Below are positions 1 to 64,000 of a stretch of DNA of 64,000 nt, in pieces (within the stretch, counting starts at the first letter, position 1; the number at the start of each line of letters is the position of its first letter). This DNA is from an uncultured Elusimicrobiales bacterium. GTDB lineage: Bacteria; Elusimicrobiota; Elusimicrobia; Elusimicrobiales; Elusimicrobiaceae. The position numbers were made by a program, and so were the translations under genes. The stretch spans positions 1-64,000 of the forward strand of contig CALUXE010000003.1 of the NCBI GenBank assembly GCA_944324675.1, read 5' to 3'. Under the pieces are notes generated by a model. That model was not told the DNA's origin. It saw only the letters and a program-made list of their open reading frames with translations, and did no database searches.

Positions 1-553
<553 letters not shown>

Positions 554-868
554 ATTGAAGATGTTTAAACACCTAAGTGCTTAAGCATCCGCAACGCTTA
601 ACGAAGATTTGTTGACTTTTGACTCTTTTATTTGTTGTACTTCATTAGAATTAAACGTTGACCTTATATAAGGTATATATAAGTTCATGTTTGAATGTCA
701 CTCGATCGGCTGATACCCCTTGCGGTTGTATCACCCGCTTCAAGTTGCCCATTCGCACATTTGCGATCAAATTTTCAGAGAGCGAAATTCCCTCGTTTAC
801 TTTCTCTTTCGAGAAGTAAATTGGAAATTTTGTCTTCTTTCCCGCAGCCGTTTTTAGGCTACAAGAAT
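554..868 (-). other. 16S rRNA leader (transcribed spacer) with hairpins
   Basis: This stretch lies between the nearest promoter (P1) and the 16S 5' end, so it is predicted to be a transcribed leader of about 310 nt on the minus strand. It holds a hairpin closed by a GAAA tetraloop in the RNA (arms 796-806 and 811-820, one bulge). There is also a short inverted repeat TTAAGC/GCTTAA (581-586/596-601) next to the mature 5' end, and a 12-nt palindrome CCTTATATAAGG (662-673). A weak boxA-like stretch lies near 773-784. Small open frames here have no family resemblance and I do not call them genes. Confidence 0.6.
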
Positions 869-1407
869 ATTTTATAAAATCTTTTTAAGTCTGTCAAGCT
901 TTTTTTGCTTGACCTTTTTAGATGCTTCCAAACATCTCTTGCTGACTACTCTTATATTAAAACAAATTTAATTTATTTTGTCAACTACTTTTTAAAACTT
1001 AAAATCTGTACTAATTTAAAGATCAATCTTGACTACTCTTATATTAAAGCATTTTTGCTTTCTTTTGTCAAGTGCTTTTTTAATGTCTTAAAAAAGCTGG
1101 GCTTATATTTTTGATTACTTATTTATTATAGCATTTGTTTTGAAATCTTGTCAACTCTAATTTTTTGTGACCTAAGTTTCTTTCCTGCTTTATATATTAA
1201 GTATATCTTTTTTATTTGAGCTTGTCAAACTTTTTTTATTTTAACAGCGGCTCGTTCTTGCTACCTTTATAGTATAGCATTAAAGCGAAAAATTGTCAAC
1301 CCCTATTTTATTATTTTTAAAAAGGGTCTTTCTTTACTTCTCTTAAACCGGCTAACCGCCGCGTTTATTATATTATTAGTATAGCACAATTGTTTTTATT
1401 TTGTCAA
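869..1407 (-). promoter_or_regulatory. Array of seven tandem sigma70-type promoters for the rRNA operon
   Basis: Seven minus-strand promoters, each with a perfect TTGACA -35 box, sit head to tail upstream of 16S. The -35/-10 positions are: P1 892-897/869-874 (TAAAAT, spacer 17); P2 979-984/956-961 (TTTAAT, 17); P3 1066-1071/1043-1048 (TTTAAT, 17); P4 1149-1154/1125-1130 (TATAAT, 18); P5 1223-1228/1200-1205 (TATACT, 17); P6 1294-1299/1271-1276 (TATACT, 17); P7 1402-1407/1378-1383 (TATACT, 18). P4, P6 and P7 have TGC just before the -10 (extended -10). Spacing between successive promoters is about 70-110 nt. All point at the rRNA gene, so they are presumably additive. 1408-1559 is very AT-rich and I see nothing else in it. 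Confidence 0.85.
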
Positions 1408-1559
1408 CATCAATATTTATATTCTTATTATATATAATATTCTTATATATACCTATATATATTAACAAATATCTTATCCCGCGCTTATAAAAATAAAAAA
1501 ACAACTGCCCTTAAGGCAAAACAATTTAAACTTTTTTCATCACAGCCTTTAAACTTTGC

Positions 1560-1565
1560 TACAAT
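1560..1565 (+). promoter_or_regulatory. -10 box for a leaderless transcript
   Basis: TACAAT lies exactly 6 nt before the ATG at 1572, so transcription would start at or next to the start codon. There is no Shine-Dalgarno sequence. No good -35 box is visible. Confidence 0.5.
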
Positions 1566-1571
1566 CTGATT

Positions 1572-2582
1572 ATGGATATAGATTTCTTGCTTAAAAGCAC
1601 CGCGCGAAGTTTATACTTAAGCGCAAAGTTTATGCCGAAAAAAAAGAGCAAAGTTTTTTCCTGCGCTTATTTGATATGCCGCGCCGCCGACAGTATCGCC
1701 GATACGGAAATAATTCCGCTGGACAAAAGACTGCACCTTATAAATATATATCCGAAGCTGGTGGAAACTTCCGACCCCGATTTGCTTAGAGAATTGCAAG
1801 CCGCTTTGCCGGAAAAAAACAATCTTCACGAAAGCGAGCGATTGCTGTTAAAAAATATTTCGATATGTCTTGACGCTTTCAACAATTTTTCCGCTTGCCA
1901 TAAAGACATGATATTGACTGTGGTAAATGCGGTTTGCAAAGCGATGCAATGGGATCTTTCCTATTTCCCGGACAGCGAAAGCGGTCTTTTAAAAGCCTCT
2001 CCCAATACAGCGCGCACTCAAATTTATTGCGAGCATATGGGCGGGGAGCCCGGAGTGTTTTGGTCAAAACTTATCCTTGACGGAAAAAACAATCCCGCCT
2101 TTGTTCAAAACGGGAAAAGAATAGGCATGGCGCTGCAAATTACAAATATACTTAGGGATATGGCGCAAGATGTTAAGATAGGAAGGATTTATCTCCCCCT
2201 TACTGATTTGACCGAAAACAATTTAATGCCGCAAGATTTATTGGAAAAGAAAACTTACAAAAAACTTAAACCCGTTATTTTTAAATGGATTACTTGGGGC
2301 GTGAACAATCTCGCCGCCGCTAAAGATTTTATGCGTGAAATACCAAAATATCGTTTTTTCGACAGAGCTTCTGTGGCATGGCCGGTTATTTGGGGTTTGG
2401 ATACCTTGCTGATGATTGCCTCATCCAAAAACATTCTTGACAAAAGCAAGACAGAAAAAATATCAAGAAAAACCGTTTATCTCACTATGCTCGCCAGCCC
2501 GTTTTACTGCTTAAGCGATTTTATATTCAATAAAGTTATTGACAAGAAAACAGCTTTGATAAAAGAGCGGCTCAAAGGATAG
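1572..2582 (+). CDS. Squalene/phytoene synthase family protein
   Basis: A 336-residue head-to-head prenyl synthase. Two Asp-rich substrate/magnesium-binding motifs typical of trans-isoprenyl synthases are present: DSIAD at residues 40-44, within LICRAADSIADTE, and RDMAQD in the ALQITNILRDMAQD segment around residues 190-205, followed by GRIYLP. The family joins two prenyl diphosphates (FPP to squalene or presqualene diphosphate, or GGPP to phytoene). The sequence alone does not tell me which. There are no hopanoid or carotenoid partner genes next to it, so its product is open. It is a single gene facing the lepA operon, with a shared terminator between them. The ATG at 1572 is chosen because a -10 box sits 6 nt upstream. 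Confidence 0.85.
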   Translation: MDIDFLLKSTARSLYLSAKFMPKKKSKVFSCAYLICRAADSIADTEIIPLDKRLHLINIYPKLVETSDPDLLRELQAALPEKNNLHESERLLLKNISICLDAFNNFSACHKDMILTVVNAVCKAMQWDLSYFPDSESGLLKASPNTARTQIYCEHMGGEPGVFWSKLILDGKNNPAFVQNGKRIGMALQITNILRDMAQDVKIGRIYLPLTDLTENNLMPQDLLEKKTYKKLKPVIFKWITWGVNNLAAAKDFMREIPKYRFFDRASVAWPVIWGLDTLLMIASSKNILDKSKTEKISRKTVYLTMLASPFYCLSDFIFNKVIDKKTALIKERLKG

Positions 2583-2640
2583 ATTTTTAATTCTTCTTAA
2601 CGCAAATTTTTTCATTCGCTTTTACACATTACATTACAAA

Positions 2641-2667
2641 AAACGGCCGCTTTGGAAGCGACCGTTT
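2641..2667. terminator. Terminator between the squalene synthase-like gene and lepA
   Basis: Inverted repeat AAACGGCCGCTT / AAGCGACCGTTT (2641-2652 and 2656-2667, one mismatch) with a 3-nt loop. On the minus strand it is followed by a T run, so it best ends the lepA operon. It may also serve the convergent gene. Confidence 0.7.
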
Positions 2668-2684
2668 TACATAAACGAGAAATC

Positions 2685-4505
2685 CTATTCCTCTATTTTC
2701 AACATCGCTATAAAAGCTTCCTGCGGGATATCAACCGCGCCGATACTCTTCATCCTCTTTTTGCCTTCTTTTTGTTTTTCAAGCAATTTGCGCTTCCTGG
2801 TTATATCGCCGCCATAACATTTGGCGATGACATCTTTGCGGTACGCCGGGATAGTTTCCCTCGCTATTATTTTGCCGTTCACTCTAGCCTGCACCGCCAC
2901 TTCAAATTGCTGGCGGCCGATAAGCTCCTTTAACTTCTCGCACAAAAGGCGGCCGCGCGATACGGCTTTGTCTTTATGGGTAATGACCGACAAAGCGTCA
3001 ACCGGCGAGCCGTGTATAAGTATTTCCATCAGCACGACATCGGCGCTGCGGTATTCGTCTATCTCGTAATCAAAAGAGGCGTAACCCTTGGACACTGATT
3101 TGAGTTTATTGTAAAAATCTATCACCATTTCCGCCATAGGCATATAATAATTTATCATCACGCGCTGGCTGGATAAATGGTCAAGGCTGATGAATACGCC
3201 GCGTTTTTCTTTCAACAAAGTCATTACTCCGTCCATATACGCTATCGGCGTTACTATCTTTATTTTTATGGTGGGTTCTTTGATGTCTATTATATCGCCG
3301 TATGGCGGGAAATTGGCGGGATTATCTATCCATTTATAACCGTCGCCCGCGTCGGCCAAGGCCGCGAGTTCCTGCGGGTAGCTTTTCCTGGAAACGAACT
3401 TGACTTGATAAATTACATTAGGGCTGGTGGCTATCAAAGAAAGGCCGAATTCCCGCTCAAGCCTCTCCTTTACAATCTCTATATGCAAAAGGCCCATGAA
3501 ACCAAGCCTGAAGCCAAAGCCCAAAGCTTTGGAAGTTTCGCTTTGGTAGCTGAAAGAAGAATCCGATAAATTAAGTTTTTCCAAAGCGGTGCGAAGCAGA
3601 GGATATTCGGTTGACTCAATCGGAAAGATACTGGCGAACACTACGGGCTTGACTTCGCTGTAGCCGTGTAAAGGCTCGCCCGCGGGGTTATCCGCCGTAG
3701 TTACCGTATCGCCCACCTGCACTTGATGTATGTCTTTTATTCCCGCTATTATATAGCCCACTTCCCCGCTTTGAAGCGAGGCGCATTTTTCCAGCTTCGG
3801 CGTCATTATGCCGACTTCTTCTATCTTGGAACAAAAACCCGAAGCCATTAACTTCAAAGTCTGCCCCGCCTTTATCTTGCCGTCAATCATACGGACATAA
3901 ATTATTACTCCGCGGAAAGCGTCATAATAAGAATCAAAAATCAAAGCTCGTGCAGGAGCGTTTAATTCCCCTTGCGGAGCGGGTATATCCTGCACAATGC
4001 GCTCTAAAAGATGCTCTATCCCCAGGCCGGTCTTAGCGCTGACGCGCTCGGCCGTAATGGGTTCTTTTAACACTTCCCATAATTGCTCCTCGGCTATATC
4101 GGCATCCGACTGATTCAAATCCACTTTATTGATTACCGGTATTATCTTCAAGCCCAAGCTTTGCGCCAAATGGGCATGCGCCACCGTTTGAGCCTCAACC
4201 CCTTGCGAAGCGTCAACAAGCAATAATACTCCCTCACACGCTCTTAAAGAACGGGCCACCTCATAAGAAAAATCAACATGTCCCGGCGTGTCTATCAGAT
4301 TTAAAATATAGTCCTTGTATTTTATTCTTACTGCTTTGGCTTTTATCGTTATGCCGCGCTCGCGCTCCAGCTCCATGCCGTCTAAAAGCTGGGCCGTCAT
4401 TTTTCGTTTTGGGATTGTGCCTGTATCTTCCAATATTCTGTCGGATAAGGTGGTCTTGCCGTGGTCTATGTGGGCTACTATGGAAAAATTACGAATTTTC
4501 TTCAT
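2685..4505 (-). CDS. lepA: Elongation factor 4 (LepA), back-translocating GTPase
   Basis: 606 residues, full length for the family. The N-terminal translational GTPase domain has the P-loop in AHIDHGKTTL (residues 11-20), DTPGH (G3) and NKVDL (G4). The EF-G-like domains and LepA C-terminal domain follow, with conserved YKWIDNPANFPPYGDI-like and DVIAKCYGGDITRKRKLL segments. The protein acts on the ribosome, probably aiding initiation and assembly. It is the last gene of the PTS/hpf operon. The ATG at 4505 overlaps the end of the enzyme I gene, so the two are probably translationally coupled. Confidence 0.97.
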   Translation of the reverse strand: MKKIRNFSIVAHIDHGKTTLSDRILEDTGTIPKRKMTAQLLDGMELERERGITIKAKAVRIKYKDYILNLIDTPGHVDFSYEVARSLRACEGVLLLVDASQGVEAQTVAHAHLAQSLGLKIIPVINKVDLNQSDADIAEEQLWEVLKEPITAERVSAKTGLGIEHLLERIVQDIPAPQGELNAPARALIFDSYYDAFRGVIIYVRMIDGKIKAGQTLKLMASGFCSKIEEVGIMTPKLEKCASLQSGEVGYIIAGIKDIHQVQVGDTVTTADNPAGEPLHGYSEVKPVVFASIFPIESTEYPLLRTALEKLNLSDSSFSYQSETSKALGFGFRLGFMGLLHIEIVKERLEREFGLSLIATSPNVIYQVKFVSRKSYPQELAALADAGDGYKWIDNPANFPPYGDIIDIKEPTIKIKIVTPIAYMDGVMTLLKEKRGVFISLDHLSSQRVMINYYMPMAEMVIDFYNKLKSVSKGYASFDYEIDEYRSADVVLMEILIHGSPVDALSVITHKDKAVSRGRLLCEKLKELIGRQQFEVAVQARVNGKIIARETIPAYRKDVIAKCYGGDITRKRKLLEKQKEGKKRMKSIGAVDIPQEAFIAMLKIEE

Positions 4506-6234
4506 TGGTATTGTATGTGTCTTTAAGATTTCTTATTTCCTCGGAACTGCTCATCAATATCGCGGCCTGGGCCAAATTGGAACATTCCTCAAAAATCAAC
4601 CCTCTTAAAGCGCTCTTTATCCTTAAAAACATTCTCGGCGACAGGGACAATATATCCACGCCAAGCCCTATCAGGAAAGGGATCATCTCCGGGTCCGAGG
4701 CCATCTCCCCGCATATGCTGACTGGTTTGCCCTTCTTTCTGCAGGCCTGAACTATAAAATTTATCGTTCTTAATACCGCCGGGTGGCAAGGATCGTAAAG
4801 TTCCGCCACTTCCTGGTTGACTCTGTCCACCGCAATTAAATATTGTATTAAATCATTGGTGCCTATGGAAACGAAATCCACTTCCGGCAATATGCCGTCA
4901 AGGCTCAAAGCCGCCGAAGGGACCTCTATCATAGCGCCCAAACTTATCTTCTGTTTTGGAACAACCCCTTGTTCCTCCATTTCTTTAAGCACCGTTTTCA
5001 AAACGCTTTTTACTTCCCGCACTTCCTCCACCGAGGATACCATCGGTATCATTATCTTTATCCGCGCTTCCGCTTCGGCCGAAACCCTAACTATCGCTCT
5101 TAACTGCGTATACATCAGCTCGGGATATTTTAAAAATAGCCTCACGCCGCGGCAACCCATAAAAGGGTTGTCCTCTTTTTCTCTCCGCCCTAAACCAAGC
5201 TGCGTTATTTTATCGCCGCCCAAGTCCGCCAGCCTTATCGTAACGGGGCGATTGTCAAAACGAAGCGCGGTCTTCTTGTATATTTGGTATTGTTCTTCTT
5301 CCGAAGGAGGGTCAAAACGGTCCATATAGATAAATTCCGTCCTTAAAAGACCCAGCCCATCTGAGCGGAAGGTATCCCACGCTTTCAAATCCCGGCGCGG
5401 ATCGTAGTTGATATACAAAGACACTTTGTGCCCGTCGCTTGTTTCATTGGGCAAAGCGCTTATTTGCCGCAGGGATTCTTCCTCTTGGTCTATTTTTATT
5501 TGTTCTTCTTTATACTCTTTTAAAATCTTGGCTTCCGGATTGATGATTAAAACGCCTATTTCACCATCTAAAATTACGGTATCGCCGTCTTTTATTTGGC
5601 TTGACGCGTCGGAAAGGCCTACCACAGCCGGCATTTGCATGCTTTGCGCCAGCAAGGCGGTGTGGCTGGTCTTGCCGCCGATGTCGGTGGCGAAGCCCAA
5701 AACATTCTTGCTTTTTAAATTGATGGTATCGGAAGGAAACAAATTATGCGCTATTATTATGGAAGGCTCCTTTATGGCGGAAAATTTATTTTGCTTTTTT
5801 TGCGTCAGATTTTCAAACAAACGTTTGGCGACGTCGGCCAAGTCATATTTGCGCTCCCTAAACCGCTCGTCCTTCAAAGCGTCGAATTTAACGGTCAGTT
5901 CCCGGGCCGCGCACGACAAGGCGTATTCCGCGCTTAAATGCTCTTTCTCTATTTTTCCTTTTACGGAATTTATCAAAAGCGGATCGGTCAAAATGAGTTT
6001 GTGCGCCGCTATCAGCTTGGCGTATTTGCTGCCGAACAATGTTTTTACCTGCGCCTGGCTGGCTTCCAAATCGGCCATGGATTTCTCCACGGCTTCATCA
6101 AAACGGCGCAGCTCCCACCCGATATTGGTGGGAGGGATCTTCCTCCTCTCTATCGCGGTGCTGTCCGGTTTTACCAAATATGCCGGCCCTATCGCTATCC
6201 CCGGGCTGGCCGCTATCCCCTTTACTATTATCAT
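4489..6234 (-). CDS. ptsI: PTS enzyme I (phosphoenolpyruvate-protein phosphotransferase)
   Basis: 581 residues, full length. It takes phosphate from PEP and passes it to HPr. The phosphohistidine is in GGKTSHTALL (His191). The PEP-binding TIM-barrel motifs are present (MIPMVSSVEEVREVK, SLGAMIEVPSAAL), as is the C-terminal SICGEMASDP segment with the catalytic Cys. The gene overlaps HPr by 4 nt and lepA by 17 nt. It belongs to the hpf-hprK-rapZ-EIIABCD-HPr operon, so all general and sugar-specific PTS parts are made together. Confidence 0.97.
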   Translation of the reverse strand: MIIVKGIAASPGIAIGPAYLVKPDSTAIERRKIPPTNIGWELRRFDEAVEKSMADLEASQAQVKTLFGSKYAKLIAAHKLILTDPLLINSVKGKIEKEHLSAEYALSCAARELTVKFDALKDERFRERKYDLADVAKRLFENLTQKKQNKFSAIKEPSIIIAHNLFPSDTINLKSKNVLGFATDIGGKTSHTALLAQSMQMPAVVGLSDASSQIKDGDTVILDGEIGVLIINPEAKILKEYKEEQIKIDQEEESLRQISALPNETSDGHKVSLYINYDPRRDLKAWDTFRSDGLGLLRTEFIYMDRFDPPSEEEQYQIYKKTALRFDNRPVTIRLADLGGDKITQLGLGRREKEDNPFMGCRGVRLFLKYPELMYTQLRAIVRVSAEAEARIKIMIPMVSSVEEVREVKSVLKTVLKEMEEQGVVPKQKISLGAMIEVPSAALSLDGILPEVDFVSIGTNDLIQYLIAVDRVNQEVAELYDPCHPAVLRTINFIVQACRKKGKPVSICGEMASDPEMIPFLIGLGVDILSLSPRMFLRIKSALRGLIFEECSNLAQAAILMSSSEEIRNLKDTYNTNEENS

Positions 6235-6497
6235 TCTTCCTCAAATATCTTGGAAAATACCGTCTTTAATCCATCAAGCGCGGAAAATTCATCGCTGCCG
6301 CTGATGGAAAGCTCTATGCTGCTGCCCTGTTCCGCCGCTATCATCATAATGCCCATTATGCTCTTAGCGTTTACTTCCATACCATCTTTTGAAATAAATA
6401 TGTCGCTCTGATATTTGCCCGCTTCCTGCGCTATCATCGCCGCGGGCCTGGCGTGTATTCCCAGTCTGTTTTTTATCTCTATTTTCTCTTTAATCAC
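6231..6497 (-). CDS. ptsH: Phosphocarrier protein HPr
   Basis: 88 residues. It has the catalytic His15 (GIHARPA) that relays phosphate from enzyme I to EIIA, and Ser46 (NAKSIMG), the target of HPr kinase. HPr kinase is encoded in the same operon, so the regulatory phosphorylation loop looks complete. The start is a GTG at 6497, supported by a GGAG Shine-Dalgarno 7 nt upstream; no ATG fits. It overlaps the enzyme I gene by 4 nt. Confidence 0.97.
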   Translation of the reverse strand: MIKEKIEIKNRLGIHARPAAMIAQEAGKYQSDIFISKDGMEVNAKSIMGIMMIAAEQGSSIELSISGSDEFSALDGLKTVFSKIFEEE

Positions 6498-6508
6498 AAA
6501 ATCTCCGT

Positions 6509-7321
6509 TCAGGCCAAAAAAGCCGCCAGACTAAACACTGCGGTAGCCGCCAAATAAAGAAATATGTTGGGGATATTAAGCTTCCTCATAAAGATACTCA
6601 ATATCAAAAAGGCCGCCAAAAGCGATATTCTGGCTATAGATTCCGGGTCTGCAGACGACTTGCGAAAGCGTATGTATATCGCGTAAAAAATCACGAACAG
6701 AACCAATATTTGCCCCAACAGTTTAAGAAAAACTATCATTCTGTTCCAATTTAAATTAATAAGACCGTAAAAGTTGTCTTCATTGCCTTGATAGCCGTCC
6801 GCCAAACCCTTAAACTTTATTATCCATACCGGTATATTATAGATTAACAGCGAACCGGCCAATGCAAGTAAAGCGGCGGTTAAACTTTGCGCCGCGGATA
6901 CGTTTTCCTGCAAAACGTCCACCTGCCCCACAAATAAAATTACGAAACTAAACACCAATGACAAAGGTTTTAAAGTCGCCCAAAATAATCTGTCGCCTAT
7001 CGACGCGGCGGTATTGGCGGTGCTGGCCCTTATTATACGCCACTCCCGTTCTTCCTCTAACAATTCATCTCCTTCCTTTTCCGCTAGTTTTTCTTCCTGT
7101 TTTATCATCGCGCCGATACTGTATCCGCTCATCGCGGGATGGGTGTTAAACGTTTCCAAATTGCGTGATTTGGCGCGCGAATACACCTGCGGACGCCCCT
7201 CGTAAATACGCCTTAGGGCGGGCTCCATAATGTAAAGCATTCCGACATTTTGCAAACGCGCAAAATTCCAAAAGCCCTGCAAAAGAAAAATCCTAAAATA
7301 AATTTTGATTTTGTTTTTCAT
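6509..7321 (-). CDS. PTS mannose/fructose/sorbose family EIID component
   Basis: 270 residues, near the usual family size. The N-terminal half is hydrophilic and EIID-like: FLLQGFWNFARLQNVGMLYIMEPAL, then NTHPAMSGYSIGAMIKQEE. The C-terminal half has several membrane segments and ends in a hydrophobic helix. With EIIC it forms the membrane translocator of a mannose-type permease. It lies 4 nt after EIIC and 11 nt before HPr. The sugar cannot be told from sequence. The acidic insert near residues 75-95 (KLAEKEGDELLEEERE) looks lineage-specific. Confidence 0.9.
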   Translation of the reverse strand: MKNKIKIYFRIFLLQGFWNFARLQNVGMLYIMEPALRRIYEGRPQVYSRAKSRNLETFNTHPAMSGYSIGAMIKQEEKLAEKEGDELLEEEREWRIIRASTANTAASIGDRLFWATLKPLSLVFSFVILFVGQVDVLQENVSAAQSLTAALLALAGSLLIYNIPVWIIKFKGLADGYQGNEDNFYGLINLNWNRMIVFLKLLGQILVLFVIFYAIYIRFRKSSADPESIARISLLAAFLILSIFMRKLNIPNIFLYLAATAVFSLAAFLA

Positions 7322-7325
7322 CTCG

Positions 7326-7937
7326 TTAATCCGATTTTGGCTTGGCGCTGAACGACAACAGCAATCCCGCCAAACCCACCCAAGGCACCACGAAATAAGA
7401 AAATTTAAAAGCTATATGCAAATGTTCCGGTATCTTTGCGCTTACTCCGCCGAAAGCCGGCCCTATTACGCTTATACATACCAATAAAAACGCATACGTC
7501 GCCAAAAACTGAAGCAACAAACTTTGAAATATTATTTTGCCCGCGCTTGTCTTGTCGCTTCTTAACGCCTGCTCTATTTGGGGCAAATTGCGAGTCCTCA
7601 AGCGGCGCAATCCCTTCTCCACGAAAGAAAACGCCAGCCCGCCTATTATCCCCACGAAAAACGCGAAATATATGTCCAGCCCGAAATATTGGGCCATTAT
7701 CACCGCTATTCCGCTGCTAAGCGCGCCGCTGGGCGGAGTTACCCCGCCTATCGGCATAAAATCCAGGTAGATAAGTTCGGTAAAAATGCCAAGCTGCAAG
7801 CCCAAAAAGAAATTGCCGCTCAAAAGCCCTATGATACTGCCCGCCACTATCGGCCTTGATATCAGCACCTGTCCCCAATAAGTGGTATCCAGTTCCAAGA
7901 AAGCCAAAACGGCGCATATAAGCAGGAAGCCCGCCAT
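7326..7937 (-). CDS. PTS mannose/fructose/sorbose family EIIC component
   Basis: 203 residues, on the short side for EIIC. It is strongly hydrophobic with about six membrane segments. The segment around residues 45-75 (GLQLGIFTELIYLDFMPIGGVTPPSGA) matches the conserved EIIC loop region of the family. It is predicted to be the inner-membrane sugar channel partner of EIID. It overlaps EIIB by one base (ATGG shared junction at 7937). Confidence 0.9.
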   Translation of the reverse strand: MAGFLLICAVLAFLELDTTYWGQVLISRPIVAGSIIGLLSGNFFLGLQLGIFTELIYLDFMPIGGVTPPSGALSSGIAVIMAQYFGLDIYFAFFVGIIGGLAFSFVEKGLRRLRTRNLPQIEQALRSDKTSAGKIIFQSLLLQFLATYAFLLVCISVIGPAFGGVSAKIPEHLHIAFKFSYFVVPWVGLAGLLLSFSAKPKSD

Positions 7938-8398
7938 TAAAATAACCTCGTAGACAAAGATGTCGGCAAAGTTCTTAAAACGAAACTTATGCCCGTACTG
8001 CGCGCCTTTTGCTTTATAAGGGACACCTCCTCCTCCGACAAGAAAACCCCCTGCCCGTATTGTTTTTTGCCGTCCTCGTACTTTGTGTTCCCTATGTTTA
8101 CCTCTTTTGCCGATACGCCCAAATCCATCATCGCAAACAGGCTTTTTAAGTCTTCAACCAGCACCATAATTTTCTGCGCCGGCCCTTCCTTTAAATATTT
8201 AGCCGCATCTTCCGCGGCAAATATCCGCAGGGAATATTCCTGCGGCAAGCTCATACGCATCATTTTAGACATCAGCTTGCTAGAGGCCGCCGTTTCGGAT
8301 ACTACCACAATCTCCTTTACCGACACCGTCGGCAGCCAACCCTGCACTACTTGGCCGTGTATCAATCTGCTGTCTATTCTCAGAAGCGTTATTTCCAT
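7937..8398 (-). CDS. PTS mannose/fructose/sorbose family EIIB component
   Basis: 153 residues. The RIDSRLIHGQV motif near the N-terminus carries the phosphorylated His14, as expected for mannose-type EIIB (these use His, not Cys). It is a cytoplasmic domain that passes phosphate from EIIA to the incoming sugar. It is a separate protein here, not fused to EIIA as in E. coli ManX. Its ATG overlaps the EIIA stop by one base. Confidence 0.93.
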   Translation of the reverse strand: MEITLLRIDSRLIHGQVVQGWLPTVSVKEIVVVSETAASSKLMSKMMRMSLPQEYSLRIFAAEDAAKYLKEGPAQKIMVLVEDLKSLFAMMDLGVSAKEVNIGNTKYEDGKKQYGQGVFLSEEEVSLIKQKARSTGISFVLRTLPTSLSTRLF

Positions 8399-8787
8399 TA
8401 TTTTATACTCTCCGTAGCGTTGAATACGGCCTTTTTGCCGTCTTCAACCGCTTTGGCGGCCAAGTCCGCCAATTCCAGACGGTTCATATTATTCAAAACC
8501 GCAAGAAGCATATTCAAGTTAAGCCCGCACACTACTTTTACGTTTTCCATTCCGCTCGTACAATTAAGCGCCATATTGCAAGAGCTCCCCCCGAAAGTAT
8601 CGGCCAATACCAATACCTCCGCGCCTTGCGCGCTGGCTTTTATGTCCTCGGCTATTTTATCCAAATCCACTCGTCCGCTAATACTGTAAGCCCGCACCGA
8701 TTTCTGCTCAAAACAGCATATATTGGAAGCAGTTTCCAGCAAAGCCGACGCAAGGCAGCCGTGCGCCACGAGTATTATCTTTACCAT
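8398..8787 (-). CDS. PTS mannose-type EIIA component
   Basis: 129 residues, a single EIIA(Man) domain. The active-site His9 is in [10 protein letters not shown], and the conserved [10 protein letters not shown] segment follows around residue 62. It receives phosphate from HPr and hands it to EIIB. It overlaps rapZ by 7 nt. The arrangement hprK-rapZ-EIIA is also seen in other phyla, where EIIA can have a mainly regulatory role. Here EIIB, EIIC and EIID are also present, so transport is likely. Confidence 0.93.
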
Positions 8788-9659
8788 GTCTCTTTCTTAA
8801 CGATGTTAAGATCTCTATGAAATTCCGAAACCTTAAATCCTTTCTCCCTTAAAATCTCGGCCAGAGAATGCGCCATGAATACGCTTCTGTGCTTGCCTCC
8901 GCTGCAACCTACGGCTATCGTCAAATACGATTTCCCTTCTTTTATGTATTTGGGAACAAGATATACCACCAGTTCCGTAAATTTCTTTAAAAAGTTTAAG
9001 GCGTGAGGCGATTTCTTTATATAATCCTGCACTTCTTTATCCAGGCCGTTCTTTTCCCTAAGCGCGGCTACATAATAGGGATTTTTCAAAAAGCGCACGT
9101 CCATTACCAAATCCGCCTCCAGCGGCAAACCGTGCTTATACCCGAAAGATACTACCGATATATTCATTTCCTGGCTGCGCTTTATTTCCAATAATTTTGA
9201 AATTTTCTCTTTCAACTCGCCCAAAGTCAGATTGCTGGTATTTATTTCGTCGTCCGCCAGCTGCTTTATCGGCATAAGGAATTGCCTTTCCTTTTCCAAA
9301 GCGGTCAAAAGCTGTTCCTGTAAAGGATGCTTATGCTTCGTCTCGGAAAAGCGCCTGACAAGCACCTCGTCATTGGCTTCCAAAAACAGAAGTTTCGGCT
9401 CAAAGCCCTGCCTTCTTATCGACTTCATAACCTCCGGCAGAGTTTTCAGGCTTTCTCCTTCCCTTATGTCTATGCCCAGCGCGATATTTTCGCTGTCGCC
9501 TCTGCTCCTGATATATTTGCTGAAATTGGCAAATAACGCCAAAGGCAAATTATCCACGCAATAAAATCCGAAATCCCCGAATATCTTCAGCGCCTGAGTT
9601 TTGCCCGCGCCCGATATCCCCGTAATTATAAAAAACTTACCCCTCTTATTCTGTTCCAT
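8781..9659 (-). CDS. rapZ: RapZ/YvcJ family nucleotide-binding protein
   Basis: 292 residues, full length. The Walker A motif is GISGAGKT (residues 14-21), followed by CVDNLPLAL. The C-terminal RapZ domain has the conserved [11 protein letters not shown] segment. In enterobacteria RapZ adapts small RNAs of the GlmZ type for RNase E, and in Bacillus YvcJ binds nucleotides. The role in this organism is unknown. It overlaps hprK by 14 nt. Confidence 0.95.
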
Positions 9660-10602
9660 GCTTTTTGCCTTTCATTTTCTCCAGCAATCTCTTGTTAAAT
9701 TCTTTGGCGGAACTTATGCCCTGTCCTTTCAAACGCTGGTTCAAGGCCGCGACCTCTATCAGTACGGCCAAGTTGCGCCCCGGCGTTACAGGTATCGTCA
9801 AAGAATTTATTTCCACACCCAAAATACTGCTGCGCTGTTGTTCTATGCCCAAACGGTCTATTTCGCCGTTTGGGGCAACCAAATTGACTTCCATCTCTAT
9901 CGGGGTGCTGTCCATCGCCGCGCCAACCCCGAATAACAGTTCTATATCCAATATCCCCAGCCCGCGTACTTCCATATAATGCTTGAGCATCGGGGGACAC
10001 GACCCCACCAAAGAATGCCCGCGCCTGCGCTGTATTTCCACCACGTCGTCGGCTACCAGGATATGCCCCCTTTTGATAAGCTCCAAAGCGCATTCGCTTT
10101 TGCCTATGCCCGCGTCGCCGCGTATCAAAACGCCCATGCCTGAAACCTTTACCAATACTCCGTGGACATGAGTTCTGGGCGAGATGCAATCGTCCAAATA
10201 AGCTATAAGTTCCGATACGAAAGTGGCGGTATCAAGACAAGTACTCAAAAGCGGCAGCTTCTCTTCCTTACAGGCCTGTTTTATGCCCGGCAAAACCTTC
10301 ATGCCCGCCGTAACTATAACGCAGGGCACTGGGCCGGATTTAAACATCTTTTTAAGATTCGCCTTGAGTTTCTTGTAGGAAAGTTTCGCGCAGAAAGCGT
10401 ATTCGCCGCGGCCCATTATTTGGATAACTTCCGAGCGGAAGTTTTCCAAATGCCCGTCCAAAGCCAAGCCCGGCCTGTTTATGCTGGGATTGTTTATTTC
10501 CCTGTCGATATATTCCCGTCCGCACAAAAGCTCGAGGTTCAACTCTGACCCCTTTTCCTCGAGCATTTGCGCTACGGTTATGGAACGGGCGAATTCCGGC
10601 AC
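9646..10602 (-). CDS. hprK: HPr kinase/phosphorylase
   Basis: 318 residues. The Walker A motif is GDAGIGKS (162-169) and the family signature is [10 protein letters not shown], around 210-220. It phosphorylates HPr on Ser46 in response to energy state and reverses that reaction with phosphate. Both its substrate and the transporter it regulates are in the same operon. It sits 12 nt after hpf. Whether it controls transcription through a CcpA-like partner cannot be seen here. Confidence 0.97.
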
Positions 10603-10614
10603 GTTTCTACCTTC

Positions 10615-11154
10615 TTATCGCGCCCTCACGGGTTGAATGAGGCCGTAGGTGCCGTCCAATCTCTTGAAGATAAGATTGATTTGTTTGGATTCCTCATCCA
10701 TAAACATCCAGAAGGTGTATCCCAGCCTTTCCATTTCGTAGGCGGCGTCTTCCGGGTTCATCGGGTGTACTTCAACCTGCTTGATTACCGAGAACTTTAC
10801 GTCGTTTTGCGGCGCGAATACCGCTCCGTAATAGGAAGCCAAATCTTCCTTTGCGAAAACTTTTTTGCTCTGCACGGCTTTGCCTTTGTTCTTCCTTACC
10901 TGAGCCTCTATTTTTAGAATGGTGGCGTCTATGGCTTTATACAAGTCTTCCTCGATGGATTTCCCCGTAAATTTCTTGCGGCCGGCATGTACGGTAAGCT
11001 CGGCCCTTTGATTTATTTTTTTGTCTACGCTTAAGACTATTTCGGCCCAAGCCGAATCGTCAAAGAATTTATCCAGCTTGTCCACTTTGGCCGAAGCAAA
11101 ATCTTTTATGGCCTGCGTAAGCTTTATGTTTTTAGCCGTAATTTTGAGTTTCAT
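10615..11154 (-). CDS. hpf: Ribosome hibernation promoting factor, long form
   Basis: 179 residues, matching long HPF: an N-terminal S30AE/YfiA domain (residues 1-100) and a C-terminal dimerisation domain (EVHPMNPEDAAYEMERLGYTF to LDGTYGLIQP). It binds idle 70S ribosomes and pairs them as 100S dimers. I chose the ATG at 11154 because GGAGG lies 6 nt upstream. An in-frame ATG at 11160 would directly abut that site. It is first in the PTS operon, behind a strong promoter. Confidence 0.95.
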   Translation of the reverse strand: MKLKITAKNIKLTQAIKDFASAKVDKLDKFFDDSAWAEIVLSVDKKINQRAELTVHAGRKKFTGKSIEEDLYKAIDATILKIEAQVRKNKGKAVQSKKVFAKEDLASYYGAVFAPQNDVKFSVIKQVEVHPMNPEDAAYEMERLGYTFWMFMDEESKQINLIFKRLDGTYGLIQPVRAR

Positions 11155-11176
11155 AATCATCCTCCAGTTGTACCCT

Positions 11177-11225
11177 CGGGCTTGGCCCGTGTGCTTATTA
11201 AACCATTTGTTAGACGGGCTGTCAA
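11177..11225 (-). promoter_or_regulatory. Promoter and leader hairpin of the hpf-PTS-lepA operon
   Basis: TTGACA (11220-11225), a 17-nt spacer and TTTAAT (11197-11202) on the minus strand form a near-consensus promoter. The -10 is the same variant as in rRNA promoters P2 and P3. The short leader contains a small hairpin CGGGC/GCCCG (11177-11181/11185-11189) just before the hpf Shine-Dalgarno. Confidence 0.8.
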
Positions 11226-11256
11226 CGACATTTTGCCGCCGATTTCGCGCCCGCGT

Positions 11257-12150
11257 TTATATTGCCCGCCCTTTTCGCTCAGCGCACAACACCTTTATCG
11301 CGCTTGGCGATATTTCTATTTCCAAACAATCTTTCCCTTTTTTTGGTTCGCCGTCAATGTGATAGCTGAACGGACCGTCAAGAAAAACCTTCGCCCTCCT
11401 TATTTTATAAGTATCGGCGATACTCACGATTTTACAAGAAGGCAAGAAAAAACTCGGCAAACCAAGCGCCAGTTTAAAAATGCTTTCGCGCCGTATAACT
11501 GTCATATCCAAAAAGCCGTCGTCGAACTCCGCTTGGGGCGCTATTTTGAAATTGCTCCCGTACTGGCGGCCGTTGGCAAAAACCAATGACATTGTTTCAA
11601 ATTCAAACACTTTGCCCTCGGCCTCAACTTTAAGCAAAGGCGCTTTGTATTCGAAAAAAGATTGTACGCCTATTTTAAAGTAGGGCCACTTCCCCCGTTT
11701 GCCGCCCGCGCCGATTTCATCAAATTTCGCCGCGATGTCGGCTTCCATGCCGAGGCCCGCCAAATTGATAAAATATTCGCCGTTGGCGCGCCCCAAGTCA
11801 AACTGTCTTATTTCGAATTTTTTTAAAGCGGAAATTCGTTCTTCCAAAGAAGACAAAGGGCATCCCAGCTCCCTAGCAAGCCCGTTGCCGCTTCCTAAAG
11901 CGATTACGCCCAAAGCCGTTTGCGTGCCGGCGAGGCTTTGCACGGCTTCGTTTATCGTTCCGTCGCCGCCCGCGACGATGACGGCGTCAAAACCTTCATC
12001 GGCATAATGCCGGGCCAAGTCCCGCGCGTGCCCCTTAAATTCGGTAAATACCGTCTCCGCCTGCGGAAAATATTTTTTTATCTTTTCTTTGATATTCCCG
12101 CAGCCAAGCTTTTTGCCCGATTTGGGATTGATTATAAAAGCGGTTCTCAT
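11257..12150 (-). CDS. YegS/DgkB-like diacylglycerol kinase family lipid kinase
   Basis: 297 residues. It starts with the AFIINPKSGK motif and has the catalytic GGDGT (within VIVAGGDGTINEAVQSL, about 60-64) and GSGNGLARELG. These define the DAGK/YegS catalytic domain, which phosphorylates a lipid such as diacylglycerol; the true substrate is not evident. A C-terminal beta-rich domain follows (HIDGEPKKGKDCLEIEISP). The gene is divergent from alaS across a 57-nt gap, with GAGG 9 nt before the ATG at 12150. Confidence 0.85.
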   Translation of the reverse strand: MRTAFIINPKSGKKLGCGNIKEKIKKYFPQAETVFTEFKGHARDLARHYADEGFDAVIVAGGDGTINEAVQSLAGTQTALGVIALGSGNGLARELGCPLSSLEERISALKKFEIRQFDLGRANGEYFINLAGLGMEADIAAKFDEIGAGGKRGKWPYFKIGVQSFFEYKAPLLKVEAEGKVFEFETMSLVFANGRQYGSNFKIAPQAEFDDGFLDMTVIRRESIFKLALGLPSFFLPSCKIVSIADTYKIRRAKVFLDGPFSYHIDGEPKKGKDCLEIEISPSAIKVLCAERKGRAI

Positions 12151-12182
12151 TCTGGTGCGCCTCGTCCCAATATGATATACTT

Positions 12183-12199
12183 TATAATATTTTGAGGTG
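12183..12199 (+). promoter_or_regulatory. alaS -10 box and Shine-Dalgarno
   Basis: TATAAT at 12183-12188 is followed by GAGGTG at 12194-12199, 8 nt before the alaS ATG. The transcript leader would be very short. Confidence 0.6.
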
Positions 12200-12207
12200 T
12201 TTTTTAT

Positions 12208-14826
12208 ATGAAAAGTCAGAACGTGAGAAGCAGTTTTCTAAATTATTTCCATAAAAAGGGCTTGCCGATAATAGAATCCAGCCCTCTTATCCCCCACGGC
12301 GATCCGACGCTTTTGTTCACCTCGGCGGGAATGGTGCAGTTCAAACCTAATTTTCTGGGCCTTAAAAAAGACCTTAAAAACGCGACGACCTCGCAGAAAT
12401 GCCTTAGGACCACGGATATAGATAATGTCGGTTTCACCAAAAGGCATTTGACGTTTTTTGAGATGTTGGGCAATTTTTCTTTCGGCGATTACTTTAAAAA
12501 AGAAGCTATAACCTGGGCTTGGGATTATCTTACCAACGAGCTTAAAATAGACAAAAACAGATTATACGTCAGCATATACAAAGGCGGCATAGCCCCGCGC
12601 GACGAGGAAGCCTACGAAGCATGGTCAAAAATAATCGACAAAAGCCGCATATCGGAATTTGACGAAGCGGACAATTTCTGGACCATGGGACCCACCGGCC
12701 CCTGCGGCCCCTGCTCCGAAATATACTACGATTTCGGCGAGGACAAAGGCTGCCCCGACTGCGCCAAAAACGGCATAGCCTGCAATTGCGGCCGTTTTGT
12801 GGAAATATGGAATTTGGTATTTACGCAATTTAACCGCCTAGAAGACGGCACTCTGGAAAAATTACCTCAAAAAAATATCGATACGGGCATGGGCCTTGAA
12901 AGGCTCTGCATGGTAATGCAGAACGTGGACAATCCTTTCGACACCGATCTTTTTACCCCGATAATAGATTACGCAAAGAAAATACTGGACATAAAAGGGG
13001 AAACACCCGCGGAAATTTCGGCCTTAAGAATTATCGCCGATCATATCCGCGCGTCCAGTTTTTTACTGTCGGAAGGAGTATTACCTTCAAACGAAGGGCG
13101 CGGCTATATCCTGCGCCGCCTGATAAGGCGCGCGGCCCGCTACGGCAAGCTGCACGGCAGGACACAGCCTTTTATGCATCTGCTGGTACCGAGCGTACTT
13201 AGCATTTATAAGGATATTTATCCCCAGCTTATAACAAGTTCGACTCATATAATTGCGGCTTTAAAGGCGGAAGAAACGTCCTTCTTCAAAACTTTAAACG
13301 ACGGCGAACAGCGCCTGCAGGAAATCATAAAAAACAATCCCGGCCAATTATCGGGCGACGAGGCTTTCAACTTGTACGAAACTTACGGCTTTCCGCTTGA
13401 GCTGACAAAAGAAATCTTGGCCGAAAAACACATCAAATTGGACGAGGAAGGCTTCTTCGCCGCGCAGAAAAAAGCAAAAGAAAGCTCCCGCGCCGACATT
13501 GACGAGTTTGAGAAAGAAAAAGTGCTGGTAATGCAGCAGCTCGAATCGAAACTGCCCGCAACGGTTTTTACCGGCTATGACGTTTTAAACCAGAAAGCCG
13601 AAATACTCGCCCTGCTTACCAAGGATTATCAAACGACGGATACTCTTGACAAAGAAGGTTATATCGTAACAGATGCGACCAGCTTTTACGCGCAGTCGGG
13701 CGGACAAGTGGGAGATACAGGTTCTATCGAAGTTGCCGGTGAATCCGTCGCGAAAATAAGCGATACCCAAAAACCGCTTGAAAAAATTTATTTACATAAA
13801 GTAAACATCATCAAAGGCTCTTTGCGCAAAGGGCAGAAGATAACGCTTGCGGTTGATCCCGTGGCGAGATTTAAAGCGGCGGCGAACCATTCGGCTGTGC
13901 ATGTACTCAACGCGTCTTTAAGAACGATATTGGGCGACGAAGTACACCAGGCAGGCTCTTTCGTTTCGCCGGAAAAGCTGCGTTTCGACTATACCATATC
14001 CACCCCGCCCACGCCAGACCAGCTTTTGGCGGTATGGGGCGTGGCCAACAGCATAATCGAGCAGAATTTGAAAGTGGAAACGCAAGTGCGCCCGCTAAAA
14101 GACGCAAAAGAACTTGGCGCGACGGTGCTTTTGGGCGAGACTTACGCCGACCCGGCGAGATTTGTTCTTATATCCAAGGACGGCTTTAAAGACCCGAAAA
14201 ACCGCGCCAGCCTTGAACTTTGCGGCGGAACGCACGTAAAGAGCACCGGCGAAATAATGAATATAAGAATACTCAAGGAAAGCGCGGTGTCGGCGGGAGT
14301 CAGACGTATAGAGGCCGTCGCGGGTTTAAGCGCGGTGGAGTACTTAAAACACGGCGCAAACGCCGCTATACTGACATCAAGGATATTAAACACCACCGTT
14401 GAGGACTTGGCGAAAAAAGCGCAGTCTTTGCTGGAAACGGAACAAACATTAAAGAAAGAAATAGCCGAACTTAAGCGCAAGCTGTTAAGCGGGGCCGACA
14501 ATTCCGCCCAATGCGAAGTTAAATTCAGCGACGGGGTCTGCGCGGTAGTATTCAACGCGGAGAACAGCGAGATAAAAGAACTTCGCACGCTTGCCGATAA
14601 CATGTCGGACAAAAACAAAGGCAAAGTAGTAATAATAAGCGCCGACAGAGAAGGCAAAAAATCTTTTGTGGTAAAAAGCTGCAAAGGAGGCGCCGACGCC
14701 AACAAGATAGCCAAGGCCGTCGCGGAGACGATAAACGGGCGCGGTGGCGGCAAGGCGGATTTCGCGCAGGGCGGCGGGGATAGCTGTCCTTGGGAAGAGT
14801 TTTTAAAGAAGATAAAAGCTCTTTAA
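12208..14826 (+). CDS. alaS: Alanine--tRNA ligase
   Basis: 872 residues, the usual length. It is a class II synthetase with the catalytic core (TTSQKCLRTTDIDNVGFTKRH; TGPCGPCSEIYYDF) and a Zn/Cys-rich insert near residues 165-195. The editing domain follows, with HSAVH (about 570) and CGGTH (about 670) metal ligands. The C-terminal DHHA1/C-Ala region ends GRGGGKADFAQGGG. It charges tRNA-Ala and clears mischarged Ser/Gly. Single gene with its own promoter, divergent from the lipid kinase. Confidence 0.98.
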   Translation: MKSQNVRSSFLNYFHKKGLPIIESSPLIPHGDPTLLFTSAGMVQFKPNFLGLKKDLKNATTSQKCLRTTDIDNVGFTKRHLTFFEMLGNFSFGDYFKKEAITWAWDYLTNELKIDKNRLYVSIYKGGIAPRDEEAYEAWSKIIDKSRISEFDEADNFWTMGPTGPCGPCSEIYYDFGEDKGCPDCAKNGIACNCGRFVEIWNLVFTQFNRLEDGTLEKLPQKNIDTGMGLERLCMVMQNVDNPFDTDLFTPIIDYAKKILDIKGETPAEISALRIIADHIRASSFLLSEGVLPSNEGRGYILRRLIRRAARYGKLHGRTQPFMHLLVPSVLSIYKDIYPQLITSSTHIIAALKAEETSFFKTLNDGEQRLQEIIKNNPGQLSGDEAFNLYETYGFPLELTKEILAEKHIKLDEEGFFAAQKKAKESSRADIDEFEKEKVLVMQQLESKLPATVFTGYDVLNQKAEILALLTKDYQTTDTLDKEGYIVTDATSFYAQSGGQVGDTGSIEVAGESVAKISDTQKPLEKIYLHKVNIIKGSLRKGQKITLAVDPVARFKAAANHSAVHVLNASLRTILGDEVHQAGSFVSPEKLRFDYTISTPPTPDQLLAVWGVANSIIEQNLKVETQVRPLKDAKELGATVLLGETYADPARFVLISKDGFKDPKNRASLELCGGTHVKSTGEIMNIRILKESAVSAGVRRIEAVAGLSAVEYLKHGANAAILTSRILNTTVEDLAKKAQSLLETEQTLKKEIAELKRKLLSGADNSAQCEVKFSDGVCAVVFNAENSEIKELRTLADNMSDKNKGKVVIISADREGKKSFVVKSCKGGADANKIAKAVAETINGRGGGKADFAQGGGDSCPWEEFLKKIKAL

Positions 14827-14835
14827 AAATTTTGC

Positions 14836-14893
14836 TATAATTTATTAAGAACGAAAAAATAATTTGTAGCGATACAAAATATTTTGCTATAAT
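14836..14893 (+). promoter_or_regulatory. Promoters for tRNA-Tyr and the rplM-rpsI unit
   Basis: Two extended -10 boxes TGCTATAAT occur here, with hexamers at 14836-14841 and 14888-14893. The second has TTGTAG 18 nt upstream (14864-14869). They precede tRNA-Tyr, with rplM and rpsI downstream in the same direction. Confidence 0.55.
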
Positions 14894-14973
14894 AAATTAT
14901 CCGGTTTTTATAAAGAAAACGCGGTGTTGGGATTTTCGCCGCGATATGAAAGCTGAAAAGATTTTAGAGGAAC

Positions 14974-15056
14974 GGTTGGGTGGCTGAGCGGTCAAAAGCA
15001 ACGGTCTGTAAAACCGTCGGGCGTGCCCTACATAGGTTCGAATCCTATCCCAACCA
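14974..15056 (+). tRNA. tRNA-Tyr (GTA)
   Basis: 83-nt class II tRNA. The acceptor stem is GGTTGGG/CCCAACC. The anticodon arm is ACGGT-CTGTAAA-ACCGT with anticodon GTA. It has a long variable arm (CGGGC/GCCC core) and T-arm ATAGG-TTCGAAT-CCTAT. The discriminator is A. CCA is not encoded, so a CCA-adding enzyme is needed. Confidence 0.97.
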
Positions 15057-15076
15057 CTCCTCTTTTTTCAACTAAA

Positions 15077-15152
15077 AGTTGGCCGCGCAGTGGTAGCGCG
15101 GGCGCAAAGAGCGCAAATTTATGTGAGTAATAGGACCCGAGTCAAATCCTAT
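15077..15152 (+). other. Degenerate tRNA-like sequence upstream of rplM
   Basis: 15085-15100 is a 16-nt exact copy of the D-arm block of the tRNA-Val gene in this window (GCGCAGTGGTAGCGCG), also preceded by AGTTG. Further on, ATAGGA/TCCTAT (15130-15135/15147-15152) forms a 6-bp stem in the place of a T-arm, but with an 11-nt loop. No matching acceptor stem or proper anticodon arm exists. It could be a tRNA pseudogene left next to tRNA-Tyr, or a leader structure for the ribosomal protein genes. I cannot decide. Confidence 0.4.
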
Positions 15153-15171
15153 AAAACACAAAAGGTACAAA

Positions 15172-15597
15172 ATGAGCAAAACATACTTACCTTCCGTACA
15201 GGAAGCCGAAGCAGGAAGAAAATGGCATCACATCGATGCCGCCGGCAAAACCTTGGGAAGATTGGCGACGCAGTTGGCCGTCTACCTTATGGGCAAGCAC
15301 AAGAGAACTTTTACCCCCAATATGGACTGCGGGGATTTCGTCGTTGTTACCAATGCCGGGAAGATCAAAGTAACCGGGAAAAAAGCTGAAGAGAAAGTTT
15401 ATTTCTCCCACTCCGGCTACGCGAAAGGCGCTAAAGAAGTTCCTTTCAAGAGGCAGATGGAAAACAACCCCGCGAAGGTCATCGAGCTGGCCGTATACCG
15501 CATGCTCGACAACAACAAACTTCGCGCTAAAAGAATGAAAAGACTTAGAATCTTCAACGGAGAAGAACATTCTTTTGCGGAAAGGTTCTCAAAATAA
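15172..15597 (+). CDS. rplM: 50S ribosomal protein L13
   Basis: 141 residues, full length for L13, with the conserved core WHHIDAAGKTLGRLATQLAVYLMGKHK and the C-terminal MLDNNKLRAKRMKRLRIFNGEEH segment. It is an early assembly protein of the large subunit. The ATG at 15172 follows an AAAGG Shine-Dalgarno. It is paired with rpsI, 12 nt downstream, as in most bacteria. Confidence 0.97.
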   Translation: MSKTYLPSVQEAEAGRKWHHIDAAGKTLGRLATQLAVYLMGKHKRTFTPNMDCGDFVVVTNAGKIKVTGKKAEEKVYFSHSGYAKGAKEVPFKRQMENNPAKVIELAVYRMLDNNKLRAKRMKRLRIFNGEEHSFAERFSK

Positions 15598-15609
15598 AAG
15601 GTGATTTCT

Positions 15610-16002
15610 ATGGAAACCAAACAGATTAAAACCGGCAGAAGAAAAACTTCCGTAGCTCAGGCTGAGCTCGTGAAAGGTTCCGGTAAAATAACAATCAATA
15701 CCAAATCATTGGAAGATTACTTCCGCGGCTGCCCAAGATATCAGGACACCGTGGTAGCTCCGTTAAGCGAACTTAAAGCCGAGAAAGATTTTGACGTAAA
15801 CGTCAAAGTATGCGGCGGCGGCATCGCTTCTCAGGCGGGCGCCATACGCCACGCCATCGCCAGATCCTTGGCGGTGCTGGGCGAGGATAACAAAAAATCC
15901 ATGAAGAAAGCCGGCTTCTTAACCAGAGACCCCAGAATGGTCGAAAGAAAGAAACCCGGCCAGCCCAAAGCGAGAAGACGCTTCCAATTCTCCAAACGTT
16001 AA
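15610..16002 (+). CDS. rpsI: 30S ribosomal protein S9
   Basis: 130 residues. Conserved features are TGRRKTSVAQAELVKGSGKITIN near the start, GGGIASQAGAIRHAIARSL in the middle and the basic C-terminal tail KARRRFQFSKR that reaches the decoding-site tRNA. I chose the ATG at 15610: AAAGGTG lies 6 nt upstream. An upstream in-frame GTG at 15601 overlaps that ribosome binding site. It is cotranscribed with rplM and ends at a strong terminator. Confidence 0.96.
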   Translation: METKQIKTGRRKTSVAQAELVKGSGKITINTKSLEDYFRGCPRYQDTVVAPLSELKAEKDFDVNVKVCGGGIASQAGAIRHAIARSLAVLGEDNKKSMKKAGFLTRDPRMVERKKPGQPKARRRFQFSKR

Positions 16003-16023
16003 TTTTGGAGTTGGCAAAATTTA

Positions 16024-16047
16024 CCCCCGGTACGCCGGGGGTTTTTT
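16024..16047 (+). terminator. rplM-rpsI terminator
   Basis: Stem CCCCCGG/CCGGGGG (16024-16030/16035-16041) with loop TACG, followed by a run of six T. Classic intrinsic terminator. Confidence 0.93.
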
Positions 16048-16502
16048 ATTGCTCGTTTTCCTTTTAATTTTTTGATTTCAACTACCCATCTTCTGCGTCT
16101 GCGGATATTCTTCCCCCGCGCCTTTGCCCAAGGGCGGAGCCTCGCCATTACCCCAAACAAAAAGCCCTCCGCCAAGCGGAAAAACGCCGCCGGCAAAGTT
16201 ATATTTCCACAAGGCCGCAGAGCCGTATTTCCCCAGGGCCGATTTGGGGCATATTTTCCCAAATCCGATTTGGCGGCTTTCTTTTTCGCGCCCCTGCCAA
16301 AAGCGCCGGGCAAGAGCTTCAAAAAACAAAATATCTTTTCCTCTTAAAGCAAAATAAATACCGCCCTTAAATTCCGCGGAGGGTAAAACGAAAAGGCAAG
16401 CTCTTGCCCATTTCGCGAAAGAAAAGCGGCGGAGAATTTTCTTCCCTTGCGCTTTTATGTTTTTTGCCGCTTTTTCGGCTATGTTTAATCATTCTAATTT
16501 TC
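16048..16502. other. Gene-free stretch between rpsI and pheS
   Basis: About 450 nt with no recognisable gene. Several overlapping short open frames exist on both strands but none resembles a protein family. The only structure I see is a 12-bp inverted repeat, GGGCAAGAGCTT (16308-16319) and AAGCTCTTGCCC (16398-16409), 78 nt apart. Confidence 0.6.
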
Positions 16503-16508
16503 TATAAT
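16503..16508 (+). promoter_or_regulatory. pheS -10 box for a leaderless transcript
   Basis: A consensus TATAAT lies exactly 6 nt before the pheS ATG (16515), with no Shine-Dalgarno. This predicts an mRNA starting at the start codon. No strong -35 is visible. Confidence 0.6.
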
Positions 16509-16514
16509 GATATT

Positions 16515-17564
16515 ATGATAGAAGAATTAAAGAGTAAGTTAAATTTAATAGAAAGCAATTATATTTCCAAGATACAAGCCTGCCAAGATTTAAAACAACT
16601 GCAGGACTTGCAAGTCGCCGCCGTAGGGCGCAAAGGCGAACTGACCGAGCTTTTAAAGAGCCTTAAAGATCTCTCTTTGGAAGAGAAAAAGGAGTTCGGC
16701 CCCTTAAGCAACGCTTTGAAAACGAAACTCGTTTCCTTATTCGAGGCCAAAACCGCCGAGCTTGAAACCGCGGCCATTAACGAAGAATTAAACAAGGCGG
16801 ATTTGGATTTAACCTTGCCCTCCTATCCTTTCAATAAAGGCGGCAGGCACCCCTTGGCCATAGCCCAAAAGAGAATGACCGATATTCTCTCCAAACTGGG
16901 GTTTGTATGGGCGCACGGGCCTTTTATAGAGGACGCGTACCACAACTTTGACGCTTTGAATATCCCCGCGCACCACCCCGCGCGCGATATGCAGGACACC
17001 TTTTTCGTCAAGAACACCAATAAGACGGATTTCGTTTTAAGAACGCACACCTCGGGCGTGCAGATAAGAACTATGCAAAAGCAGCGCCCGCCCATACGCA
17101 TTATGGCGCCGGGCAGAGTGTTCCGTAAAGACGCGCTTGACGCTACGCACAGCCCGGTATTCCACCAAATAGAAGGTTTATATGTCGATAAGAACGTAAG
17201 TTTGGCGGATTTAAAAAGGGACTTGACGGTATTTATGAAGGGGCTTTTCGGCAAGAAGGCGGAAGTAAGATTTAGGCCGTCGTTCTTCCCGTTTACCGAA
17301 CCCAGCGTGGAAGTGGACGTAAAATGCGTATTCTGCGAAGGCAAGGACAAGAACTGCCCCGTCTGCAAAGGCAGCGGCTGGAAGGAAATGCTCGGCGCGG
17401 GCATCGTGCATCCCAATGTACTTAGAAACTGCAATATCGACCCTGAAGTTTACAGCGGATACGCTTTCGGCATGGGTGTAGAGAGGCTGGCGATGTTCTC
17501 TTTGGACATCAAGGACATCAGAACTTTCTACGAGAACGATATTAGGATTTTGGAGCAATTTTAA
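16515..17564 (+). CDS. pheS: Phenylalanine--tRNA ligase alpha subunit
   Basis: 349 residues. The N-terminal coiled-coil tRNA-binding region (1-100) precedes a class II catalytic core: HPLAIAQKRMTDIL, then FVLRTHTSGVQIRTM, PGRVFRKDALDATHSPVFHQIEGLYVD and GYAFGMGVERLAM. Cysteines in CVFCEGKDKNCPVCKGSG (around residue 265) could bind zinc. I start at 16515, the canonical IEELKSKL beginning. A longer reading frame upstream has no family match. It abuts pheT with no gap. Confidence 0.97.
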   Translation: MIEELKSKLNLIESNYISKIQACQDLKQLQDLQVAAVGRKGELTELLKSLKDLSLEEKKEFGPLSNALKTKLVSLFEAKTAELETAAINEELNKADLDLTLPSYPFNKGGRHPLAIAQKRMTDILSKLGFVWAHGPFIEDAYHNFDALNIPAHHPARDMQDTFFVKNTNKTDFVLRTHTSGVQIRTMQKQRPPIRIMAPGRVFRKDALDATHSPVFHQIEGLYVDKNVSLADLKRDLTVFMKGLFGKKAEVRFRPSFFPFTEPSVEVDVKCVFCEGKDKNCPVCKGSGWKEMLGAGIVHPNVLRNCNIDPEVYSGYAFGMGVERLAMFSLDIKDIRTFYENDIRILEQF

Positions 17565-19952
17565 ATGAAAATACTTTATTCTTGGCTTAAAGATTTTATC
17601 GACTTGGATCTTACACCCGAAGAACTGGCAGGCAAACTTACCGTTCTTGGCATGGAAGTGGAAGAGATAAAAAAGACGGGCGCCGATTTTGACGACATTT
17701 ACGCCGCCAAAATAGTAAAGATAAACGCGCACCCCAATTCGGAAAAGCTGCACCTTGTCGATTTGGAAACCAAAGACGGCGCCAAGCGCGTAGTCTGCGG
17801 GGCGCAGAACATCGCCGAGGGGCAAACGGTACCCTTGGCCAATGTGGGATCGAGGCTCGGCAAGATTTATCTTAAACCGGCCGAAATACGCGGGGTAATA
17901 TCGGAGGGGATGTTATGCTCCGCCGATGAACTAGGCCTGGCGGCCGAACGCCAAAAAGGCATTATGATTTTGGACCCGAAAATACCCGTCGGCACGGACG
18001 TAAAAACATTATACGGCAAAGCCGACGCGATATTTGACGTTTCCCTAACGCCCAACCGTCCGGACCTTATGAGTCACCTCGGCATAGCAAGGGAGCTTAG
18101 CGTTTTGTTAAATATTCCTTTAAAAAAGAGGGAGTGGAAGAAATACAAAGGCGAAGGATCCGCTTTAAAAATCAACATACACACCGAAGACGACGGCTGC
18201 GCCAGATATACGGGCAGGATAATCCGCGGGGTAAAAAATACGGAGTCGCCCGCCTGGATGAAGGAACGCCTTTTGGCCATGGGCGTCAATCCAAAAAACG
18301 CGCTTGTCGATATTACCAACTATGTCCTTTTTGAAATAGGCCACCCGATGCACGCTTTTGATCTTAACCACCTTGAAGGCGGGGAAATAAACGTACGCTG
18401 GGCGCAGGAAAACGAAAACTTTTTGGCGCTGGATGATACCCAGCGCACCCTCACGCCGCAGAACCTCGTTATAGCCGACGGCAAGAAAGCGGTCGCCTTG
18501 GCGGGCGTTATGGGCGGCAAAGGCGACAGTATATTACCTGAAACCAAAGACATCTTTTTGGAAGGCGCGTATTTCTATCCGCCGTGCATAAACAAAACTT
18601 CAAAGAAGTTCGCGCTCAGCACGGAATCTTCCCAAAGGTTTGAAAGAGGCGTCGATATAGAAGGCTGCCTTAACTCAATAGAGATGGCGACGGCCCTGGT
18701 GCTTGAAATCTGCGGCGGAGAACCGAGCGAAATCAACGATGTTTACCCTAATCCTTACCGCCCCGCTCAAATAGAATTTAAACCCGAGGATCTGGAAAAG
18801 ATACTCGGAATGGAAATAGACCGCGAGCGCCTTAAAGACATCTTCGGCAGGCTTGGCGCGGACTTAAAAACTTCAGATTCGGGCGCTTGGCTGTTTACGC
18901 CCGGCTCTTACAGAAGGGATTTGAACCACAAATGGGATTTGGCGGAAGAGGCCGCGCGCTATATCGGTTTGGAAAATTTGGCCGCGGACGGCGACGGCAC
19001 AACCCACGCCACCCTATACTTCGGCGAGAATCCCAAAGCGGTGGACCTCGGGGAAAAATTCTCCGACGCTTTGGCGGGGCTCGGTTTTTACGAGTGTAAA
19101 AATTTTGACTTCGTATCGCAAAAGGATTTAGGTCTTTTCTCCTTCAGCGACAAAACCGCCGTCGAAATAAAAAACCCGCTCGCCGACGGAATGGAATTTT
19201 TAAGGCCGAATCTGCTTATGAGCCTGTTGAAAAACATAGCTCTCAACCAAAACTTCGGCAGACACGATTTGGCGCTTTTCGAGTACGGCAAAACTTTCTC
19301 TTTGCAGAAAGGTTTCCCGCTGGAAACTTTCTCTCTCGGCGCCGTTATGTGCGGCAAAACCCCGCGCGAAAAGTTTTTTATGAACCCGCAGTGCAAAGTG
19401 GGCTTTTACGGCCTTAAAGGCGCGGCGGAAAATATTTTGAGGGATTTTGAAGGCGTAACTTTCCAGCCGTCGAAAAACGCGCCTTCTCATATGCACCCCA
19501 AAATCTGTATGGATATTCTCTTAAACAACAAGAAAATAGGATTTTTGGGGCAAGTGCACCCGCTGACCTTAAAGGCTTACGACATCAAGCAAGACGTTTA
19601 CGCCTTTGAGTTTGACGTCAAAAACCTTGAAAAACTCTTTGACGCGCAGCAGTTCAAAAAAGCGCGCGAGATAAGCGCTTTCCCCGCTTCAAAGAGGGAT
19701 TTGTCCGTAGTTATAGACAAGAACATAACGTTCGATAAGGTGCGCCAAGTATTAAAAATGGCGGCGCCGGATACAAAGTACAATTTAATAGATTTGTATC
19801 AAGGCTCTAACTTGCCCGAGGGCAAAAAGAGCATTACCCTAAGTTTCGATTTTATTTCCAAGGAGAAAACCCTTACCGACGCGGAAGTAAACAAAGCGGT
19901 AGAGGCTATCCTCGCAAAACTGAAATCGGACTTGGGCGCGGAATTAAGATAA
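17565..19952 (+). CDS. pheT: Phenylalanine--tRNA ligase beta subunit
   Basis: 795 residues. Domain order is typical: N-terminal EMAP/tRNA-binding domain (about 40-150; VCGAQNIAEGQTVPLANVGS), B3/B4 editing domain (200-370), B5 domain (400-470), catalytic-like core, and C-terminal FDX-ACB anticodon-binding domain (700-795; FPASKRDLSVVIDKNITFDKV). It pairs with PheS as a heterotetramer and hydrolyses Tyr-tRNA-Phe. The start codon directly follows the pheS stop. Confidence 0.97.
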   Translation: MKILYSWLKDFIDLDLTPEELAGKLTVLGMEVEEIKKTGADFDDIYAAKIVKINAHPNSEKLHLVDLETKDGAKRVVCGAQNIAEGQTVPLANVGSRLGKIYLKPAEIRGVISEGMLCSADELGLAAERQKGIMILDPKIPVGTDVKTLYGKADAIFDVSLTPNRPDLMSHLGIARELSVLLNIPLKKREWKKYKGEGSALKINIHTEDDGCARYTGRIIRGVKNTESPAWMKERLLAMGVNPKNALVDITNYVLFEIGHPMHAFDLNHLEGGEINVRWAQENENFLALDDTQRTLTPQNLVIADGKKAVALAGVMGGKGDSILPETKDIFLEGAYFYPPCINKTSKKFALSTESSQRFERGVDIEGCLNSIEMATALVLEICGGEPSEINDVYPNPYRPAQIEFKPEDLEKILGMEIDRERLKDIFGRLGADLKTSDSGAWLFTPGSYRRDLNHKWDLAEEAARYIGLENLAADGDGTTHATLYFGENPKAVDLGEKFSDALAGLGFYECKNFDFVSQKDLGLFSFSDKTAVEIKNPLADGMEFLRPNLLMSLLKNIALNQNFGRHDLALFEYGKTFSLQKGFPLETFSLGAVMCGKTPREKFFMNPQCKVGFYGLKGAAENILRDFEGVTFQPSKNAPSHMHPKICMDILLNNKKIGFLGQVHPLTLKAYDIKQDVYAFEFDVKNLEKLFDAQQFKKAREISAFPASKRDLSVVIDKNITFDKVRQVLKMAAPDTKYNLIDLYQGSNLPEGKKSITLSFDFISKEKTLTDAEVNKAVEAILAKLKSDLGAELR

Positions 19953-19962
19953 AACATAAAGT

Positions 19963-20238
19963 ATGGAAGACGACAAATACAAACAGCTGCACCTCCTAAT
20001 AGACCGCATATCGGCCAGGCTCGCGCAGGCTGAAGAGGAAAATATGCTTCTTCAAGCTAAAGTCAGAACTTTGGAGTCAAACGTAAAAGTACTGCAAAGC
20101 GCGCAAGTTACCGCGCGGGCTTTAAAAGAATGGAAAGACGTAACGACTTCCATATTAAAGAAACTTTACGCTAAAATAGAACGGGAGATAGAGAGAATAG
20201 AGCAGCAATCCTCTTCCCCCGATTTGGGCGGGAAATGA
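19963..20238 (+). CDS. Small coiled-coil protein, ZapB-like
   Basis: 91 residues, almost entirely charged heptad-like helix (residues 5-85: LHLLIDRISARLAQAEEENMLL and onward). No enzyme motif. Its place just before a ZapA-like gene and its coiled-coil nature suggest a ZapB-type divisome partner, but the sequence alone does not prove it. It starts 10 nt after pheT and overlaps the next gene by 4 nt. Confidence 0.55.
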   Translation: MEDDKYKQLHLLIDRISARLAQAEEENMLLQAKVRTLESNVKVLQSAQVTARALKEWKDVTTSILKKLYAKIEREIERIEQQSSSPDLGGK

Positions 20239-20546
20239 GCAAGAAACAAGAACCTGTTACCGTAACGATAAAAAGAATAGAGCTCGACGATGTCGTGCTG
20301 GAAGGGCTCGGCCCTTTGGACGTCAACGCCTTGGCAAGAGAAATAGAAAACAAGATGGATCAGTTCTCGGAAGAGAAACATACCGTGGACACTTTCAAAA
20401 TATTGCTTCACACGACACTTTTCTACGCTGCCAAAGCTTATATGAAAAACAATAACGAAGAGCAAAAAAGCAAAGCGGGCGAAAAGCAGCTGGACAGCGC
20501 GATAGAAAAGTTAAATCTTGCTTTAAACCGTTTGCCCCTTAAATAG
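20235..20546 (+). CDS. zapA: Cell division protein ZapA-like
   Basis: 103 residues with the ZapA layout: a short N-terminal beta region (VTVTIKRIELDDVVLEGLGPLDVNALAREIENKM) and a long C-terminal helix (SEEKHTVDTFKILLHTTLFYAAKAYM and onward). ZapA crosslinks FtsZ filaments at midcell. A zapA gene after pheT is also found in other bacteria. The match is by pattern, not by strict motif. It is followed 2 nt later by rarA. Confidence 0.6.
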   Translation: MSKKQEPVTVTIKRIELDDVVLEGLGPLDVNALAREIENKMDQFSEEKHTVDTFKILLHTTLFYAAKAYMKNNNEEQKSKAGEKQLDSAIEKLNLALNRLPLK

Positions 20547-20548
20547 AT

Positions 20549-21823
20549 ATGAGCGATTTTTTTGAAGAAGAAAGGCGCGAAGCCGCAAAAGCAAATATGC
20601 CTCTGGCGGCAAGATTGGCGCCCCAAAAGCTGGAAGATTTCGCAGGGCAGGAAGATATTCTCGCGCCGGGCAAACTCCTGCGCCGACTTATAGAGGCCGA
20701 TAAAGTCCGCTCCGCCGTATTCTTCGGCCCGCCGGGCGTAGGCAAAACGGCACTCGCGAGATTTATCGCCAAGACTACCCGCGCGCACGTTAGCGAACTT
20801 AACGCCGCGGCCGCGGGCGTGGGTGACTTAAAAAAAGTTTTGGAAGAGGCCCGCCTTAGAATAGAAAATAATTTCGAGCAAAAACGCACCCTGCTTATCT
20901 TGGACGAAATCCACCACTTTAACAAAACGCAGCAGGACGTACTTTTGCCTTCGGTGGAAAGCGGGCAGATAATCCTTATCGGCATAACAACGGAAAACCC
21001 GTACTTCTACATCAACAACGCTTTGCTTTCAAGATTTTCCGTCTTTGAGTTCAAACCTTTAAGCGCGGAAAATCTTTCAAAAATAACGAAGAATGCGCAG
21101 GAAAGCCAAAACTTCATTATTGACGACGACGCGAAAGATTTCCTTATCACGCAGTCAAACGGCGACGCCAGACGCTTTTTAAACGCCTTGGAACTGGCTT
21201 TAATAACTACGCCCTATGTCGGCGGACCAAAACACATAACTTTCGATATCGCCAAAGACTGCATACAAAAAAGACATCTTAACTACGACAAAAAAGGCGA
21301 CGATCATTACGACGTAATATCTGCTTTCATAAAATCAATGCGCGGTTCGGACCCGGACGCCGCCGTCTATTGGCTGGCCAGAATGCTCGAATCGGGCGAA
21401 GACCCGCGCTTTATCGCAAGACGTATTTTTATCTGCGCGGCGGAAGACGTCGGCCTAGCCGAACCTACCGCAATAGTCATAGCGCAAGCCGCTTTTAAAA
21501 GCGCGCAGGTGCTGGGTATGCCGGAAGTGAGAATACCGCTCGCACAGGCGGCCATATACGTGGCCTGCGCGCCAAAATCCAATGCCGCCTATTTGGCCAT
21601 AGACGCCGCTTTGGACGAAGTCAAAAACGGACCGAGGAGGGATGTGCCCCCGCATTTAAGAAGCTCGATTAAAAACGAGGGCTATAAATACGCGCACGAT
21701 TACCCCAACCATTACGTTGACCAGCAATATATGCCCATGCCCAAAAAATTTTATAAGCCGACCGTAATGGGCAAAGAAAGAATTATAAAAGAGCGGCAGG
21801 AAAATTTAAGGAAGAAGAAATAA
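20549..21823 (+). CDS. rarA: Replication-associated recombination protein A (RarA/MgsA), AAA+ ATPase
   Basis: 424 residues. It starts MPLAARLAPQKLEDFAGQEDIL, the typical RarA opening. The Walker A motif is GPPGVGKT (about residues 55-62), Walker B is LLILDEIHHFN, and TTENPYFYINNALLSR is sensor-1. The C-terminal domain has HYDVISAFIKSMRGSDPDAAVYWLARMLESGEDPRFIARR and CAPKSN. It acts at stalled replication forks. It overlaps xseA by one base. Confidence 0.96.
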   Translation: MSDFFEEERREAAKANMPLAARLAPQKLEDFAGQEDILAPGKLLRRLIEADKVRSAVFFGPPGVGKTALARFIAKTTRAHVSELNAAAAGVGDLKKVLEEARLRIENNFEQKRTLLILDEIHHFNKTQQDVLLPSVESGQIILIGITTENPYFYINNALLSRFSVFEFKPLSAENLSKITKNAQESQNFIIDDDAKDFLITQSNGDARRFLNALELALITTPYVGGPKHITFDIAKDCIQKRHLNYDKKGDDHYDVISAFIKSMRGSDPDAAVYWLARMLESGEDPRFIARRIFICAAEDVGLAEPTAIVIAQAAFKSAQVLGMPEVRIPLAQAAIYVACAPKSNAAYLAIDAALDEVKNGPRRDVPPHLRSSIKNEGYKYAHDYPNHYVDQQYMPMPKKFYKPTVMGKERIIKERQENLRKKK

Positions 21824-23010
21824 TGCTCCCTTTCTCTAAAGATAAAATCTTTTCCGTAACCGAAATCAGCCAAACCGTAAAGCAAATGCTGGAAGGCGTT
21901 TTTGGGGAAGTCGCCGTAGAAGGCGAAATCTCCAATCTAAAAACCGCTTCCAGCGGGCATATCTATTTTGACCTTAAAGACGAGAACGCCTTAATCTCGG
22001 CGGTGTTGTTTAAAGGCTATGCCCGCGGGCTGATTTTAAAAGAAGGCGATCTTATAGTCGCGCGGGGCGAAATATCCTGCTATATCAAACAAGGCAGATA
22101 CCAGCTTATCGTCAAAGAGGCGGAAGTAAAGACCAAGGGCAATTTGTTTGCCGAATTTGAGAAATTGAAAGAGAAACTTTCCCAAGAAGGCCTTTTTGAC
22201 GAAGACAAAAAACTTCCGCTTCCGGCTTTCCCCTCAAGGATAGGCGTGGTTACTTCGCCAACGGGCGCGGCGATACGGGATATACTTTCCGTACTTAAAA
22301 GGCGGGGGCGCAATCTGGAAATAATAATAGCGCCCGCTTTGGTGCAGGGCGAAGGCTCCAAAGAGCAAATAGTTCAAGCCCTGAAAAATTTGCAAAAATT
22401 AACTCCCCCGCCCGACGTTATTTTGCTGGGCAGGGGCGGCGGCAGTATAGAAGATTTATGGAGCTTTAACGAGGAGCTTGTCGTCCGCGCGGTAGCCGCG
22501 AGCAAAATACCGATTATATCCTGCGTCGGACACGAAACGGATTTTACTCTAACCGATTTTGCCGCCTCTTTAAGAGCGCCTACGCCTTCGGCCGCGGCGG
22601 AGCTGGTAGTCAAAAACGCGCAAGATACGGCGGAAAAATTATTTTCCTTAAACAAACTGCTGCTTAACTCTCTGACGATAAAGTATGAACGTCTTAACAG
22701 CAGACTTTCTTTGGCGATTAACAGCAAATACTTTAAAGAGCCCGCATTATTTTTCGAACGCAAAGAGCAAACCTTGGACGATCTTAAAGAAACGCTTTAT
22801 ACTAAAATAGATATTCTTTTGAAAACAAAAGCAAACGCCAAGCATTTTCTTGAACAGCGCCTCGCGCTCTTAAGCCCGCAGGCTACCCTTAAACGGGGAT
22901 ACGCCATCGTCAGACGCAGCGCGACGGGCGAGGTGGTGCGATCTTCCCTTAAAGGAGAGCACCTGACGGTGCAAACTTCTTACGATAATTTTGAGGTGGA
23001 AACATTATGA
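21823..23010 (+). CDS. xseA: Exodeoxyribonuclease VII large subunit
   Basis: 395 residues. The N-terminal OB-fold (VTEISQTVKQMLEGVFGEVAVEGEISNLKTASSGHIYF-type region) is followed by the catalytic core (RIGVVTSPTGAAIRDIL; LGRGGGSIEDLWSFNEE; SCVGHETDFTLTDFAA, about 100-270) and a C-terminal coiled coil. With XseB it degrades single-stranded DNA. It overlaps rarA by 1 base and xseB by 4 nt. Confidence 0.96.
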   Translation: MLPFSKDKIFSVTEISQTVKQMLEGVFGEVAVEGEISNLKTASSGHIYFDLKDENALISAVLFKGYARGLILKEGDLIVARGEISCYIKQGRYQLIVKEAEVKTKGNLFAEFEKLKEKLSQEGLFDEDKKLPLPAFPSRIGVVTSPTGAAIRDILSVLKRRGRNLEIIIAPALVQGEGSKEQIVQALKNLQKLTPPPDVILLGRGGGSIEDLWSFNEELVVRAVAASKIPIISCVGHETDFTLTDFAASLRAPTPSAAAELVVKNAQDTAEKLFSLNKLLLNSLTIKYERLNSRLSLAINSKYFKEPALFFERKEQTLDDLKETLYTKIDILLKTKANAKHFLEQRLALLSPQATLKRGYAIVRRSATGEVVRSSLKGEHLTVQTSYDNFEVETL

Positions 23011-23240
23011 GCAAGAAAAATACTTTCGAGGCGAAACTGGCCCGCCTTGAAGAAATAGTAAACGCCCTTGACGGCGACACTATCCCATTGGAAGAAAGCT
23101 CAAAACTATTTGAGGAGGGCTTGACCCTTTCCAAGGAATTGACGGAAAAATTAAACGAAGTAAAATTTAAAGTGCAAACTCTAAAAGAGAAAGGCTCCAC
23201 CTTGGTTCTTGAACCTTTCGATAAGGAGGAAAATGCCTAA
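23007..23240 (+). CDS. xseB: Exodeoxyribonuclease VII small subunit
   Basis: 77 residues, typical of the XseB helical hairpin: FEAKLARLEEIVNALD, then PLEESSKLFEEGLTLSKEL. It binds the coiled coil of XseA. It overlaps xseA by 4 nt and the tlyA start by 8 nt. Confidence 0.93.
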   Translation: MSKKNTFEAKLARLEEIVNALDGDTIPLEESSKLFEEGLTLSKELTEKLNEVKFKVQTLKEKGSTLVLEPFDKEENA

Positions 23241-23985
23241 ACTGCGTTTGGATAATGCGCTGGTTAATTTGGGCTTGGCCTCAAGCAGGAATAAGGCCCA
23301 AGCCATCATTATGGCCGGTGAAGCCTTGGTAAACGGCCAAGTTGAGACCCGCGCCGACAGAAACATCAAACCCGAGGATAATATTTCCCTAAAAGAGAAA
23401 TCCTGCCCCTATGTATCAAGGGGCGGCTTAAAATTGCAAGGCGCTTTGGACTCTTTTAAAATATCCGTAAAAGATAAAATCTGCGCCGATATAGGCGTGG
23501 CGACGGGCGGATTTTCCCATTGTTTCCTGCTAAGAGGCGCTAAAGAAGTTTACGGCATAGACGTCGGCAAAGGCCAAATCGCCAGCGAGATTACCGCCTT
23601 TAAAAACTTCTTCTTCCGCCCTAACACAAATGCGCGTTATATAACACCGAATATGTTCCCGCACCCGTTTGAAGCCGCCGCAGTTGACGTCTCTTTCATC
23701 TCTCTTAAAATGATTATGCCCGCATTATTTTCTTGTATGGCCCAAAACAGCGATATAGTATTCTTAATTAAGCCCCAATTTGAGCTTACCCCCAAAGAAG
23801 TACCCCACGGCATAGTCAAAACCGACGAAAACCGTCAAAAAGCGGTTTCTTTGGTAAGGGATTTCTTTAAGCAAAATCTTGAAGCCAAGTACAATGCCCA
23901 AGAACAAGGACTCATCAATTCGCCCATTACCGGTATGCACGGCAATATAGAGTTCCTGTGGCATATAAAAATAAACGCGAAATAA
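23233..23985 (+). CDS. tlyA: TlyA family rRNA 2'-O-methyltransferase / putative hemolysin
   Basis: 250 residues. It has an N-terminal S4 RNA-binding domain (LRLDNALVNLGLASSRNKAQAIIMAGEALVNG) and a FtsJ-like SAM-binding domain (SRGGLKLQGAL; ICADIGVATGGFSHCFLLRGAKEVYGIDVG). Mycobacterial TlyA methylates 16S and 23S rRNA; here the target is assumed. The ATG at 23233 is preceded by AAGGAGGA. An earlier in-frame start inside xseB lacks such a site. Last gene of the rarA-xseAB cluster. Confidence 0.9.
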   Translation: MPKLRLDNALVNLGLASSRNKAQAIIMAGEALVNGQVETRADRNIKPEDNISLKEKSCPYVSRGGLKLQGALDSFKISVKDKICADIGVATGGFSHCFLLRGAKEVYGIDVGKGQIASEITAFKNFFFRPNTNARYITPNMFPHPFEAAAVDVSFISLKMIMPALFSCMAQNSDIVFLIKPQFELTPKEVPHGIVKTDENRQKAVSLVRDFFKQNLEAKYNAQEQGLINSPITGMHGNIEFLWHIKINAK

Positions 23986-24170
23986 TCATTTAAAGCTTTT
24001 TAGCCCGTCTGCAATCAAAATTATCGCCGCTATTATTTATGGCCAACATACTTTTATTTCGCAAAAAAACATTCCCTTCAAATGCGCTCCGCCGATTTAG
24101 CATAAAAACTCAGCAGAATTTTATTGTCCAACGAATGCGCCCTCGAAAGCCATTCTTTGGATACAAACAA

Positions 24171-24198
24171 AAAACCCCGCTTAGAAAAGCGGGGTTTT
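24171..24198. terminator. Bidirectional terminator between tlyA and rplA
   Basis: Perfect 12-bp stem AAAACCCCGCTT/AAGCGGGGTTTT (24171-24182/24187-24198) with a 4-nt loop. It has T runs on both strands, so it can end both the convergent tlyA unit and the secE-nusG-rplKA unit. The rest of 23986-24215 holds nothing I recognise. Confidence 0.9.
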
Positions 24199-24215
24199 AT
24201 AGCAAAAGAGTCTGA

Positions 24216-24902
24216 TTAAGCGTTCACTTTACTAGTGTCAACGTGTAAACCTGGCCCCATCGTGGAAGATAAGGAGACCGTCCTTACATACACGCCTTTG
24301 GAGGTTGAAGGTTTTACTTTGTTGATTACTTCCAAAACAGCTTTTGCGTTGTCAAACAGCTTATCGGCTTCGAACGAGGCCTTGCCTACCGGTACGTGAA
24401 CGATACCGTAAGCGTCGGCTTTAAATTCTATCCTGCCGGCCTTAAGCTCTTTTACCGCCGTAGCAACGTCAAAGGTGACGGTGCCGGCTTTCGGGTTCGG
24501 CATCAAGCCGCGAGGCCCCAATATCTTGGCCGCTTTGGCTAAATCCCTCATCGTGTCCGGGGTAGCTACGAGGACGTCAAAGTCCATCTTGCCTTTAAGT
24601 ATGTCTTCCACCAATTCCTCGCCGCCTACCAAATCGGCTCCCGCTTTCTGAGCGTCTTGAGCATGCTCGCCCTTGGCCAATACCGCTATGCGTTTGGTCT
24701 TGCCGGTGCCGTGCGGAAGAACTACCATCGTCCTTACCTGCTGGTCCGATTTCTTGGTGTCGATGCCTAAGCGGACGTGCAATTCGACGGTTTCGTCAAA
24801 TTTGGCTTTCGCGTTTTCCTTACACAGAGCTACCGCTTCTTTCAACGTGTAGAGCTTTTTGCTGTCTATCGTCTTTTTAGCTGCTTCCATTCTTTTTCCC
24901 AT
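24216..24902 (-). CDS. rplA: 50S ribosomal protein L1
   Basis: 228 residues, full length. Conserved segments are [61 protein letters not shown] and TMGPG near the end. It binds the 23S L1 stalk and often represses its own operon. It is last in this operon and is followed by a strong terminator. The usual downstream rplJ-rplL-rpoB-rpoC are not here. GGAGACAAG precedes the ATG. Confidence 0.97.
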
Positions 24903-24953
24903 CTTGTCTCCTTTAGGTCTAACGGGCCGTTAAGCCCTCCCTGGATAAATTCC

Positions 24954-25388
24954 TTATTTTACTATGTCGACGCCCATGCTTCTGGCCGTGCCTTTTACCA
25001 TCTCGGCGGCCTGCTTTACGTCCTTGGTGTTCAAGTCCGGCAGTTTCTCCGCCGCGATCTCTTCGCACTGTTTCTGCGTCAACTTGCCCACTTTGTCTTT
25101 ATGGGGCGTGCCGGAACCCTTCGCAAGGCCCAGCTTCTTTACTATAAGTACCGCCATCGGCGGCATCTTCGTGATGAAAGAGAATGATCTGTCTTCATAT
25201 ACCGTTATTACCACGGGTATTTTGACTCCTTTCTCCAACTTCGCGGTCTTGGCATTAAACTGCTTGCAGAATTCCATGATGTTTACGCCATGCTGACCCA
25301 ATGCCGGGCCTACCGGCGGCGCAGGATTCGCGGCCCCTGCCGGTATCTGCAGTTTAATATAGCCTTTGATTTTTTTCTCTTTTGCCAT
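24954..25388 (-). CDS. rplK: 50S ribosomal protein L11
   Basis: 144 residues, full length. Conserved [35 protein letters not shown]-type N-terminal domain and C-terminal RNA-binding domain ([24 protein letters not shown]). It forms the GTPase-associated centre of the large subunit. It sits between nusG and rplA in the classical order. Confidence 0.97.
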
Positions 25389-25409
25389 TTTTATTTTACT
25401 CCTTAATCT

Positions 25410-25425
25410 GCCCGCCTTGGCGGGC
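25410..25425 (-). promoter_or_regulatory. Hairpin in the nusG-rplK gap, possible L1 operator
   Basis: GCCCGCC/GGCGGGC (25410-25416/25419-25425) forms a stable hairpin in the short gap upstream of rplK. There is no T run, so it is not a plain terminator. In E. coli, L1 represses its operon by binding the rplK leader. This hairpin is at the right place, but I cannot match the L1 consensus. Confidence 0.4.
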
Positions 25426-25436
25426 TGCTGCTAAAT

Positions 25437-26027
25437 CTAGTTTATCTTCTCAACCTGTAAGTAGTCCACTTCTACGGGGGTAGCTCTGTCAAAAACCGTT
25501 ACCATCACTTTCAGCTTGTTTTTGGCTTCGTTTACTTCTTCTATTACGCCGACAAAATGCTTAAACGGCCCTTCCGTAACGCGTACTTGCTCGCCGCGGT
25601 CAAACTGTACCGCGTGCTTGGGCTTGCCGTCAGTAACAGTCGTCAATTCCACTATACCCGCTATTTCCTCCTCCGGAAGAGGCACAGGATACGGATCGCC
25701 CAAAAAGCCCGTCACTCCTATTATGTTCCTTATGAACCAATAGGTTTGGCTGGTTAAGATCATTTCCACCAATATGTATCCGGGAAAAAATTTGCGTTTC
25801 CTTAAGGTCTTTTTGTTTTGCTTTACTTCGACCACTTCTTCGGTAGGCACCAATACGTTAAAGACTTTATCACCAAAGTTTTGTACTTTTATTTGCGTTA
25901 AAATCTTTTCTTTTACCTTGTCCTCGTGGCCCGTTTGAGTGTGAACAACGTACCAGTACTTCTCCCGTGATTCGTGCTCTTTCGCTACGGACGCTTCGGT
26001 TTGATTGGCTTTCGTTTCTTCGCTCAT
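25437..26027 (-). CDS. nusG: Transcription termination/antitermination factor NusG
   Basis: 196 residues. The NGN domain (YWYVVHTQTGHEDKVKEKI; RKRKFFPGYILVEM) is followed by a KOW domain (FDRGEQVRVTEGPFKHFVGVIEEVNEAKNKLKVMV). An N-terminal extension of about 25 residues is acidic and probably disordered. It couples RNA polymerase with Rho and the ribosome. It follows secE with a one-base gap. Confidence 0.97.
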   Translation of the reverse strand: MSEETKANQTEASVAKEHESREKYWYVVHTQTGHEDKVKEKILTQIKVQNFGDKVFNVLVPTEEVVEVKQNKKTLRKRKFFPGYILVEMILTSQTYWFIRNIIGVTGFLGDPYPVPLPEEEIAGIVELTTVTDGKPKHAVQFDRGEQVRVTEGPFKHFVGVIEEVNEAKNKLKVMVTVFDRATPVEVDYLQVEKIN

Positions 26028-26028
26028 T

Positions 26029-26217
26029 TTAATTGCTCCCTATTATCTTACTCAACACCGAAGATAAGATAAAGTCTATCCCGCTTATATATACAGCTAT
26101 TATAGCTACCACAATAAAAACGAATATCGTGGATTGTATCATCTGCGCTCTGGAAAGCCATACGCTCTTCTTAAGCTCAAAATATGACTCCCTAAGGAAA
26201 CTTATTGCTTTATTCAT
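26029..26217 (-). CDS. secE: Preprotein translocase subunit SecE
   Basis: 62 residues, the short single-membrane-helix form. An amphipathic N-terminal helix (AISFLRESYFELKKSVWLSRAQMIQST) leads into one membrane segment (about 30-55). It is part of the SecYEG channel. Its position between tRNA-Trp and nusG is the conserved one and supports the call despite its size. Confidence 0.93.
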   Translation of the reverse strand: MNKAISFLRESYFELKKSVWLSRAQMIQSTIFVFIVVAIIAVYISGIDFILSSVLSKIIGSN

Positions 26218-26240
26218 ATAACCTACCGTTTCTTAAAATC

Positions 26241-26315
26241 TGGCAGGAGCGGAAGGACTCGAACCTTCAGTCCCGGTTTTGGAGACCGGTGGTTTACCAG
26301 TTAACCGACGCTCCC
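26241..26315 (-). tRNA. tRNA-Trp (CCA)
   Basis: 75 nt on the minus strand including an encoded 3' CCA. Acceptor GGGAGCG pairs with CGCTCCT. The anticodon arm is CCGGT-CTCCAAA-ACCGG with anticodon CCA, and the T-arm has GGTTCGAGTCC. It lies between rpmG and secE, the common place for trpT. It is the only tRNA here with an encoded CCA. Confidence 0.96.
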
Positions 26316-26337
26316 ATACTCTAATCTATGCGAAACC

Positions 26338-26505
26338 TTATTTGGAGGCTTTGCTCTCTTTATGCAAAGTCTGCTTGCCGCATTTCTTGCAAAATTTGTT
26401 TAATTCGACTTTATAGTCTTTCTTTTTGCCTTTAGCAAAATAGTAGTTCTTGTTTTTGCATTCCGTGCACGATAACACGAATGTTAATCTTTCTGCTGTT
26501 GCCAT
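26338..26505 (-). CDS. rpmG: 50S ribosomal protein L33
   Basis: 55 residues, read directly from the minus strand: it begins MATAERLTFVLSCTECKNKN and ends HKESKASK. It has two CxxC pairs (CTEC near residue 13 and CKKC near 39), the zinc-binding form of L33. It lies between tuf and tRNA-Trp, the usual context. Too short for many gene finders. Confidence 0.95.
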   Translation of the reverse strand: MATAERLTFVLSCTECKNKNYYFAKGKKKDYKVELNKFCKKCGKQTLHKESKASK

Positions 26506-26529
26506 TTTTTCTGTCCTGTCTTAAATTTC

Positions 26530-26587
26530 GGGATTTAATCCCTCTAAAGATACCTATAGGGACATTGTACCCAATGTCCCTATTAGG
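26530..26587 (-). promoter_or_regulatory. Long intercistronic hairpin between tuf and rpmG
   Basis: A perfect 11-bp stem TAGGGACATTG/CAATGTCCCTA (26557-26567/26572-26582) is extended by CCTA/TAGG with one bulged base (26553-26556/26584-26587). A second small hairpin GGGAT/ATCCC is at 26530-26542. There is no T run on the minus strand, so this may be an RNA processing or partial attenuation site that sets tuf against rpmG and the downstream genes. Confidence 0.55.
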
Positions 26588-26603
26588 TTCCTATTTCAAA
26601 CTG

Positions 26604-27794
26604 TTACTCAAGGATTTTGGTAACGACGCCGGCGCCTACCGTCCTGCCGCCTTCCCTTATGGCGAATCTTACTCCCTCTTCCATCGCCACTGGCGTGATC
26701 AACGTTACTTCTATCTCTGCATTGTCGCCGGGCATTATCATGTCGCCCTTGAACTGCAACTCTCCCGTCACGTCCGTCGTCCTAAAGTAGAACTGCGGTT
26801 TGTAGCCCGGTGTTAACGGCGTATGTCTTCCGCCTTCGTCTTTCTTCAAGATATAGACCTGCCCGATAAACTTCTTGTGCGGCGTTATGCTCTTGGGCGC
26901 CGCCAATACCTGGCCTCTCTCTACCTGCTTCTTGTCTATACCTCTAAGCAAGATGCCTACGTTATCGCCAGCTATACCTTCGTCCAGTAATTTCCTGAAC
27001 ATCTCTATGCCCGTCGCTACCGAGGTTAAGGTATCCCTAAACCCGATTATCTCTACCGGATCGCCTACCTTGATGTGGCCTCTCTCTATCCTGCCCGTAG
27101 CTACCGTGCCGCGGCCAGTAATAGAAAATACATCTTCCACCGCCATCAAGAACGGCTTGTCCGTCTCTCTCTTAGGCTCGGGTATCCAAGTGTCCAAAGC
27201 TTCCAATAACTTCTTGATCGCAGGTACGCCGATCTCGCTCTGATCCCCTTCTATCGCCTTCAAAGCGCTTCCGCGGATTATCGGAGTGTTGTCACCGTCA
27301 AATTCATATTTGCTCAAAAGCTCGCGGACTTCCATCTCTACCAAGTCCAGCAATTCAGCTTCTTCCACCAAATCTACTTTGTTCAAAAATACTACCAGCT
27401 TCGGTACGTTTACCTGTTTGGCCAACAATACGTGTTCCTTCGTCTGAGGCATAGGACCGTCTACCGCCGATACTACCAATATCGCACCGTCCATCTGCGC
27501 AGCACCCGTGATCATGTTCTTAATATAGTCAGCGTGCCCCGGGCAGTCTATGTGCGCATAGTGCCTCTTGTCTGATTCGTACTCTACGTGCGATACCGCT
27601 ACCGTTACAATCTTGCTCGCGTCCCTTACTACGCCGCCCTTCGCTATATCGCTGTACGCCATCTCCTTCGATTTGCCTTCGCTCGCCAATACCTTCGTCA
27701 ACGCCGCAGTCAACGTCGTCTTGCCGTGGTCTACGTGACCGATCGTTCCTACGTTTACGTGCGGTTTGTTCCTTGAAAACTTCTCCTTTGCCAT
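26604..27794 (-). CDS. tuf: Elongation factor Tu
   Basis: 396 residues, full length. GTPase motifs are [10 protein letters not shown] (about 19-28), DCPGHADY and NKVDLV, followed by [10 protein letters not shown] and the two beta-barrel domains ending [17 protein letters not shown]. It delivers aminoacyl-tRNA to the ribosome. It follows three tRNA genes, probably in one transcript. GGAGACAAAGACT precedes the ATG. Confidence 0.98.
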
Positions 27795-27831
27795 AGTCTT
27801 TGTCTCCTATATGTTTTTAATTAAATCCGAA

Positions 27832-27904
27832 AGCTGGGAATGGGAATCGAACCCACGACCTTCTCCTTACCATGGAGATGCTCTACCAGCTGAGCTATCC
27901 CAGC
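27832..27904 (-). tRNA. tRNA-Thr (GGT)
   Basis: 73 nt on the minus strand. Acceptor GCTGGGA/TCCCAGC, anticodon arm TCTCC-ATGGTAA-GGAGA with anticodon GGT, and T-arm with GGTTCGATTCC. Discriminator T, no encoded CCA. Third of three tRNAs upstream of tuf. Confidence 0.96.
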
Positions 27905-27924
27905 AAAATTCCACAAATACTTCC

Positions 27925-27995
27925 AGCGGGCGAAGGGAATCGAACCCTCGTCATCAGTTTGGAAAACTGAGGTTCTGCCATTGAACTACGCCCGC
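27925..27995 (-). tRNA. tRNA-Gly (TCC)
   Basis: 71 nt on the minus strand. Acceptor GCGGGCG/CGCCCGC, anticodon loop TTTCCAA with anticodon TCC, and T-arm GAGGGTTCGATTCCCTT. Discriminator T, no encoded CCA. Confidence 0.96.
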
Positions 27996-28066
27996 AATGG
28001 TTCCTTTTATTATATCAAATTAAAGCGCAAAAGACACTTGCCACTATTTACCTGGCATTAAAATGC

Positions 28067-28138
28067 AGGCGCGAGGGAGAATCGAACTCCCGAATAGCAG
28101 TTTTGCAGACTGCCGCCTTACCACTTGGCCATCGCGCC
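28067..28138 (-). tRNA. tRNA-Cys (GCA)
   Basis: 72 nt on the minus strand. Acceptor GGCGCGA/TCGCGCC, anticodon arm GCAGT-CTGCAAA-ACTGC with anticodon GCA, and T-arm CGGGAGTTCGATTCTCCC. No encoded CCA. First gene of the tRNA-tuf-sec-nusG-rpl block. Confidence 0.96.
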
Positions 28139-28163
28139 GTGCATATTCGTCTTTTCTTCAATT

Positions 28164-28192
28164 ATTATATTATAATTCGCGCGCCCTTGCAA
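28164..28192 (-). promoter_or_regulatory. Promoter of the tRNA-Cys/Gly/Thr-tuf block
   Basis: TTGCAA (28187-28192), a 17-nt spacer and a consensus TATAAT (28164-28169) on the minus strand, starting about 20 nt before tRNA-Cys. The -35 box sits just before the galM stop codon. Confidence 0.7.
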
Positions 28193-28199
28193 ACCGTTT

Positions 28200-29261
28200 T
28201 TATAACCAGCCCGCTTTATATACGGTTAAGGACGAGTACTCTCCGCCGGATTTGAGCAGCGTTGAAGGGAAATCCTTATGGTTGGGGCTGTCGGGGAAAT
28301 GCTGCGTTTCCAAACAAAACGCGCCATGCTCCTTATATATTACCCCCCCTTTTCCCCTATCTTTGCCGTTTAAAAAATTGCAGCTGTAAAAATGCACCGA
28401 AGGCTGATTGGTATAAATATCCAGTCTAAGACCGCTATCCTCATTCTCTACAGAGGCCCCCAAAAATAAATTGCGCCCTTTATATTCGTCGCAGACATAG
28501 CTGTGGTCATAACCTCCGCCGATATTAAGCTGCTCGTTCGCCGCTTTTATATCCGCGCCTATGCTCTTTAAGTTCCTGAAATCAAACGGCGTACCCTCCA
28601 CTTTATCCATACGGCCCAAAGGTATCAAATTCTCGTTTAAAGGCAAATAGCGTTCCGCGTTTATCTGTAATTTATGATTTAACACGTCGCTGCCGTGCGC
28701 GCCCAAATTAAAAAACGCGTGATTTGTTATATTGATAATGCCGTCTTGGGAGCATTGGGCGTAAACCTCAAACAGCAAAGCGTTGTCTTCCGTAAGCGTA
28801 TAAGCAACGTTTATCCCAAACTCGCCGGGATAACCGTCCAAGCCGTCAGGCAAAACACATTCCAAAGCCGCGAAATTATCGCCCGTTTCCGTAAAGGACC
28901 AGACTTGCTCGTTAAGGCCTTTAAATCCGCCGTGCAGATGATTATCCCCATTATTCACGCTTAAATTATATTGTTTGCCGCCCAGCTCGAACCTGCCCCG
29001 CGCGATACGCCCGGCATAGCGCCCTATCACGGCGTTAAAATAACGCTCGTTTGAGCTCTTATAGTTTTCCAAACTGTCATGGCCTATTACGATATCGTAA
29101 AGCCCACCCGCTTTGTTGGGGACTAAAAACGATACTATCCTCGCGCCGTAATTGCTTATTTGCACCTTTACGCCTTTTGAATTTTTTAAAGTCGCCAATT
29201 TGCATTCTTTACCGTCAACATACCCCTTAAAGTCTTCCTCTTTCAAAAGCGATGCCGCCAT
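28200..29261 (-). CDS. galM: Aldose 1-epimerase (galactose mutarotase)
   Basis: 353 residues. Conserved NGDNHLHGGFKGLNEQVW (first catalytic His region), NITNHAFFNLG, YDHSYV and the C-terminal ETQHFPDSPN (ligand binding). It interconverts alpha and beta anomers of hexoses. I start at the ATG at 29261 because GGAGG lies 7 nt upstream. A longer frame starting at 29300 has no such site and an unlikely sequence. Single gene, divergent from the structured RNA unit. Its -10 looks like the extended TGCTACAAT at 29282-29287 (minus). Confidence 0.93.
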   Translation of the reverse strand: MAASLLKEEDFKGYVDGKECKLATLKNSKGVKVQISNYGARIVSFLVPNKAGGLYDIVIGHDSLENYKSSNERYFNAVIGRYAGRIARGRFELGGKQYNLSVNNGDNHLHGGFKGLNEQVWSFTETGDNFAALECVLPDGLDGYPGEFGINVAYTLTEDNALLFEVYAQCSQDGIINITNHAFFNLGAHGSDVLNHKLQINAERYLPLNENLIPLGRMDKVEGTPFDFRNLKSIGADIKAANEQLNIGGGYDHSYVCDEYKGRNLFLGASVENEDSGLRLDIYTNQPSVHFYSCNFLNGKDRGKGGVIYKEHGAFCLETQHFPDSPNHKDFPSTLLKSGGEYSSLTVYKAGWL

Positions 29262-29370
29262 AAAACCCTCCGTATATCGGCATTGTAGCATAAAAAACAA
29301 GTTCTTTGCGTGAAATAAGCCGAAATATTCGGCCTTTATTGCCGCTTTTAAAAATTTTCTTTTTTGGGCC

Positions 29371-29398
29371 TTGACATTTCCTTTTTGGGGCGTATTAT
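29371..29398 (+). promoter_or_regulatory. Promoter of the structured RNA unit
   Basis: Perfect TTGACA (29371-29376), a 16-nt spacer and TATTAT (29393-29398; a TTATAT register with spacer 18 is also possible). Transcription would begin at about 29405, exactly where the first long stem starts. Confidence 0.7.
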
Positions 29399-29404
29399 AT
29401 CTTT

Positions 29405-29788
29405 ACGGGCAGTGATAACAAGAGGGTTCTGAGGGAATGGAACCAGTTCTCACTCCTACATAAGGAGACTGCCCGTTTTGAAAATTTACTGTTGTTTGAC
29501 CGGGTGGTGTTTTCCGGCGGTGCGGTGTTATGAGTGTAGACGCTGCGATGACGTGAGGATGCCGGATGCGGACATAAAATCCCCTGAGCGGGTGTGCGCA
29601 TGAGACGGTCGGACAGTAGGGCCTGATACCGAAGAAGGTGTGGTCCGCCGTTATGGGCGGCGAACGCGAAGGAGAAGGTATCTGCGCCGAGGAGAAGGTA
29701 TGGAGGATAGCTCCAGTTGTAAAAGCGGGCGTTAATCGTTTTAAAGGTAATGGATAATTACAAGGCAACGGTTAAGGCCCGCTTTTTT
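29405..29788 (+). ncRNA. Structured noncoding RNA candidate, family unknown
   Basis: About 380 nt with its own promoter and terminator and no plausible protein on either strand. Stems I can draw: a 9-bp closing stem ACGGGCAGT/ACTGCCCGT (29405-29413/29468-29476) enclosing two hairpins (29425-29430/29439-29444; CTCCT/AGGAG 29453-29457/29463-29467), so a three-way junction; 29522-29529/29539-29546; ATGCG/CGCAT with inner ACA/TGT and CCC/GGG pairs (29566-29601); GGAC/GTCC with an inner ATACC/GGTGT hairpin (29611-29646); CCGCC/GGCGG (29645-29649/29656-29660; shares two bases with GTCC); and TGGAG/CTCCA (29701-29715). The sequence GGAGAAGGTA occurs twice 20 nt apart (29671, 29691), with a near copy at 29631. 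I find none of the hallmark sequences of RNase P RNA, tmRNA or SRP RNA. Confidence 0.7.
29721..29788 (+). terminator. Long terminator hairpin of the structured RNA
   Basis: A perfect 10-bp base stem AAAAGCGGGC/GCCCGCTTTT (29721-29730/29777-29786) continues, after one unpaired G on each side, into TTAATCGTT/AACGGTTAA and then GTAAT/ATTAC. It ends in a T run (29783-29788). It is much longer than other terminators here, so it may be part of the functional RNA. Confidence 0.85.
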
Positions 29789-29917
29789 GCGCCCTTTTAA
29801 CAAGATTTTCTCCGCTGTTTTTACCCGCCAAACCACATTTATAAGAGCAAAACACCCAAAGAAAGCATCCTTCATTAAACGGTCAAGCCCGTGCGCCTTC
29901 CTGCCGTTTCCTTAATT

Positions 29918-29947
29918 AAAAAGCCCCGCCGTAAAGCGGGGCTTTTT
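29918..29947. terminator. Bidirectional terminator before the RND operon end
   Basis: GCCCCGC/GCGGGGC (29923-29929/29936-29942) flanked by A and T runs (AAAAA 29918-29922, TTTTT 29943-29947). It works on both strands, ending the tetR-tolC-RND operon and backing up the RNA unit. 29789-29917 holds nothing else I recognise. Confidence 0.9.
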
Positions 29948-29974
29948 GCCTCAACTAAAAACTTTGGCGGGGGG

Positions 29975-32900
29975 CTAAGCCTCCTGCCCGCTTTTCTTCT
30001 GGCGCAGTATCACTCTCTTTACCCATCCGCCGAAATCGTCAAACAGAGTATACGCCACCGGCGCCATAAGCAAAGTTATCAGCAAAGCCAAGGTCTGCCC
30101 GCCGATTATCACTATGGCCAAACTGCGCCTTAACCCGGATCCCGCGCCCGTACCCAATGCCGTAGGTATCATACCGGCGATAATCGTTACGGTCGTCATC
30201 AAAATAGGGCGCAGCCTTACTTTGTTGGCTTCCATTATGGCTTTATATTTGTCGTATCCCGCATGGCGCAGAGTATTGGTATAATCCACCTGCAATATCG
30301 CGTTCTTGCTTACTATACCCATCAACATGAACATTCCCAATAAGCTGAAAATATTCAGCGTTTCCCCGGTGAAAGCCAAAGTAAGCAGCGCAAACGGTAT
30401 CGTAAGCGGTATCGCCGTAAGAACCACGAACGGATGTACATAACTCTCAAACTGGGCCGCCAATATCATATAAATAAACAATATCGCCAAGGCAAATGCC
30501 ATAATGAAGCTTGACAACATCTTGCCCATTTCGCTCGACTGTCCTTCCAAGCCGGAGGTATAGTTCGCCGGCGCATTCAATTCCTTGAAAGCGGCATCTA
30601 TTATGCTTATGGCCTTGTTCATATCCATATTGCCCGAAGTGTTGGCCTCTATCGTAATCTGCCTCTGTCTGTTCATACGATTGATCTGCGAAGGACCAAA
30701 ACCCTGTTCTATCGTAGCCACGCTGTCAAGGCGGACAAGAACGTCCTCCCCGTTTCGCTTGGCCGGGATCATCATAGAAGAGATAACCTCTTTATTGTTC
30801 CTGTAGTCTTCGTCGGCGCGGACTCTTATTTCGTAAAGTTCGTTGCCTTCCTTGTATTTCGATATATCTTCTTCCCCGCCCACCAGCGTACGCAACGTCG
30901 AGGCAATATCGCTTACCTTCACACCCAAGTCGTGCGCTTTATCGCGGTCGATGGAAACCCTATATTCGGGCTTGGCAAAGTCAAAATCCAAATCCAAATC
31001 TATAATGCCGGGGGTGTCCTTCACCTTATCGTACACCGCATTGGCGTAAGACAAAAGTTCGTTCATGTCAGGGCCGGAAATTACATACTGTATCTTGGCC
31101 ATTCCGCCGCCCGGCGATCCGCTGATAACGAACGCCTGGCTCTTTACGTCGTCATATTTAGCTAGGATATTTCTCGTCGCGTCTATATATTCAAATATAG
31201 AGTAGCCTTTGCCTCTCTTTTTTAAGTCTTCCAATTCCAAAATAAAGTATCCCCTGTTAGTTGAAGAACCCGTGTTGACAATACTGTCGGCCGATACGCC
31301 TATTCCCATAAACATTTTGTCTATAAAAGGCATTTGCTTGAGTTCGCCTTCGACCTGCTTCATAAAAGCGTCCATTTGAGGATAACTCGTACCGTCGGGC
31401 GCCTTAAGGTTTATCTGATATTGCCCGGAATCGTCTTCGGGTATGAAGTCAACGCCGACCATTCCGCCCGCCAATATAAATATCGGCGATATAGCCAGAA
31501 GAACAGATAAAACCACCATCAGCAATTTGTGCCCCATAGCGAACTTAAGGCAGGCCATATAAACCTTGTTTATCGCATTGTTGACGCTGTCTACCATCTT
31601 ATCGGCGCGGGACTTGGCGCGCTCCGCCTTCAGAAATTTGCTGCACAGCATAGGCGTCAAAGTCAAAGCTATTACGCCGCTGATCGTGATGGCATAGGCC
31701 ACCGTCAAACCGTAACTCCTTACGAAACGGCCTACAATGCCCGTCATAAAAGCCAGCGGTACGAAAATTACCACCAGCGAAGCCGTCGTCGCTATTACCG
31801 CAAATGATATTTCCCTCGAACCTTCAATAGCGGCCTGCAGCGCGCTCTTGCCGTATTCCTGCATATGGCGGTGTATGTTTTCAAGCATAATAATGGCGTC
31901 GTCGATAACTATACCCACCGCAACAGTCAGCCCCAGCAGCGTCATATTGTTCAAGGTAAAATCGCTTAAATACATCAAAAAGAACGTACCGATAATTGAC
32001 GTCGGTATAGCCATGGCCGATATTACCGTGGAGCGTAAGTCCCCCATGAACATAAACACCACTATCGCCGCCAAAAACGCGCCCACCACCAAATGCTCCA
32101 TTACCGCGAAGAAAGATTCCTCTATATAACCGGAAGTATCCGATATGGTGTAAATCTCCACGCCCTGCGGCAATAAAGGTTTAATCCTTTCAAGCCTTTC
32201 TTTTATAGCGCTTATTACCGCCAAAGTATTTGTGCCCGATTGCTTCTTGATATTTAAGGAAACGCTCCTCTTCCCATTAATATATGTGGCGCTCCTTTCG
32301 TATTCGCCGGAATCTTCCACGCGGCCGATATCGGATATCTTTATAGGCACGCCGTTTACCGTGGCGACTACGATATCGTCAAAACTCTTTACGCTGTCTA
32401 TACGCCCCAAAACTCTCAAATTAAAGTCGTTGGCGACATTTTCCACGCGGCCGCCCGGGATCTCTATATTCTGCTCCACTATCGCCGATTTCACCGCGCC
32501 GACTGAAACGCCCAAAGACGCCAATTTTAAAGGATTGATTATCACGTGTATCTCGCGCTCGCGGCCGCCGACTATATCCACAGACCCTATGCCGCTTACG
32601 TTTTCGATATTTTCCTTAACCTGCTTTTTTGCAAGCTCGGTCAAGCTGATAATATCCATATCGCCCGTTACCACCACGTTCAATATGGCCGCGGCGCCTA
32701 CGTCCAATTTGGATATTACCGGCGAATCAATGCCGTCTGGCAATTCCTTCTCTATCTTGTTTACGTTATCGCGCACTTCCTGCGCGGCGACGTCGGGGTC
32801 CTTTTCCAAATCGAACTTGATTATGATAAAAGAAGCCCCTTCCATCGTTTGGGAAGTTATCGTGTCTATGCCCGATATTACGTTTACCGCTTCTTCCACC

Positions 32901-33157
32901 TCTTTTGTGATCGAAGTTTCTATTTCCTCCGGGCTTGAGCCCTGCAAAGTAGTCTGTACGGTAACGTAAGGGAAATCCACGTCAGGATACATATCCACGC
33001 CCATGCGGCTGTACCCTATAAGCCCCAGAACTATCAACACCAAAGAGAACATCACCGTGGTTACCGGCCTTCTTATAAATAAGGCCGATATGCCGCCGCC
33101 GATATTGCTTTGGCCGTTTTGTTCCTCGCGTTTAATTGTTTCTTTATTTTCTTGCAT
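29975..33157 (-). CDS. RND efflux pump permease (AcrB/MexB/HAE1-like)
   Basis: 1060 residues, full length. The usual RND layout: a first membrane helix (FIRRPVTTVMFSLVLIVLGLIGY), two large periplasmic loops and twelve membrane segments. The proton-relay Asp pair is present in VGIVIDDAIIMLEN (around 405) and the TM10 Lys in GIVSKNAILQVDY. It drives drug or toxic-compound export with the adaptor and TolC-type channel encoded just upstream. Last gene of a tetR-led operon. Substrates unknown. Confidence 0.96.
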   Translation of the reverse strand: MQENKETIKREEQNGQSNIGGGISALFIRRPVTTVMFSLVLIVLGLIGYSRMGVDMYPDVDFPYVTVQTTLQGSSPEEIETSITKEVEEAVNVISGIDTITSQTMEGASFIIIKFDLEKDPDVAAQEVRDNVNKIEKELPDGIDSPVISKLDVGAAAILNVVVTGDMDIISLTELAKKQVKENIENVSGIGSVDIVGGREREIHVIINPLKLASLGVSVGAVKSAIVEQNIEIPGGRVENVANDFNLRVLGRIDSVKSFDDIVVATVNGVPIKISDIGRVEDSGEYERSATYINGKRSVSLNIKKQSGTNTLAVISAIKERLERIKPLLPQGVEIYTISDTSGYIEESFFAVMEHLVVGAFLAAIVVFMFMGDLRSTVISAMAIPTSIIGTFFLMYLSDFTLNNMTLLGLTVAVGIVIDDAIIMLENIHRHMQEYGKSALQAAIEGSREISFAVIATTASLVVIFVPLAFMTGIVGRFVRSYGLTVAYAITISGVIALTLTPMLCSKFLKAERAKSRADKMVDSVNNAINKVYMACLKFAMGHKLLMVVLSVLLAISPIFILAGGMVGVDFIPEDDSGQYQINLKAPDGTSYPQMDAFMKQVEGELKQMPFIDKMFMGIGVSADSIVNTGSSTNRGYFILELEDLKKRGKGYSIFEYIDATRNILAKYDDVKSQAFVISGSPGGGMAKIQYVISGPDMNELLSYANAVYDKVKDTPGIIDLDLDFDFAKPEYRVSIDRDKAHDLGVKVSDIASTLRTLVGGEEDISKYKEGNELYEIRVRADEDYRNNKEVISSMMIPAKRNGEDVLVRLDSVATIEQGFGPSQINRMNRQRQITIEANTSGNMDMNKAISIIDAAFKELNAPANYTSGLEGQSSEMGKMLSSFIMAFALAILFIYMILAAQFESYVHPFVVLTAIPLTIPFALLTLAFTGETLNIFSLLGMFMLMGIVSKNAILQVDYTNTLRHAGYDKYKAIMEANKVRLRPILMTTVTIIAGMIPTALGTGAGSGLRRSLAIVIIGGQTLALLITLLMAPVAYTLFDDFGGWVKRVILRQKKSGQEA

Positions 33158-33168
33158 GGTTATAAGCC

Positions 33169-34065
33169 TTATTTATTTTCTATCTTGATTTTGCTGCCGT
33201 CTTTAATGCCGAAAACGATTTTTATTACTTCCTCGCCTTCCTTAACGCCGGAGACAATCTCGTAAGTGTCGGCTGATTTCAAACCCACCTTCACTTCCCG
33301 TTTTGACACCGTATCGCCGCCTTCGTTCACCACATAGACGTAATCGGCCGTGGTGCCGTCTTCCAAAGTTTCGCTCTGCACGCTGGTAAGTTTAAGCGCG
33401 GGGACGTTTTTCTTCTCGTCCAAGACCAACTTCACTTTGGCAAACATTCCGGACTTTAAAGCGCCGTCGGAATTATCGGCCCTAAGTTCAACCGTTACCA
33501 CCCTGCTTTGCGAATCGACTACCGGGCTTATTTTGTATACTTTCGCCGGGAATTGCCTCTCGCCAAATGCCTCTACCGTAAATTCCGCGCTTTGCCCCAA
33601 ACGTATTTTGCCGATGTATCTTTCGGGAATGTCAACCAAAACGCGGACTTCGTCTTGATTGACCACCAAAGCTACGGGCGTAGTCTTTGTTACGTTCGCG
33701 CCCGGATCCAAATAGGTCTTGCCGATAACTCCGTTAATGGTGGAGGGCACCAAAACCGGTTCGTATACCGCGCCGACTTCGTCGCGCTCTATCAAAGCCA
33801 AATTTTGGTTGCGTTTTACTTTGTCGCCCTCTTTCAATACGTTCTCCAGCAATTTGCCGTCTACCCGCGGGAATATTACCGCCTCCTCCCACGCTTTGAC
33901 GCTTCCGTTTAACAATAAATCGGATTTGACGTCCCTTAAAGTCACCGTTTCCGTTTCTACGGTGAAACGGTCCGTCTCCATCTGCTCCAAAGCGCTCTTG
34001 TCGCTCTTGCCCGAGCACGCGCCCAAAATCACAGCCGATAATATTATAGCCGTTATTTTCTTCAT
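33169..34065 (-). CDS. RND efflux periplasmic adaptor (membrane fusion lipoprotein)
   Basis: 298 residues. The N-terminal lipoprotein signal ends in the lipobox LGAC with Cys17, so it is membrane-anchored. Next come a biotinyl-lipoyl-like and barrel region (VIFPRVDGKLLENVLKEGDKVKRNQNLALIERDEV) and the HlyD/AcrA beta-barrel (VRVLVDIPERYIGKIRLGQSAEFTVEAFG). It is short: the alpha-helical hairpin seems small or missing, as in some RND adaptors. It joins permease and TolC-type channel. Overlaps tolC by 4 nt. Confidence 0.9.
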   Translation of the reverse strand: MKKITAIILSAVILGACSGKSDKSALEQMETDRFTVETETVTLRDVKSDLLLNGSVKAWEEAVIFPRVDGKLLENVLKEGDKVKRNQNLALIERDEVGAVYEPVLVPSTINGVIGKTYLDPGANVTKTTPVALVVNQDEVRVLVDIPERYIGKIRLGQSAEFTVEAFGERQFPAKVYKISPVVDSQSRVVTVELRADNSDGALKSGMFAKVKLVLDEKKNVPALKLTSVQSETLEDGTTADYVYVVNEGGDTVSKREVKVGLKSADTYEIVSGVKEGEEVIKIVFGIKDGSKIKIENK

Positions 34066-35459
34066 ATTTTCGCTACCTCTTTTCCTACTGCATAATTCAA
34101 ATTGGACAGCGCCGTAAAAGCATCGTGTACGGCCTGTACATACTGTAATTCCGCGTCATGCAAAAGCAGGGCGGAATCGTCCAAATCCAAGCGGCTGGCA
34201 AGCCCGTTTCTGTATCTTATATTCGTGCGTTCCAAATTTTTGCGGGCCTCAGCTATCGTGCCTTTCGTGGCCATTATTCTGTTTTTTGCCTCGTTTAAAT
34301 TAAGCCAGCAGCGTTTTACCTCTATCCTGATATTGCGTTCCGTGTCGCGCGCCTGCAAAACGGCTTGGTCATAGGCTAATTCGCGCTGCTTTACCAAAGA
34401 GTCCACTCTAAAACCCTCAAACAACGGTATGCTCACCCTTAAACCGACATTGCTGCCCCAAGAGGAATTGTCGCTTTCCACGGGTATCATTATATGATCG
34501 GAAGTGCCGCTGTAAGATACATTGGCAAATGCCGCTATCGAACCGTAATGATCCGCTTTGGCGATTTTGATATTTTCGTCGGCTATCTGCACATTCAAAT
34601 CCGATATGACAAGCTCGGGACGGTTTTCCTTCGCCATTTTATATAGTTCGTCCAAAGAAGGTATTTCCACCTTTAAAATATCTTTAAGCTGCCATGTAAG
34701 GGAAAGCGGATCCTGCGGATCTTTGTTAAGCACTCGCCTTAAAGTAAGCAGACCAAGTTCATAGCTGTTTTCCGCCTCTATCAAAGGAGGTTCGCTGTTG
34801 GATACTTTTACCTTTTGGTTCAATACGTCCAAATCGCTGGCCAAGCCTTGCTTATATTTGGAAGTGATCTCTTTAAGATGGTCTTTGGCGATATTTAAAT
34901 TCTCCCTCTGTACCTGTATCAAAGCGTGTGAAAGAATTATCCCGAAGCATAAAGTCGTAACCAAATCCTTAATATTGTTGCGGGTTTCCTCAAGCTGCAA
35001 GTATCCGCTTTGGGAAGCGTACCGCGCCGCCTTTATCCCGGCCTTTACCGCCCCCCCTTTCCACAAAATAAGACTGCCCTCCACACTGGCGCTTGCGGCA
35101 TTGTCAAGACTGGTCTTAAAAGAGCCCATGGAAGTTATCATCTCCTGCCCTCTTAAAGCCCTGGTATAACTGCCGCTTGCCGTTATCTGCGGATATACCG
35201 AAGACCAATACTGCCTTACCTGCTGAGCGTAAATCTCGGCGTTTTTGGCTGCTATCTGTATTGTGCTATTGTCTTTCATCGCAATATCCACGGCCTCTTG
35301 CATAGTTATTGCGCCTTCCTTATCGGCGTCTTTAAGAGCAAACAAATCAACCCCGCCGCTCTGCTTCTTTACCCCGCTTGCCGCCGCGCTTAACGGAAGC
35401 GGCACAAGTATGTTTGCCGCCATGCTCAACATAAGAGCAAGGCTTATAGTTCTTTTCAT
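34062..35459 (-). CDS. TolC-family outer membrane efflux channel
   Basis: 465 residues. A Sec signal peptide (about 1-27) is followed by an acidic stretch and two TolC/OEP repeats rich in long helices. Typical segments are EAVDIAMKDNSTIQIAAKNAEIY and LASRLDLDDSALLLHDAELQYVQAVHDAFTALSNLNYAVG. It forms the trimeric outer membrane exit duct. Its presence implies a diderm envelope. It lies 4 nt after tetR and overlaps the adaptor gene by 4 nt. Confidence 0.93.
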   Translation of the reverse strand: MKRTISLALMLSMAANILVPLPLSAAASGVKKQSGGVDLFALKDADKEGAITMQEAVDIAMKDNSTIQIAAKNAEIYAQQVRQYWSSVYPQITASGSYTRALRGQEMITSMGSFKTSLDNAASASVEGSLILWKGGAVKAGIKAARYASQSGYLQLEETRNNIKDLVTTLCFGIILSHALIQVQRENLNIAKDHLKEITSKYKQGLASDLDVLNQKVKVSNSEPPLIEAENSYELGLLTLRRVLNKDPQDPLSLTWQLKDILKVEIPSLDELYKMAKENRPELVISDLNVQIADENIKIAKADHYGSIAAFANVSYSGTSDHIMIPVESDNSSWGSNVGLRVSIPLFEGFRVDSLVKQRELAYDQAVLQARDTERNIRIEVKRCWLNLNEAKNRIMATKGTIAEARKNLERTNIRYRNGLASRLDLDDSALLLHDAELQYVQAVHDAFTALSNLNYAVGKEVAKI

Positions 35460-35463
35460 TAAA

Positions 35464-36060
35464 TTACTTCTCCTTATAATTGATAGCCGTAAGCACGGCC
35501 TTCGCCATATCCTTTGGATATGACGGCCAAAACTTCAATTCCGCGCCGTGGCTGTGAAGCACCAAGTGCGCGATATTGGCGAAAATCAAATGCATGGCCA
35601 TATCTTTGCCTTTTTTGCCAAGGCGCCCGGCTTTGCATTCCTTTTCCAATATGTCCGATATTATCGCCAAATTGACTTTCCTCATTGAAGCGAATCTCTT
35701 TTCCAACTCTGGATTTGACAGCAAATAACTGCTGACATGCACCACAAACGATAAGACCTCTTTGCGTTTTATATCTATAATGTATTTGGAAAATATAAAA
35801 GCCAATATCTCTTCCAGCGAGGCGCCGGTGTCCGCAAAGAGCTTTAATTTCTCGTTGTTAAGAATGGAAGAATCTTCTATCAAACTGTAACAAAGGTCTT
35901 CCTTATCCTTAAAATAATAATAAAGCACCGGCTTGCTTACGCCGCAGGCGTCGGCTATTTCCCGCATGGAAATATCTTTTAGGCCCTTCTCCGCCATAAG
36001 CATAAAGGCCGCTTTCTTTATTTTCTCTTTCATGTTTTCTTCGTGCTTTTTATCTTTCAT
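35464..36060 (-). CDS. TetR/AcrR family transcriptional repressor
   Basis: 198 residues. The N-terminal HTH spans about 15-60 (AAFMLMAEKGLKDISMREIADACGVSKPVLYYYFKDKEDLCYSLIE), the classic TetR DNA-binding domain. The C-terminal ligand-sensing domain is variable. It is first in the efflux operon, and a palindromic operator overlaps its own promoter, so it most likely represses itself and the pump. I use the ATG at 36060 (AGG 9-10 nt upstream); an in-frame ATG at 36033 is also possible. Confidence 0.93.
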   Translation of the reverse strand: MKDKKHEENMKEKIKKAAFMLMAEKGLKDISMREIADACGVSKPVLYYYFKDKEDLCYSLIEDSSILNNEKLKLFADTGASLEEILAFIFSKYIIDIKRKEVLSFVVHVSSYLLSNPELEKRFASMRKVNLAIISDILEKECKAGRLGKKGKDMAMHLIFANIAHLVLHSHGAELKFWPSYPKDMAKAVLTAINYKEK

Positions 36061-36067
36061 TCTTATT

Positions 36068-36083
36068 TACCTACCGGTAAGTA
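36068..36083 (-). promoter_or_regulatory. TetR operator overlapping the efflux operon start site
   Basis: A 16-bp near-perfect palindrome, TACCTACC/GGTAAGTA (7 of 8 positions symmetric), lies directly downstream of the -10 box and covers the expected start of transcription. This is the position of an autorepression site for the TetR protein encoded 8 nt further on. Confidence 0.75.
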
Positions 36084-36084
36084 T

Positions 36085-36114
36085 ATTTTACAACAATACC
36101 GTTTTGAATGTCAA
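36085..36114 (-). promoter_or_regulatory. Promoter of the tetR-tolC-RND operon
   Basis: Perfect TTGACA (36109-36114), an 18-nt spacer and TAAAAT (36085-36090) on the minus strand. The operator begins one base after the -10. Confidence 0.8.
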
Positions 36115-36155
36115 AAAAACCGGCATCATACGACGAAAAATTCCCGGACAGAAAA

Positions 36156-36185
36156 AATATCCCGCTTTTTTCAAAACGGGATATT
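36156..36185 (-). terminator. glyA-mtnP terminator
   Basis: 9-bp stem AATATCCCG/CGGGATATT (36156-36164/36177-36185) with a 12-nt loop. On the minus strand it is followed by a T run. It separates mtnP from the efflux operon promoter. Confidence 0.8.
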
Positions 36186-36208
36186 CATATGTTTTCACCG
36201 CAAATTCT

Positions 36209-37054
36209 TTATTTAAGAATAAGCTCTATCTTTTTTAACTGCGCCTTGTTTACTTTCTTGTGCGGCGCGCATACTGAAGCATACATCGTTTCGCCGCAGG
36301 CTCCGCATCTTTTAAGTTTTGCTATAGCGGGAACGGCCGACAAGATAAGTTTCTTGGCGGAGATTTCATTCGTTTTCATAGTTTCGTTTACTTTCGCGGC
36401 GGTTACTTCCTCGCCTTCTTTCCAAGCGTCGAAATCCGTAACCATGGCGCAAAATCCATACGCCAAGCCCGCCTCGCGCGCCAATTTAGCTTCGGGGCAG
36501 CTGGTCATACCGATAAGCGCCCACCCCATCTTCCTGTGGAACTCGCTTTCCGCCTTAGTGGAAAAGGCTGGCCCTTCCATACACACCAATACTCCGCCTC
36601 GCGCGGATTTTATCTTCAGCTTTTTGGCTTGTTTGTGCAACTCGGCTTGGACGCACTCGCAAAATGGCTTCGCGAAAGAAACGTGCCCCACTATCCCGTT
36701 GCCGAAAAAGCTCTGCTCTCTGCCCGCGGTCTTATCGACAATCTGATCAGGGAACACCAAGGTTTTAGGCGGAAGATTTTCCTTCAAAGAACCTACCGCG
36801 CTGAAAGACAATATTATCCTCGCCCCCAATTTCTTTAGGGCGTAAATATTGGCCCGGTAAGGCACTTCCGAGGGTAAATAAATATGCTTCCTGTTATGGC
36901 GGGCCAAAAAGCCGACTTTAACGCCGCCTATTTCGCCCGTTATTATTTTGTCGGACGGATTACCGAACGGCGTTTTTACAGCCACTTCTTTTTTGTTCTT
37001 CATCTCGGCAAGATTATATAGCCCGCTGCCGCCGATGATGGCTATGTCTATCAT
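36209..37054 (-). CDS. mtnP: 5'-methylthioadenosine phosphorylase family (purine nucleoside phosphorylase PNP_UDP_1/MTAP)
   Basis: 281 residues. It opens with IGGSGLYNL and has the phosphate-binding [31 protein letters not shown], and the substrate region [43 protein letters not shown]. These are hallmarks of MTAP. It splits methylthioadenosine (a by-product of polyamine synthesis) into adenine and methylthioribose-1-phosphate. A deoxyhypusine-synthase-like polyamine enzyme lies two genes away. It overlaps glyA by 4 nt. Confidence 0.9.
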
Positions 37055-38298
37055 AAGGCTTCTCCGTAAAGCGGAAATTGTTTAAGGAATTCTTTAACTT
37101 CATCCGATATTTTGGCCAGTTCCGCTTCGTTCTCGCAATTATTTATCGCCCTGTCGATAAAATTGGCGATTTTAATCATATCCGCCTCTTTCATTCCGCG
37201 GGTGGTTACCGCGGGGGTGCCCAACCTTATGCCGCTGGTTATCATAGGTTTTTGCGGATCATAAGGAATGGTGTTTTTGTTGCAGGTTATTCCCGCTTTG
37301 TCCAAGGCGGCTTCGGCCTGTTTTCCCGTTATATTCTTACTCCTTAAATCAACGCTTAACACGTGGCAGTCGGTGCCGCCCGCCACTATGCGGTAGCCCA
37401 AATTTTTCAAAGCAGCGCAAAGCGCCTGCGCGTTTAACTTAACTTGGTGCTGATAAACTTTAAATTCCGGTTTTAGAGCCTCCCCAAAGCATACGGCCTT
37501 GGCGGCTATTATATGCATTAAAGGCCCGCCCTGCGTGCCCGGGAAAACGGTGGAATTGACCTTCTTTAAGTATTTTTCTTTGCATAAAATAAGGCCGCCT
37601 CTTGGGCCTCTTAATGTCTTATGCGTGGTGGTGGTTACCAAATCGGCATAAGGTACGGGGGAAGGATATTCCCCGGCCGCGATAAGCCCCGCGTAATGGG
37701 CTATATCGCAAACCAAAAACGCGCCGACGCTGTCTGCTATTTGTCTTAAACGCGCCCAATCGAAAATCCTGGAATAGTTCGACGCGCCCGCCATTATCAG
37801 CTTGGGCCGAGTGGCCAAGACTGTTTTAGCAGCTTCGTCATAATCTATTTCTTCGGTGTCTTGGCGGACGTTCATCTCAACTATCTTAAAATACTTGCCG
37901 CTGAAGTTTAAGGGGTGGCCGTGCGTCAAGTGCCCGCCGTGCGACAAGTTTAAGCCTAATACCGTATCTCCCGGTTCTATCAGGGAAAGATAAGCCGCTA
38001 TATTGGCCTGCGTTCCGCTGTGGGGCTGCACGTTGGCGCCTTCCGCTTTAAAAAGTTCCTTTGCTCTTTCTATGGCCAATGTTTCAACTTTGTCCACGAA
38101 CTCGCAGCCGCCGTAATATCTTTTGGAGGGATACCCCTCGGCATATTTGTTTGTCAGTATGGAGCCCTGCGCCTGCATTACCGCGGGCGAGGCAAAGTTT
38201 TCCGACGCGATCAGCTCTATCCTGTTTTGCTGGCGGTCGTATTCCTCCATAATGGCGTTATAGACGGCGGGGTCTTCTTTCTTAATGGCTTCGTACAT
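37051..38298 (-). CDS. glyA: Serine hydroxymethyltransferase
   Basis: 415 residues, full length, PLP-dependent fold type I. Conserved [20 protein letters not shown], the YYGGCEFVD region, [12 protein letters not shown], and the PLP-lysine motif [15 protein letters not shown]. It converts serine and tetrahydrofolate to glycine and methylene-THF. The ATG at 38298 is preceded by GGAGG. A start 4 codons upstream at 38310 would overlap that site. First gene of glyA-mtnP. Confidence 0.97.
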
Positions 38299-38340
38299 AA
38301 AAACCTCCAAAAAATTTACAAGTTTTCCATTATTATTTAA

Positions 38341-38346
38341 TATAAT
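38341..38346 (+). promoter_or_regulatory. -10 box for the deoxyhypusine-synthase-like gene
   Basis: TATAAT at 38341-38346 in the AT-rich gap between divergent glyA and this gene. AGGAGA about 10 nt before the ATG at 38385 is the ribosome binding site. The -35 is weak (TTTACA at 38315-38320, spacer 20). Confidence 0.45.
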
Positions 38347-38384
38347 TATTATAAGAAATTATAGCATAGGAGAACACAGAGAAA

Positions 38385-39470
38385 ATGGAAAAAAAGACGC
38401 AAAAAAGTTTCCTGAACGAAACCATAAAACATATAGACATCAAAAAACACAACGTAGTAAAATTAGTTGACGATATGGCCGATATGGCTTATACCTCCAG
38501 AGATTTAAACCGCGCCGCTAGCATTTACGACAAAATGCTTAAGGATAAAAATTGCTGCATCTTCGTCTGCATCGCGGGCTCCTTAATTTCCGCCGGCCTT
38601 AAAAAAATGATTGTAGATATGATTGACAACAATATGGTTGACGCCATTATTTCAAACGGCGCCAATATCGTAGACCAGGACTTTTTTGAAGCTTTGGGTT
38701 ACAAACACTATAAAGGCGATCAGCACTACGCCGACGATAACCTCCTGCGCGAATTGCATATAGACAGAATTTACGACACCTACATCAATGAAGATGAACT
38801 TAAAGTCTGCGACGAGACGGTAAAAATCATCGCCGACAGCCTCGAACCCAGGCCTTACTCCTCCAGAGAGTTCATCTACGAAATGGGCAAATGGCTCGAT
38901 AAAAACAAAAAAGGCAAAGACAGCGTAATCTATCACGCTTACAAGAAAGGCGTGCCCATATTCGTGCCCGCTTTCTCGGACTGCTCCGCCGGGTTCGGCT
39001 TTGTGGCCCATCAGACGGAACATCCCGAAGCCCATGTCTCTTTGGACAGCGCAAAAGACTTCCTCGAACTTACCAAAATCAAAATCAATTCCAAAGACAG
39101 CGGCCTTTTAATGTTCGCCGGCGGCGTTCCCAAGAACTTTGTACAGGATACCGTCGTCGCTGCGGAAATACTCGGCGCCGATACGCCTATGCATAAATAC
39201 GCGGTGCAAATCACCGTCGCCGACGAAAGAGACGGCGCCTTATCAGGCTCCACTCTTAAAGAAGCTTCCAGCTGGGGCAAAGTTTCCACCTCTTTGGAAC
39301 AGATGGTATACAGCGAAGTCACCCTCGCCGCTCCTTTGATTGTCGGCTACGGCTACCATAAGAAAAACTGGAAGAACAGAAAACCTAAAAATTACGCAAA
39401 ATTCTTACAGGACGAAGACAAGAAAAACGCGGCCCTCGCAAAGAAGAAATGCCGCCCCTGCAAGAAATAA
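38385..39470 (+). CDS. Deoxyhypusine synthase-like protein
   Basis: 361 residues with the deoxyhypusine synthase fold: NAD-binding segments CIAGSLISAGLKKM, AIISNGANIVDQDFFEALG and MFAGGVPKNFVQDT. The active-site Lys context ASSWGKV places Lys299 where human DHS has its catalytic Lys. Eukaryotic DHS modifies eIF5A, which bacteria lack. Bacterial homologues are thought to use putrescine and make homospermidine, so a polyamine role is likely. The C-terminal tail is Lys/Cys-rich (KKKCRPCKK). The next gene follows after 13 nt. Confidence 0.88.
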   Translation: MEKKTQKSFLNETIKHIDIKKHNVVKLVDDMADMAYTSRDLNRAASIYDKMLKDKNCCIFVCIAGSLISAGLKKMIVDMIDNNMVDAIISNGANIVDQDFFEALGYKHYKGDQHYADDNLLRELHIDRIYDTYINEDELKVCDETVKIIADSLEPRPYSSREFIYEMGKWLDKNKKGKDSVIYHAYKKGVPIFVPAFSDCSAGFGFVAHQTEHPEAHVSLDSAKDFLELTKIKINSKDSGLLMFAGGVPKNFVQDTVVAAEILGADTPMHKYAVQITVADERDGALSGSTLKEASSWGKVSTSLEQMVYSEVTLAAPLIVGYGYHKKNWKNRKPKNYAKFLQDEDKKNAALAKKKCRPCKK

Positions 39471-39483
39471 TAACTCAAAATAT

Positions 39484-40305
39484 ATGAAAAAGTTATTTCT
39501 GTGTTTAGTTTTGCTTGCCTGCCCGATAGCTTTCAGCTTCGGGCAGTTGAGCGTTTCCGGCGTCGCCGGGAACAATGATTATTCCGCGGTAAGGGCGAGT
39601 TATAATCTTTCTCTGCCTTTAACGCCCCTGTCCATTACGCCAAAATTCGCCATGTACGAACAAAACGGAATGAACACTATGTATCAATACGGCCTTGCCG
39701 CAAACGTCACTACGCCGTTTTATGACCTGCTTGAAGTAGGCGCCGAAGGCGGATACACCCCAAAAGCAAACGACTATTCCAATTACTTCTGGGACGTGCA
39801 CGCCGCGCTCAGCCTGCAAAACTTTCTGTTTAAGGTTATCCCTCTTGAGGAACTAAAAGCGGGTTTGGGGTACAAGACCATATACCACTCCTTCTATTCG
39901 CCCGACACCGACGTTACCGAACAGGATATTTATATGTTCTTGTATCAGAAGACCGGCGGTTTTGACGCATCGCTGACTTATACCAAGGCTTTGGATTTCT
40001 CCGGAGATAAAGTAGGCGTTCCGCTTTGGCTTGATATCCCCGGTTTCACCGCCGTATACGAAGGATATTTGGACTATTCCTTAAGCTTGGACGCCGGATA
40101 CACATACAAGTTTATCCGCCCCTATGCGGGATATACGTTTATTAAAACGGACAATTATCCCTCCACCGATACGGCAAGGCTGGGTGTGATACTCAATGTA
40201 TTTATGGTTGACGTCAATGCTTCGGTAGAGTGGTTTAACTTCACTCAAAATACCGGAGATAGACAGACGTTCTTCTCTTTAACGGCGGGTGTTTCAATAT
40301 TATGA
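39484..40305 (+). CDS. Predicted outer membrane beta-barrel protein
   Basis: 273 residues of no family I recognise. A clear Sec signal peptide (KKLFLCLVLLACPIAFSFG, cut near residue 20) is followed by alternating aromatic/polar strands (YSAVRASYNLSL, LDYSLSLDAGYTYKF, PYAGYTFIK) and a C-terminal strand [11 protein letters not shown]. All fit a small outer membrane barrel. It may be cotranscribed with the upstream polyamine gene (13-nt gap) and overlaps the next gene by 4 nt. There is no Shine-Dalgarno of note. Confidence 0.6.
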   Translation: MKKLFLCLVLLACPIAFSFGQLSVSGVAGNNDYSAVRASYNLSLPLTPLSITPKFAMYEQNGMNTMYQYGLAANVTTPFYDLLEVGAEGGYTPKANDYSNYFWDVHAALSLQNFLFKVIPLEELKAGLGYKTIYHSFYSPDTDVTEQDIYMFLYQKTGGFDASLTYTKALDFSGDKVGVPLWLDIPGFTAVYEGYLDYSLSLDAGYTYKFIRPYAGYTFIKTDNYPSTDTARLGVILNVFMVDVNASVEWFNFTQNTGDRQTFFSLTAGVSIL

Positions 40306-40736
40306 GCATAACCGAACAGAGCAAGGCTTTATCTCTTATGCTGCTGACGCAGAGGATAATCCTCGCTCTTTCGTTCCTGTTTTTGGCAATAGGCGAAACT
40401 TTACACTTAAACGCCTTCGTCCAAAACGGGATAGACATAGGCTTGCCATACGCCAGGATACTTTGCACCGCCGCGGTAATAGCGACTTTTATAGCGGCGC
40501 TGTTTATTATGATGGGGCTTTTCTTTAGGGCCTCAAGCGTTATAATGGCGGTAATTACTTTGTTTTCGGGCTTCTTCTTTTTCGCGGGGAGCTTCAACAA
40601 AGTGAATATCGTGGGCACGCTGTTCGCGCTTGCTCTGCTCTCGGGCTTTATAATAATTGGCGCGGGCAAATGGAGCCTGGATTCCTACCTCAAAAAGAAA
40701 AGGGAAAAAGAGAATAAAAGAATCTTATTCAGATAA
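40302..40736 (+). CDS. DoxX-like small integral membrane protein
   Basis: 144 residues with four predicted membrane helices (about 15-33, 48-70, 75-98, 100-122) and a basic C-terminal tail ([14 protein letters not shown]), which fits a cytoplasmic end. The size and topology resemble the DoxX family, but no signature residue proves it. It shares 4 nt with the barrel gene and ends at a strong terminator. Confidence 0.5.
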
Positions 40737-40741
40737 AGAAG

Positions 40742-40768
40742 CCCCCGATTTGTTCGGGGGTTCTTTTT
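40742..40768 (+). terminator. Terminator after the DoxX-like gene
   Basis: CCCCCGA/TCGGGGG (40742-40748/40754-40760), a 5-nt loop and TTCTTTTT. Just after it, TTGACC (40767-40772), 17 nt and TATAGA (40790-40795) form a likely gpmA promoter. Confidence 0.88.
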
Positions 40769-40816
40769 GACCCTTTTCTTTCCCGTTTTTATAGACTATC
40801 TTTTAAAGGGGGAATT

Positions 40817-41560
40817 ATGAAAAAAATAGTCTTAATCAGACACGGCCAAAGCCAATATAATCTTGAAAACCGCTTTACCGGGTGGTACGACTGCCCGCTC
40901 AGCGAGCAAGGCGTATCGGAAGCGAAAAAAGCAGCACGCCTGCTCAAAGAAAACGATTTTATGTTTGACGCGGCTTATACCTCGCTGCTTAAAAGAGCGA
41001 TAGACACCCTTAATATTATACTTTCCGAACTTAATCAAGAATGGATACCCGTAAACAAAAGCTGGCGCCTTAACGAGAAACATTACGGCGCTTTGCAGGG
41101 CCTGAACAAAAAACAAACGGCCGAGAAATACGGGGAGGAGCAAGTCCGCTTATGGCGGCGCGGCTTTGCCGTGCGCCCCGCTCCGCTTGACGCAAACGAC
41201 GAGCGCTCCCCCTTTAAAGACAGGCGCTACAAAAATGTCCCCCGCCAATATCTCCCCTTAACGGAATCTTTAAAGGACGCCATAACGCGATGCCTGCCCT
41301 ATTGGCAGGGAGAAATTTTCCCCTCTCTAAAAAGGAACCGTCAGATAATCGTCGCCGCGCACGGCAACAGTTTAAGGGGGATAGTAAAATATTTAAAGAA
41401 TATAAGCGATGAAGATATTTCCTCTTTTAATTTGCCGACCGCCGTACCTTACGTCTTTGAATTTGACGACAATTTAAATTACGCGCGGGATTATTTCTTG
41501 GGTGACGAGCGGGAAATAAAAGAACTCATGCGCCAAGCGGCAAACCAAGGCGTAAAATAA
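40817..41560 (+). CDS. gpmA: 2,3-bisphosphoglycerate-dependent phosphoglycerate mutase
   Basis: 247 residues. The phosphohistidine motif is [20 protein letters not shown] (His9), with the conserved [22 protein letters not shown] and the second catalytic His in [14 protein letters not shown]. It interconverts 3- and 2-phosphoglycerate in glycolysis. The ATG is preceded by AAAGGGGGA. Single gene with its own promoter behind the preceding terminator. Confidence 0.97.
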
Positions 41561-41639
41561 TTTTATGGGACTTTATATCCCTAAAACTTAGGCCTTTATG
41601 CCCTTGTTTCGTAATATAGGAGTAATGTATTCTATATTT

Positions 41640-43175
41640 ATGAGGATACTCCCCTATTTCGCAGCTTGCGTCTTTTTGATTTCAGGCGGCATTCCCGCCT
41701 GGGCGCTTGCGCACGCGTTGGATTATTCTCAAGACGAGAATAAGGTCTTCGCCATAGATCTCATAGCCGCTAAACAACCTCTAAGATACGAGATAGAAGA
41801 CCCCCTAAACCCATCAAACAATTATCCTATTCCAGGCGATTATCAAAAGTGGTTTAATAACGTATTAGACAGACTAGATGACAAACGCAAAAAAGAAATC
41901 TCTGGCATAATCGATATTTTGGAATTTGGCGCAAGCGACGCGGCCTATATATCAGACGCGCAAAACCCGCAAATAACATTCCATTTCAAAAAAACCATTG
42001 AAGATATTTACGCCAGCTGCATATACGGCGCGCTGGCATGCTTTAATTTCAGTTCAAACAAAATGCATATTTACGCTTTAACACCCAACGAAAAAACCTC
42101 GTATTATACAAATTTGGTGCATGAAATCGGCCATTCTCTTAGAATGGAAGACCTATACGACGAGCAGCTGCTGCCAAGCGCAGGGGAATACGGTTCGGGC
42201 GTAAAAGCGTCGATAATGTCCCACCATAACCGCCTAACCTGCGACGATGCCGACGCCATCGTAAACGCCGTTTATTTGGCAAAGAAATTGGCTGACCCTT
42301 CTTGGCCCGATTTGCAATTTACCTCTTTCTGTAACCAAAACGTAAGTTATAGAAACGCGCGCCAGAAAGACAGGGCCCCCTTAATAATAAACTATGAAGG
42401 GACAAGAACGATTTATACTTATTGCAAAAACGGAGAAGTAAAAAGCATAACGCAAATAACTCCTTCCAACTACGACAACTTGGTTAAAACTCTAAAAGAA
42501 CCGGCGCAATGCCAAAGCGTCCCTTTGCCTTTATCCTCTTTAAGCCCCAACCCAAAGGAAGCTTACCGCACGGTGGATTTTAAAACGGGTGAAATATTGT
42601 CTTGCGGCTCCGCGCAGACCCCTCAAAACTTTGAAGAAAAAATCTTTTATATACCCATACCAGACAGCGGCGGGTTGTATATTCAGGTAAAAACGGACGG
42701 GAAAGACATTCCCGCCTACATAAAGATCAAGGACGGCAAAGACCAACTGCTTTATCTCTTCGCTTATCTCAAAGAGGGCTACAATTTGGTATATGACTCC
42801 TATCTTTCCGGCAAATTTATACCCTCCTACTCGGCCACCTTATTTATATATGACAGGAAAAACAAAAGCAATTATTATGTATATGGGGAAGATTCTTGGA
42901 AAGGAAAACATTGCCAAGCACCTAAGCGGAAATGCGAAAAAATGAGCTCCCTTTTGGCAAAGTATGCCGGCGAACTGTCGTACAAAGAGGGCTTGATATA
43001 TCCTTATTTCGGCGGATTTCCCGACGGCTCCCCCAAAAAGAACATAGCGGACGCTTCTTCTTGGGAGAACTTCCTGTTGCGAAATTATCCGCCGCAAACC
43101 GTCTTCCTTGAGGAAGTAAAACAAGATTTAAAATCGATAATTAAATCTTGGAAGCAAATTAAATCCCCCTTTTAA
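41640..43175 (+). CDS. Secreted metzincin-like zinc metalloprotease, hypothetical
   Basis: About 511 residues, no known family. A signal peptide (RILPYFAACVFLISGGIPAWALA) precedes a catalytic region with HEIGHSLRMED (codons from 42120): two His and a Glu as in HExxH, with Asp in the third-ligand position. About 30 residues later SIMSHH resembles the metzincin Met-turn. The following 300 residues are strand-rich and hold several Cys, likely disulfide-linked. I chose the ATG at 41640 for the signal peptide and a -10-like TATTCT 6 nt upstream. ATGs at 41625 and 41598 are in frame and possible. It is convergent with comEC. Confidence 0.7.
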   Translation: MRILPYFAACVFLISGGIPAWALAHALDYSQDENKVFAIDLIAAKQPLRYEIEDPLNPSNNYPIPGDYQKWFNNVLDRLDDKRKKEISGIIDILEFGASDAAYISDAQNPQITFHFKKTIEDIYASCIYGALACFNFSSNKMHIYALTPNEKTSYYTNLVHEIGHSLRMEDLYDEQLLPSAGEYGSGVKASIMSHHNRLTCDDADAIVNAVYLAKKLADPSWPDLQFTSFCNQNVSYRNARQKDRAPLIINYEGTRTIYTYCKNGEVKSITQITPSNYDNLVKTLKEPAQCQSVPLPLSSLSPNPKEAYRTVDFKTGEILSCGSAQTPQNFEEKIFYIPIPDSGGLYIQVKTDGKDIPAYIKIKDGKDQLLYLFAYLKEGYNLVYDSYLSGKFIPSYSATLFIYDRKNKSNYYVYGEDSWKGKHCQAPKRKCEKMSSLLAKYAGELSYKEGLIYPYFGGFPDGSPKKNIADASSWENFLLRNYPPQTVFLEEVKQDLKSIIKSWKQIKSPF

Positions 43176-43177
43176 TC

Positions 43178-43198
43178 CCCTTGTTAAGGGCTTCCTTT
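43178..43198 (+). terminator. Weak terminator after the metalloprotease gene
   Basis: Short stem CCCTT/AAGGG (43178-43182/43186-43190) followed by a T-rich stretch. Weak but correctly placed between convergent genes. Confidence 0.4.
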
Positions 43199-43212
43199 TA
43201 GGGGCCGTATCC

Positions 43213-45078
43213 TTAATTAAACCGCGTAAAAACCCCTTCATAGCCGTAGGCTTTCATATTAGCGGAAAAATCATACCCTTTAAATCGAAAACTTAAATTA
43301 TCGCTTTTTACAGGCGTATATTTTTCGCCGTTTTTACCGTAATACCAGGCGCGCTCTACGTACACTGCGCAATGTTCTTCCCCAGCGCTAATCGGATAAA
43401 TCTCCGCCTCGCTTCGGGCTATAATCGCGGCCGCGGCGGCGGGCATATCGCCTTGCGGCAGATACAGCTTCTTTATTTTTATACCCTCGATATCCGTCAG
43501 AGCGTACAAAGCGCTTTTATATCTGCTTGAAGCGAAAATGCAGTCTATCTCTTTAGATCCCGAGGAAAGCACGGCGGATTTAAGCGTTTTGGGGCTTACC
43601 CCAGCCCCCACTACTATTACCTTCCCATTCTCTTTAACGAACAAAGAATAGTTATAGCGCCCCTTAAGAACGGCTGTTATGTCATCGTTCGTAAAGAAAG
43701 CGTGGAGCAAAAACAACGCGCACAGCGCTCCGCATAAGCCAAAAAATCTCTTTTTGTTTTTAAACAGCGGGAAGTTAAATACGGCAAACAAAGCCGCATA
43801 ATAGGCTAGGACATATCCCGTCTTCCAAGCGGGCGCGGTTATACCCGCCAACGGCGTATTGGCGAAAGCCTCCACCAAAAAATTAAATATTACCAACAAT
43901 ATTTTTAATAAGAAACATGCCCCCTTAAATATAAAGGAAATATGCAAAAACGATACAAACCACAAAAGGAACGCCCCGCCCATTATCAATCCGCTTAAAG
44001 GAACCAAAAATATATTTGATAAAACAGCGGCAAAAGATATTTTGTGGAAACAATTCGTAAAAATAGGGAGCAAAGCAAGCTGCGCGCTTAAAGAAATAAA
44101 GAATAATTCAGCCGCCCAAGCGGCGGTTTTTGGCAGGCGCGCCGTAAAGTTAAAATTGCATACGAAATAGATAATGGCCAAAGTAGCCAAAAACGACATT
44201 TGAAACCCGACGTCAAAAATACTCTGCGGATTAAAAAGCAAAATCAGCAGAGCCGCTATTATAAAACCTTGCAGCACGCCGCTCTTTCGGCCCAAAAGCA
44301 AGCCCGCGGTGGCGGCGAAAGTCATAATATAGGCTCTTATCAAAGGGGCGTCCGCGCCCGCTATCAAAGTATAAAACAGCGCCGCGCTTAACGCCGCGAA
44401 AGCCGGCAGAAACCGCCCCGCGAAAAACAAAGAACAAAGGAAATACACCATAAGCGTGACAAACCCCACGTTTCCGCCCGAAGCCACCAAAAGATGTATC
44501 GCGCCGCTGTCTTGAAAGGCGGCGTAAAGACCCTTGTCAATATCGCCTTTCTCGCCTATGGCGATACCGCTTAGTATGGCCGAGAGATTGGCGTCAAAAT
44601 TTTCTGTAAAAACTTTAAGCATATCCGCGCGGATAGCGGATATAACACGCCAAAACAAAGAGGCTCTTTGCACGCTTTTCACTTCCCGCACGTCTATTTG
44701 GCTGAATATATGGCGCCGAGCCAAATAATTTTTCCAATTAAAGGAACCGTAATTGTCTTCCGAACGCACCTCGCCCAGAACACCCTGGACGGTCAATATT
44801 TCGCCTTTACCTATCGGAGGGCAGCCCTTACAATAGACATAAGCTCGCCCTTTCGTTCCTTCCCCGTTTACGCGAAGTATTTTGGCGCTAAAAACTTGTT
44901 TGTCTTTTCGGTTTGACGGATAAGAATCCGCTTTTATAACCATCTCTTGCGCGCGCGCCTCGGCAAGGAAAGAGGCGTCATCCTCCTTCGGTGAAGGTAT
45001 CGGCAAAAAGAGAAATAAAACTAAAGCGTAAATGATTAGTATTAAGAAAAGCGGCCTTTTGTAAAAGTCCGAAGTCAT
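43213..45078 (-). CDS. comEC: ComEC/Rec2 family DNA uptake channel
   Basis: 621 residues. N-terminal membrane segment and DUF4131-like soluble region (about 1-145), then the Competence domain with many membrane helices: LSAILSGIAIGEKGDIDKGLYAAFQDSGAIHLLVASGGNVGFV and the FNPQSIFDVGFQMSFLATLAI segment. The C-terminal extracytoplasmic part (about 470-621) is small and lacks a clear metallo-beta-lactamase HxHxDH motif. It would carry single-stranded DNA across the inner membrane. It overlaps recR by one base and is last in dnaX-recR-comEC. Confidence 0.92.
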   Translation of the reverse strand: MTSDFYKRPLFLILIIYALVLFLFLPIPSPKEDDASFLAEARAQEMVIKADSYPSNRKDKQVFSAKILRVNGEGTKGRAYVYCKGCPPIGKGEILTVQGVLGEVRSEDNYGSFNWKNYLARRHIFSQIDVREVKSVQRASLFWRVISAIRADMLKVFTENFDANLSAILSGIAIGEKGDIDKGLYAAFQDSGAIHLLVASGGNVGFVTLMVYFLCSLFFAGRFLPAFAALSAALFYTLIAGADAPLIRAYIMTFAATAGLLLGRKSGVLQGFIIAALLILLFNPQSIFDVGFQMSFLATLAIIYFVCNFNFTARLPKTAAWAAELFFISLSAQLALLPIFTNCFHKISFAAVLSNIFLVPLSGLIMGGAFLLWFVSFLHISFIFKGACFLLKILLVIFNFLVEAFANTPLAGITAPAWKTGYVLAYYAALFAVFNFPLFKNKKRFFGLCGALCALFLLHAFFTNDDITAVLKGRYNYSLFVKENGKVIVVGAGVSPKTLKSAVLSSGSKEIDCIFASSRYKSALYALTDIEGIKIKKLYLPQGDMPAAAAAIIARSEAEIYPISAGEEHCAVYVERAWYYGKNGEKYTPVKSDNLSFRFKGYDFSANMKAYGYEGVFTRFN

Positions 45079-45671
45079 CAGATTTTCGTTCGGCCTTTTA
45101 AAGAATGGGCCAAAGTAAGTTCGTCCATATAATCAATATGCCCGCCCAAAGGCATACCGTAGCCCAAGCGGCTTATCTTGCCTACAAGGCCGCGCAAAAT
45201 ATCGGCAAGATACAGCGAGGTGCTTTCGCCTTCTGTATCGGGGTTGGTTGCGATAATTACTTCCCGGATTTCCCGCTCGGCATTTTCTATACGGGAAACA
45301 AGTTCCTTAATTTTCAAATCGTCGGCGCCGCGGCCGTCTATAGCGGAAAGCGAGCCGTGCAGAACGTGATATACCCCGTTATAGCTGCCCGTCTTTTCTA
45401 TGGCTTCTATGTCTTTGGGTTCTTCCACCACGCACAAGAGGCTGAAGTCCCGGCTGCTGTCGGAACATATCTCGCAGAGGCTGCCTTCGCTGTAAGAAAA
45501 GCAAATCGGACAGTAATGAACATTTTCCCTCATCTTTAAAAGCGCTTCGGTAAATTCCGCCACTTCGCTTTCGGGCGCCCTCAAAAAATGCAGCGCGAAA
45601 CGCTCCGCCTGGCGCGGCCCGACGCCTTGCAGCCTTCTAAAGCATTTTATCAATCTGTCCAAACTTTTCAT
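45078..45671 (-). CDS. recR: Recombination protein RecR
   Basis: 197 residues, full length. N-terminal HhH (RRLQGVGPRQAERFALHFL), a four-Cys zinc finger (CPICFSYSEGSLCEIC) and a Toprim domain (LLCVVEEPKDIEAIEKTGSYNGVYHVLHG; GHIDYMDELTLAHSLKGR). It loads RecA at gaps with RecO/RecF. The dnaX-recR order is highly conserved. It lies 2 nt after dnaX. Confidence 0.97.
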   Translation of the reverse strand: MKSLDRLIKCFRRLQGVGPRQAERFALHFLRAPESEVAEFTEALLKMRENVHYCPICFSYSEGSLCEICSDSSRDFSLLCVVEEPKDIEAIEKTGSYNGVYHVLHGSLSAIDGRGADDLKIKELVSRIENAEREIREVIIATNPDTEGESTSLYLADILRGLVGKISRLGYGMPLGGHIDYMDELTLAHSLKGRTKI

Positions 45672-45673
45672 TT

Positions 45674-47605
45674 TTATCCGTTTATTATTTGTCCGTCAAA
45701 AATATCCAAAATCTCGTTTACTTTCGGGCTGAGGTCTTCCGTATTCTGAGCATCAAGCGTTTGAATGCCCGAACTGTAATCACCGTCTACGAAAGCTTCT
45801 TCCGCGCTGATTATGTCATCTTTATCTTCCGCCCTGGCGGAAGATCTCGCCTCAACTGGTACGGCTGAAGGCGTTTTCCTCTTTTCGGGTTCGGGGGCGC
45901 TTTCCGTTAAAAAAGAATAATTCTTCTTGGCCGATAAACCAAGTTTAAATTTTATCTTGCAGCCGCATACCCTCAAAGCCGATTTCTCCAAATCGCCCAT
46001 ACGCCCCTGAACAATATCTTTTAAGTAGGCTTCTCTTTCTTTAAAGGTTAATTCCCATTCGTCTTTTTTAGGGAAAGACGCCTGCGCCGCTTTTACAGCT
46101 TCGCCGATAAGAGGGTGTTTTTGCTCCAAATATTCCTTAAATGAGGGCCACACTTCTAACGGAGAAGAAAAATCCAAAGGATTTAATTTGGCATGCGCCT
46201 CCGACGAGTTCTTTTCTTCGCGAGGCTCGACTTTTGCTTCAGCCTCGGCAGGATAGGTATAGCCTTTCGCCTCGGAAGAAGACTCTTTTCTTAGCGCCTC
46301 GGCCGCTTTAGGCATAGCGGGCGCGTCGGAGCTAAAAATTTCTTTTTTGATTTCGTCAAAACTTTTGGCTTTGCTTATAGGTTCCGCACCAGACGAGTCA
46401 GACAACTCTTTTAGGCTTTTTTTTTCCGATTCGCAGGCCGCGGCGCCGTTTTCCACCGCTTCCAAACGGGCGATTAGCGCGTCTATGTCTATGCTGTTTT
46501 GCATAACGGTAAACAAACCTACTTCCGCCGCCAAGGCGGGCGTATCCGAGAATTTAACCTCGTCGGTCAATTTGGATATTTTGCGCGTCAAAGCCGCTAT
46601 ATGGGTGGGCGTGGTTTTTTTTAGAATTTCTTTCGCGCCGGGATAAGGCTCTTTGCCGCTGTTAAGAGAAAGATAAAAAATCTCGCCAAACGCGTTTTTT
46701 ACGTCTTTAAGCAAACTAAGCGAGTCAAAACCCTCAGTCCTTACCTTTTCAAACACGCCGTGCAGGCGCGCCGCGTCTTTATTTATTATGGCCTCCACGC
46801 AATCCTTAACCAAATCCTGCGGCAAAATGCCCAGCATCTGCGAGACTAATTCCTTATTTACTTTACCGCCGGAAAAGGCTATCGCCCTATCAAAAATCGT
46901 TAGCGCGTCCCTTAAAGCGCCGCCCGCGCTTTTGGCTATTATAGCAGCGGCCTCTTCGTCAAGCTCTATATTTTCAGCGCCCGCCAAATCCATCAGATGG
47001 GAGGATATTTCCTCTTCCGTTATCGGTTTGAAACGGAAAGTCTGACAGCGTGAGGATATCGTTAAAGGCACTTTATGCAGTTCGGTAGTCGCCAAGATGA
47101 ATACAACGTGGGCGGGCGGTTCCTCAATAGTCTTGAGCAAAGCGTTAAAAGACGAAGAGGAAAGCATATGGACTTCGTCCAAGATAAAGACTTTGTATCT
47201 GTCTCGGCCCGCGGCCAAAGCGACGGTGTCTATTATGGCTTCGCGTACTTTTTCCACCTGCGTATTGCTCGCCGCGTCAAGCTCCAAGACGTCCATATCG
47301 CTAGAGGAAGCAATCTCCAGGCATTGCGGACATTTCCCGCACGGGGTTGCCGTCGGTTTATCATTGCCTTCGCCAGTGCAGTTTAACGCTTTGGCCAAGA
47401 TTCTGGCCGTAGTAGTTTTCCCGCAGCCGCGCGGCCCGTAAAACAGATACGCGTGCGCTATCCTGCCGGACTTTATCGCGTTTTTAAGAGTGGTAGATAC
47501 GCTTTCCTGCCCGACGACTTCCTCAAAGCTCTGAGGCCTGTATTTGTTGGCCAAGCTTATATAGCCGCTTTTGCCTGAAGATAAAGTTTCTTCTGTCATT
47601 GCCAT
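45674..47605 (-). CDS. dnaX: DNA polymerase III subunits gamma/tau
   Basis: 643 residues. AAA+ clamp-loader core: YRPQSFEEVVGQESV, Walker A GPRGCGKTT (about 55-63), zinc module CGKCPQCLEI, Walker B ILDEVHML and SRC sensor. A long charged linker (about 370-500) and a C-terminal tau region follow. No slippery frameshift site was searched for. I keep the ATG at 47605, with a -10 box 6 nt upstream; a second ATG two codons in is also possible. First gene of dnaX-recR-comEC. Confidence 0.97.
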   Translation of the reverse strand: MAMTEETLSSGKSGYISLANKYRPQSFEEVVGQESVSTTLKNAIKSGRIAHAYLFYGPRGCGKTTTARILAKALNCTGEGNDKPTATPCGKCPQCLEIASSSDMDVLELDAASNTQVEKVREAIIDTVALAAGRDRYKVFILDEVHMLSSSSFNALLKTIEEPPAHVVFILATTELHKVPLTISSRCQTFRFKPITEEEISSHLMDLAGAENIELDEEAAAIIAKSAGGALRDALTIFDRAIAFSGGKVNKELVSQMLGILPQDLVKDCVEAIINKDAARLHGVFEKVRTEGFDSLSLLKDVKNAFGEIFYLSLNSGKEPYPGAKEILKKTTPTHIAALTRKISKLTDEVKFSDTPALAAEVGLFTVMQNSIDIDALIARLEAVENGAAACESEKKSLKELSDSSGAEPISKAKSFDEIKKEIFSSDAPAMPKAAEALRKESSSEAKGYTYPAEAEAKVEPREEKNSSEAHAKLNPLDFSSPLEVWPSFKEYLEQKHPLIGEAVKAAQASFPKKDEWELTFKEREAYLKDIVQGRMGDLEKSALRVCGCKIKFKLGLSAKKNYSFLTESAPEPEKRKTPSAVPVEARSSARAEDKDDIISAEEAFVDGDYSSGIQTLDAQNTEDLSPKVNEILDIFDGQIING

Positions 47606-47611
47606 ACCATT

Positions 47612-47639
47612 ATGATATTAAATTAAAATTCCTTTTCAA
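47612..47639 (-). promoter_or_regulatory. dnaX promoter for a leaderless transcript
   Basis: TTGAAA (47634-47639), a 16-nt spacer and TATCAT (47612-47617) on the minus strand. The -10 is exactly 6 nt from the dnaX ATG and no Shine-Dalgarno is present. Confidence 0.6.
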
Positions 47640-47697
47640 ACCGATTAAGCACAAAAAAGATACGCCGCAAAGCGCATAACGGCCAAGCGACAAATTT

Positions 47698-48375
47698 TTA
47701 ACTGTGCAGATAGGCGGGGTCTATCAAGCCGGGTATCAGCTGGGCGATACCCTGTATCACAAACTGCACCGCGATGGCGCAAAGTATCAAACCCATAGTT
47801 CTGGAAACTATCTGCATACCGTTATTCTTAAGTATTCTAAATACCCAGCGCGACATATACAAAGCCAAACCTATCACAAAGCACGCCGCCGCCAAGGCAA
47901 ATATCATTCCCACCACGGTAATAAAATTATGCGGCTTTTGCGCATACAATATAACCGTAGTTATCGCGCCCGGTCCGGCGAATATCGGCATAGCCAAAGG
48001 GACTATCAAACTGCTTAAGCGTTCCGTCGCCTGTTTGAAAGAATTGGCCGTGGTGGCTTTCGTTTCCAAGCCCTCATTGTCGAACTTCGGCTTGCCGTGC
48101 AGCATGCGGAACCCTATCGTCATAATGAGTATTCCCCCCGCTATTCTGAAGGCGGGTATGCTTATCCCGAACAAGCTTAAAAACGGCTGCCCTATAAAAA
48201 AGAAAAACGCGCAGATAATGAATATCGACAAAGCCAAAAGTTTGGCGATATTCTTCTGTACGTCCGTGGAATCTTGGTTTACGTGTTCGAGGTATATCGG
48301 CACATTGCCGATGGGGTTCAATATGGCCAGCACAGCTATAAAGAAGTTTAATATTAAAGGAAAATCTATCGACAT
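47698..48375 (-). CDS. MarC family integral membrane protein
   Basis: 225 residues, six predicted membrane helices. Conserved MarC segments are AILNPIGNVPIYLEH near the start, GIPAFRIAGGILIMTIGFRML and VPLAMPIFAGPGAITTVIL. The function of the family is unknown despite its name. It starts 19 nt after tRNA-Val on the same strand, so the two are probably one transcript. AAGG lies 7 nt before the ATG. Confidence 0.93.
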   Translation of the reverse strand: MSIDFPLILNFFIAVLAILNPIGNVPIYLEHVNQDSTDVQKNIAKLLALSIFIICAFFFFIGQPFLSLFGISIPAFRIAGGILIMTIGFRMLHGKPKFDNEGLETKATTANSFKQATERLSSLIVPLAMPIFAGPGAITTVILYAQKPHNFITVVGMIFALAAACFVIGLALYMSRWVFRILKNNGMQIVSRTMGLILCAIAVQFVIQGIAQLIPGLIDPAYLHS

Positions 48376-48394
48376 TTTTTTGCCTTTTATAATA

Positions 48395-48466
48395 TGGGCA
48401 GTACAGGGTTCGAACCTGTGACCTTCCGCGTGTGAGGCGGACGCGCTACCACTGCGCCAACTGCCC
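48395..48466 (-). tRNA. tRNA-Val (CAC)
   Basis: 72 nt on the minus strand. Acceptor GGGCAGT/ACTGCCC, anticodon arm TCCGC-CTCACAC-GCGGA with anticodon CAC, and T-arm ACAGGTTCGAACCTGT. No encoded CCA. Its D-arm block is also found in the tRNA-like sequence upstream of rplM. Confidence 0.96.
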
Positions 48467-48602
48467 GTACTTACTTTAAAAGCTGTAAGTTATTAAATAT
48501 ATTTTACCATAAATATAGAACCCTTTCCATATTCCGCTTTTTGCAAAAAACCCCTTTTTGCCGTATATTATTATGCGTACGGCGGAGCATTTCTTTTATT
48601 TA

Positions 48603-48608
48603 TATAAT
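48603..48608 (+). promoter_or_regulatory. uvrB -10 box for a leaderless transcript
   Basis: Consensus TATAAT exactly 6 nt before the uvrB ATG at 48615. There is no Shine-Dalgarno and no convincing -35. Confidence 0.6.
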
Positions 48609-48614
48609 TATGTT

Positions 48615-50633
48615 ATGGGTATATTCAAATTACATTCCCCCTTTCGGCCTTCAGGAGACCAGCCCAAAGCCATAGAGCGGCTTGCCGACAATATAAAAAA
48701 CGGCGTCGCCCGCCAGACTTTGCTCGGCGTTACAGGTTCCGGCAAGACTTTTACAATGGCGAATGTAATTGAAAGACTGGAAAGACCGGTATTGATAATG
48801 TCGCCCAACAAAGTATTGGCGGCGCAGCTTTACAGCGAATTTAAACAATTTTTCCCGGAAAACGCAGTGGAATATTTTATTTCCTATTACGACTACTACC
48901 AACCCGAAGCTTATATCCCCCAAACCGATTTGTATATAGAAAAAGACGCCGCCATAAACGACCATATAGAAAAATTGCGCCTCAAAGCGACGAATTCCCT
49001 TTTAAGCAGAAAAGACACTATAGTCGTCGCTTCGGTTTCTTCCATTTACAATATAGGCTCGCCGGAAAGTTTCCAAAAACTTAGGATACATCTTAAAATA
49101 GGGGAAAATCTTACCAGAACCGATTTCACCAAGCACCTTATCAAGATACAATACGAACGCAACGAAACGGAATTTATACAAGGCAATTTTAGGATAAGAG
49201 GCCCGTTTGTGGACGTCTTTCCGCCCTATTCGCAAAACGCTCTGCGGGTTAAGATAGAAGGCCCTATAATCAAATCCATACAAGAAATACACCCGATTAC
49301 CGGCGATGCGGTAAACGAAATCGAGGAAGTCTGGCTTTCCCCCGCAAAGCAGTTTGTATCCGAAGACGAAAAAATGGAGGAAGCGCTTAACTCCATACGT
49401 TTGGAATGCGCCGAGCGCGTAAAATTTTTCGAGCAGTCAAACAAACTTGTGCAAGCGCAACGCATAAAACAGCGCACCGCTTACGATTTGGAAATGCTGG
49501 AACAAACGGGCTTTTGCCCCGGTATAGAGAACTATTCCCGCCAGCTGGAGCTTCGCGCGCCCGGCAGCAGGCCGAACTGTCTGTTTGACTATTTCAAACG
49601 ATATGACGATTTTATCGTATTTATAGACGAATCGCACGTGGCCGTCCCGCAAATCCGCGGCATGTACAACGGCGACAGAGCCAGGAAGCAAATGCTTATA
49701 GACTTCGGGTTCCGCCTGCCCAGCGCCTTGGATAACAGGCCGCTGCGCTTTGACGAATTTGAAAGCCTGCTGCCTTCCACCGTTTTCGTGTCCGCCACGC
49801 CCGGCCCTTATGAGTTAAGCATAAGCGGCAATAATATAGTGGAACAAATAATCCGTCCTACGGGCCTAGTCGATCCGCCCGTAAAACTTCTGCCCGCGGA
49901 AGGCCAAATACACGATTTGCTCTTGCGCATAGAAGACAAAACTAGAAAGAAGCAAAGAACCTTGGTGCTAGCGCTCACAAAAAAGACGGCGGAAGATCTT
50001 TCCGTTTACCTTTTGGAAAAGGGCGTAAAAGCGAGATATCTGCACAGCGATATAGATTCCTTGGAGAGGATAGAAATCCTTAAAGATTTTTCGCGCGGCG
50101 CTTTCGACGTATTGGTCGGCATAAACCTATTAAGGGAAGGCATCGACATTCCACAAGTGGGCTTGGTAGCCATACTGGAAGCGGACAACGAAGGGTTTTT
50201 AAGGAACCAAACGACTTTAATACAAATCGCGGGGCGCGCGGCGAGGAACGTGGACGGGGAAGTCTTGCTGTATGCTCAAAGGGAAACCCCCTCCATAAAA
50301 TACGCCTTGGCCGAAATGGACCGCAGGCGCGCCTTGCAGCAGGCCTATAACAAAGAACATAATATCCAACCTAAAACCATACAGAAGGCGGAAGTGGAAC
50401 TTAAAGAGTTTGAACAGGAAAGCCAATCCGGCGCCTTATCTATGATACATACTTTAAGCGAAGTGAGGCCGCAAGCAAAAAATCTGCCTGCTTTAATTAA
50501 AGAAACCGAACGACAAATGCTTGAGGCGGCCGACAATCTTAACTTCGAACTCGCCGCGCAGCTGCGTGACACCCTGTTCGAACTTAAAGACATGGCGGTA
50601 AAAACGCCGAAAAAACTCCGCCAAAAAAGGTAA
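48615..50633 (+). CDS. uvrB: UvrABC system protein B
   Basis: 672 residues. Helicase-like motor: LLGVTGSGKTFTMANVIE (Walker A), the beta-hairpin region YYDYYQPEAYIPQTDLYIEKDA, FIDESHVAVPQIRGMYNGDRARK and VGINLLREGIDIPQVGLVAILEADNEGFLR. A UVR domain (about 630-665) binds UvrC. It verifies DNA damage after UvrA loading. The start is the ATG at 48615, giving the usual FKLHSPFRPSGDQPKAI opening. An upstream frame of 19 residues has no match. Confidence 0.97.
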   Translation: MGIFKLHSPFRPSGDQPKAIERLADNIKNGVARQTLLGVTGSGKTFTMANVIERLERPVLIMSPNKVLAAQLYSEFKQFFPENAVEYFISYYDYYQPEAYIPQTDLYIEKDAAINDHIEKLRLKATNSLLSRKDTIVVASVSSIYNIGSPESFQKLRIHLKIGENLTRTDFTKHLIKIQYERNETEFIQGNFRIRGPFVDVFPPYSQNALRVKIEGPIIKSIQEIHPITGDAVNEIEEVWLSPAKQFVSEDEKMEEALNSIRLECAERVKFFEQSNKLVQAQRIKQRTAYDLEMLEQTGFCPGIENYSRQLELRAPGSRPNCLFDYFKRYDDFIVFIDESHVAVPQIRGMYNGDRARKQMLIDFGFRLPSALDNRPLRFDEFESLLPSTVFVSATPGPYELSISGNNIVEQIIRPTGLVDPPVKLLPAEGQIHDLLLRIEDKTRKKQRTLVLALTKKTAEDLSVYLLEKGVKARYLHSDIDSLERIEILKDFSRGAFDVLVGINLLREGIDIPQVGLVAILEADNEGFLRNQTTLIQIAGRAARNVDGEVLLYAQRETPSIKYALAEMDRRRALQQAYNKEHNIQPKTIQKAEVELKEFEQESQSGALSMIHTLSEVRPQAKNLPALIKETERQMLEAADNLNFELAAQLRDTLFELKDMAVKTPKKLRQKR

Positions 50634-50636
50634 AAT
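50631..50636 (+). promoter_or_regulatory. birA -10 box made from the uvrB stop codon
   Basis: TAAAAT includes the uvrB TAA stop and lies exactly 6 nt before the birA ATG, with no Shine-Dalgarno. It may give a leaderless birA mRNA. Simple read-through from uvrB is the alternative. Confidence 0.4.
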
Positions 50637-50642
50637 TTATAT

Positions 50643-51206
50643 ATGGACTTCAAATTTACCATAAACAGAACAATACTACTTGAAGAAACAACCTCCACCC
50701 AAGATGTGGCAAAAGAGCTTGCGGCTCTTTTCAAAGAGGACAGAATTTTAATAATCACAAAAAGGCAAACCGCGGGGCGCGGCCGCTTTGAAAGAGTTTG
50801 GGAATCAAAAGAAGGAGACTTATATTTCAGCCTTATACTACGCCCCAACGCCAAAACCATGCCTCTTGACCTGCTAAGCATAAAAGCGGGCAGGGCGGTA
50901 GCCCAAACGCTTAAAGACCTTTATAACATCAAAAGCAAAATAAAATTGCCCAACGACGTTTTGGCCTTTGACGGAAAAGACTACAAGAAAATATCCGGCA
51001 TTCTGATAGAAACTTCCGCCCAGGCCGACGGCGGCCTGGATTGGATAGCCTTGGGCATCGGCATAGACACAAATAATACCCCTTCAAAGAAGCTTAACGC
51101 CGCAAGCGTAAAACAACTGACAAAAAAGCAGGCGGACAATCAAGAACTGCTGCAAAAATTTCTGCACAATTTCGCCAAAGAATACGTCAGCTGGAACATG
51201 GCTTGA
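50643..51206 (+). CDS. birA: Biotin--[acetyl-CoA-carboxylase] ligase, minimal form
   Basis: 187 residues, catalytic domain only. Biotinyl-AMP site QTAGRGRFERVWESKEGDLYFSLILRP (GRGR near residue 45), KLPNDVLAFDGKDYKKISGILIE, and IALGIGIDTNN. It lacks the N-terminal DNA-binding HTH and most of the small C-terminal domain, so it is not expected to act as a repressor. It biotinylates carboxylase subunits. 9 nt after uvrB. Confidence 0.9.
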   Translation: MDFKFTINRTILLEETTSTQDVAKELAALFKEDRILIITKRQTAGRGRFERVWESKEGDLYFSLILRPNAKTMPLDLLSIKAGRAVAQTLKDLYNIKSKIKLPNDVLAFDGKDYKKISGILIETSAQADGGLDWIALGIGIDTNNTPSKKLNAASVKQLTKKQADNQELLQKFLHNFAKEYVSWNMA

Positions 51207-51242
51207 TATTTGCGCATGGCAATTTAAACATTACGACAAACA

Positions 51243-51266
51243 AAAAGCCGCCTTGAGGCGGCTTTT
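51243..51266. terminator. Bidirectional terminator between birA and the response regulator
   Basis: AAAAGCCGCC/GGCGGCTTTT (51243-51252/51257-51266) with loop TTGA. A and T runs on both sides make it work in both directions. Confidence 0.88.
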
Positions 51267-51291
51267 CTATATCCGTTTATTTAAAAAGAGA

Positions 51292-51669
51292 TTAAGCGTC
51301 GCCCATAATGCGTTTCACTTTTTCCACCAAAACGCTGGTCCTGAACGGTTTAAGGCAGAAATCTTTTACCTGCGGACTGCCGGTAAACATTTTCTCCGAC
51401 GCTTCCAAAGCGGAAACTATCATTATGGAGGTGCCTTGCAAGTCCTCGTCTTTAGCCATCTCGGCGGCAATAGCCTTTCCGTCATAGCCCGGCAGCATTA
51501 CATCCAACAATACCAAATGCGGCCTTACCTTTCTTATCAAATCAAGGGCATTGCGCCCGTTGTCGCATAGATAAACTTCATACCCGCTGCGGCTTAAGAT
51601 CATATTTAACAATTCAAGGATATCTCTTTCGTCTTCGATAATAACTATCCTTTTCTTTAACTGCGCCAT
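51292..51669 (-). CDS. Single-domain response regulator (CheY-like)
   Basis: 125 residues, one receiver domain and nothing else. Acidic pocket IEDE (about 11-14), phospho-Asp56 in VLLDVMLPG, switch Ser near 86 (IVSAL) and Lys107 in LKPF are all present, so phosphorylation is expected. No output domain and no kinase gene nearby, so its partner is elsewhere. GGGGGAAAT precedes the ATG. Divergent from tilS. Confidence 0.92.
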   Translation of the reverse strand: MAQLKKRIVIIEDERDILELLNMILSRSGYEVYLCDNGRNALDLIRKVRPHLVLLDVMLPGYDGKAIAAEMAKDEDLQGTSIMIVSALEASEKMFTGSPQVKDFCLKPFRTSVLVEKVKRIMGDA

Positions 51670-51711
51670 ATTTCCCCCATGTTGTTAAATTTATATAATT
51701 ATTAAGTAAAT

Positions 51712-51717
51712 TATACT
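51712..51717 (+). promoter_or_regulatory. tilS -10 box
   Basis: TATACT lies 18 nt before the tilS ATG, so a short leader is predicted. Only a weak GGA serves as ribosome binding site. Confidence 0.4.
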
Positions 51718-51735
51718 TTTTTTGGAATAAATTTC

Positions 51736-52479
51736 ATGGATAAAAGCAATTTTCAAGCTACGACCTGGCAAACGCTGATTAAATTTGAGAAGCAAAACGC
51801 GTTCTTCAAGCCTAAAATCGGCGTACTCATAGGGCTTTCGGGCGGAGCAGACTCCGTAGCTTTGGCGCATTTCGTCAAACAGCTCAGCCTAAAAAAGCAA
51901 TTTCCCATCTATGCCTGCCACGTTCACCACGGCCTAAGGGAGGCGGCCGACAAAGACGCCGCTTTCGCCAAAGAGCTGGCTAAAAAATTAGACATCCCTT
52001 TCATTCTAAAAAAAGCAAACGTTAAGGCTTTGGCGAAAAAAGAAAACTTGAGCGTGGAGCACGCCGCCAGGAAAGCCCGCTACGAGGCGCTTGTCCAAGC
52101 GGCTCAAAAATGCGGCTGCAAGCAAATCGCTCTCGCGCATCATCTTGACGACAATGCCGAAACATTCCTCTTAAATATTCTGCGCGGCACCAAAGCCAAA
52201 GGCCTGCTGGGCATTCCCATAAGAAGGCCGCTAGGCAAGCTGGAAATAGTAAGGCCTTTTTTATGCATTACCCGCGCGGAAGTGAACGCTTACATAAAAG
52301 AGCATCAACTTTCTTTCATTAACGACGAAACCAATTCCGACCAGGCTTATACCCGCAACTGGGTGCGCGGCACGCTGCTGCCCCTGTTGGAACAGAAGCA
52401 GCCTCAAATCCGCAAACACATTAACGATATTTCTCAGGATTTATATAAGTATATAGGCCCTAAAACAGCAGATAAATAA
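51736..52479 (+). CDS. tilS: tRNA(Ile)-lysidine synthase, short form
   Basis: 247 residues. PP-loop ATPase motif GLSGGADSVALAHF (about 37-42), HVHHGLREAADKDAAFA, ALAHHLDDNAETFLLNILRG and NDETNSDQAYTRNWVRGTLLP. It places lysidine at the wobble base of tRNA-Ile(CAT) so that it reads ATA. It ends right after the catalytic and linker regions; the C-terminal domains of longer TilS proteins are absent, as in other short forms. The last 20 nt overlap the convergent Yip1-like gene. Confidence 0.93.
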   Translation: MDKSNFQATTWQTLIKFEKQNAFFKPKIGVLIGLSGGADSVALAHFVKQLSLKKQFPIYACHVHHGLREAADKDAAFAKELAKKLDIPFILKKANVKALAKKENLSVEHAARKARYEALVQAAQKCGCKQIALAHHLDDNAETFLLNILRGTKAKGLLGIPIRRPLGKLEIVRPFLCITRAEVNAYIKEHQLSFINDETNSDQAYTRNWVRGTLLPLLEQKQPQIRKHINDISQDLYKYIGPKTADK

Positions 52480-53023
52480 TCAGCGCCAAAGCCGCGCCGC
52501 CGGCCATAAATATACTTAATACCGCCGGCACAAGCGAAAGCACAAGCGTAAAGAAAGTCCTTACCTTGGAAAGGCCGTAAGCCTTGTTCATCATATACAG
52601 GATAAAACAAAGCTGCAAAACCGCCACTATTACTACCGCAAAGCCTTTAAGCACGGCCAAGGCCGGCAAAGCCGCCTGCATTAAAGCGAAGCTGACCAAA
52701 AGCGTCAAAGAAAACTGCGAAAGCCCTATAAGCGTAAACAAACCCGCCGCACTGCCTTTGCCCGTAGAAAGCTCCAACAGCAAATGCGCGCTTGAGGCCA
52801 CAAAAAATCCTATACATATATCGGCAAGCAATACCCCGAAAAACGCAAAGGTAAAACCGAAATTGCTCATTCCGCCCGCACCCAAAGCCAGCATTATCAT
52901 TATGCTTAAAGAGCCCGTAACATAACCCAAAAACGCCATAAACAGCGAGCGCGTTTTTATTATGTCGTCAACGGCCTTGGAAGGCTCCGTGACAAAATCG
53001 TAAACCGTATTGATAAAATTCAT
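52460..53023 (-). CDS. Yip1-domain-like integral membrane protein
   Basis: 187 residues with about five membrane helices after an N-terminal amphipathic stretch (INTVYDFVTEPSKAVDDIIKTRS). This opening and the spacing of hydrophobic segments resemble bacterial Yip1/DUF proteins of unknown function. It lies 9 nt after sppA, so probably cotranscribed, and overlaps the 3' end of tilS tail to tail. Confidence 0.55.
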   Translation of the reverse strand: MNFINTVYDFVTEPSKAVDDIIKTRSLFMAFLGYVTGSLSIMIMLALGAGGMSNFGFTFAFFGVLLADICIGFFVASSAHLLLELSTGKGSAAGLFTLIGLSQFSLTLLVSFALMQAALPALAVLKGFAVVIVAVLQLCFILYMMNKAYGLSKVRTFFTLVLSLVPAVLSIFMAGGAALALIIYLLF

Positions 53024-53032
53024 AGAACCGCC

Positions 53033-54103
53033 TTAATACGTCCACAGATACGAAACTTTCGGAGTGGTAAAATCCTCTATCTTGGAAGAAATCCCCAATT
53101 TGTTTTCCATAGAAGCGCCGCTCATAAAAATCAATTCCATGAAATTATTCGGCCGAACGCCTACCAATTTAATGTCTTTTATTCCCGTCAGCTCCGACAA
53201 CAACACTTGAGCCGTTTCCTCCCCGCCCAAAGCGTCTATCATACCTATTTCCTTGGCGCGGGCGCCGGTAAAAACCCGTCCGTCGGCGTATATCGGCAGC
53301 ATTTGCTCGTCCACATTCGGGCGGCCCTGTTTAACCGCTTGGTAAAATTGCTGATAAGTTTCGTTTATCATTTCCTGCAATAAAGCGATTTCCTCTTCCG
53401 TCATCGGGCGGTAGGCGGACCCTATATCCTTATGCTTGCCCGATTTTACTGGCGTAACCTTTATACCAAGCTTGTCAAACAAACCCTCTATATTGTTGGC
53501 CTGCATAATTACGCCTATGGAGCCCGTCATCGTACCGGGCTGGGCGACTATTTTGTCCGCCGCCATAGCGATGTAAAATCCGCCGCTTGCCGCGACGTCC
53601 CTAAACAAAGCGACTACGGGTTTATTCTTGGATTTAAAAAATAAAATCGAATTGTAAATATCCTGCACGGCGGCCACCGTTCCGCCGGGCGAATTTATAT
53701 CCAGCAAGAGCGCTTTTACTTCCTTTTTATCGGCAAGCTCCCTTATCCTCTTGGATATGGCCGAAGCGCTGTTTTGTTTGGAGAAAAATCCATTGTCGCC
53801 GCCTTCTTGTATTACGCCCCTTATTTTTACCACCGCTGCGCCTTCTTCCGTAGAGAGCTTTTTAAACAAGGACTCTCCCCTCCCGGCGGAGGCCGTCCCT
53901 CCCGTTTGGCCGATGGCGGCCAAACGAACAGTTTTGCCGGGCGTAAGCGCCAAATACAATCCGCTGATCATAGACAAAGTAAAAACCGCGGTTAAAACTG
54001 TCAGCCAAATCTTTATGGCGCGGCCTTCTTTTTTGGTCTTCGCCTCTTTAGGCTGTTCTTCCGCCGGCAGAGCCTGAAGCGGATTCTCTTTATTATCTTC
54101 CAT
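53033..54103 (-). CDS. sppA: Signal peptide peptidase SppA
   Basis: 356 residues. A charged cytoplasmic N-terminus (1-33), one membrane anchor (about 34-58) and a periplasmic S49 protease domain. The catalytic Ser is in DVAASGGFYIAMAADKIVAQPGTMTGSIGVI and the Lys in VKSGKHKDIGSAYRPMTEEE. It degrades cleaved signal peptides. The start is the ATG at 54103 (GGGGG 8-9 nt upstream). Two ATGs further up precede this site. A TATAAT at 54155-54160 (minus) is a likely -10. Confidence 0.93.
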   Translation of the reverse strand: MEDNKENPLQALPAEEQPKEAKTKKEGRAIKIWLTVLTAVFTLSMISGLYLALTPGKTVRLAAIGQTGGTASAGRGESLFKKLSTEEGAAVVKIRGVIQEGGDNGFFSKQNSASAISKRIRELADKKEVKALLLDINSPGGTVAAVQDIYNSILFFKSKNKPVVALFRDVAASGGFYIAMAADKIVAQPGTMTGSIGVIMQANNIEGLFDKLGIKVTPVKSGKHKDIGSAYRPMTEEEIALLQEMINETYQQFYQAVKQGRPNVDEQMLPIYADGRVFTGARAKEIGMIDALGGEETAQVLLSELTGIKDIKLVGVRPNNFMELIFMSGASMENKLGISSKIEDFTTPKVSYLWTY

Positions 54104-54172
54104 CAAAAACGCCCCCATCAAAGGTCAATCTTAATTAAATGTCCGTCAACTTTAATTATATCAATAAAATGA

Positions 54173-54178
54173 TACAAT
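54173..54178 (+). promoter_or_regulatory. dap operon extended -10 box
   Basis: TGATACAAT has its hexamer TACAAT at 54173-54178. GGGAGG follows just before the dapA ATG. No good -35 is visible. It is divergent from sppA. Confidence 0.5.
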
Positions 54179-54202
54179 TTACTTAAACAAATGGGAGGGC
54201 TT

Positions 54203-55087
54203 ATGTTTGAGGGAATTTATACGGCGCTGATAACGCCTTTTAAAAATTCGGAAATAGATTTTGACGCCCTTGGCGCAATAATGGAACGCCAAATCAAAGG
54301 CGGAGTCAATGGCTTTGTTCTCTTGGGCACTACGGCGGAAACGCCCGCTTTGTCCTTTGAGGAAAAGAAACAAATTTTAGACTTCGCCTGCCCGATACTG
54401 GCGGGGCGCGCAAAAGTCATAATAGGGGCAGGGTCCAACAACACTCAAACCACTTTAAAGAATGTCGAGCTAGCCTCCGCTTACAACCCTGACGCTCTTT
54501 TAATCGTAACGCCTTACTACAATAAACCCAACTTAAGCGGAATGATAAAGCATTTTTCATTGGCGGCGCAGGCGGGCAAGCCGATAGTTTTATACCATAT
54601 CCCCGGCAGAACTGGGCAGAAGTTAAGCCAGGATTTCTTGGGAGCCCTGCTTGAAGCCGTCCCTCAAATAAAAGCGATAAAAGAATCCGACTACGATATC
54701 ACCCATATAGTAAAAACGGCGGTATCATTTACCGCAAAGCGGATAGAATACATCTGCGGCAACGACGACCTTTGGCCCGTATTCTTGGGGCTGGGCGCGC
54801 GCAGTTTGATAACGGCGGCGGGCAACTCTATGGCTCCTGCCATGGTAAAGATTTACAATCTGTTCGAGCAAGGCAAAACTAAAGAAGCTATGGAAGTTTT
54901 CAGAGCGGCGTGGCCGATAATAAACGGCAGTTTCCTAGAGGTTAACCCCACCTGCTCCAAGTATTTGCTTTCCAAGTTAGGGCTTTGCTCGCAAGAGGTG
55001 CGCCTGCCCTTGGGCGAACTTGCGCCAAAGACTAAAGCCGCTTTGGATTTAATGTTTGAAAATTATCCTAAGGAATTTTTTATATGA
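54203..55087 (+). CDS. dapA: 4-hydroxy-tetrahydrodipicolinate synthase
   Basis: 294 residues, full length. TIM barrel with GVNGFVLLGTTAETPALS, VTPYYNKPN, the catalytic Tyr in VLYHIPGRTG and the Schiff-base Lys in IKAIKESD (about 160). It joins pyruvate and aspartate semialdehyde, the first DAP-specific step. The ATG at 54203 is preceded by GGGAGG. An ATG 12 nt earlier overlaps that site. It overlaps the aspartokinase gene by 4 nt. Confidence 0.97.
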   Translation: MFEGIYTALITPFKNSEIDFDALGAIMERQIKGGVNGFVLLGTTAETPALSFEEKKQILDFACPILAGRAKVIIGAGSNNTQTTLKNVELASAYNPDALLIVTPYYNKPNLSGMIKHFSLAAQAGKPIVLYHIPGRTGQKLSQDFLGALLEAVPQIKAIKESDYDITHIVKTAVSFTAKRIEYICGNDDLWPVFLGLGARSLITAAGNSMAPAMVKIYNLFEQGKTKEAMEVFRAAWPIINGSFLEVNPTCSKYLLSKLGLCSQEVRLPLGELAPKTKAALDLMFENYPKEFFI

Positions 55088-55812
55088 AAAAGATTTCAAT
55101 ATTGAAATTCGGCGGGAATACTCTGGCCAATAAAGAGAAAATCCTTCTCGCCGTCAATTTGATAAAACAAAGAGTGTCGCAAGGCATTCTGCCTGTGGTG
55201 GTGGCTTCCGCCAACGGCAATATGACCGATATTCTTTTGGACAATGCCTATTCCTTAAGCAAGAACCCCAACAAACGCGAACTTGATATGCTTATAACTA
55301 CGGGGGAAAGAATAAGTGTAGCATTGTTATCAATAGCTTTAAACGACATAAATTTGCCGGCGGTATCTTTGACGGGCTCGCAAATAGGGCTTACCACTAC
55401 GCCCGAACACGCCGGCGCGGACATCAAATGCATAACAAGCGACCGCCTGCAAAAGGAGCTAGACAAAGGCCATATCCCGATAATAGCGGGGTTTCAGGGC
55501 ATAGGCGAGAATAAGGAAATCACCACTCTTAAAAGGGGCGGCAGCGACGTGTCGGCGGTATTTATCGCCAGCCAGCTCGGCGCGGACCACGTCGAGATGA
55601 TAAAAGACGTAGACGGCGTATACAATAAAGATCCCAACAAAAACAAAGACGCCGAAAAGCTTAACCTTATGGATTTTGACGTTATGTATAAACTCGCGCT
55701 AGAGGGCGCAAATGTTCTGCATCCCGACGCCATCAAACTGGCCAAGGAAAAGAACGTGGAAATCAGGATAATATACTATAAAACGGGCGAAGTGGGGACG
55801 ATTATAAGATGA
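55084..55812 (+). CDS. Aspartokinase, catalytic domain only
   Basis: 242 residues of amino acid kinase fold. Start KKISILKFGGNTLA, then MLITTGERISVALLSIAL, GFQGIGENKEITTLKRGGSDVSAVFIA and the aspartokinase-specific DVDGVYNKDPNKNKDAEKL. It phosphorylates aspartate for the DAP pathway. It stops before the two ACT domains found in most aspartokinases, so feedback control by lysine or threonine is not expected. 4-nt overlaps with dapA and asd show that the short length is real, not a frameshift. Confidence 0.9.
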   Translation: MKKISILKFGGNTLANKEKILLAVNLIKQRVSQGILPVVVASANGNMTDILLDNAYSLSKNPNKRELDMLITTGERISVALLSIALNDINLPAVSLTGSQIGLTTTPEHAGADIKCITSDRLQKELDKGHIPIIAGFQGIGENKEITTLKRGGSDVSAVFIASQLGADHVEMIKDVDGVYNKDPNKNKDAEKLNLMDFDVMYKLALEGANVLHPDAIKLAKEKNVEIRIIYYKTGEVGTIIR

Positions 55813-56684
55813 AGACCATCGCTGTTTTGGGAGCGGCCGGCAAAGTCGGCCAATTAATGCTCAAAGAGCTTGCGCGCATGGACGCGAAAGCGGAAATACA
55901 AGCTTACGGCAGGGACGAGAAACCCTCGCGCTGCGACATTGCCATACTTTGCACCGACGATCCGGTAAGCGAAGTCCTAGCCAAAGAACTCAAAGATAAG
56001 GCAGGGTTTATAATAGATATGTCGGCCAAGTTCAGGAATGATCCTTCGGTGCCGCTTGTAATACCCGAAATCAACGCCGATACCATCACCAAAGATACCC
56101 GCCTGATCGCCAGCCCCAACTGTACGACTACGGGCCTTGTGATGGCTTTAAACCCATTAAAAAAGAAATACACTCTTAAAGAAGTTTTCTTCTGCTCTTA
56201 TCAGGCGATAAGCGGCGGCGGCAAAAAGCTGATAGAGGATTTTAATACCGAAGGCTCTTTGTATCAAGCCAACTGCGTACCTTTGATAGGCTCAATTCAG
56301 CCCAGCGGATTTACTTCGGAAGAACTTAAAGGCATAAACGAAACACGCAAAATACTGCGCCTGCCCGATATAAAAGTGCGCCCGCACACCGTGCGTGTGC
56401 CTGTTATGGTCAGCCACAGCCTGGGCGTTACGCTTAGGGCCGAGGAAGATTTTGATATGCCAAGCATACAGGATTTGTTCGCCTCGCAAAGAGGCGTAAT
56501 ATGCGACGGCAAAATATACACCCCCAAAGAAGTCGCCGGCAAAGATGAAGTGTTCATAAGCAGGATAAGACGCGACTATGAGGATAAAAACATTCTGCAT
56601 TTCTGGATTACCTTTGACAATCTTCTCAAAGGCGCCGCGCTTAACGGCAGACAGATAGCGCAGCACCTGCTGGAGAATTTTTAA
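55809..56684 (+). CDS. asd: Aspartate-semialdehyde dehydrogenase
   Basis: 291 residues, shorter than the usual ~330-340. N-terminal NADP site VLGAAGKVGQLML, the catalytic Cys in SPNCTTTGLVMAL (about 103), CSYQAISGGGKKL, and the substrate-binding/His segment VRPHTVRVPVMVSHS. The middle contains a shortened N-terminal domain. It supplies aspartate semialdehyde to DapA. Overlaps the aspartokinase by 4 nt and abuts dapB. Confidence 0.93.
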   Translation: MKTIAVLGAAGKVGQLMLKELARMDAKAEIQAYGRDEKPSRCDIAILCTDDPVSEVLAKELKDKAGFIIDMSAKFRNDPSVPLVIPEINADTITKDTRLIASPNCTTTGLVMALNPLKKKYTLKEVFFCSYQAISGGGKKLIEDFNTEGSLYQANCVPLIGSIQPSGFTSEELKGINETRKILRLPDIKVRPHTVRVPVMVSHSLGVTLRAEEDFDMPSIQDLFASQRGVICDGKIYTPKEVAGKDEVFISRIRRDYEDKNILHFWITFDNLLKGAALNGRQIAQHLLENF

Positions 56685-57353
56685 ATGACGGATATAATCA
56701 TCAACGGTGCGCAAGGCAAAATGGGCCGCCTAATAAAACAAATTATCGAGGAGCAATACCAAGATAAAGCCCGCATAGTACAGCTTAGGGACAAAGACAC
56801 CGCACAGCCCGCGCCAAAAGCGGACGTGATTATTGATTTTTCCCTGCCTTCGGGCGCTTTGGCGGCTTATCAAACGGCGAAAGAGATAAAGGCCGCGCTT
56901 CTCTGCGGCACCACCAATTTGGACGAGGCTTTCCTCTCCCGCTTTAAAGCGGAGAAAGAAATCCCCGTATTTTACAGCGCCAATGTAAGCATAGGCGTAT
57001 TTTTGTTCGGCAAGCTGCTGCAAGAGGCGTGCGCTCTCTTTAAAGACTACGAACCGCAAATGCACGAAGCGCACCACGCTCAAAAAAAAGACGCGCCCAG
57101 CGGCACCGCGAAGGCTTTGGCCAAGCTGATAAACTTCCCGCAGGAGAAAATCACCTTTGAGCGTATCGGGACGGTCCCCGGCACGCATATATTGAATTTA
57201 CAATCGCATAACGGCGACGAAGTCATATCCTTAACCCACAAAGCCCTGGACAGACGGCTGTTCGCCGCGTCCGCCGTAAAGATAGCCTTATGGCTGGCGG
57301 GCAAAAAGCCGGGCTTTTACGATATGCAAGATTTTACGGAGAACTTATTATGA
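56685..57353 (+). CDS. dapB: 4-hydroxy-tetrahydrodipicolinate reductase
   Basis: 222 residues, slightly short for DapB. NAD(P) motif INGAQGKMGRLIKQII, DFSLPSGAL, CGTTNLDE, and the active-site segment EAHHAQKKDAPSGTAKALA. It carries out the second DAP-specific step. The start codon directly follows the asd stop. It overlaps the next Mur ligase gene by 4 nt (ATGA). Confidence 0.94.
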   Translation: MTDIIINGAQGKMGRLIKQIIEEQYQDKARIVQLRDKDTAQPAPKADVIIDFSLPSGALAAYQTAKEIKAALLCGTTNLDEAFLSRFKAEKEIPVFYSANVSIGVFLFGKLLQEACALFKDYEPQMHEAHHAQKKDAPSGTAKALAKLINFPQEKITFERIGTVPGTHILNLQSHNGDEVISLTHKALDRRLFAASAVKIALWLAGKKPGFYDMQDFTENLL

Positions 57354-58756
57354 AAATTCATTTTGTAGGAATAGGCGGAATCGGAATGAGCGCCCTGGCG
57401 CAGCTGCATGCGATGGCGGGCGACGAAGTCACCGGTTCCGACAGGTTAATCAACAAAGGCTTTACCGACTTGCCCGTTTGGAAAGAACTTAAAAAACTGG
57501 GCGTAAAATTATACCCTCAAGACGGCAGCGGCATAGACGAAAACACCAATGCCGTCATTTTGACTTCCGCCATAGAGCCCGACAATATAGAAATACAGGC
57601 GGCCAAAAAATATGCCATACCCATATTGCACCGCTCCGACCTTTTGGCCAAACACGTAAAAGAATCCTATACGATAGCAATCTCTGGCACCAGCGGCAAG
57701 AGCACCACCACCGCCATGCTGTTTGAAATTTTAAGAAAAGCGGGAAAAGAACCCTCTTTAATTACGGGCGGCGTTTTGCTTTCTTTGCAGGCGGAAGGAT
57801 ATTTTGGCAATGTCTATAAAGGCAAAAGCGACATTTTAGTTATAGAGGCCGACGAGTCCGACGGCACTTTGGTAAATTACCACCCCAAAATAGGCATAAT
57901 GTTGAACTTGGCCAAAGACCATAAAGAGCTTAATATTCTTAAAGGATACTTCCAAAAGTTCAGCATTAACTGCGGGCAATTTATAATCAACGCCGAAGAA
58001 GACAATTTAAAGGAAATCGGCGGCAAGTGCAAAACTTTTGGCCTTAAAACAGGCGACTTGACCGCCGACAATTTGCGCCTTGACGGGTTCGGATCCGATT
58101 TTACCGTACGCGGACAAAAATTCCGCATCAATCTGCCAGGCGAGCATTACGTAAAAGACGCGCTGGGCGCCATATCGGCGGCTTTGGAGATGGGCGTATC
58201 TTTGCAGGAATGCTCCAAAGCATTGGAGGAATTTAAAGGCGTTTACAGACGCTTTAACACCATAGGCAAGATAAACGGGATAGAAGTAATCGACGACTTC
58301 GCCCACAACCCTCACAAATTGGCCGCCACTTTAAAAGCGGCTCATTTAAGAGGCAAAAGGGTTTTGGCGTTTTTCCAGCCGCACGCTTTTACTTCCGTAC
58401 AGCTGCTGCTTAAAGAGTTTATAGAAGAATTTACCAGACAGATAAAAAAGGAAGACACCCTCTGGCTCAGCGAAATATATTACGCCGGCGGCACCATACC
58501 CGAACATATATCAAGCAAACTGATATACGAAGGCTTAAAGCATAACGGCGTACCGGTAAAATTTCTGCCCTGCAGGAACGAAACAGCCGCCGACATAGCC
58601 GCCAGCGCGAAACCGGGCGACGTCGTGCTGGTAATGGGCGCCAGGGACCCGACATTGACGGACTTCGCCAAACAAATATTCAAGGCGATAGAGGAGAAAG
58701 ACTACTCCAAAAAGCCGTGCCGACAATGCCTGATGAACGTAGGCAAAAAGTTTTAA
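57350..58756 (+). CDS. MurC-like Mur ligase with an altered P-loop
   Basis: 468 residues, Mur ligase fold with all three domains. The N-terminal KIHFVGIGGIGMSALAQLH is typical of MurC/Mpl. The ATP loop reads GTSGKST (113-119) where MurC and Mpl normally have GTHGKTT. The C-terminal domain has DDFAHNPHKL instead of the usual HHP. It could be the MurC of this organism, an Mpl-type recycling ligase or a separate ligase. Being in the dap operon points to peptidoglycan. The C-terminus ends in CRQC. Start is the ATG at 57350 overlapping dapB. Confidence 0.75.
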   Translation: MKIHFVGIGGIGMSALAQLHAMAGDEVTGSDRLINKGFTDLPVWKELKKLGVKLYPQDGSGIDENTNAVILTSAIEPDNIEIQAAKKYAIPILHRSDLLAKHVKESYTIAISGTSGKSTTTAMLFEILRKAGKEPSLITGGVLLSLQAEGYFGNVYKGKSDILVIEADESDGTLVNYHPKIGIMLNLAKDHKELNILKGYFQKFSINCGQFIINAEEDNLKEIGGKCKTFGLKTGDLTADNLRLDGFGSDFTVRGQKFRINLPGEHYVKDALGAISAALEMGVSLQECSKALEEFKGVYRRFNTIGKINGIEVIDDFAHNPHKLAATLKAAHLRGKRVLAFFQPHAFTSVQLLLKEFIEEFTRQIKKEDTLWLSEIYYAGGTIPEHISSKLIYEGLKHNGVPVKFLPCRNETAADIAASAKPGDVVLVMGARDPTLTDFAKQIFKAIEEKDYSKKPCRQCLMNVGKKF

Positions 58757-58762
58757 CGAAAG

Positions 58763-58787
58763 CCGGCTTTTAAAAAGCCGGTTTTTT
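58763..58787 (+). terminator. dap operon terminator
   Basis: 8-bp stem CCGGCTTT/AAAGCCGG (58763-58770/58774-58781), 3-nt loop and six T. Confidence 0.9.
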
Positions 58788-58791
58788 GAGT

Positions 58792-58820
58792 GTGACATTT
58801 TATCTTGCCGAGCGTAGTAT
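58792..58820 (+). promoter_or_regulatory. Promoter of the ECF sigma operon
   Basis: GTGACA (58792-58797), 17 nt and TAGTAT (58815-58820). It looks like a housekeeping promoter. I do not see a typical ECF-type AAC/-10 pair, so autoregulation is not evident. Confidence 0.5.
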
Positions 58821-58842
58821 TAACGAAGGCGGTTAGGTTATT

Positions 58843-59346
58843 ATGGATTTTGACGCTGTTTACAAAGAAATGTTCAAACCCGTTTACGCTTATTTGCTAC
58901 TGCGCGTACAAGACGAAAATTTGGCGCAGGATTTGGCGTCAAAAACCTGGCAGAAAGTATTTGACAAACAAAACTCTTACGACCCGCTCAAAGGCAATTT
59001 GCGCCAATGGCTTTTTACGATAGCCAGAAACGAGGTCAACAGCTTTTTCCGTTTGTACTATGTAAGGAAAGTTCTTTCGCTTTCTGCTTTTGAAGACGAC
59101 TTTAAAAGCAAGGAAGAAAATCCTGAAACCGCCGCGGAACAAAAAGAATTGGAAGAAAAACTCAAGCAAGCCATGGGAAAACTTAAAAGCAACTACCGCG
59201 ATATTTTGGCTTTAAAGTTTTATTCCGGTATGTCAAACGGGGAAATCGCCCAAATGCTGAAGATAAGCGAAAGCAATGCCGGCACCATAATTAACAGGGC
59301 GGTAAACAAATTAAGGATTTTATTGGAGGCGGAAAATGTCGCCTGA
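58843..59346 (+). CDS. ECF-family RNA polymerase sigma factor
   Basis: 167 residues. Sigma region 2 (about 5-75: YKEMFKPVYAYLLLRVQDENLAQDLASKTWQKVF, then NLRQWLFTIARNEVNSFFR) and region 4 (about 110-160: LKSNYRDILALKFYSGMSNGEIAQMLKISESNAGTIINRAVNKLR). A two-domain layout without regions 1 and 3 marks it as ECF. It overlaps the next gene, a possible anti-sigma factor, by 11 nt. Regulon unknown. Confidence 0.9.
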   Translation: MDFDAVYKEMFKPVYAYLLLRVQDENLAQDLASKTWQKVFDKQNSYDPLKGNLRQWLFTIARNEVNSFFRLYYVRKVLSLSAFEDDFKSKEENPETAAEQKELEEKLKQAMGKLKSNYRDILALKFYSGMSNGEIAQMLKISESNAGTIINRAVNKLRILLEAENVA

Positions 59347-59821
59347 AGAAAAAATAGAACAGTTATATAAAAATGCGGATTTCGACAAAAAAGGCTTTGC
59401 CCAAAATAAGGTTTACGCAAAGATCCATAAACGCAAAAGCGGGGCCCGCGCCTTATGGCTTATGGCCGGTGCGGCCGCCATTTTTGCCGCGCTTGTGTTC
59501 TGGCCCAAAACGGCTGCTCTCCAAAAGGGCAAAGCTCAACTCCCAGCATATCAAGACACTGAAGTAACCCAAGAAGAGTGCATTGACCTTTCCACCAGAT
59601 ATTGGTTCGAACAGGCGGCCGAGCAAGGCAAACTGATTATGGCAAAATGCCCTAAAGAAGTGCTAAACGATTATAACAATAATTTAATTTACAGTTTAAA
59701 CCAAAAGTTGGAGCAATCCAATCAAAAACTGACGCTAGAGGAAAGAAAAAAGCTTGACGACTGCGGAGAAAAATTTAAAATGAAAGTACATCCTATAATG
59801 TCTTACGATGTGCGATGTTAG
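59336..59821 (+). CDS. Single-pass membrane protein, possible anti-sigma factor
   Basis: 161 residues, no family I recognise. A cytoplasmic N-terminus (1-37), one membrane helix (about 38-60) and a periplasmic part of about 100 residues with four Cys (82, 105, 143, 161). It overlaps the ECF sigma gene and is the same size and topology as many anti-sigma factors. It lacks the HxxxCxxC zinc motif of ZAS proteins. The periplasmic Cys and the thioredoxin-type neighbour suggest it could sense thiol state; this is inference. Confidence 0.5.
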   Translation: MSPEEKIEQLYKNADFDKKGFAQNKVYAKIHKRKSGARALWLMAGAAAIFAALVFWPKTAALQKGKAQLPAYQDTEVTQEECIDLSTRYWFEQAAEQGKLIMAKCPKEVLNDYNNNLIYSLNQKLEQSNQKLTLEERKKLDDCGEKFKMKVHPIMSYDVRC

Positions 59822-59832
59822 GAGAAACGATA

Positions 59833-61080
59833 ATGCTAAAAAGGATATTGCTGCTTACGATATTCGCTTTAAGCGCCTTAAATTCTTCGGCTTTTGCCGA
59901 ACAGACTAAAACGCTTGAAGCCGCATTGTTTACCGCGCCTTGGTGCGGGCACTGCCAAAGGCTTAAAAAAGAGTATTTGAACGACTTTAAAAAACAATAT
60001 AAAGATACGGTAAAGCTCGTGGAATACGACATAAGCCAAGCGGGCGTGAACATAATTTTCAATGATACTCTAAATGAGTATGGCATAGACGTCAATTCCG
60101 CCGGCGTACCCTGTTTGGTCGTCGGCAAAAGCGTTTTGATGGGCTATCCGGCCGAAATAAAAACGGGCGCGGACGAGGCTATAAAAAAAGCCCTCGCAAA
60201 TAATGAGAGAACTTACTTCGGCACAAAATCTTATATAGAACAATGCAAAGCCGATGAGCTTAACTCCGAATCGCAAAACGCCGCCTCATGCGAAAACGAC
60301 GAAATCGCACCCGGCGTAAGCAAAGAGGAAACTTTGAATATGTTTGAACAAATCACCTTCTGGGCCATAATAGCGGCGGGCTTGATAGACGGCATTAACC
60401 CCTGCGCCTTCGCGGTGATAGTGTTCTTCGTTTCATTCCTCGCGGTATATAAATACGATAGAAAAGAAGTCATTTTAGTGGGCTCGGCCTATTGCTTGGC
60501 GGTATTCCTAGCTTATATAGCGATAGGGTTGGGGCTGTTCAACTTCCTCTATGCGATGAGCTCCTTTTATTACGTAATGATGATTTTCAAATGGCTGACT
60601 ATTGCGCTGTGCGCCGTTTTCCTGCTGCTCAGCTTGTACGATTTCATAATCTATCAAAAAACGAAAGACCACAATAAAATATTGCTTCAGCTGCCAAAGA
60701 GTTATAAAGAATATATCCACAAAGTTATGAGGTTCTTTTTAAGGGATAAACAGAAAAGCACGCTAAGGCTTGTTCTTGCGGCTTTTGCCGTTGGGTTTGT
60801 GGTCTCTTTGGTGGAGGCGGTATGCACGGGGCAGGTATATTTGCCGACGATAGCGCTGATCCTAAAAGAAGCGGATGCCCATTTTATCAGAGCTATGCTC
60901 TATCTCATAATATACAATCTGATGTTCATCGTACCGCTGATAGTGATTTTGGCTTTAAGCGTAATGGGCTATGAATCCAAAGGGTTTAATGATTTCCTAA
61001 AGAAGCACCTGGGCCTTACCAAGCTGGCATTATGCTTATTGTTCTTGGGCCTGCTGATATTGCTTATAACAAATATGTAG
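59833..61080 (+). CDS. Thioredoxin domain fused to CcdA/DsbD-like membrane domain
   Basis: 415 residues. A signal peptide (1-22) precedes a periplasmic thioredoxin-like domain with PDI-type CGHC (38-41) and cis-Pro in GVPC (about 93). A linker follows, then about six membrane helices (174-413) with Cys191 in GINPCAF and Cys331 in EAVCTGQ. These match the core Cys pair of CcdA/DsbD, which carries electrons from cytoplasmic thioredoxin outward. It could reduce or shuffle periplasmic disulfides. GGAGA lies 7 nt before the ATG at 59833. An in-frame ATG at 59815 is less likely. Confidence 0.85.
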   Translation: MLKRILLLTIFALSALNSSAFAEQTKTLEAALFTAPWCGHCQRLKKEYLNDFKKQYKDTVKLVEYDISQAGVNIIFNDTLNEYGIDVNSAGVPCLVVGKSVLMGYPAEIKTGADEAIKKALANNERTYFGTKSYIEQCKADELNSESQNAASCENDEIAPGVSKEETLNMFEQITFWAIIAAGLIDGINPCAFAVIVFFVSFLAVYKYDRKEVILVGSAYCLAVFLAYIAIGLGLFNFLYAMSSFYYVMMIFKWLTIALCAVFLLLSLYDFIIYQKTKDHNKILLQLPKSYKEYIHKVMRFFLRDKQKSTLRLVLAAFAVGFVVSLVEAVCTGQVYLPTIALILKEADAHFIRAMLYLIIYNLMFIVPLIVILALSVMGYESKGFNDFLKKHLGLTKLALCLLFLGLLILLITNM

Positions 61081-61095
61081 TTTTATTTTACGGAA

Positions 61096-61121
61096 CCCCC
61101 GACTTGTGTCGGGGGTTTTTT
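61096..61121 (+). terminator. Terminator of the ECF sigma-thioredoxin operon
   Basis: 8-bp stem CCCCCGAC/GTCGGGGG (61096-61103/61108-61115), loop TTGT and six T. Confidence 0.93.
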
Positions 61122-61146
61122 ATGTTTAAAAAAGGGCGGAAAAGTT

Positions 61147-61917
61147 TTAAATATTTTCCAAATCCTTCTCGCTCATATCGTCCCTGATGCCGAAGCGGGT
61201 CAGAGAGAAATCATATTTTATCGGATCTTCGGGGCAAAGTTTCGCCAAAGAGGCTGAAATTTCCAAAGCCGTTTTCATATCCGCCTGATTGCGTTTTGTA
61301 AGGCCGAGCATTTTAGCAACCCTGTGCATATGCACGTCCAGAGGTACGATAAGAGCGGAGGCCGGTATCTCGCGCCAGCAGCCCGGGTCAACTTCGTCTT
61401 TGCGTATGCACCAGCGCAGACACAAATTAAGTCTTTTTAAAGCACTGTTCTTTGACGGGTTGGGGATAAGAGTATCCATTTTGCCGTAGCTTCTGAGCTT
61501 CGCGGCAAAAGCACGTTCGGCAAACAAGAAGTCGCCTCTTTCCTTGTAGTAAGAAAGAAACATATTTTCCAAACTGCCGTATTCTTCAAGCACCCCTTGT
61601 ACTGCCAAGAGCAAATTTATAAGCTCTTCCTCGGTAGTAAAGCGGTATTTGAAACTTTTAAACAGTTTTTGCAAATCACCACGCGAAGTTTTTAGAATAA
61701 AATCTTTGGGCGAAGGCCCCAAAATTGATAAAATCTTATCAACGGTTTTTATTATCTGCTTTACATTGCCGTAAGCGAAACTGGCGGCAATTAAAGCGAC
61801 TATTTCCTTATCCGCGTCGGATTTGTAATTATGGACAAACTGCAGCGGATCGGGCGATATTAGTTCAAATTTATTGTATTTATGATATATCTTATCCAGG
61901 CACTCGCGCGTTATCAT
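61147..61917 (-). CDS. TIGR02757/DUF2400 family protein
   Basis: 256 residues, function unknown. Typical family features: IAASFAYGNVKQIIKTVDKIL, the LIPNPSKNSALKRLNLCLRWCIRKDEVDPG region and VPLDVHMHRVAKMLGLTKR. The helical arrangement recalls DNA glycosylase (HhH-GPD) proteins, and PLDVHMHR could be part of an active site, but no activity is established. Divergent from murE with a 35-nt gap. Confidence 0.85.
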   Translation of the reverse strand: MITRECLDKIYHKYNKFELISPDPLQFVHNYKSDADKEIVALIAASFAYGNVKQIIKTVDKILSILGPSPKDFILKTSRGDLQKLFKSFKYRFTTEEELINLLLAVQGVLEEYGSLENMFLSYYKERGDFLFAERAFAAKLRSYGKMDTLIPNPSKNSALKRLNLCLRWCIRKDEVDPGCWREIPASALIVPLDVHMHRVAKMLGLTKRNQADMKTALEISASLAKLCPEDPIKYDFSLTRFGIRDDMSEKDLENI

Positions 61918-61952
61918 AAATAAATTCTAGCAATTTGTTACTATATAGATAT

Positions 61953-63425
61953 ATGACTCTTGAAGATTTGTTCGGGCAATACGACAAAAATTTGCCTAAA
62001 ACCGAAGTGAAGGGGCTAAGCCAAAATTCCAAAGAAATAGGAAATGGCTGGGTATTCTTCGCGGTAAAAGGACATACGGTTGACGGGCACGAATATATCC
62101 CCTCCGCTTTGGCAAAGGGCGCCTGCGCAATAGTAACGCAGGAAGAATTGGAAGAAGTCTATCCCGTACCCGTAATTAAAGTAGAAAATATTGACCACGC
62201 CATGGCCGATGCCGCCTGTTCTTTTTACGGAAATCCTTCCCAAGATTTAAATATGATAGGCATTACGGGAACAAAGGGCAAAACGAGCATATCCTATTTG
62301 ATAGAAAGCATACTCTTTGAAGCCAAACGCAAGCCCGCCGTTATGGGTACCATCAATTACCGCATCAATGGTCAAAAGATAAGCAAAGCGCCCAACACGA
62401 CTCCCGCGCCTCTGCTTTTGCAAAATATACTTTACCGGGCCAAAGAAGCGGGCTGCGGCGACGTCGTTATGGAAGTATCCTCCCACGCGCTGGAATATCA
62501 GCGGGTGCGCGGAATAGATTTTAATATAGCTATTTTTACCAATTTACAAAGGGACCACCTCGACTTCCACTCCACATTCGATAATTATTTCGCCGCCAAA
62601 CGCAAACTGTTTGAAAATCTTATCTCGCCCGCCAATACTAAACAAAAGAAAAGCGCCATAATCAATATAGACGATCCCTATGGCGACAAGCTGGCCGAAA
62701 TGTTAAAAAACAAAGTCAAGCTGATAACCTACAGCCTGACAAAACCCGCTGACTTTACGGCAAGCGACATAAAAACTTCTCTTGAAGGCGTAAGTTTTAA
62801 AATCAACGGCGAGCCCGCCAAAATAAATCTTTTGGGCGCACATAATGTTTACAATGCTTTGGCCGCAGTGGCCGCTGCAGCCAGAATGGGCATACACATA
62901 AAAACGGCCATAAAAGGCCTTAGCGCATTAAAAGGCGTGCCTGGCAGAATGGAACGCGTGGATTTGGGGCAGAATTTCTATCTGTTTGTGGATTTCGCCT
63001 ACACCAACGAAGCCCTGCTAAGGGCCTACGACGCCGTCGCTCCGTTTAAAAAAGGGCGTATAATAACCGTTTTCGGCTGCGGCGGGCAGCGCGATACGAC
63101 GAAGCGGCCTTTAATGGGCGAGAGCGCTTCAAAAAACAGCGATTTGGTGCTGATAACAAAAGATAATCCCCGCAAAGAAGACCCCAATACTATCTTCGCA
63201 GATATTTTAAGGGGTATGCCTTTTGCCGATAATTTCAACATAATACCGGACAGGCGCCAAGCCATCTTTGAGGCCGTAAAAACGGCAAAGAAGGACGATA
63301 TCGTCATCATCGCGGGCAAAGGGCACGAAGACTATCAGATCCTGCCAAGCGGCACTATACATTTTTCCGACAGGGAGGAAGCCGAAAAGGCTTTAAAAGA
63401 GTATGTTTTCGCCAAAGCGGTTTAA
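61953..63425 (+). CDS. murE: UDP-N-acetylmuramoyl-L-alanyl-D-glutamate--2,6-diaminopimelate ligase
   Basis: 490 residues, full length. The ATP loop is GITGTKGKTSISY (about 108-120). The middle domain has SSHALEYQRVRGIDFNIAIFTNLQRDHLDFH. The C-terminal DNPRKEDP motif selects meso-diaminopimelate over lysine, in keeping with the dapA/asd/dapB operon 5 kb away. The ATG at 61953 has no Shine-Dalgarno. TACTAT lies 8 nt upstream (61939-61944), so it may also be leaderless. It overlaps murD by 23 nt. Confidence 0.96.
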   Translation: MTLEDLFGQYDKNLPKTEVKGLSQNSKEIGNGWVFFAVKGHTVDGHEYIPSALAKGACAIVTQEELEEVYPVPVIKVENIDHAMADAACSFYGNPSQDLNMIGITGTKGKTSISYLIESILFEAKRKPAVMGTINYRINGQKISKAPNTTPAPLLLQNILYRAKEAGCGDVVMEVSSHALEYQRVRGIDFNIAIFTNLQRDHLDFHSTFDNYFAAKRKLFENLISPANTKQKKSAIINIDDPYGDKLAEMLKNKVKLITYSLTKPADFTASDIKTSLEGVSFKINGEPAKINLLGAHNVYNALAAVAAAARMGIHIKTAIKGLSALKGVPGRMERVDLGQNFYLFVDFAYTNEALLRAYDAVAPFKKGRIITVFGCGGQRDTTKRPLMGESASKNSDLVLITKDNPRKEDPNTIFADILRGMPFADNFNIIPDRRQAIFEAVKTAKKDDIVIIAGKGHEDYQILPSGTIHFSDREEAEKALKEYVFAKAV

Positions 63426-64000
63426 AGGCAAAAAAGCCTGCGTGCTCGGAATGGGCAAAAGCGGGATAAGCTGCGCAAGACTGCTAAAAAGGCAGGGCTT
63501 TCAAGTTCTGATAAGCGACAGCAGGGTTATTCCCGTACCCACCGGCCTTGAGGGAATAGAAACGGAAACGGGCGGCCATTCCGACGCCGTTTACAATTGC
63601 GATTTTATAATCAAGAGCCCCGGCATTTCGCCAAGAAGCGCCGTCATAAAGAAATTAAAACAATTTAAAAAACCCATCTTCAGCGAACTTGAAACGGCCT
63701 GCGCATTTGTCCCCAAAAACTGCAAAATTTTCGCCATAACCGGTACAAACGGCAAAACAACCACCACAGTAATGTTAAGCGAGATTATGAAAGCCCACTG
63801 CCTTAACGAAAAAAAGAACCGCAAAGTTTACACGGTCGGCAATATCGGCAAACCGTTTTCCTCAGTGGCGGATTCTATAGAGCCTGGCAGCATTATAGTT
63901 ATAGAAGTTTCCAGCTATCAACTTGAAGACAGCACCTGTTTTAAACCTTTCGTCAGCGCCTTGCTCAATATCACCCCAGACCACGAAGAACATCACGGCA
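63403..64000 (+). CDS. murD: UDP-N-acetylmuramoylalanine--D-glutamate ligase (partial, runs off the right edge)
   Basis: First 199 residues of MurD. The N-terminal Rossmann-like domain starts KKACVLGMGKSGISCARLL. FIIKSPGISP follows, then the ATP loop ITGTNGKTTTT (codons near 63739). The central VIEVSSYQLE and NITPDHEEHH are diagnostic of MurD. It adds D-glutamate to UDP-MurNAc-L-Ala. The start ATG at 63403 lies inside murE; an internal ATG at 63451 would cut through the nucleotide motif. The murE-murD order suggests the start of a dcw-type cell-wall cluster. Confidence 0.95.
   Translation, partial: MFSPKRFKGKKACVLGMGKSGISCARLLKRQGFQVLISDSRVIPVPTGLEGIETETGGHSDAVYNCDFIIKSPGISPRSAVIKKLKQFKKPIFSELETACAFVPKNCKIFAITGTNGKTTTTVMLSEIMKAHCLNEKKNRKVYTVGNIGKPFSSVADSIEPGSIIVIEVSSYQLEDSTCFKPFVSALLNITPDHEEHHG

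Follow-up and report, generated by a model that had tools for sequence, protein, structure and literature searches.

A free-standing structured RNA with a 3′ Shine–Dalgarno–AUG module, detected in a single genus of Elusimicrobiaceae

A contig of an uncultured Elusimicrobiales bacterium, analysed here over a stretch of 64,000 nucleotides (the window), harbours a stand-alone RNA gene at positions 29371–29788 of the plus strand, whose transcript is predicted from the window sequence to be about 385 nt long. The gene is single-copy in its own genome and almost certainly represents, as its type example, a genuine new family of noncoding RNA. At the sensitivity of the sequence searches used, the family is confirmed to be restricted to one genus of gut-dwelling Elusimicrobiaceae. 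The initial annotation of this DNA, made from the letters alone, gave the coordinates of the gene correctly. Three features go beyond it: a 3′ module composed of a Shine–Dalgarno (SD) sequence and an AUG, a boxA-like element, and a size range of 384 to 580 nt within the family.

Promoter and terminator

A scan with the sigma-70 consensus ranks the promoter of the gene as the top-scoring site within 2 kb, with 11 of 12 consensus positions matched (Table 1). The predicted RNA start, at ∼29405, coincides with the first base of helix P1, in agreement with the original proposal of a strong promoter whose transcript begins right at the 9-bp closing stem of a three-way junction. Of the homologues, 13 have an intact 5′ end, and all of these retain both TTGACA and a TATA-type −10 box. 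The RNA ends in an intrinsic terminator whose GGAUA loop is found in 12 of 14 homologues. The description of this hairpin as near-perfect applies to the lower 19 pairs of the stem; the apical part contains internal loops, and the wording was slightly generous. A separate hairpin at 29914–29950 (AAAAAGCCCCGCCGTAAAGCGGGGCTTTTT), strong and G+C-rich with A/T on either side, lies between the RNA gene and convergent acrB and is likely to be a bidirectional terminator.

Table 1. Positions of the features of the RNA gene in the window, and examples of the 63-nt RNA of the sister genus
Feature	Position	Strand	Details
Promoter	29371–29398	+	−35 TTGACA 29371–29376; spacer 16; −10 TATTAT 29393–29398
5′ three-way-junction domain	29405–29476	+	P1 (9 bp, 29405–29413/29468–29476), bulged P2, P3 (CUCC...GGAG)
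BoxA-like stretch	29473–29489	+	CCGUUUUGAAAAUUUAC; directly 3′ of P1
Central domain	29489–29619	+	Closing helix and two hairpin arms, P5 and P6, forming a second three-way junction; type A consensus fold
P5 arm	29506–29563	+	Apical loop UUAUGAgUGUAGA; type A fold; equivalents in every type
P6 arm	29566–29601	+	A-rich 5′ bulge (UAAAAU) below CCC/GGG helix; motif in 14/14
Variable region	29620–29688	+	P7 and GUUAU-loop hairpin in type A; missing from types B, C and D or very different there
SD-like GAGGAG	29689–29694	+	AUG 5 nt downstream
Candidate tiny ORF	29700–29735	+	MEDSSSCKSGR and stop (11 codons); ends inside terminator 5′ arm
Invariant hairpin	29701–29715	+	UGGAG-GAUAG-CUCCA; exact TATGGAGGAWARCTCCA in 14/18 genus genomes
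Intrinsic terminator	29721–29788	+	Hairpin 29721–29786 with GGAUA apical loop, then U-tract; window and type A consensus folds
63-nt RNA, sister genus	L075:2230–2295	−	
63-nt RNA, sister genus	L076:2236–2301	−	
63-nt RNA, sister genus	L080:1037–1098	+	
63-nt RNA, sister genus	L072:1247–1312	+	

Homologues and distribution

One copy of the RNA per genome is present in 14 of the 18 genomes of the genus, including every one of the 11 with a completeness of 90% or more; the four genomes without it are 64–86% complete. BLASTN recovers homologues of 95–96% identity in two species and others of 80% and 75%; in additional species of the genus it finds short matches at the 3′ end. R1, a covariance model built from the 5′ domain, detects 13 of the 18, and one further genome contains a copy broken off at a contig end. 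The same search, run with strict filters that distant forms may escape, gave no matches in 131 other genomes of the order. At the sensitivity used, the suggestion of a lineage-specific family is borne out, the lineage being a single genus.

A scan of 84,980 species returned 13 Elusimicrobia loci, in metagenome-assembled genomes from rumen, gut and other sources, along with five seeming chance matches elsewhere; the RNA was not found in the viral contigs, phages and plasmids scanned. The matches outside the Elusimicrobia (L039, L041, L043, L046 and L047) involve short motifs, are situated mostly in apparent coding sequence and lack the remainder of the RNA, and the same is true of L008, L011–L015 and L030. 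A 23-bit R1 match in the sister genus (L074) is also attributed to chance: it falls on a prepilin-like coding start, and the remaining RNA is absent. In other genera the invariant 17-mer of the 3′ hairpin finds only scattered one-mismatch chance matches.

The homologues form four types: type A, which includes the window RNA, is ∼385 nt long, type B ∼410–425 nt, type C ∼580 nt and type D ∼410 nt. The types are too divergent for BLASTN along most of their length. Common to all of them are the three-way junction at the 5′ end, a central junction bearing a GNRA-type hairpin, and the 3′ module.

Fold and compensatory changes

The plus-strand RNA (386 nt) folds with a minimum free energy of −150.4 kcal/mol and a z-score of −4.68, and none of 100 dinucleotide shuffles is as good. 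As folding is also favourable for the minus strand (z −5.1), the fold alone cannot assign the strand, which is set instead by the promoter, the U-tract and the compensatory changes. Model R1, whose training set excluded the window sequence, matches the window at 29405–29476 with 64.5 bits. Folding types B, C and D independently yields the same architecture of the central domain. In the common plan of the four types, which independent folds and consensus folds made type by type both return, the P5 hairpin loop contains UGA; P6 is capped by a GNRA-type loop in types B, C and D, its motif having been assigned by eye in one type B member (B_L042, GTAAATCCCGTAAGGGTG). Across types the 3′ hairpin reads UGGAG-GAWAR-CUCCA.

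The covariation sets comprise 5–10 related sequences, so that the shuffle control provides no strict probability for the following figures: within type A, both-sided changes affect 13 pairs against 5.6 in shuffles and 1–5 in slid controls, with a covariation of 0.165 against 0.124 shuffled (0/500); in the 5′ domain, compared across all types, they affect 12 cells against 3.8 shuffled, with a covariation of 0.246 against 0.153 (0/500) and far lower values in slid controls. Both-sided changes are seen at four of the nine pairs of the lower P6 helix within type A, at 19 pairs in type C and at nine in type B. Because slid controls are low and the same architecture recurs in divergent types, structural selection is very likely. 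Homologues with compensatory changes, the check proposed in the initial annotation, are thus present, and the changes exceed both kinds of control. RNAalifold predicts, for types B and C, a long-range pairing of the SD with the pyrimidine tract that follows P1; this helix was discarded, its duplex energies being no better than those of shuffles in most members.

The 3′ module

All 14 homologues carry an SD with a duplex energy of −8.2 to −9.5 kcal/mol, spaced about 5–8 nt from the AUG. Both elements stay while the spacer varies in length and bases from type to type, which argues for selection on the two. In each of the 14, the ATG is followed by 8–12 codons and a stop that lies within the terminator's 5′ arm or immediately upstream of it. 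The verdict that the locus has no coding potential consequently stands in part: a search of all frames revealed no long conserved ORF, but an SD–ATG and an ORF of 11 codons are there and are kept throughout. Antisense ORFs of 68 and 121 amino acids were rejected, as they have no Pfam match and are not kept in L044.

With this arrangement the product might be the peptide itself. A dual-function RNA or tiny mRNA, whose structured 5′ region would control an 8–12-residue peptide (ME[DE][NS]S...), is unlikely, yet it is the alternative that survives best. It is favoured by the constancy of SD, start and in-frame stop and by codons 1–4, which change only between D and E or between N and S. It is weakened by a C-terminal half that varies in length and sequence, and by the oddity of an elaborate 300–500-nt leader serving a 9-residue peptide. 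In addition, the start overlaps the invariant hairpin and the first five codons display no synonymous change, all variation being confined to the hairpin loop; for this reason peptide conservation cannot be claimed, and the hairpin may be what keeps the first codons constant. RNAIII and SgrS are dual-function RNAs, structured molecules that also carry an SD and a short ORF. The Elusimicrobiaceae RNA resembles them in these respects, but its ORF spans just 8–12 codons at the extreme 3′ end and there is no homology.

A trans-acting small RNA, whose GGAUA, UAUGA and GUUAU loops would pair with target mRNAs, is a little less probable still. Such a role would suit a free-standing gene with a strong promoter, a rho-independent terminator followed by a U-tract and a widely kept GGAUA loop. 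The RNA is nevertheless built of two multi-branched domains and is extensively structured, with little conserved single-stranded sequence to act as a seed.

Comparison with known RNA families

A scan of the window against Rfam 15 produced nothing at gathering level at the locus, and the window RNA itself matched no model even at E ≤ 5; this was the outcome of the covariance check called for at the outset. At gathering level, members of all types yielded tRNAs only, and at E ≤ 1 a single RNA each of types B and C gave nothing except a chance terminator match. The literature collection consulted contained no paper on Elusimicrobium small RNAs.

The exclusion of RNase P RNA, tmRNA and SRP RNA on inspection of the sequence is supported: none matches at the locus, and the first two are encoded elsewhere. 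The genome has its own RNase P RNA (RF00010) at C4:63597–63922 (189.6 bits) and its own tmRNA (RF00023) at C2:170173–170521, while ARAGORN detects no tmRNA at this locus; SRP RNA was rejected on the lack of any Rfam match at E ≤ 5. The 6S RNA was discarded as well, since P1 and the terminator close separately, no long 5′–3′ helix is formed and RF00013 does not match. A CsrB/RsmZ-type sponge would agree in size, in the presence of GGA in hairpin loops and in the strong terminator, but CsrA (PF02599) was not found in this genome, the E. coli, B. subtilis and T. maritima controls being positive.

The RNA would work at most in the manner of the large ornate bacterial RNAs, and it belongs to none of the families compared. 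ROOL and GOLLD sit near tRNA islands and their function is not known; OLE has been proposed to sequester RpsU (PMC12286853). The Elusimicrobiaceae RNA is comparable to these three in being large, free-standing and multi-branched, in lacking a long ORF and in having tRNA genes nearby. An RNA-only or protein scaffold of this kind, abundant, ornate and possibly multimeric, appears about as improbable as the base-pairing small RNA. The size, the ornate fold and the tRNA genes near types A, B, C and D speak for it. Against it stand the absence of Rfam similarity, a chromosomal, housekeeping context instead of a phage or prophage one, and the smaller size of types A, B and D. Covariance models of ROOL, GOLLD, OLE and the raiA motif matched neither the window RNA (E ≤ 5) nor the examples of types B and C (E ≤ 1), nor members of any type at gathering level. 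A length of 384–580 nt, the boxA-like element together with the SD–AUG, and restriction to a genus further set the RNA apart from ROOL, GOLLD and OLE. The raiA-motif RNA (ModT) is similarly a free-standing, complex and conserved noncoding RNA without a clear function; it differs in its length, 205 nt in the C. acetobutylicum example, in its wide occurrence in Bacillota and in failing to match the Elusimicrobiaceae RNA.

It is highly improbable that the RNA is a divergent SRP or 6S RNA that escapes the Rfam models. The idea draws on the observation that RF00169 (small SRP) and RF00013 (6S) match nothing in the whole 99.7% complete genome, although both models also miss several control genomes, which makes this weak evidence. 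It conflicts with the lack of a helix joining the 5′ and 3′ ends and with the failure of every Rfam model at E ≤ 5. The whole-genome SRP search was based on RF00169 alone, RF01854 (large SRP) having been run only within the Rfam scan of the RNA, and this lineage may have an SRP RNA that has diverged or that belongs to the large type. The absence of 6S RNA says little, because RF00013 also misses the Thermus, Bacteroides and Thermotoga controls.

Gene neighbourhoods

In the window the RNA is flanked by galM (28200–29300, minus strand) and by a convergent gene for an acrB-type pump (29975–33157, minus strand), a setting between two unrelated operons as first described. The type A order is galM, pointing away, then the RNA and convergent acrB, with tRNA-Cys-Gly-Thr-tuf nearby. 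In type D the RNA again faces acrB and the tRNA genes are divergent. Type C RNAs are located between divergent pheST and a same-strand tRNA-Cys-Gly-Thr and tuf cluster, and type B RNAs between a divergent tRNA-Ala and same-strand radC. As promoter and terminator are kept while the neighbours differ between types, the gene is free-standing and the claim that it is not a leader is supported. A constant same-strand downstream gene, the signature of leaders and riboswitches, is not found: this gene varies by type and is convergent in types A and D.

The least likely rival is therefore an attenuator or leader, in which ribosomes on the tiny ORF would block the terminator and allow read-through: the stop codon in or just before the terminator 5′ arm in all types and the same-strand tRNA-Cys-Gly-Thr-tuf (type C) and radC (type B) are compatible with it, but the downstream gene varies between types and, because acrB is convergent, types A and D have nothing to regulate in cis save by antisense.

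BoxA-like element and rRNA-type signals

Directly after P1 the type A RNAs read UUUUGAAAAUUU. The core TGAAAATTT is common to the RNA and to the rRNA leader of its own genome, CGCTCTCTGAAAATTTGAT; it is also found in the rRNA leaders of the sister genus, which read CGCTCTGTGAAAATTTGAC. The RNA thus resembles an rRNA leader, where boxA serves NusB/S10 antitermination, in this core and in its placement at about nt 70–90 of an untranslated RNA; unlike in the leader, the 5′ half, GCTCT, is degenerate. The boxA consensus reported for gamma-proteobacteria is GYTCTTTAANA, and known cases outside rRNA, for example suhB, are mRNA leaders (PMC5725501). The best match falls at one common site in 10 of the 14 RNAs, but single matches in a motif scan are weak (p 0.0025–1): A_L040 agrees at 13 of 16 positions (p 0.0025), the window RNA at 11 of 16 (p 0.15). 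Three type B members have no boxA-like match; GTTCTTT is present at the site in two type B members and in type C. On this sequence evidence, the chances that the element functions as a boxA appear evenly balanced. The GGGCC-TTGACA block in the promoter of the RNA recurs in the sister genus: the distal promoter for rRNA begins with it, and some of the rRNA leaders start from a promoter of this kind.

In the window itself, the rRNA leader that precedes the 16S gene (553–1300, minus strand) contains at least five tandem promoters of the TTGACA/TATAAT type and the conserved boxA (CGCTCTCTGAAAATTTGAT), and is 98% identical in a relative across 1 kb.

A different RNA in the sister genus

The sister genus (g6) harbours a different RNA of ∼63 nt, a three-way junction with its own promoter (GGGAGUGCC...GGCCUCCC-UUUUUU); in those loci whose arrangement was inspected, it adjoins tRNA-Cys/Gly/Thr-tuf. 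It occurs in 54 of 72 genomes of the sister genus (examples in Table 1) and in none of the 18 genomes of the genus of the window, a distribution complementary to that of the ∼385-nt RNA. Four examples have no match in Rfam. Homology between the two RNAs had been suggested by the similar promoters, the tRNA-Cys/Gly/Thr-tuf neighbourhood and the complementary distribution. It is not supported: R1 and R2, the model of the 63-nt RNA, give no cross-hits with filters off, and the GGGCC-TTGA promoter block is common across the family.

Genomes of the sister genus (for example G067, G104, G026 and G111) also contain up to about 10–17 copies each of the motif GGGCCTTGAC[CT]CGTTTTTTTTTTTTGATAAATT. The copies look intergenic and are far more frequent than a reversed-pattern control; the motif may be a repeated promoter-like element or a small repeat family.

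Proposed role and significance

The preferred reading, held tentatively and at slightly less than an even chance, is that of a free-standing, single-copy RNA with rRNA-type expression signals and a 3′ ribosome-docking module. The RNA would be produced abundantly from its strong rRNA-type promoter, and the boxA-like element would load NusB/S10 and thereby shield an untranslated transcript from Rho. With less certainty, the 3′ module may be the working end: the SD, the AUG and the invariant GGAG-GAUAA-CUCC hairpin could mimic a translation start and allow the RNA to dock on the 30S subunit, with the variable 5′ and central domains forming a rigid scaffold or a protein-binding body. Contact with the ribosome through the 3′ module is conceivable, if a shade more doubtful than the reading as a whole, and the module could be kept merely as an RNA hairpin. 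A still bolder version is improbable: that the genus has invented a dedicated 30S-engaging RNA, folded into two multi-branched domains with a permanent mimic of a translation start at its 3′ end, acting as a hibernation, decoy or assembly factor and using the promoter and antitermination signals of rRNA.

Large structured bacterial RNAs of unknown function are few, and every one studied has brought a surprise. The Elusimicrobiaceae RNA changes its length very fast in evolution (384 to 580 nt) while its 3′ module stays fixed; because it unites rRNA-like expression signals with a start site of its own, a role linked to the ribosome can be tested directly. Essentially uncultured, host-associated lineages contain RNA families that are absent from Rfam.
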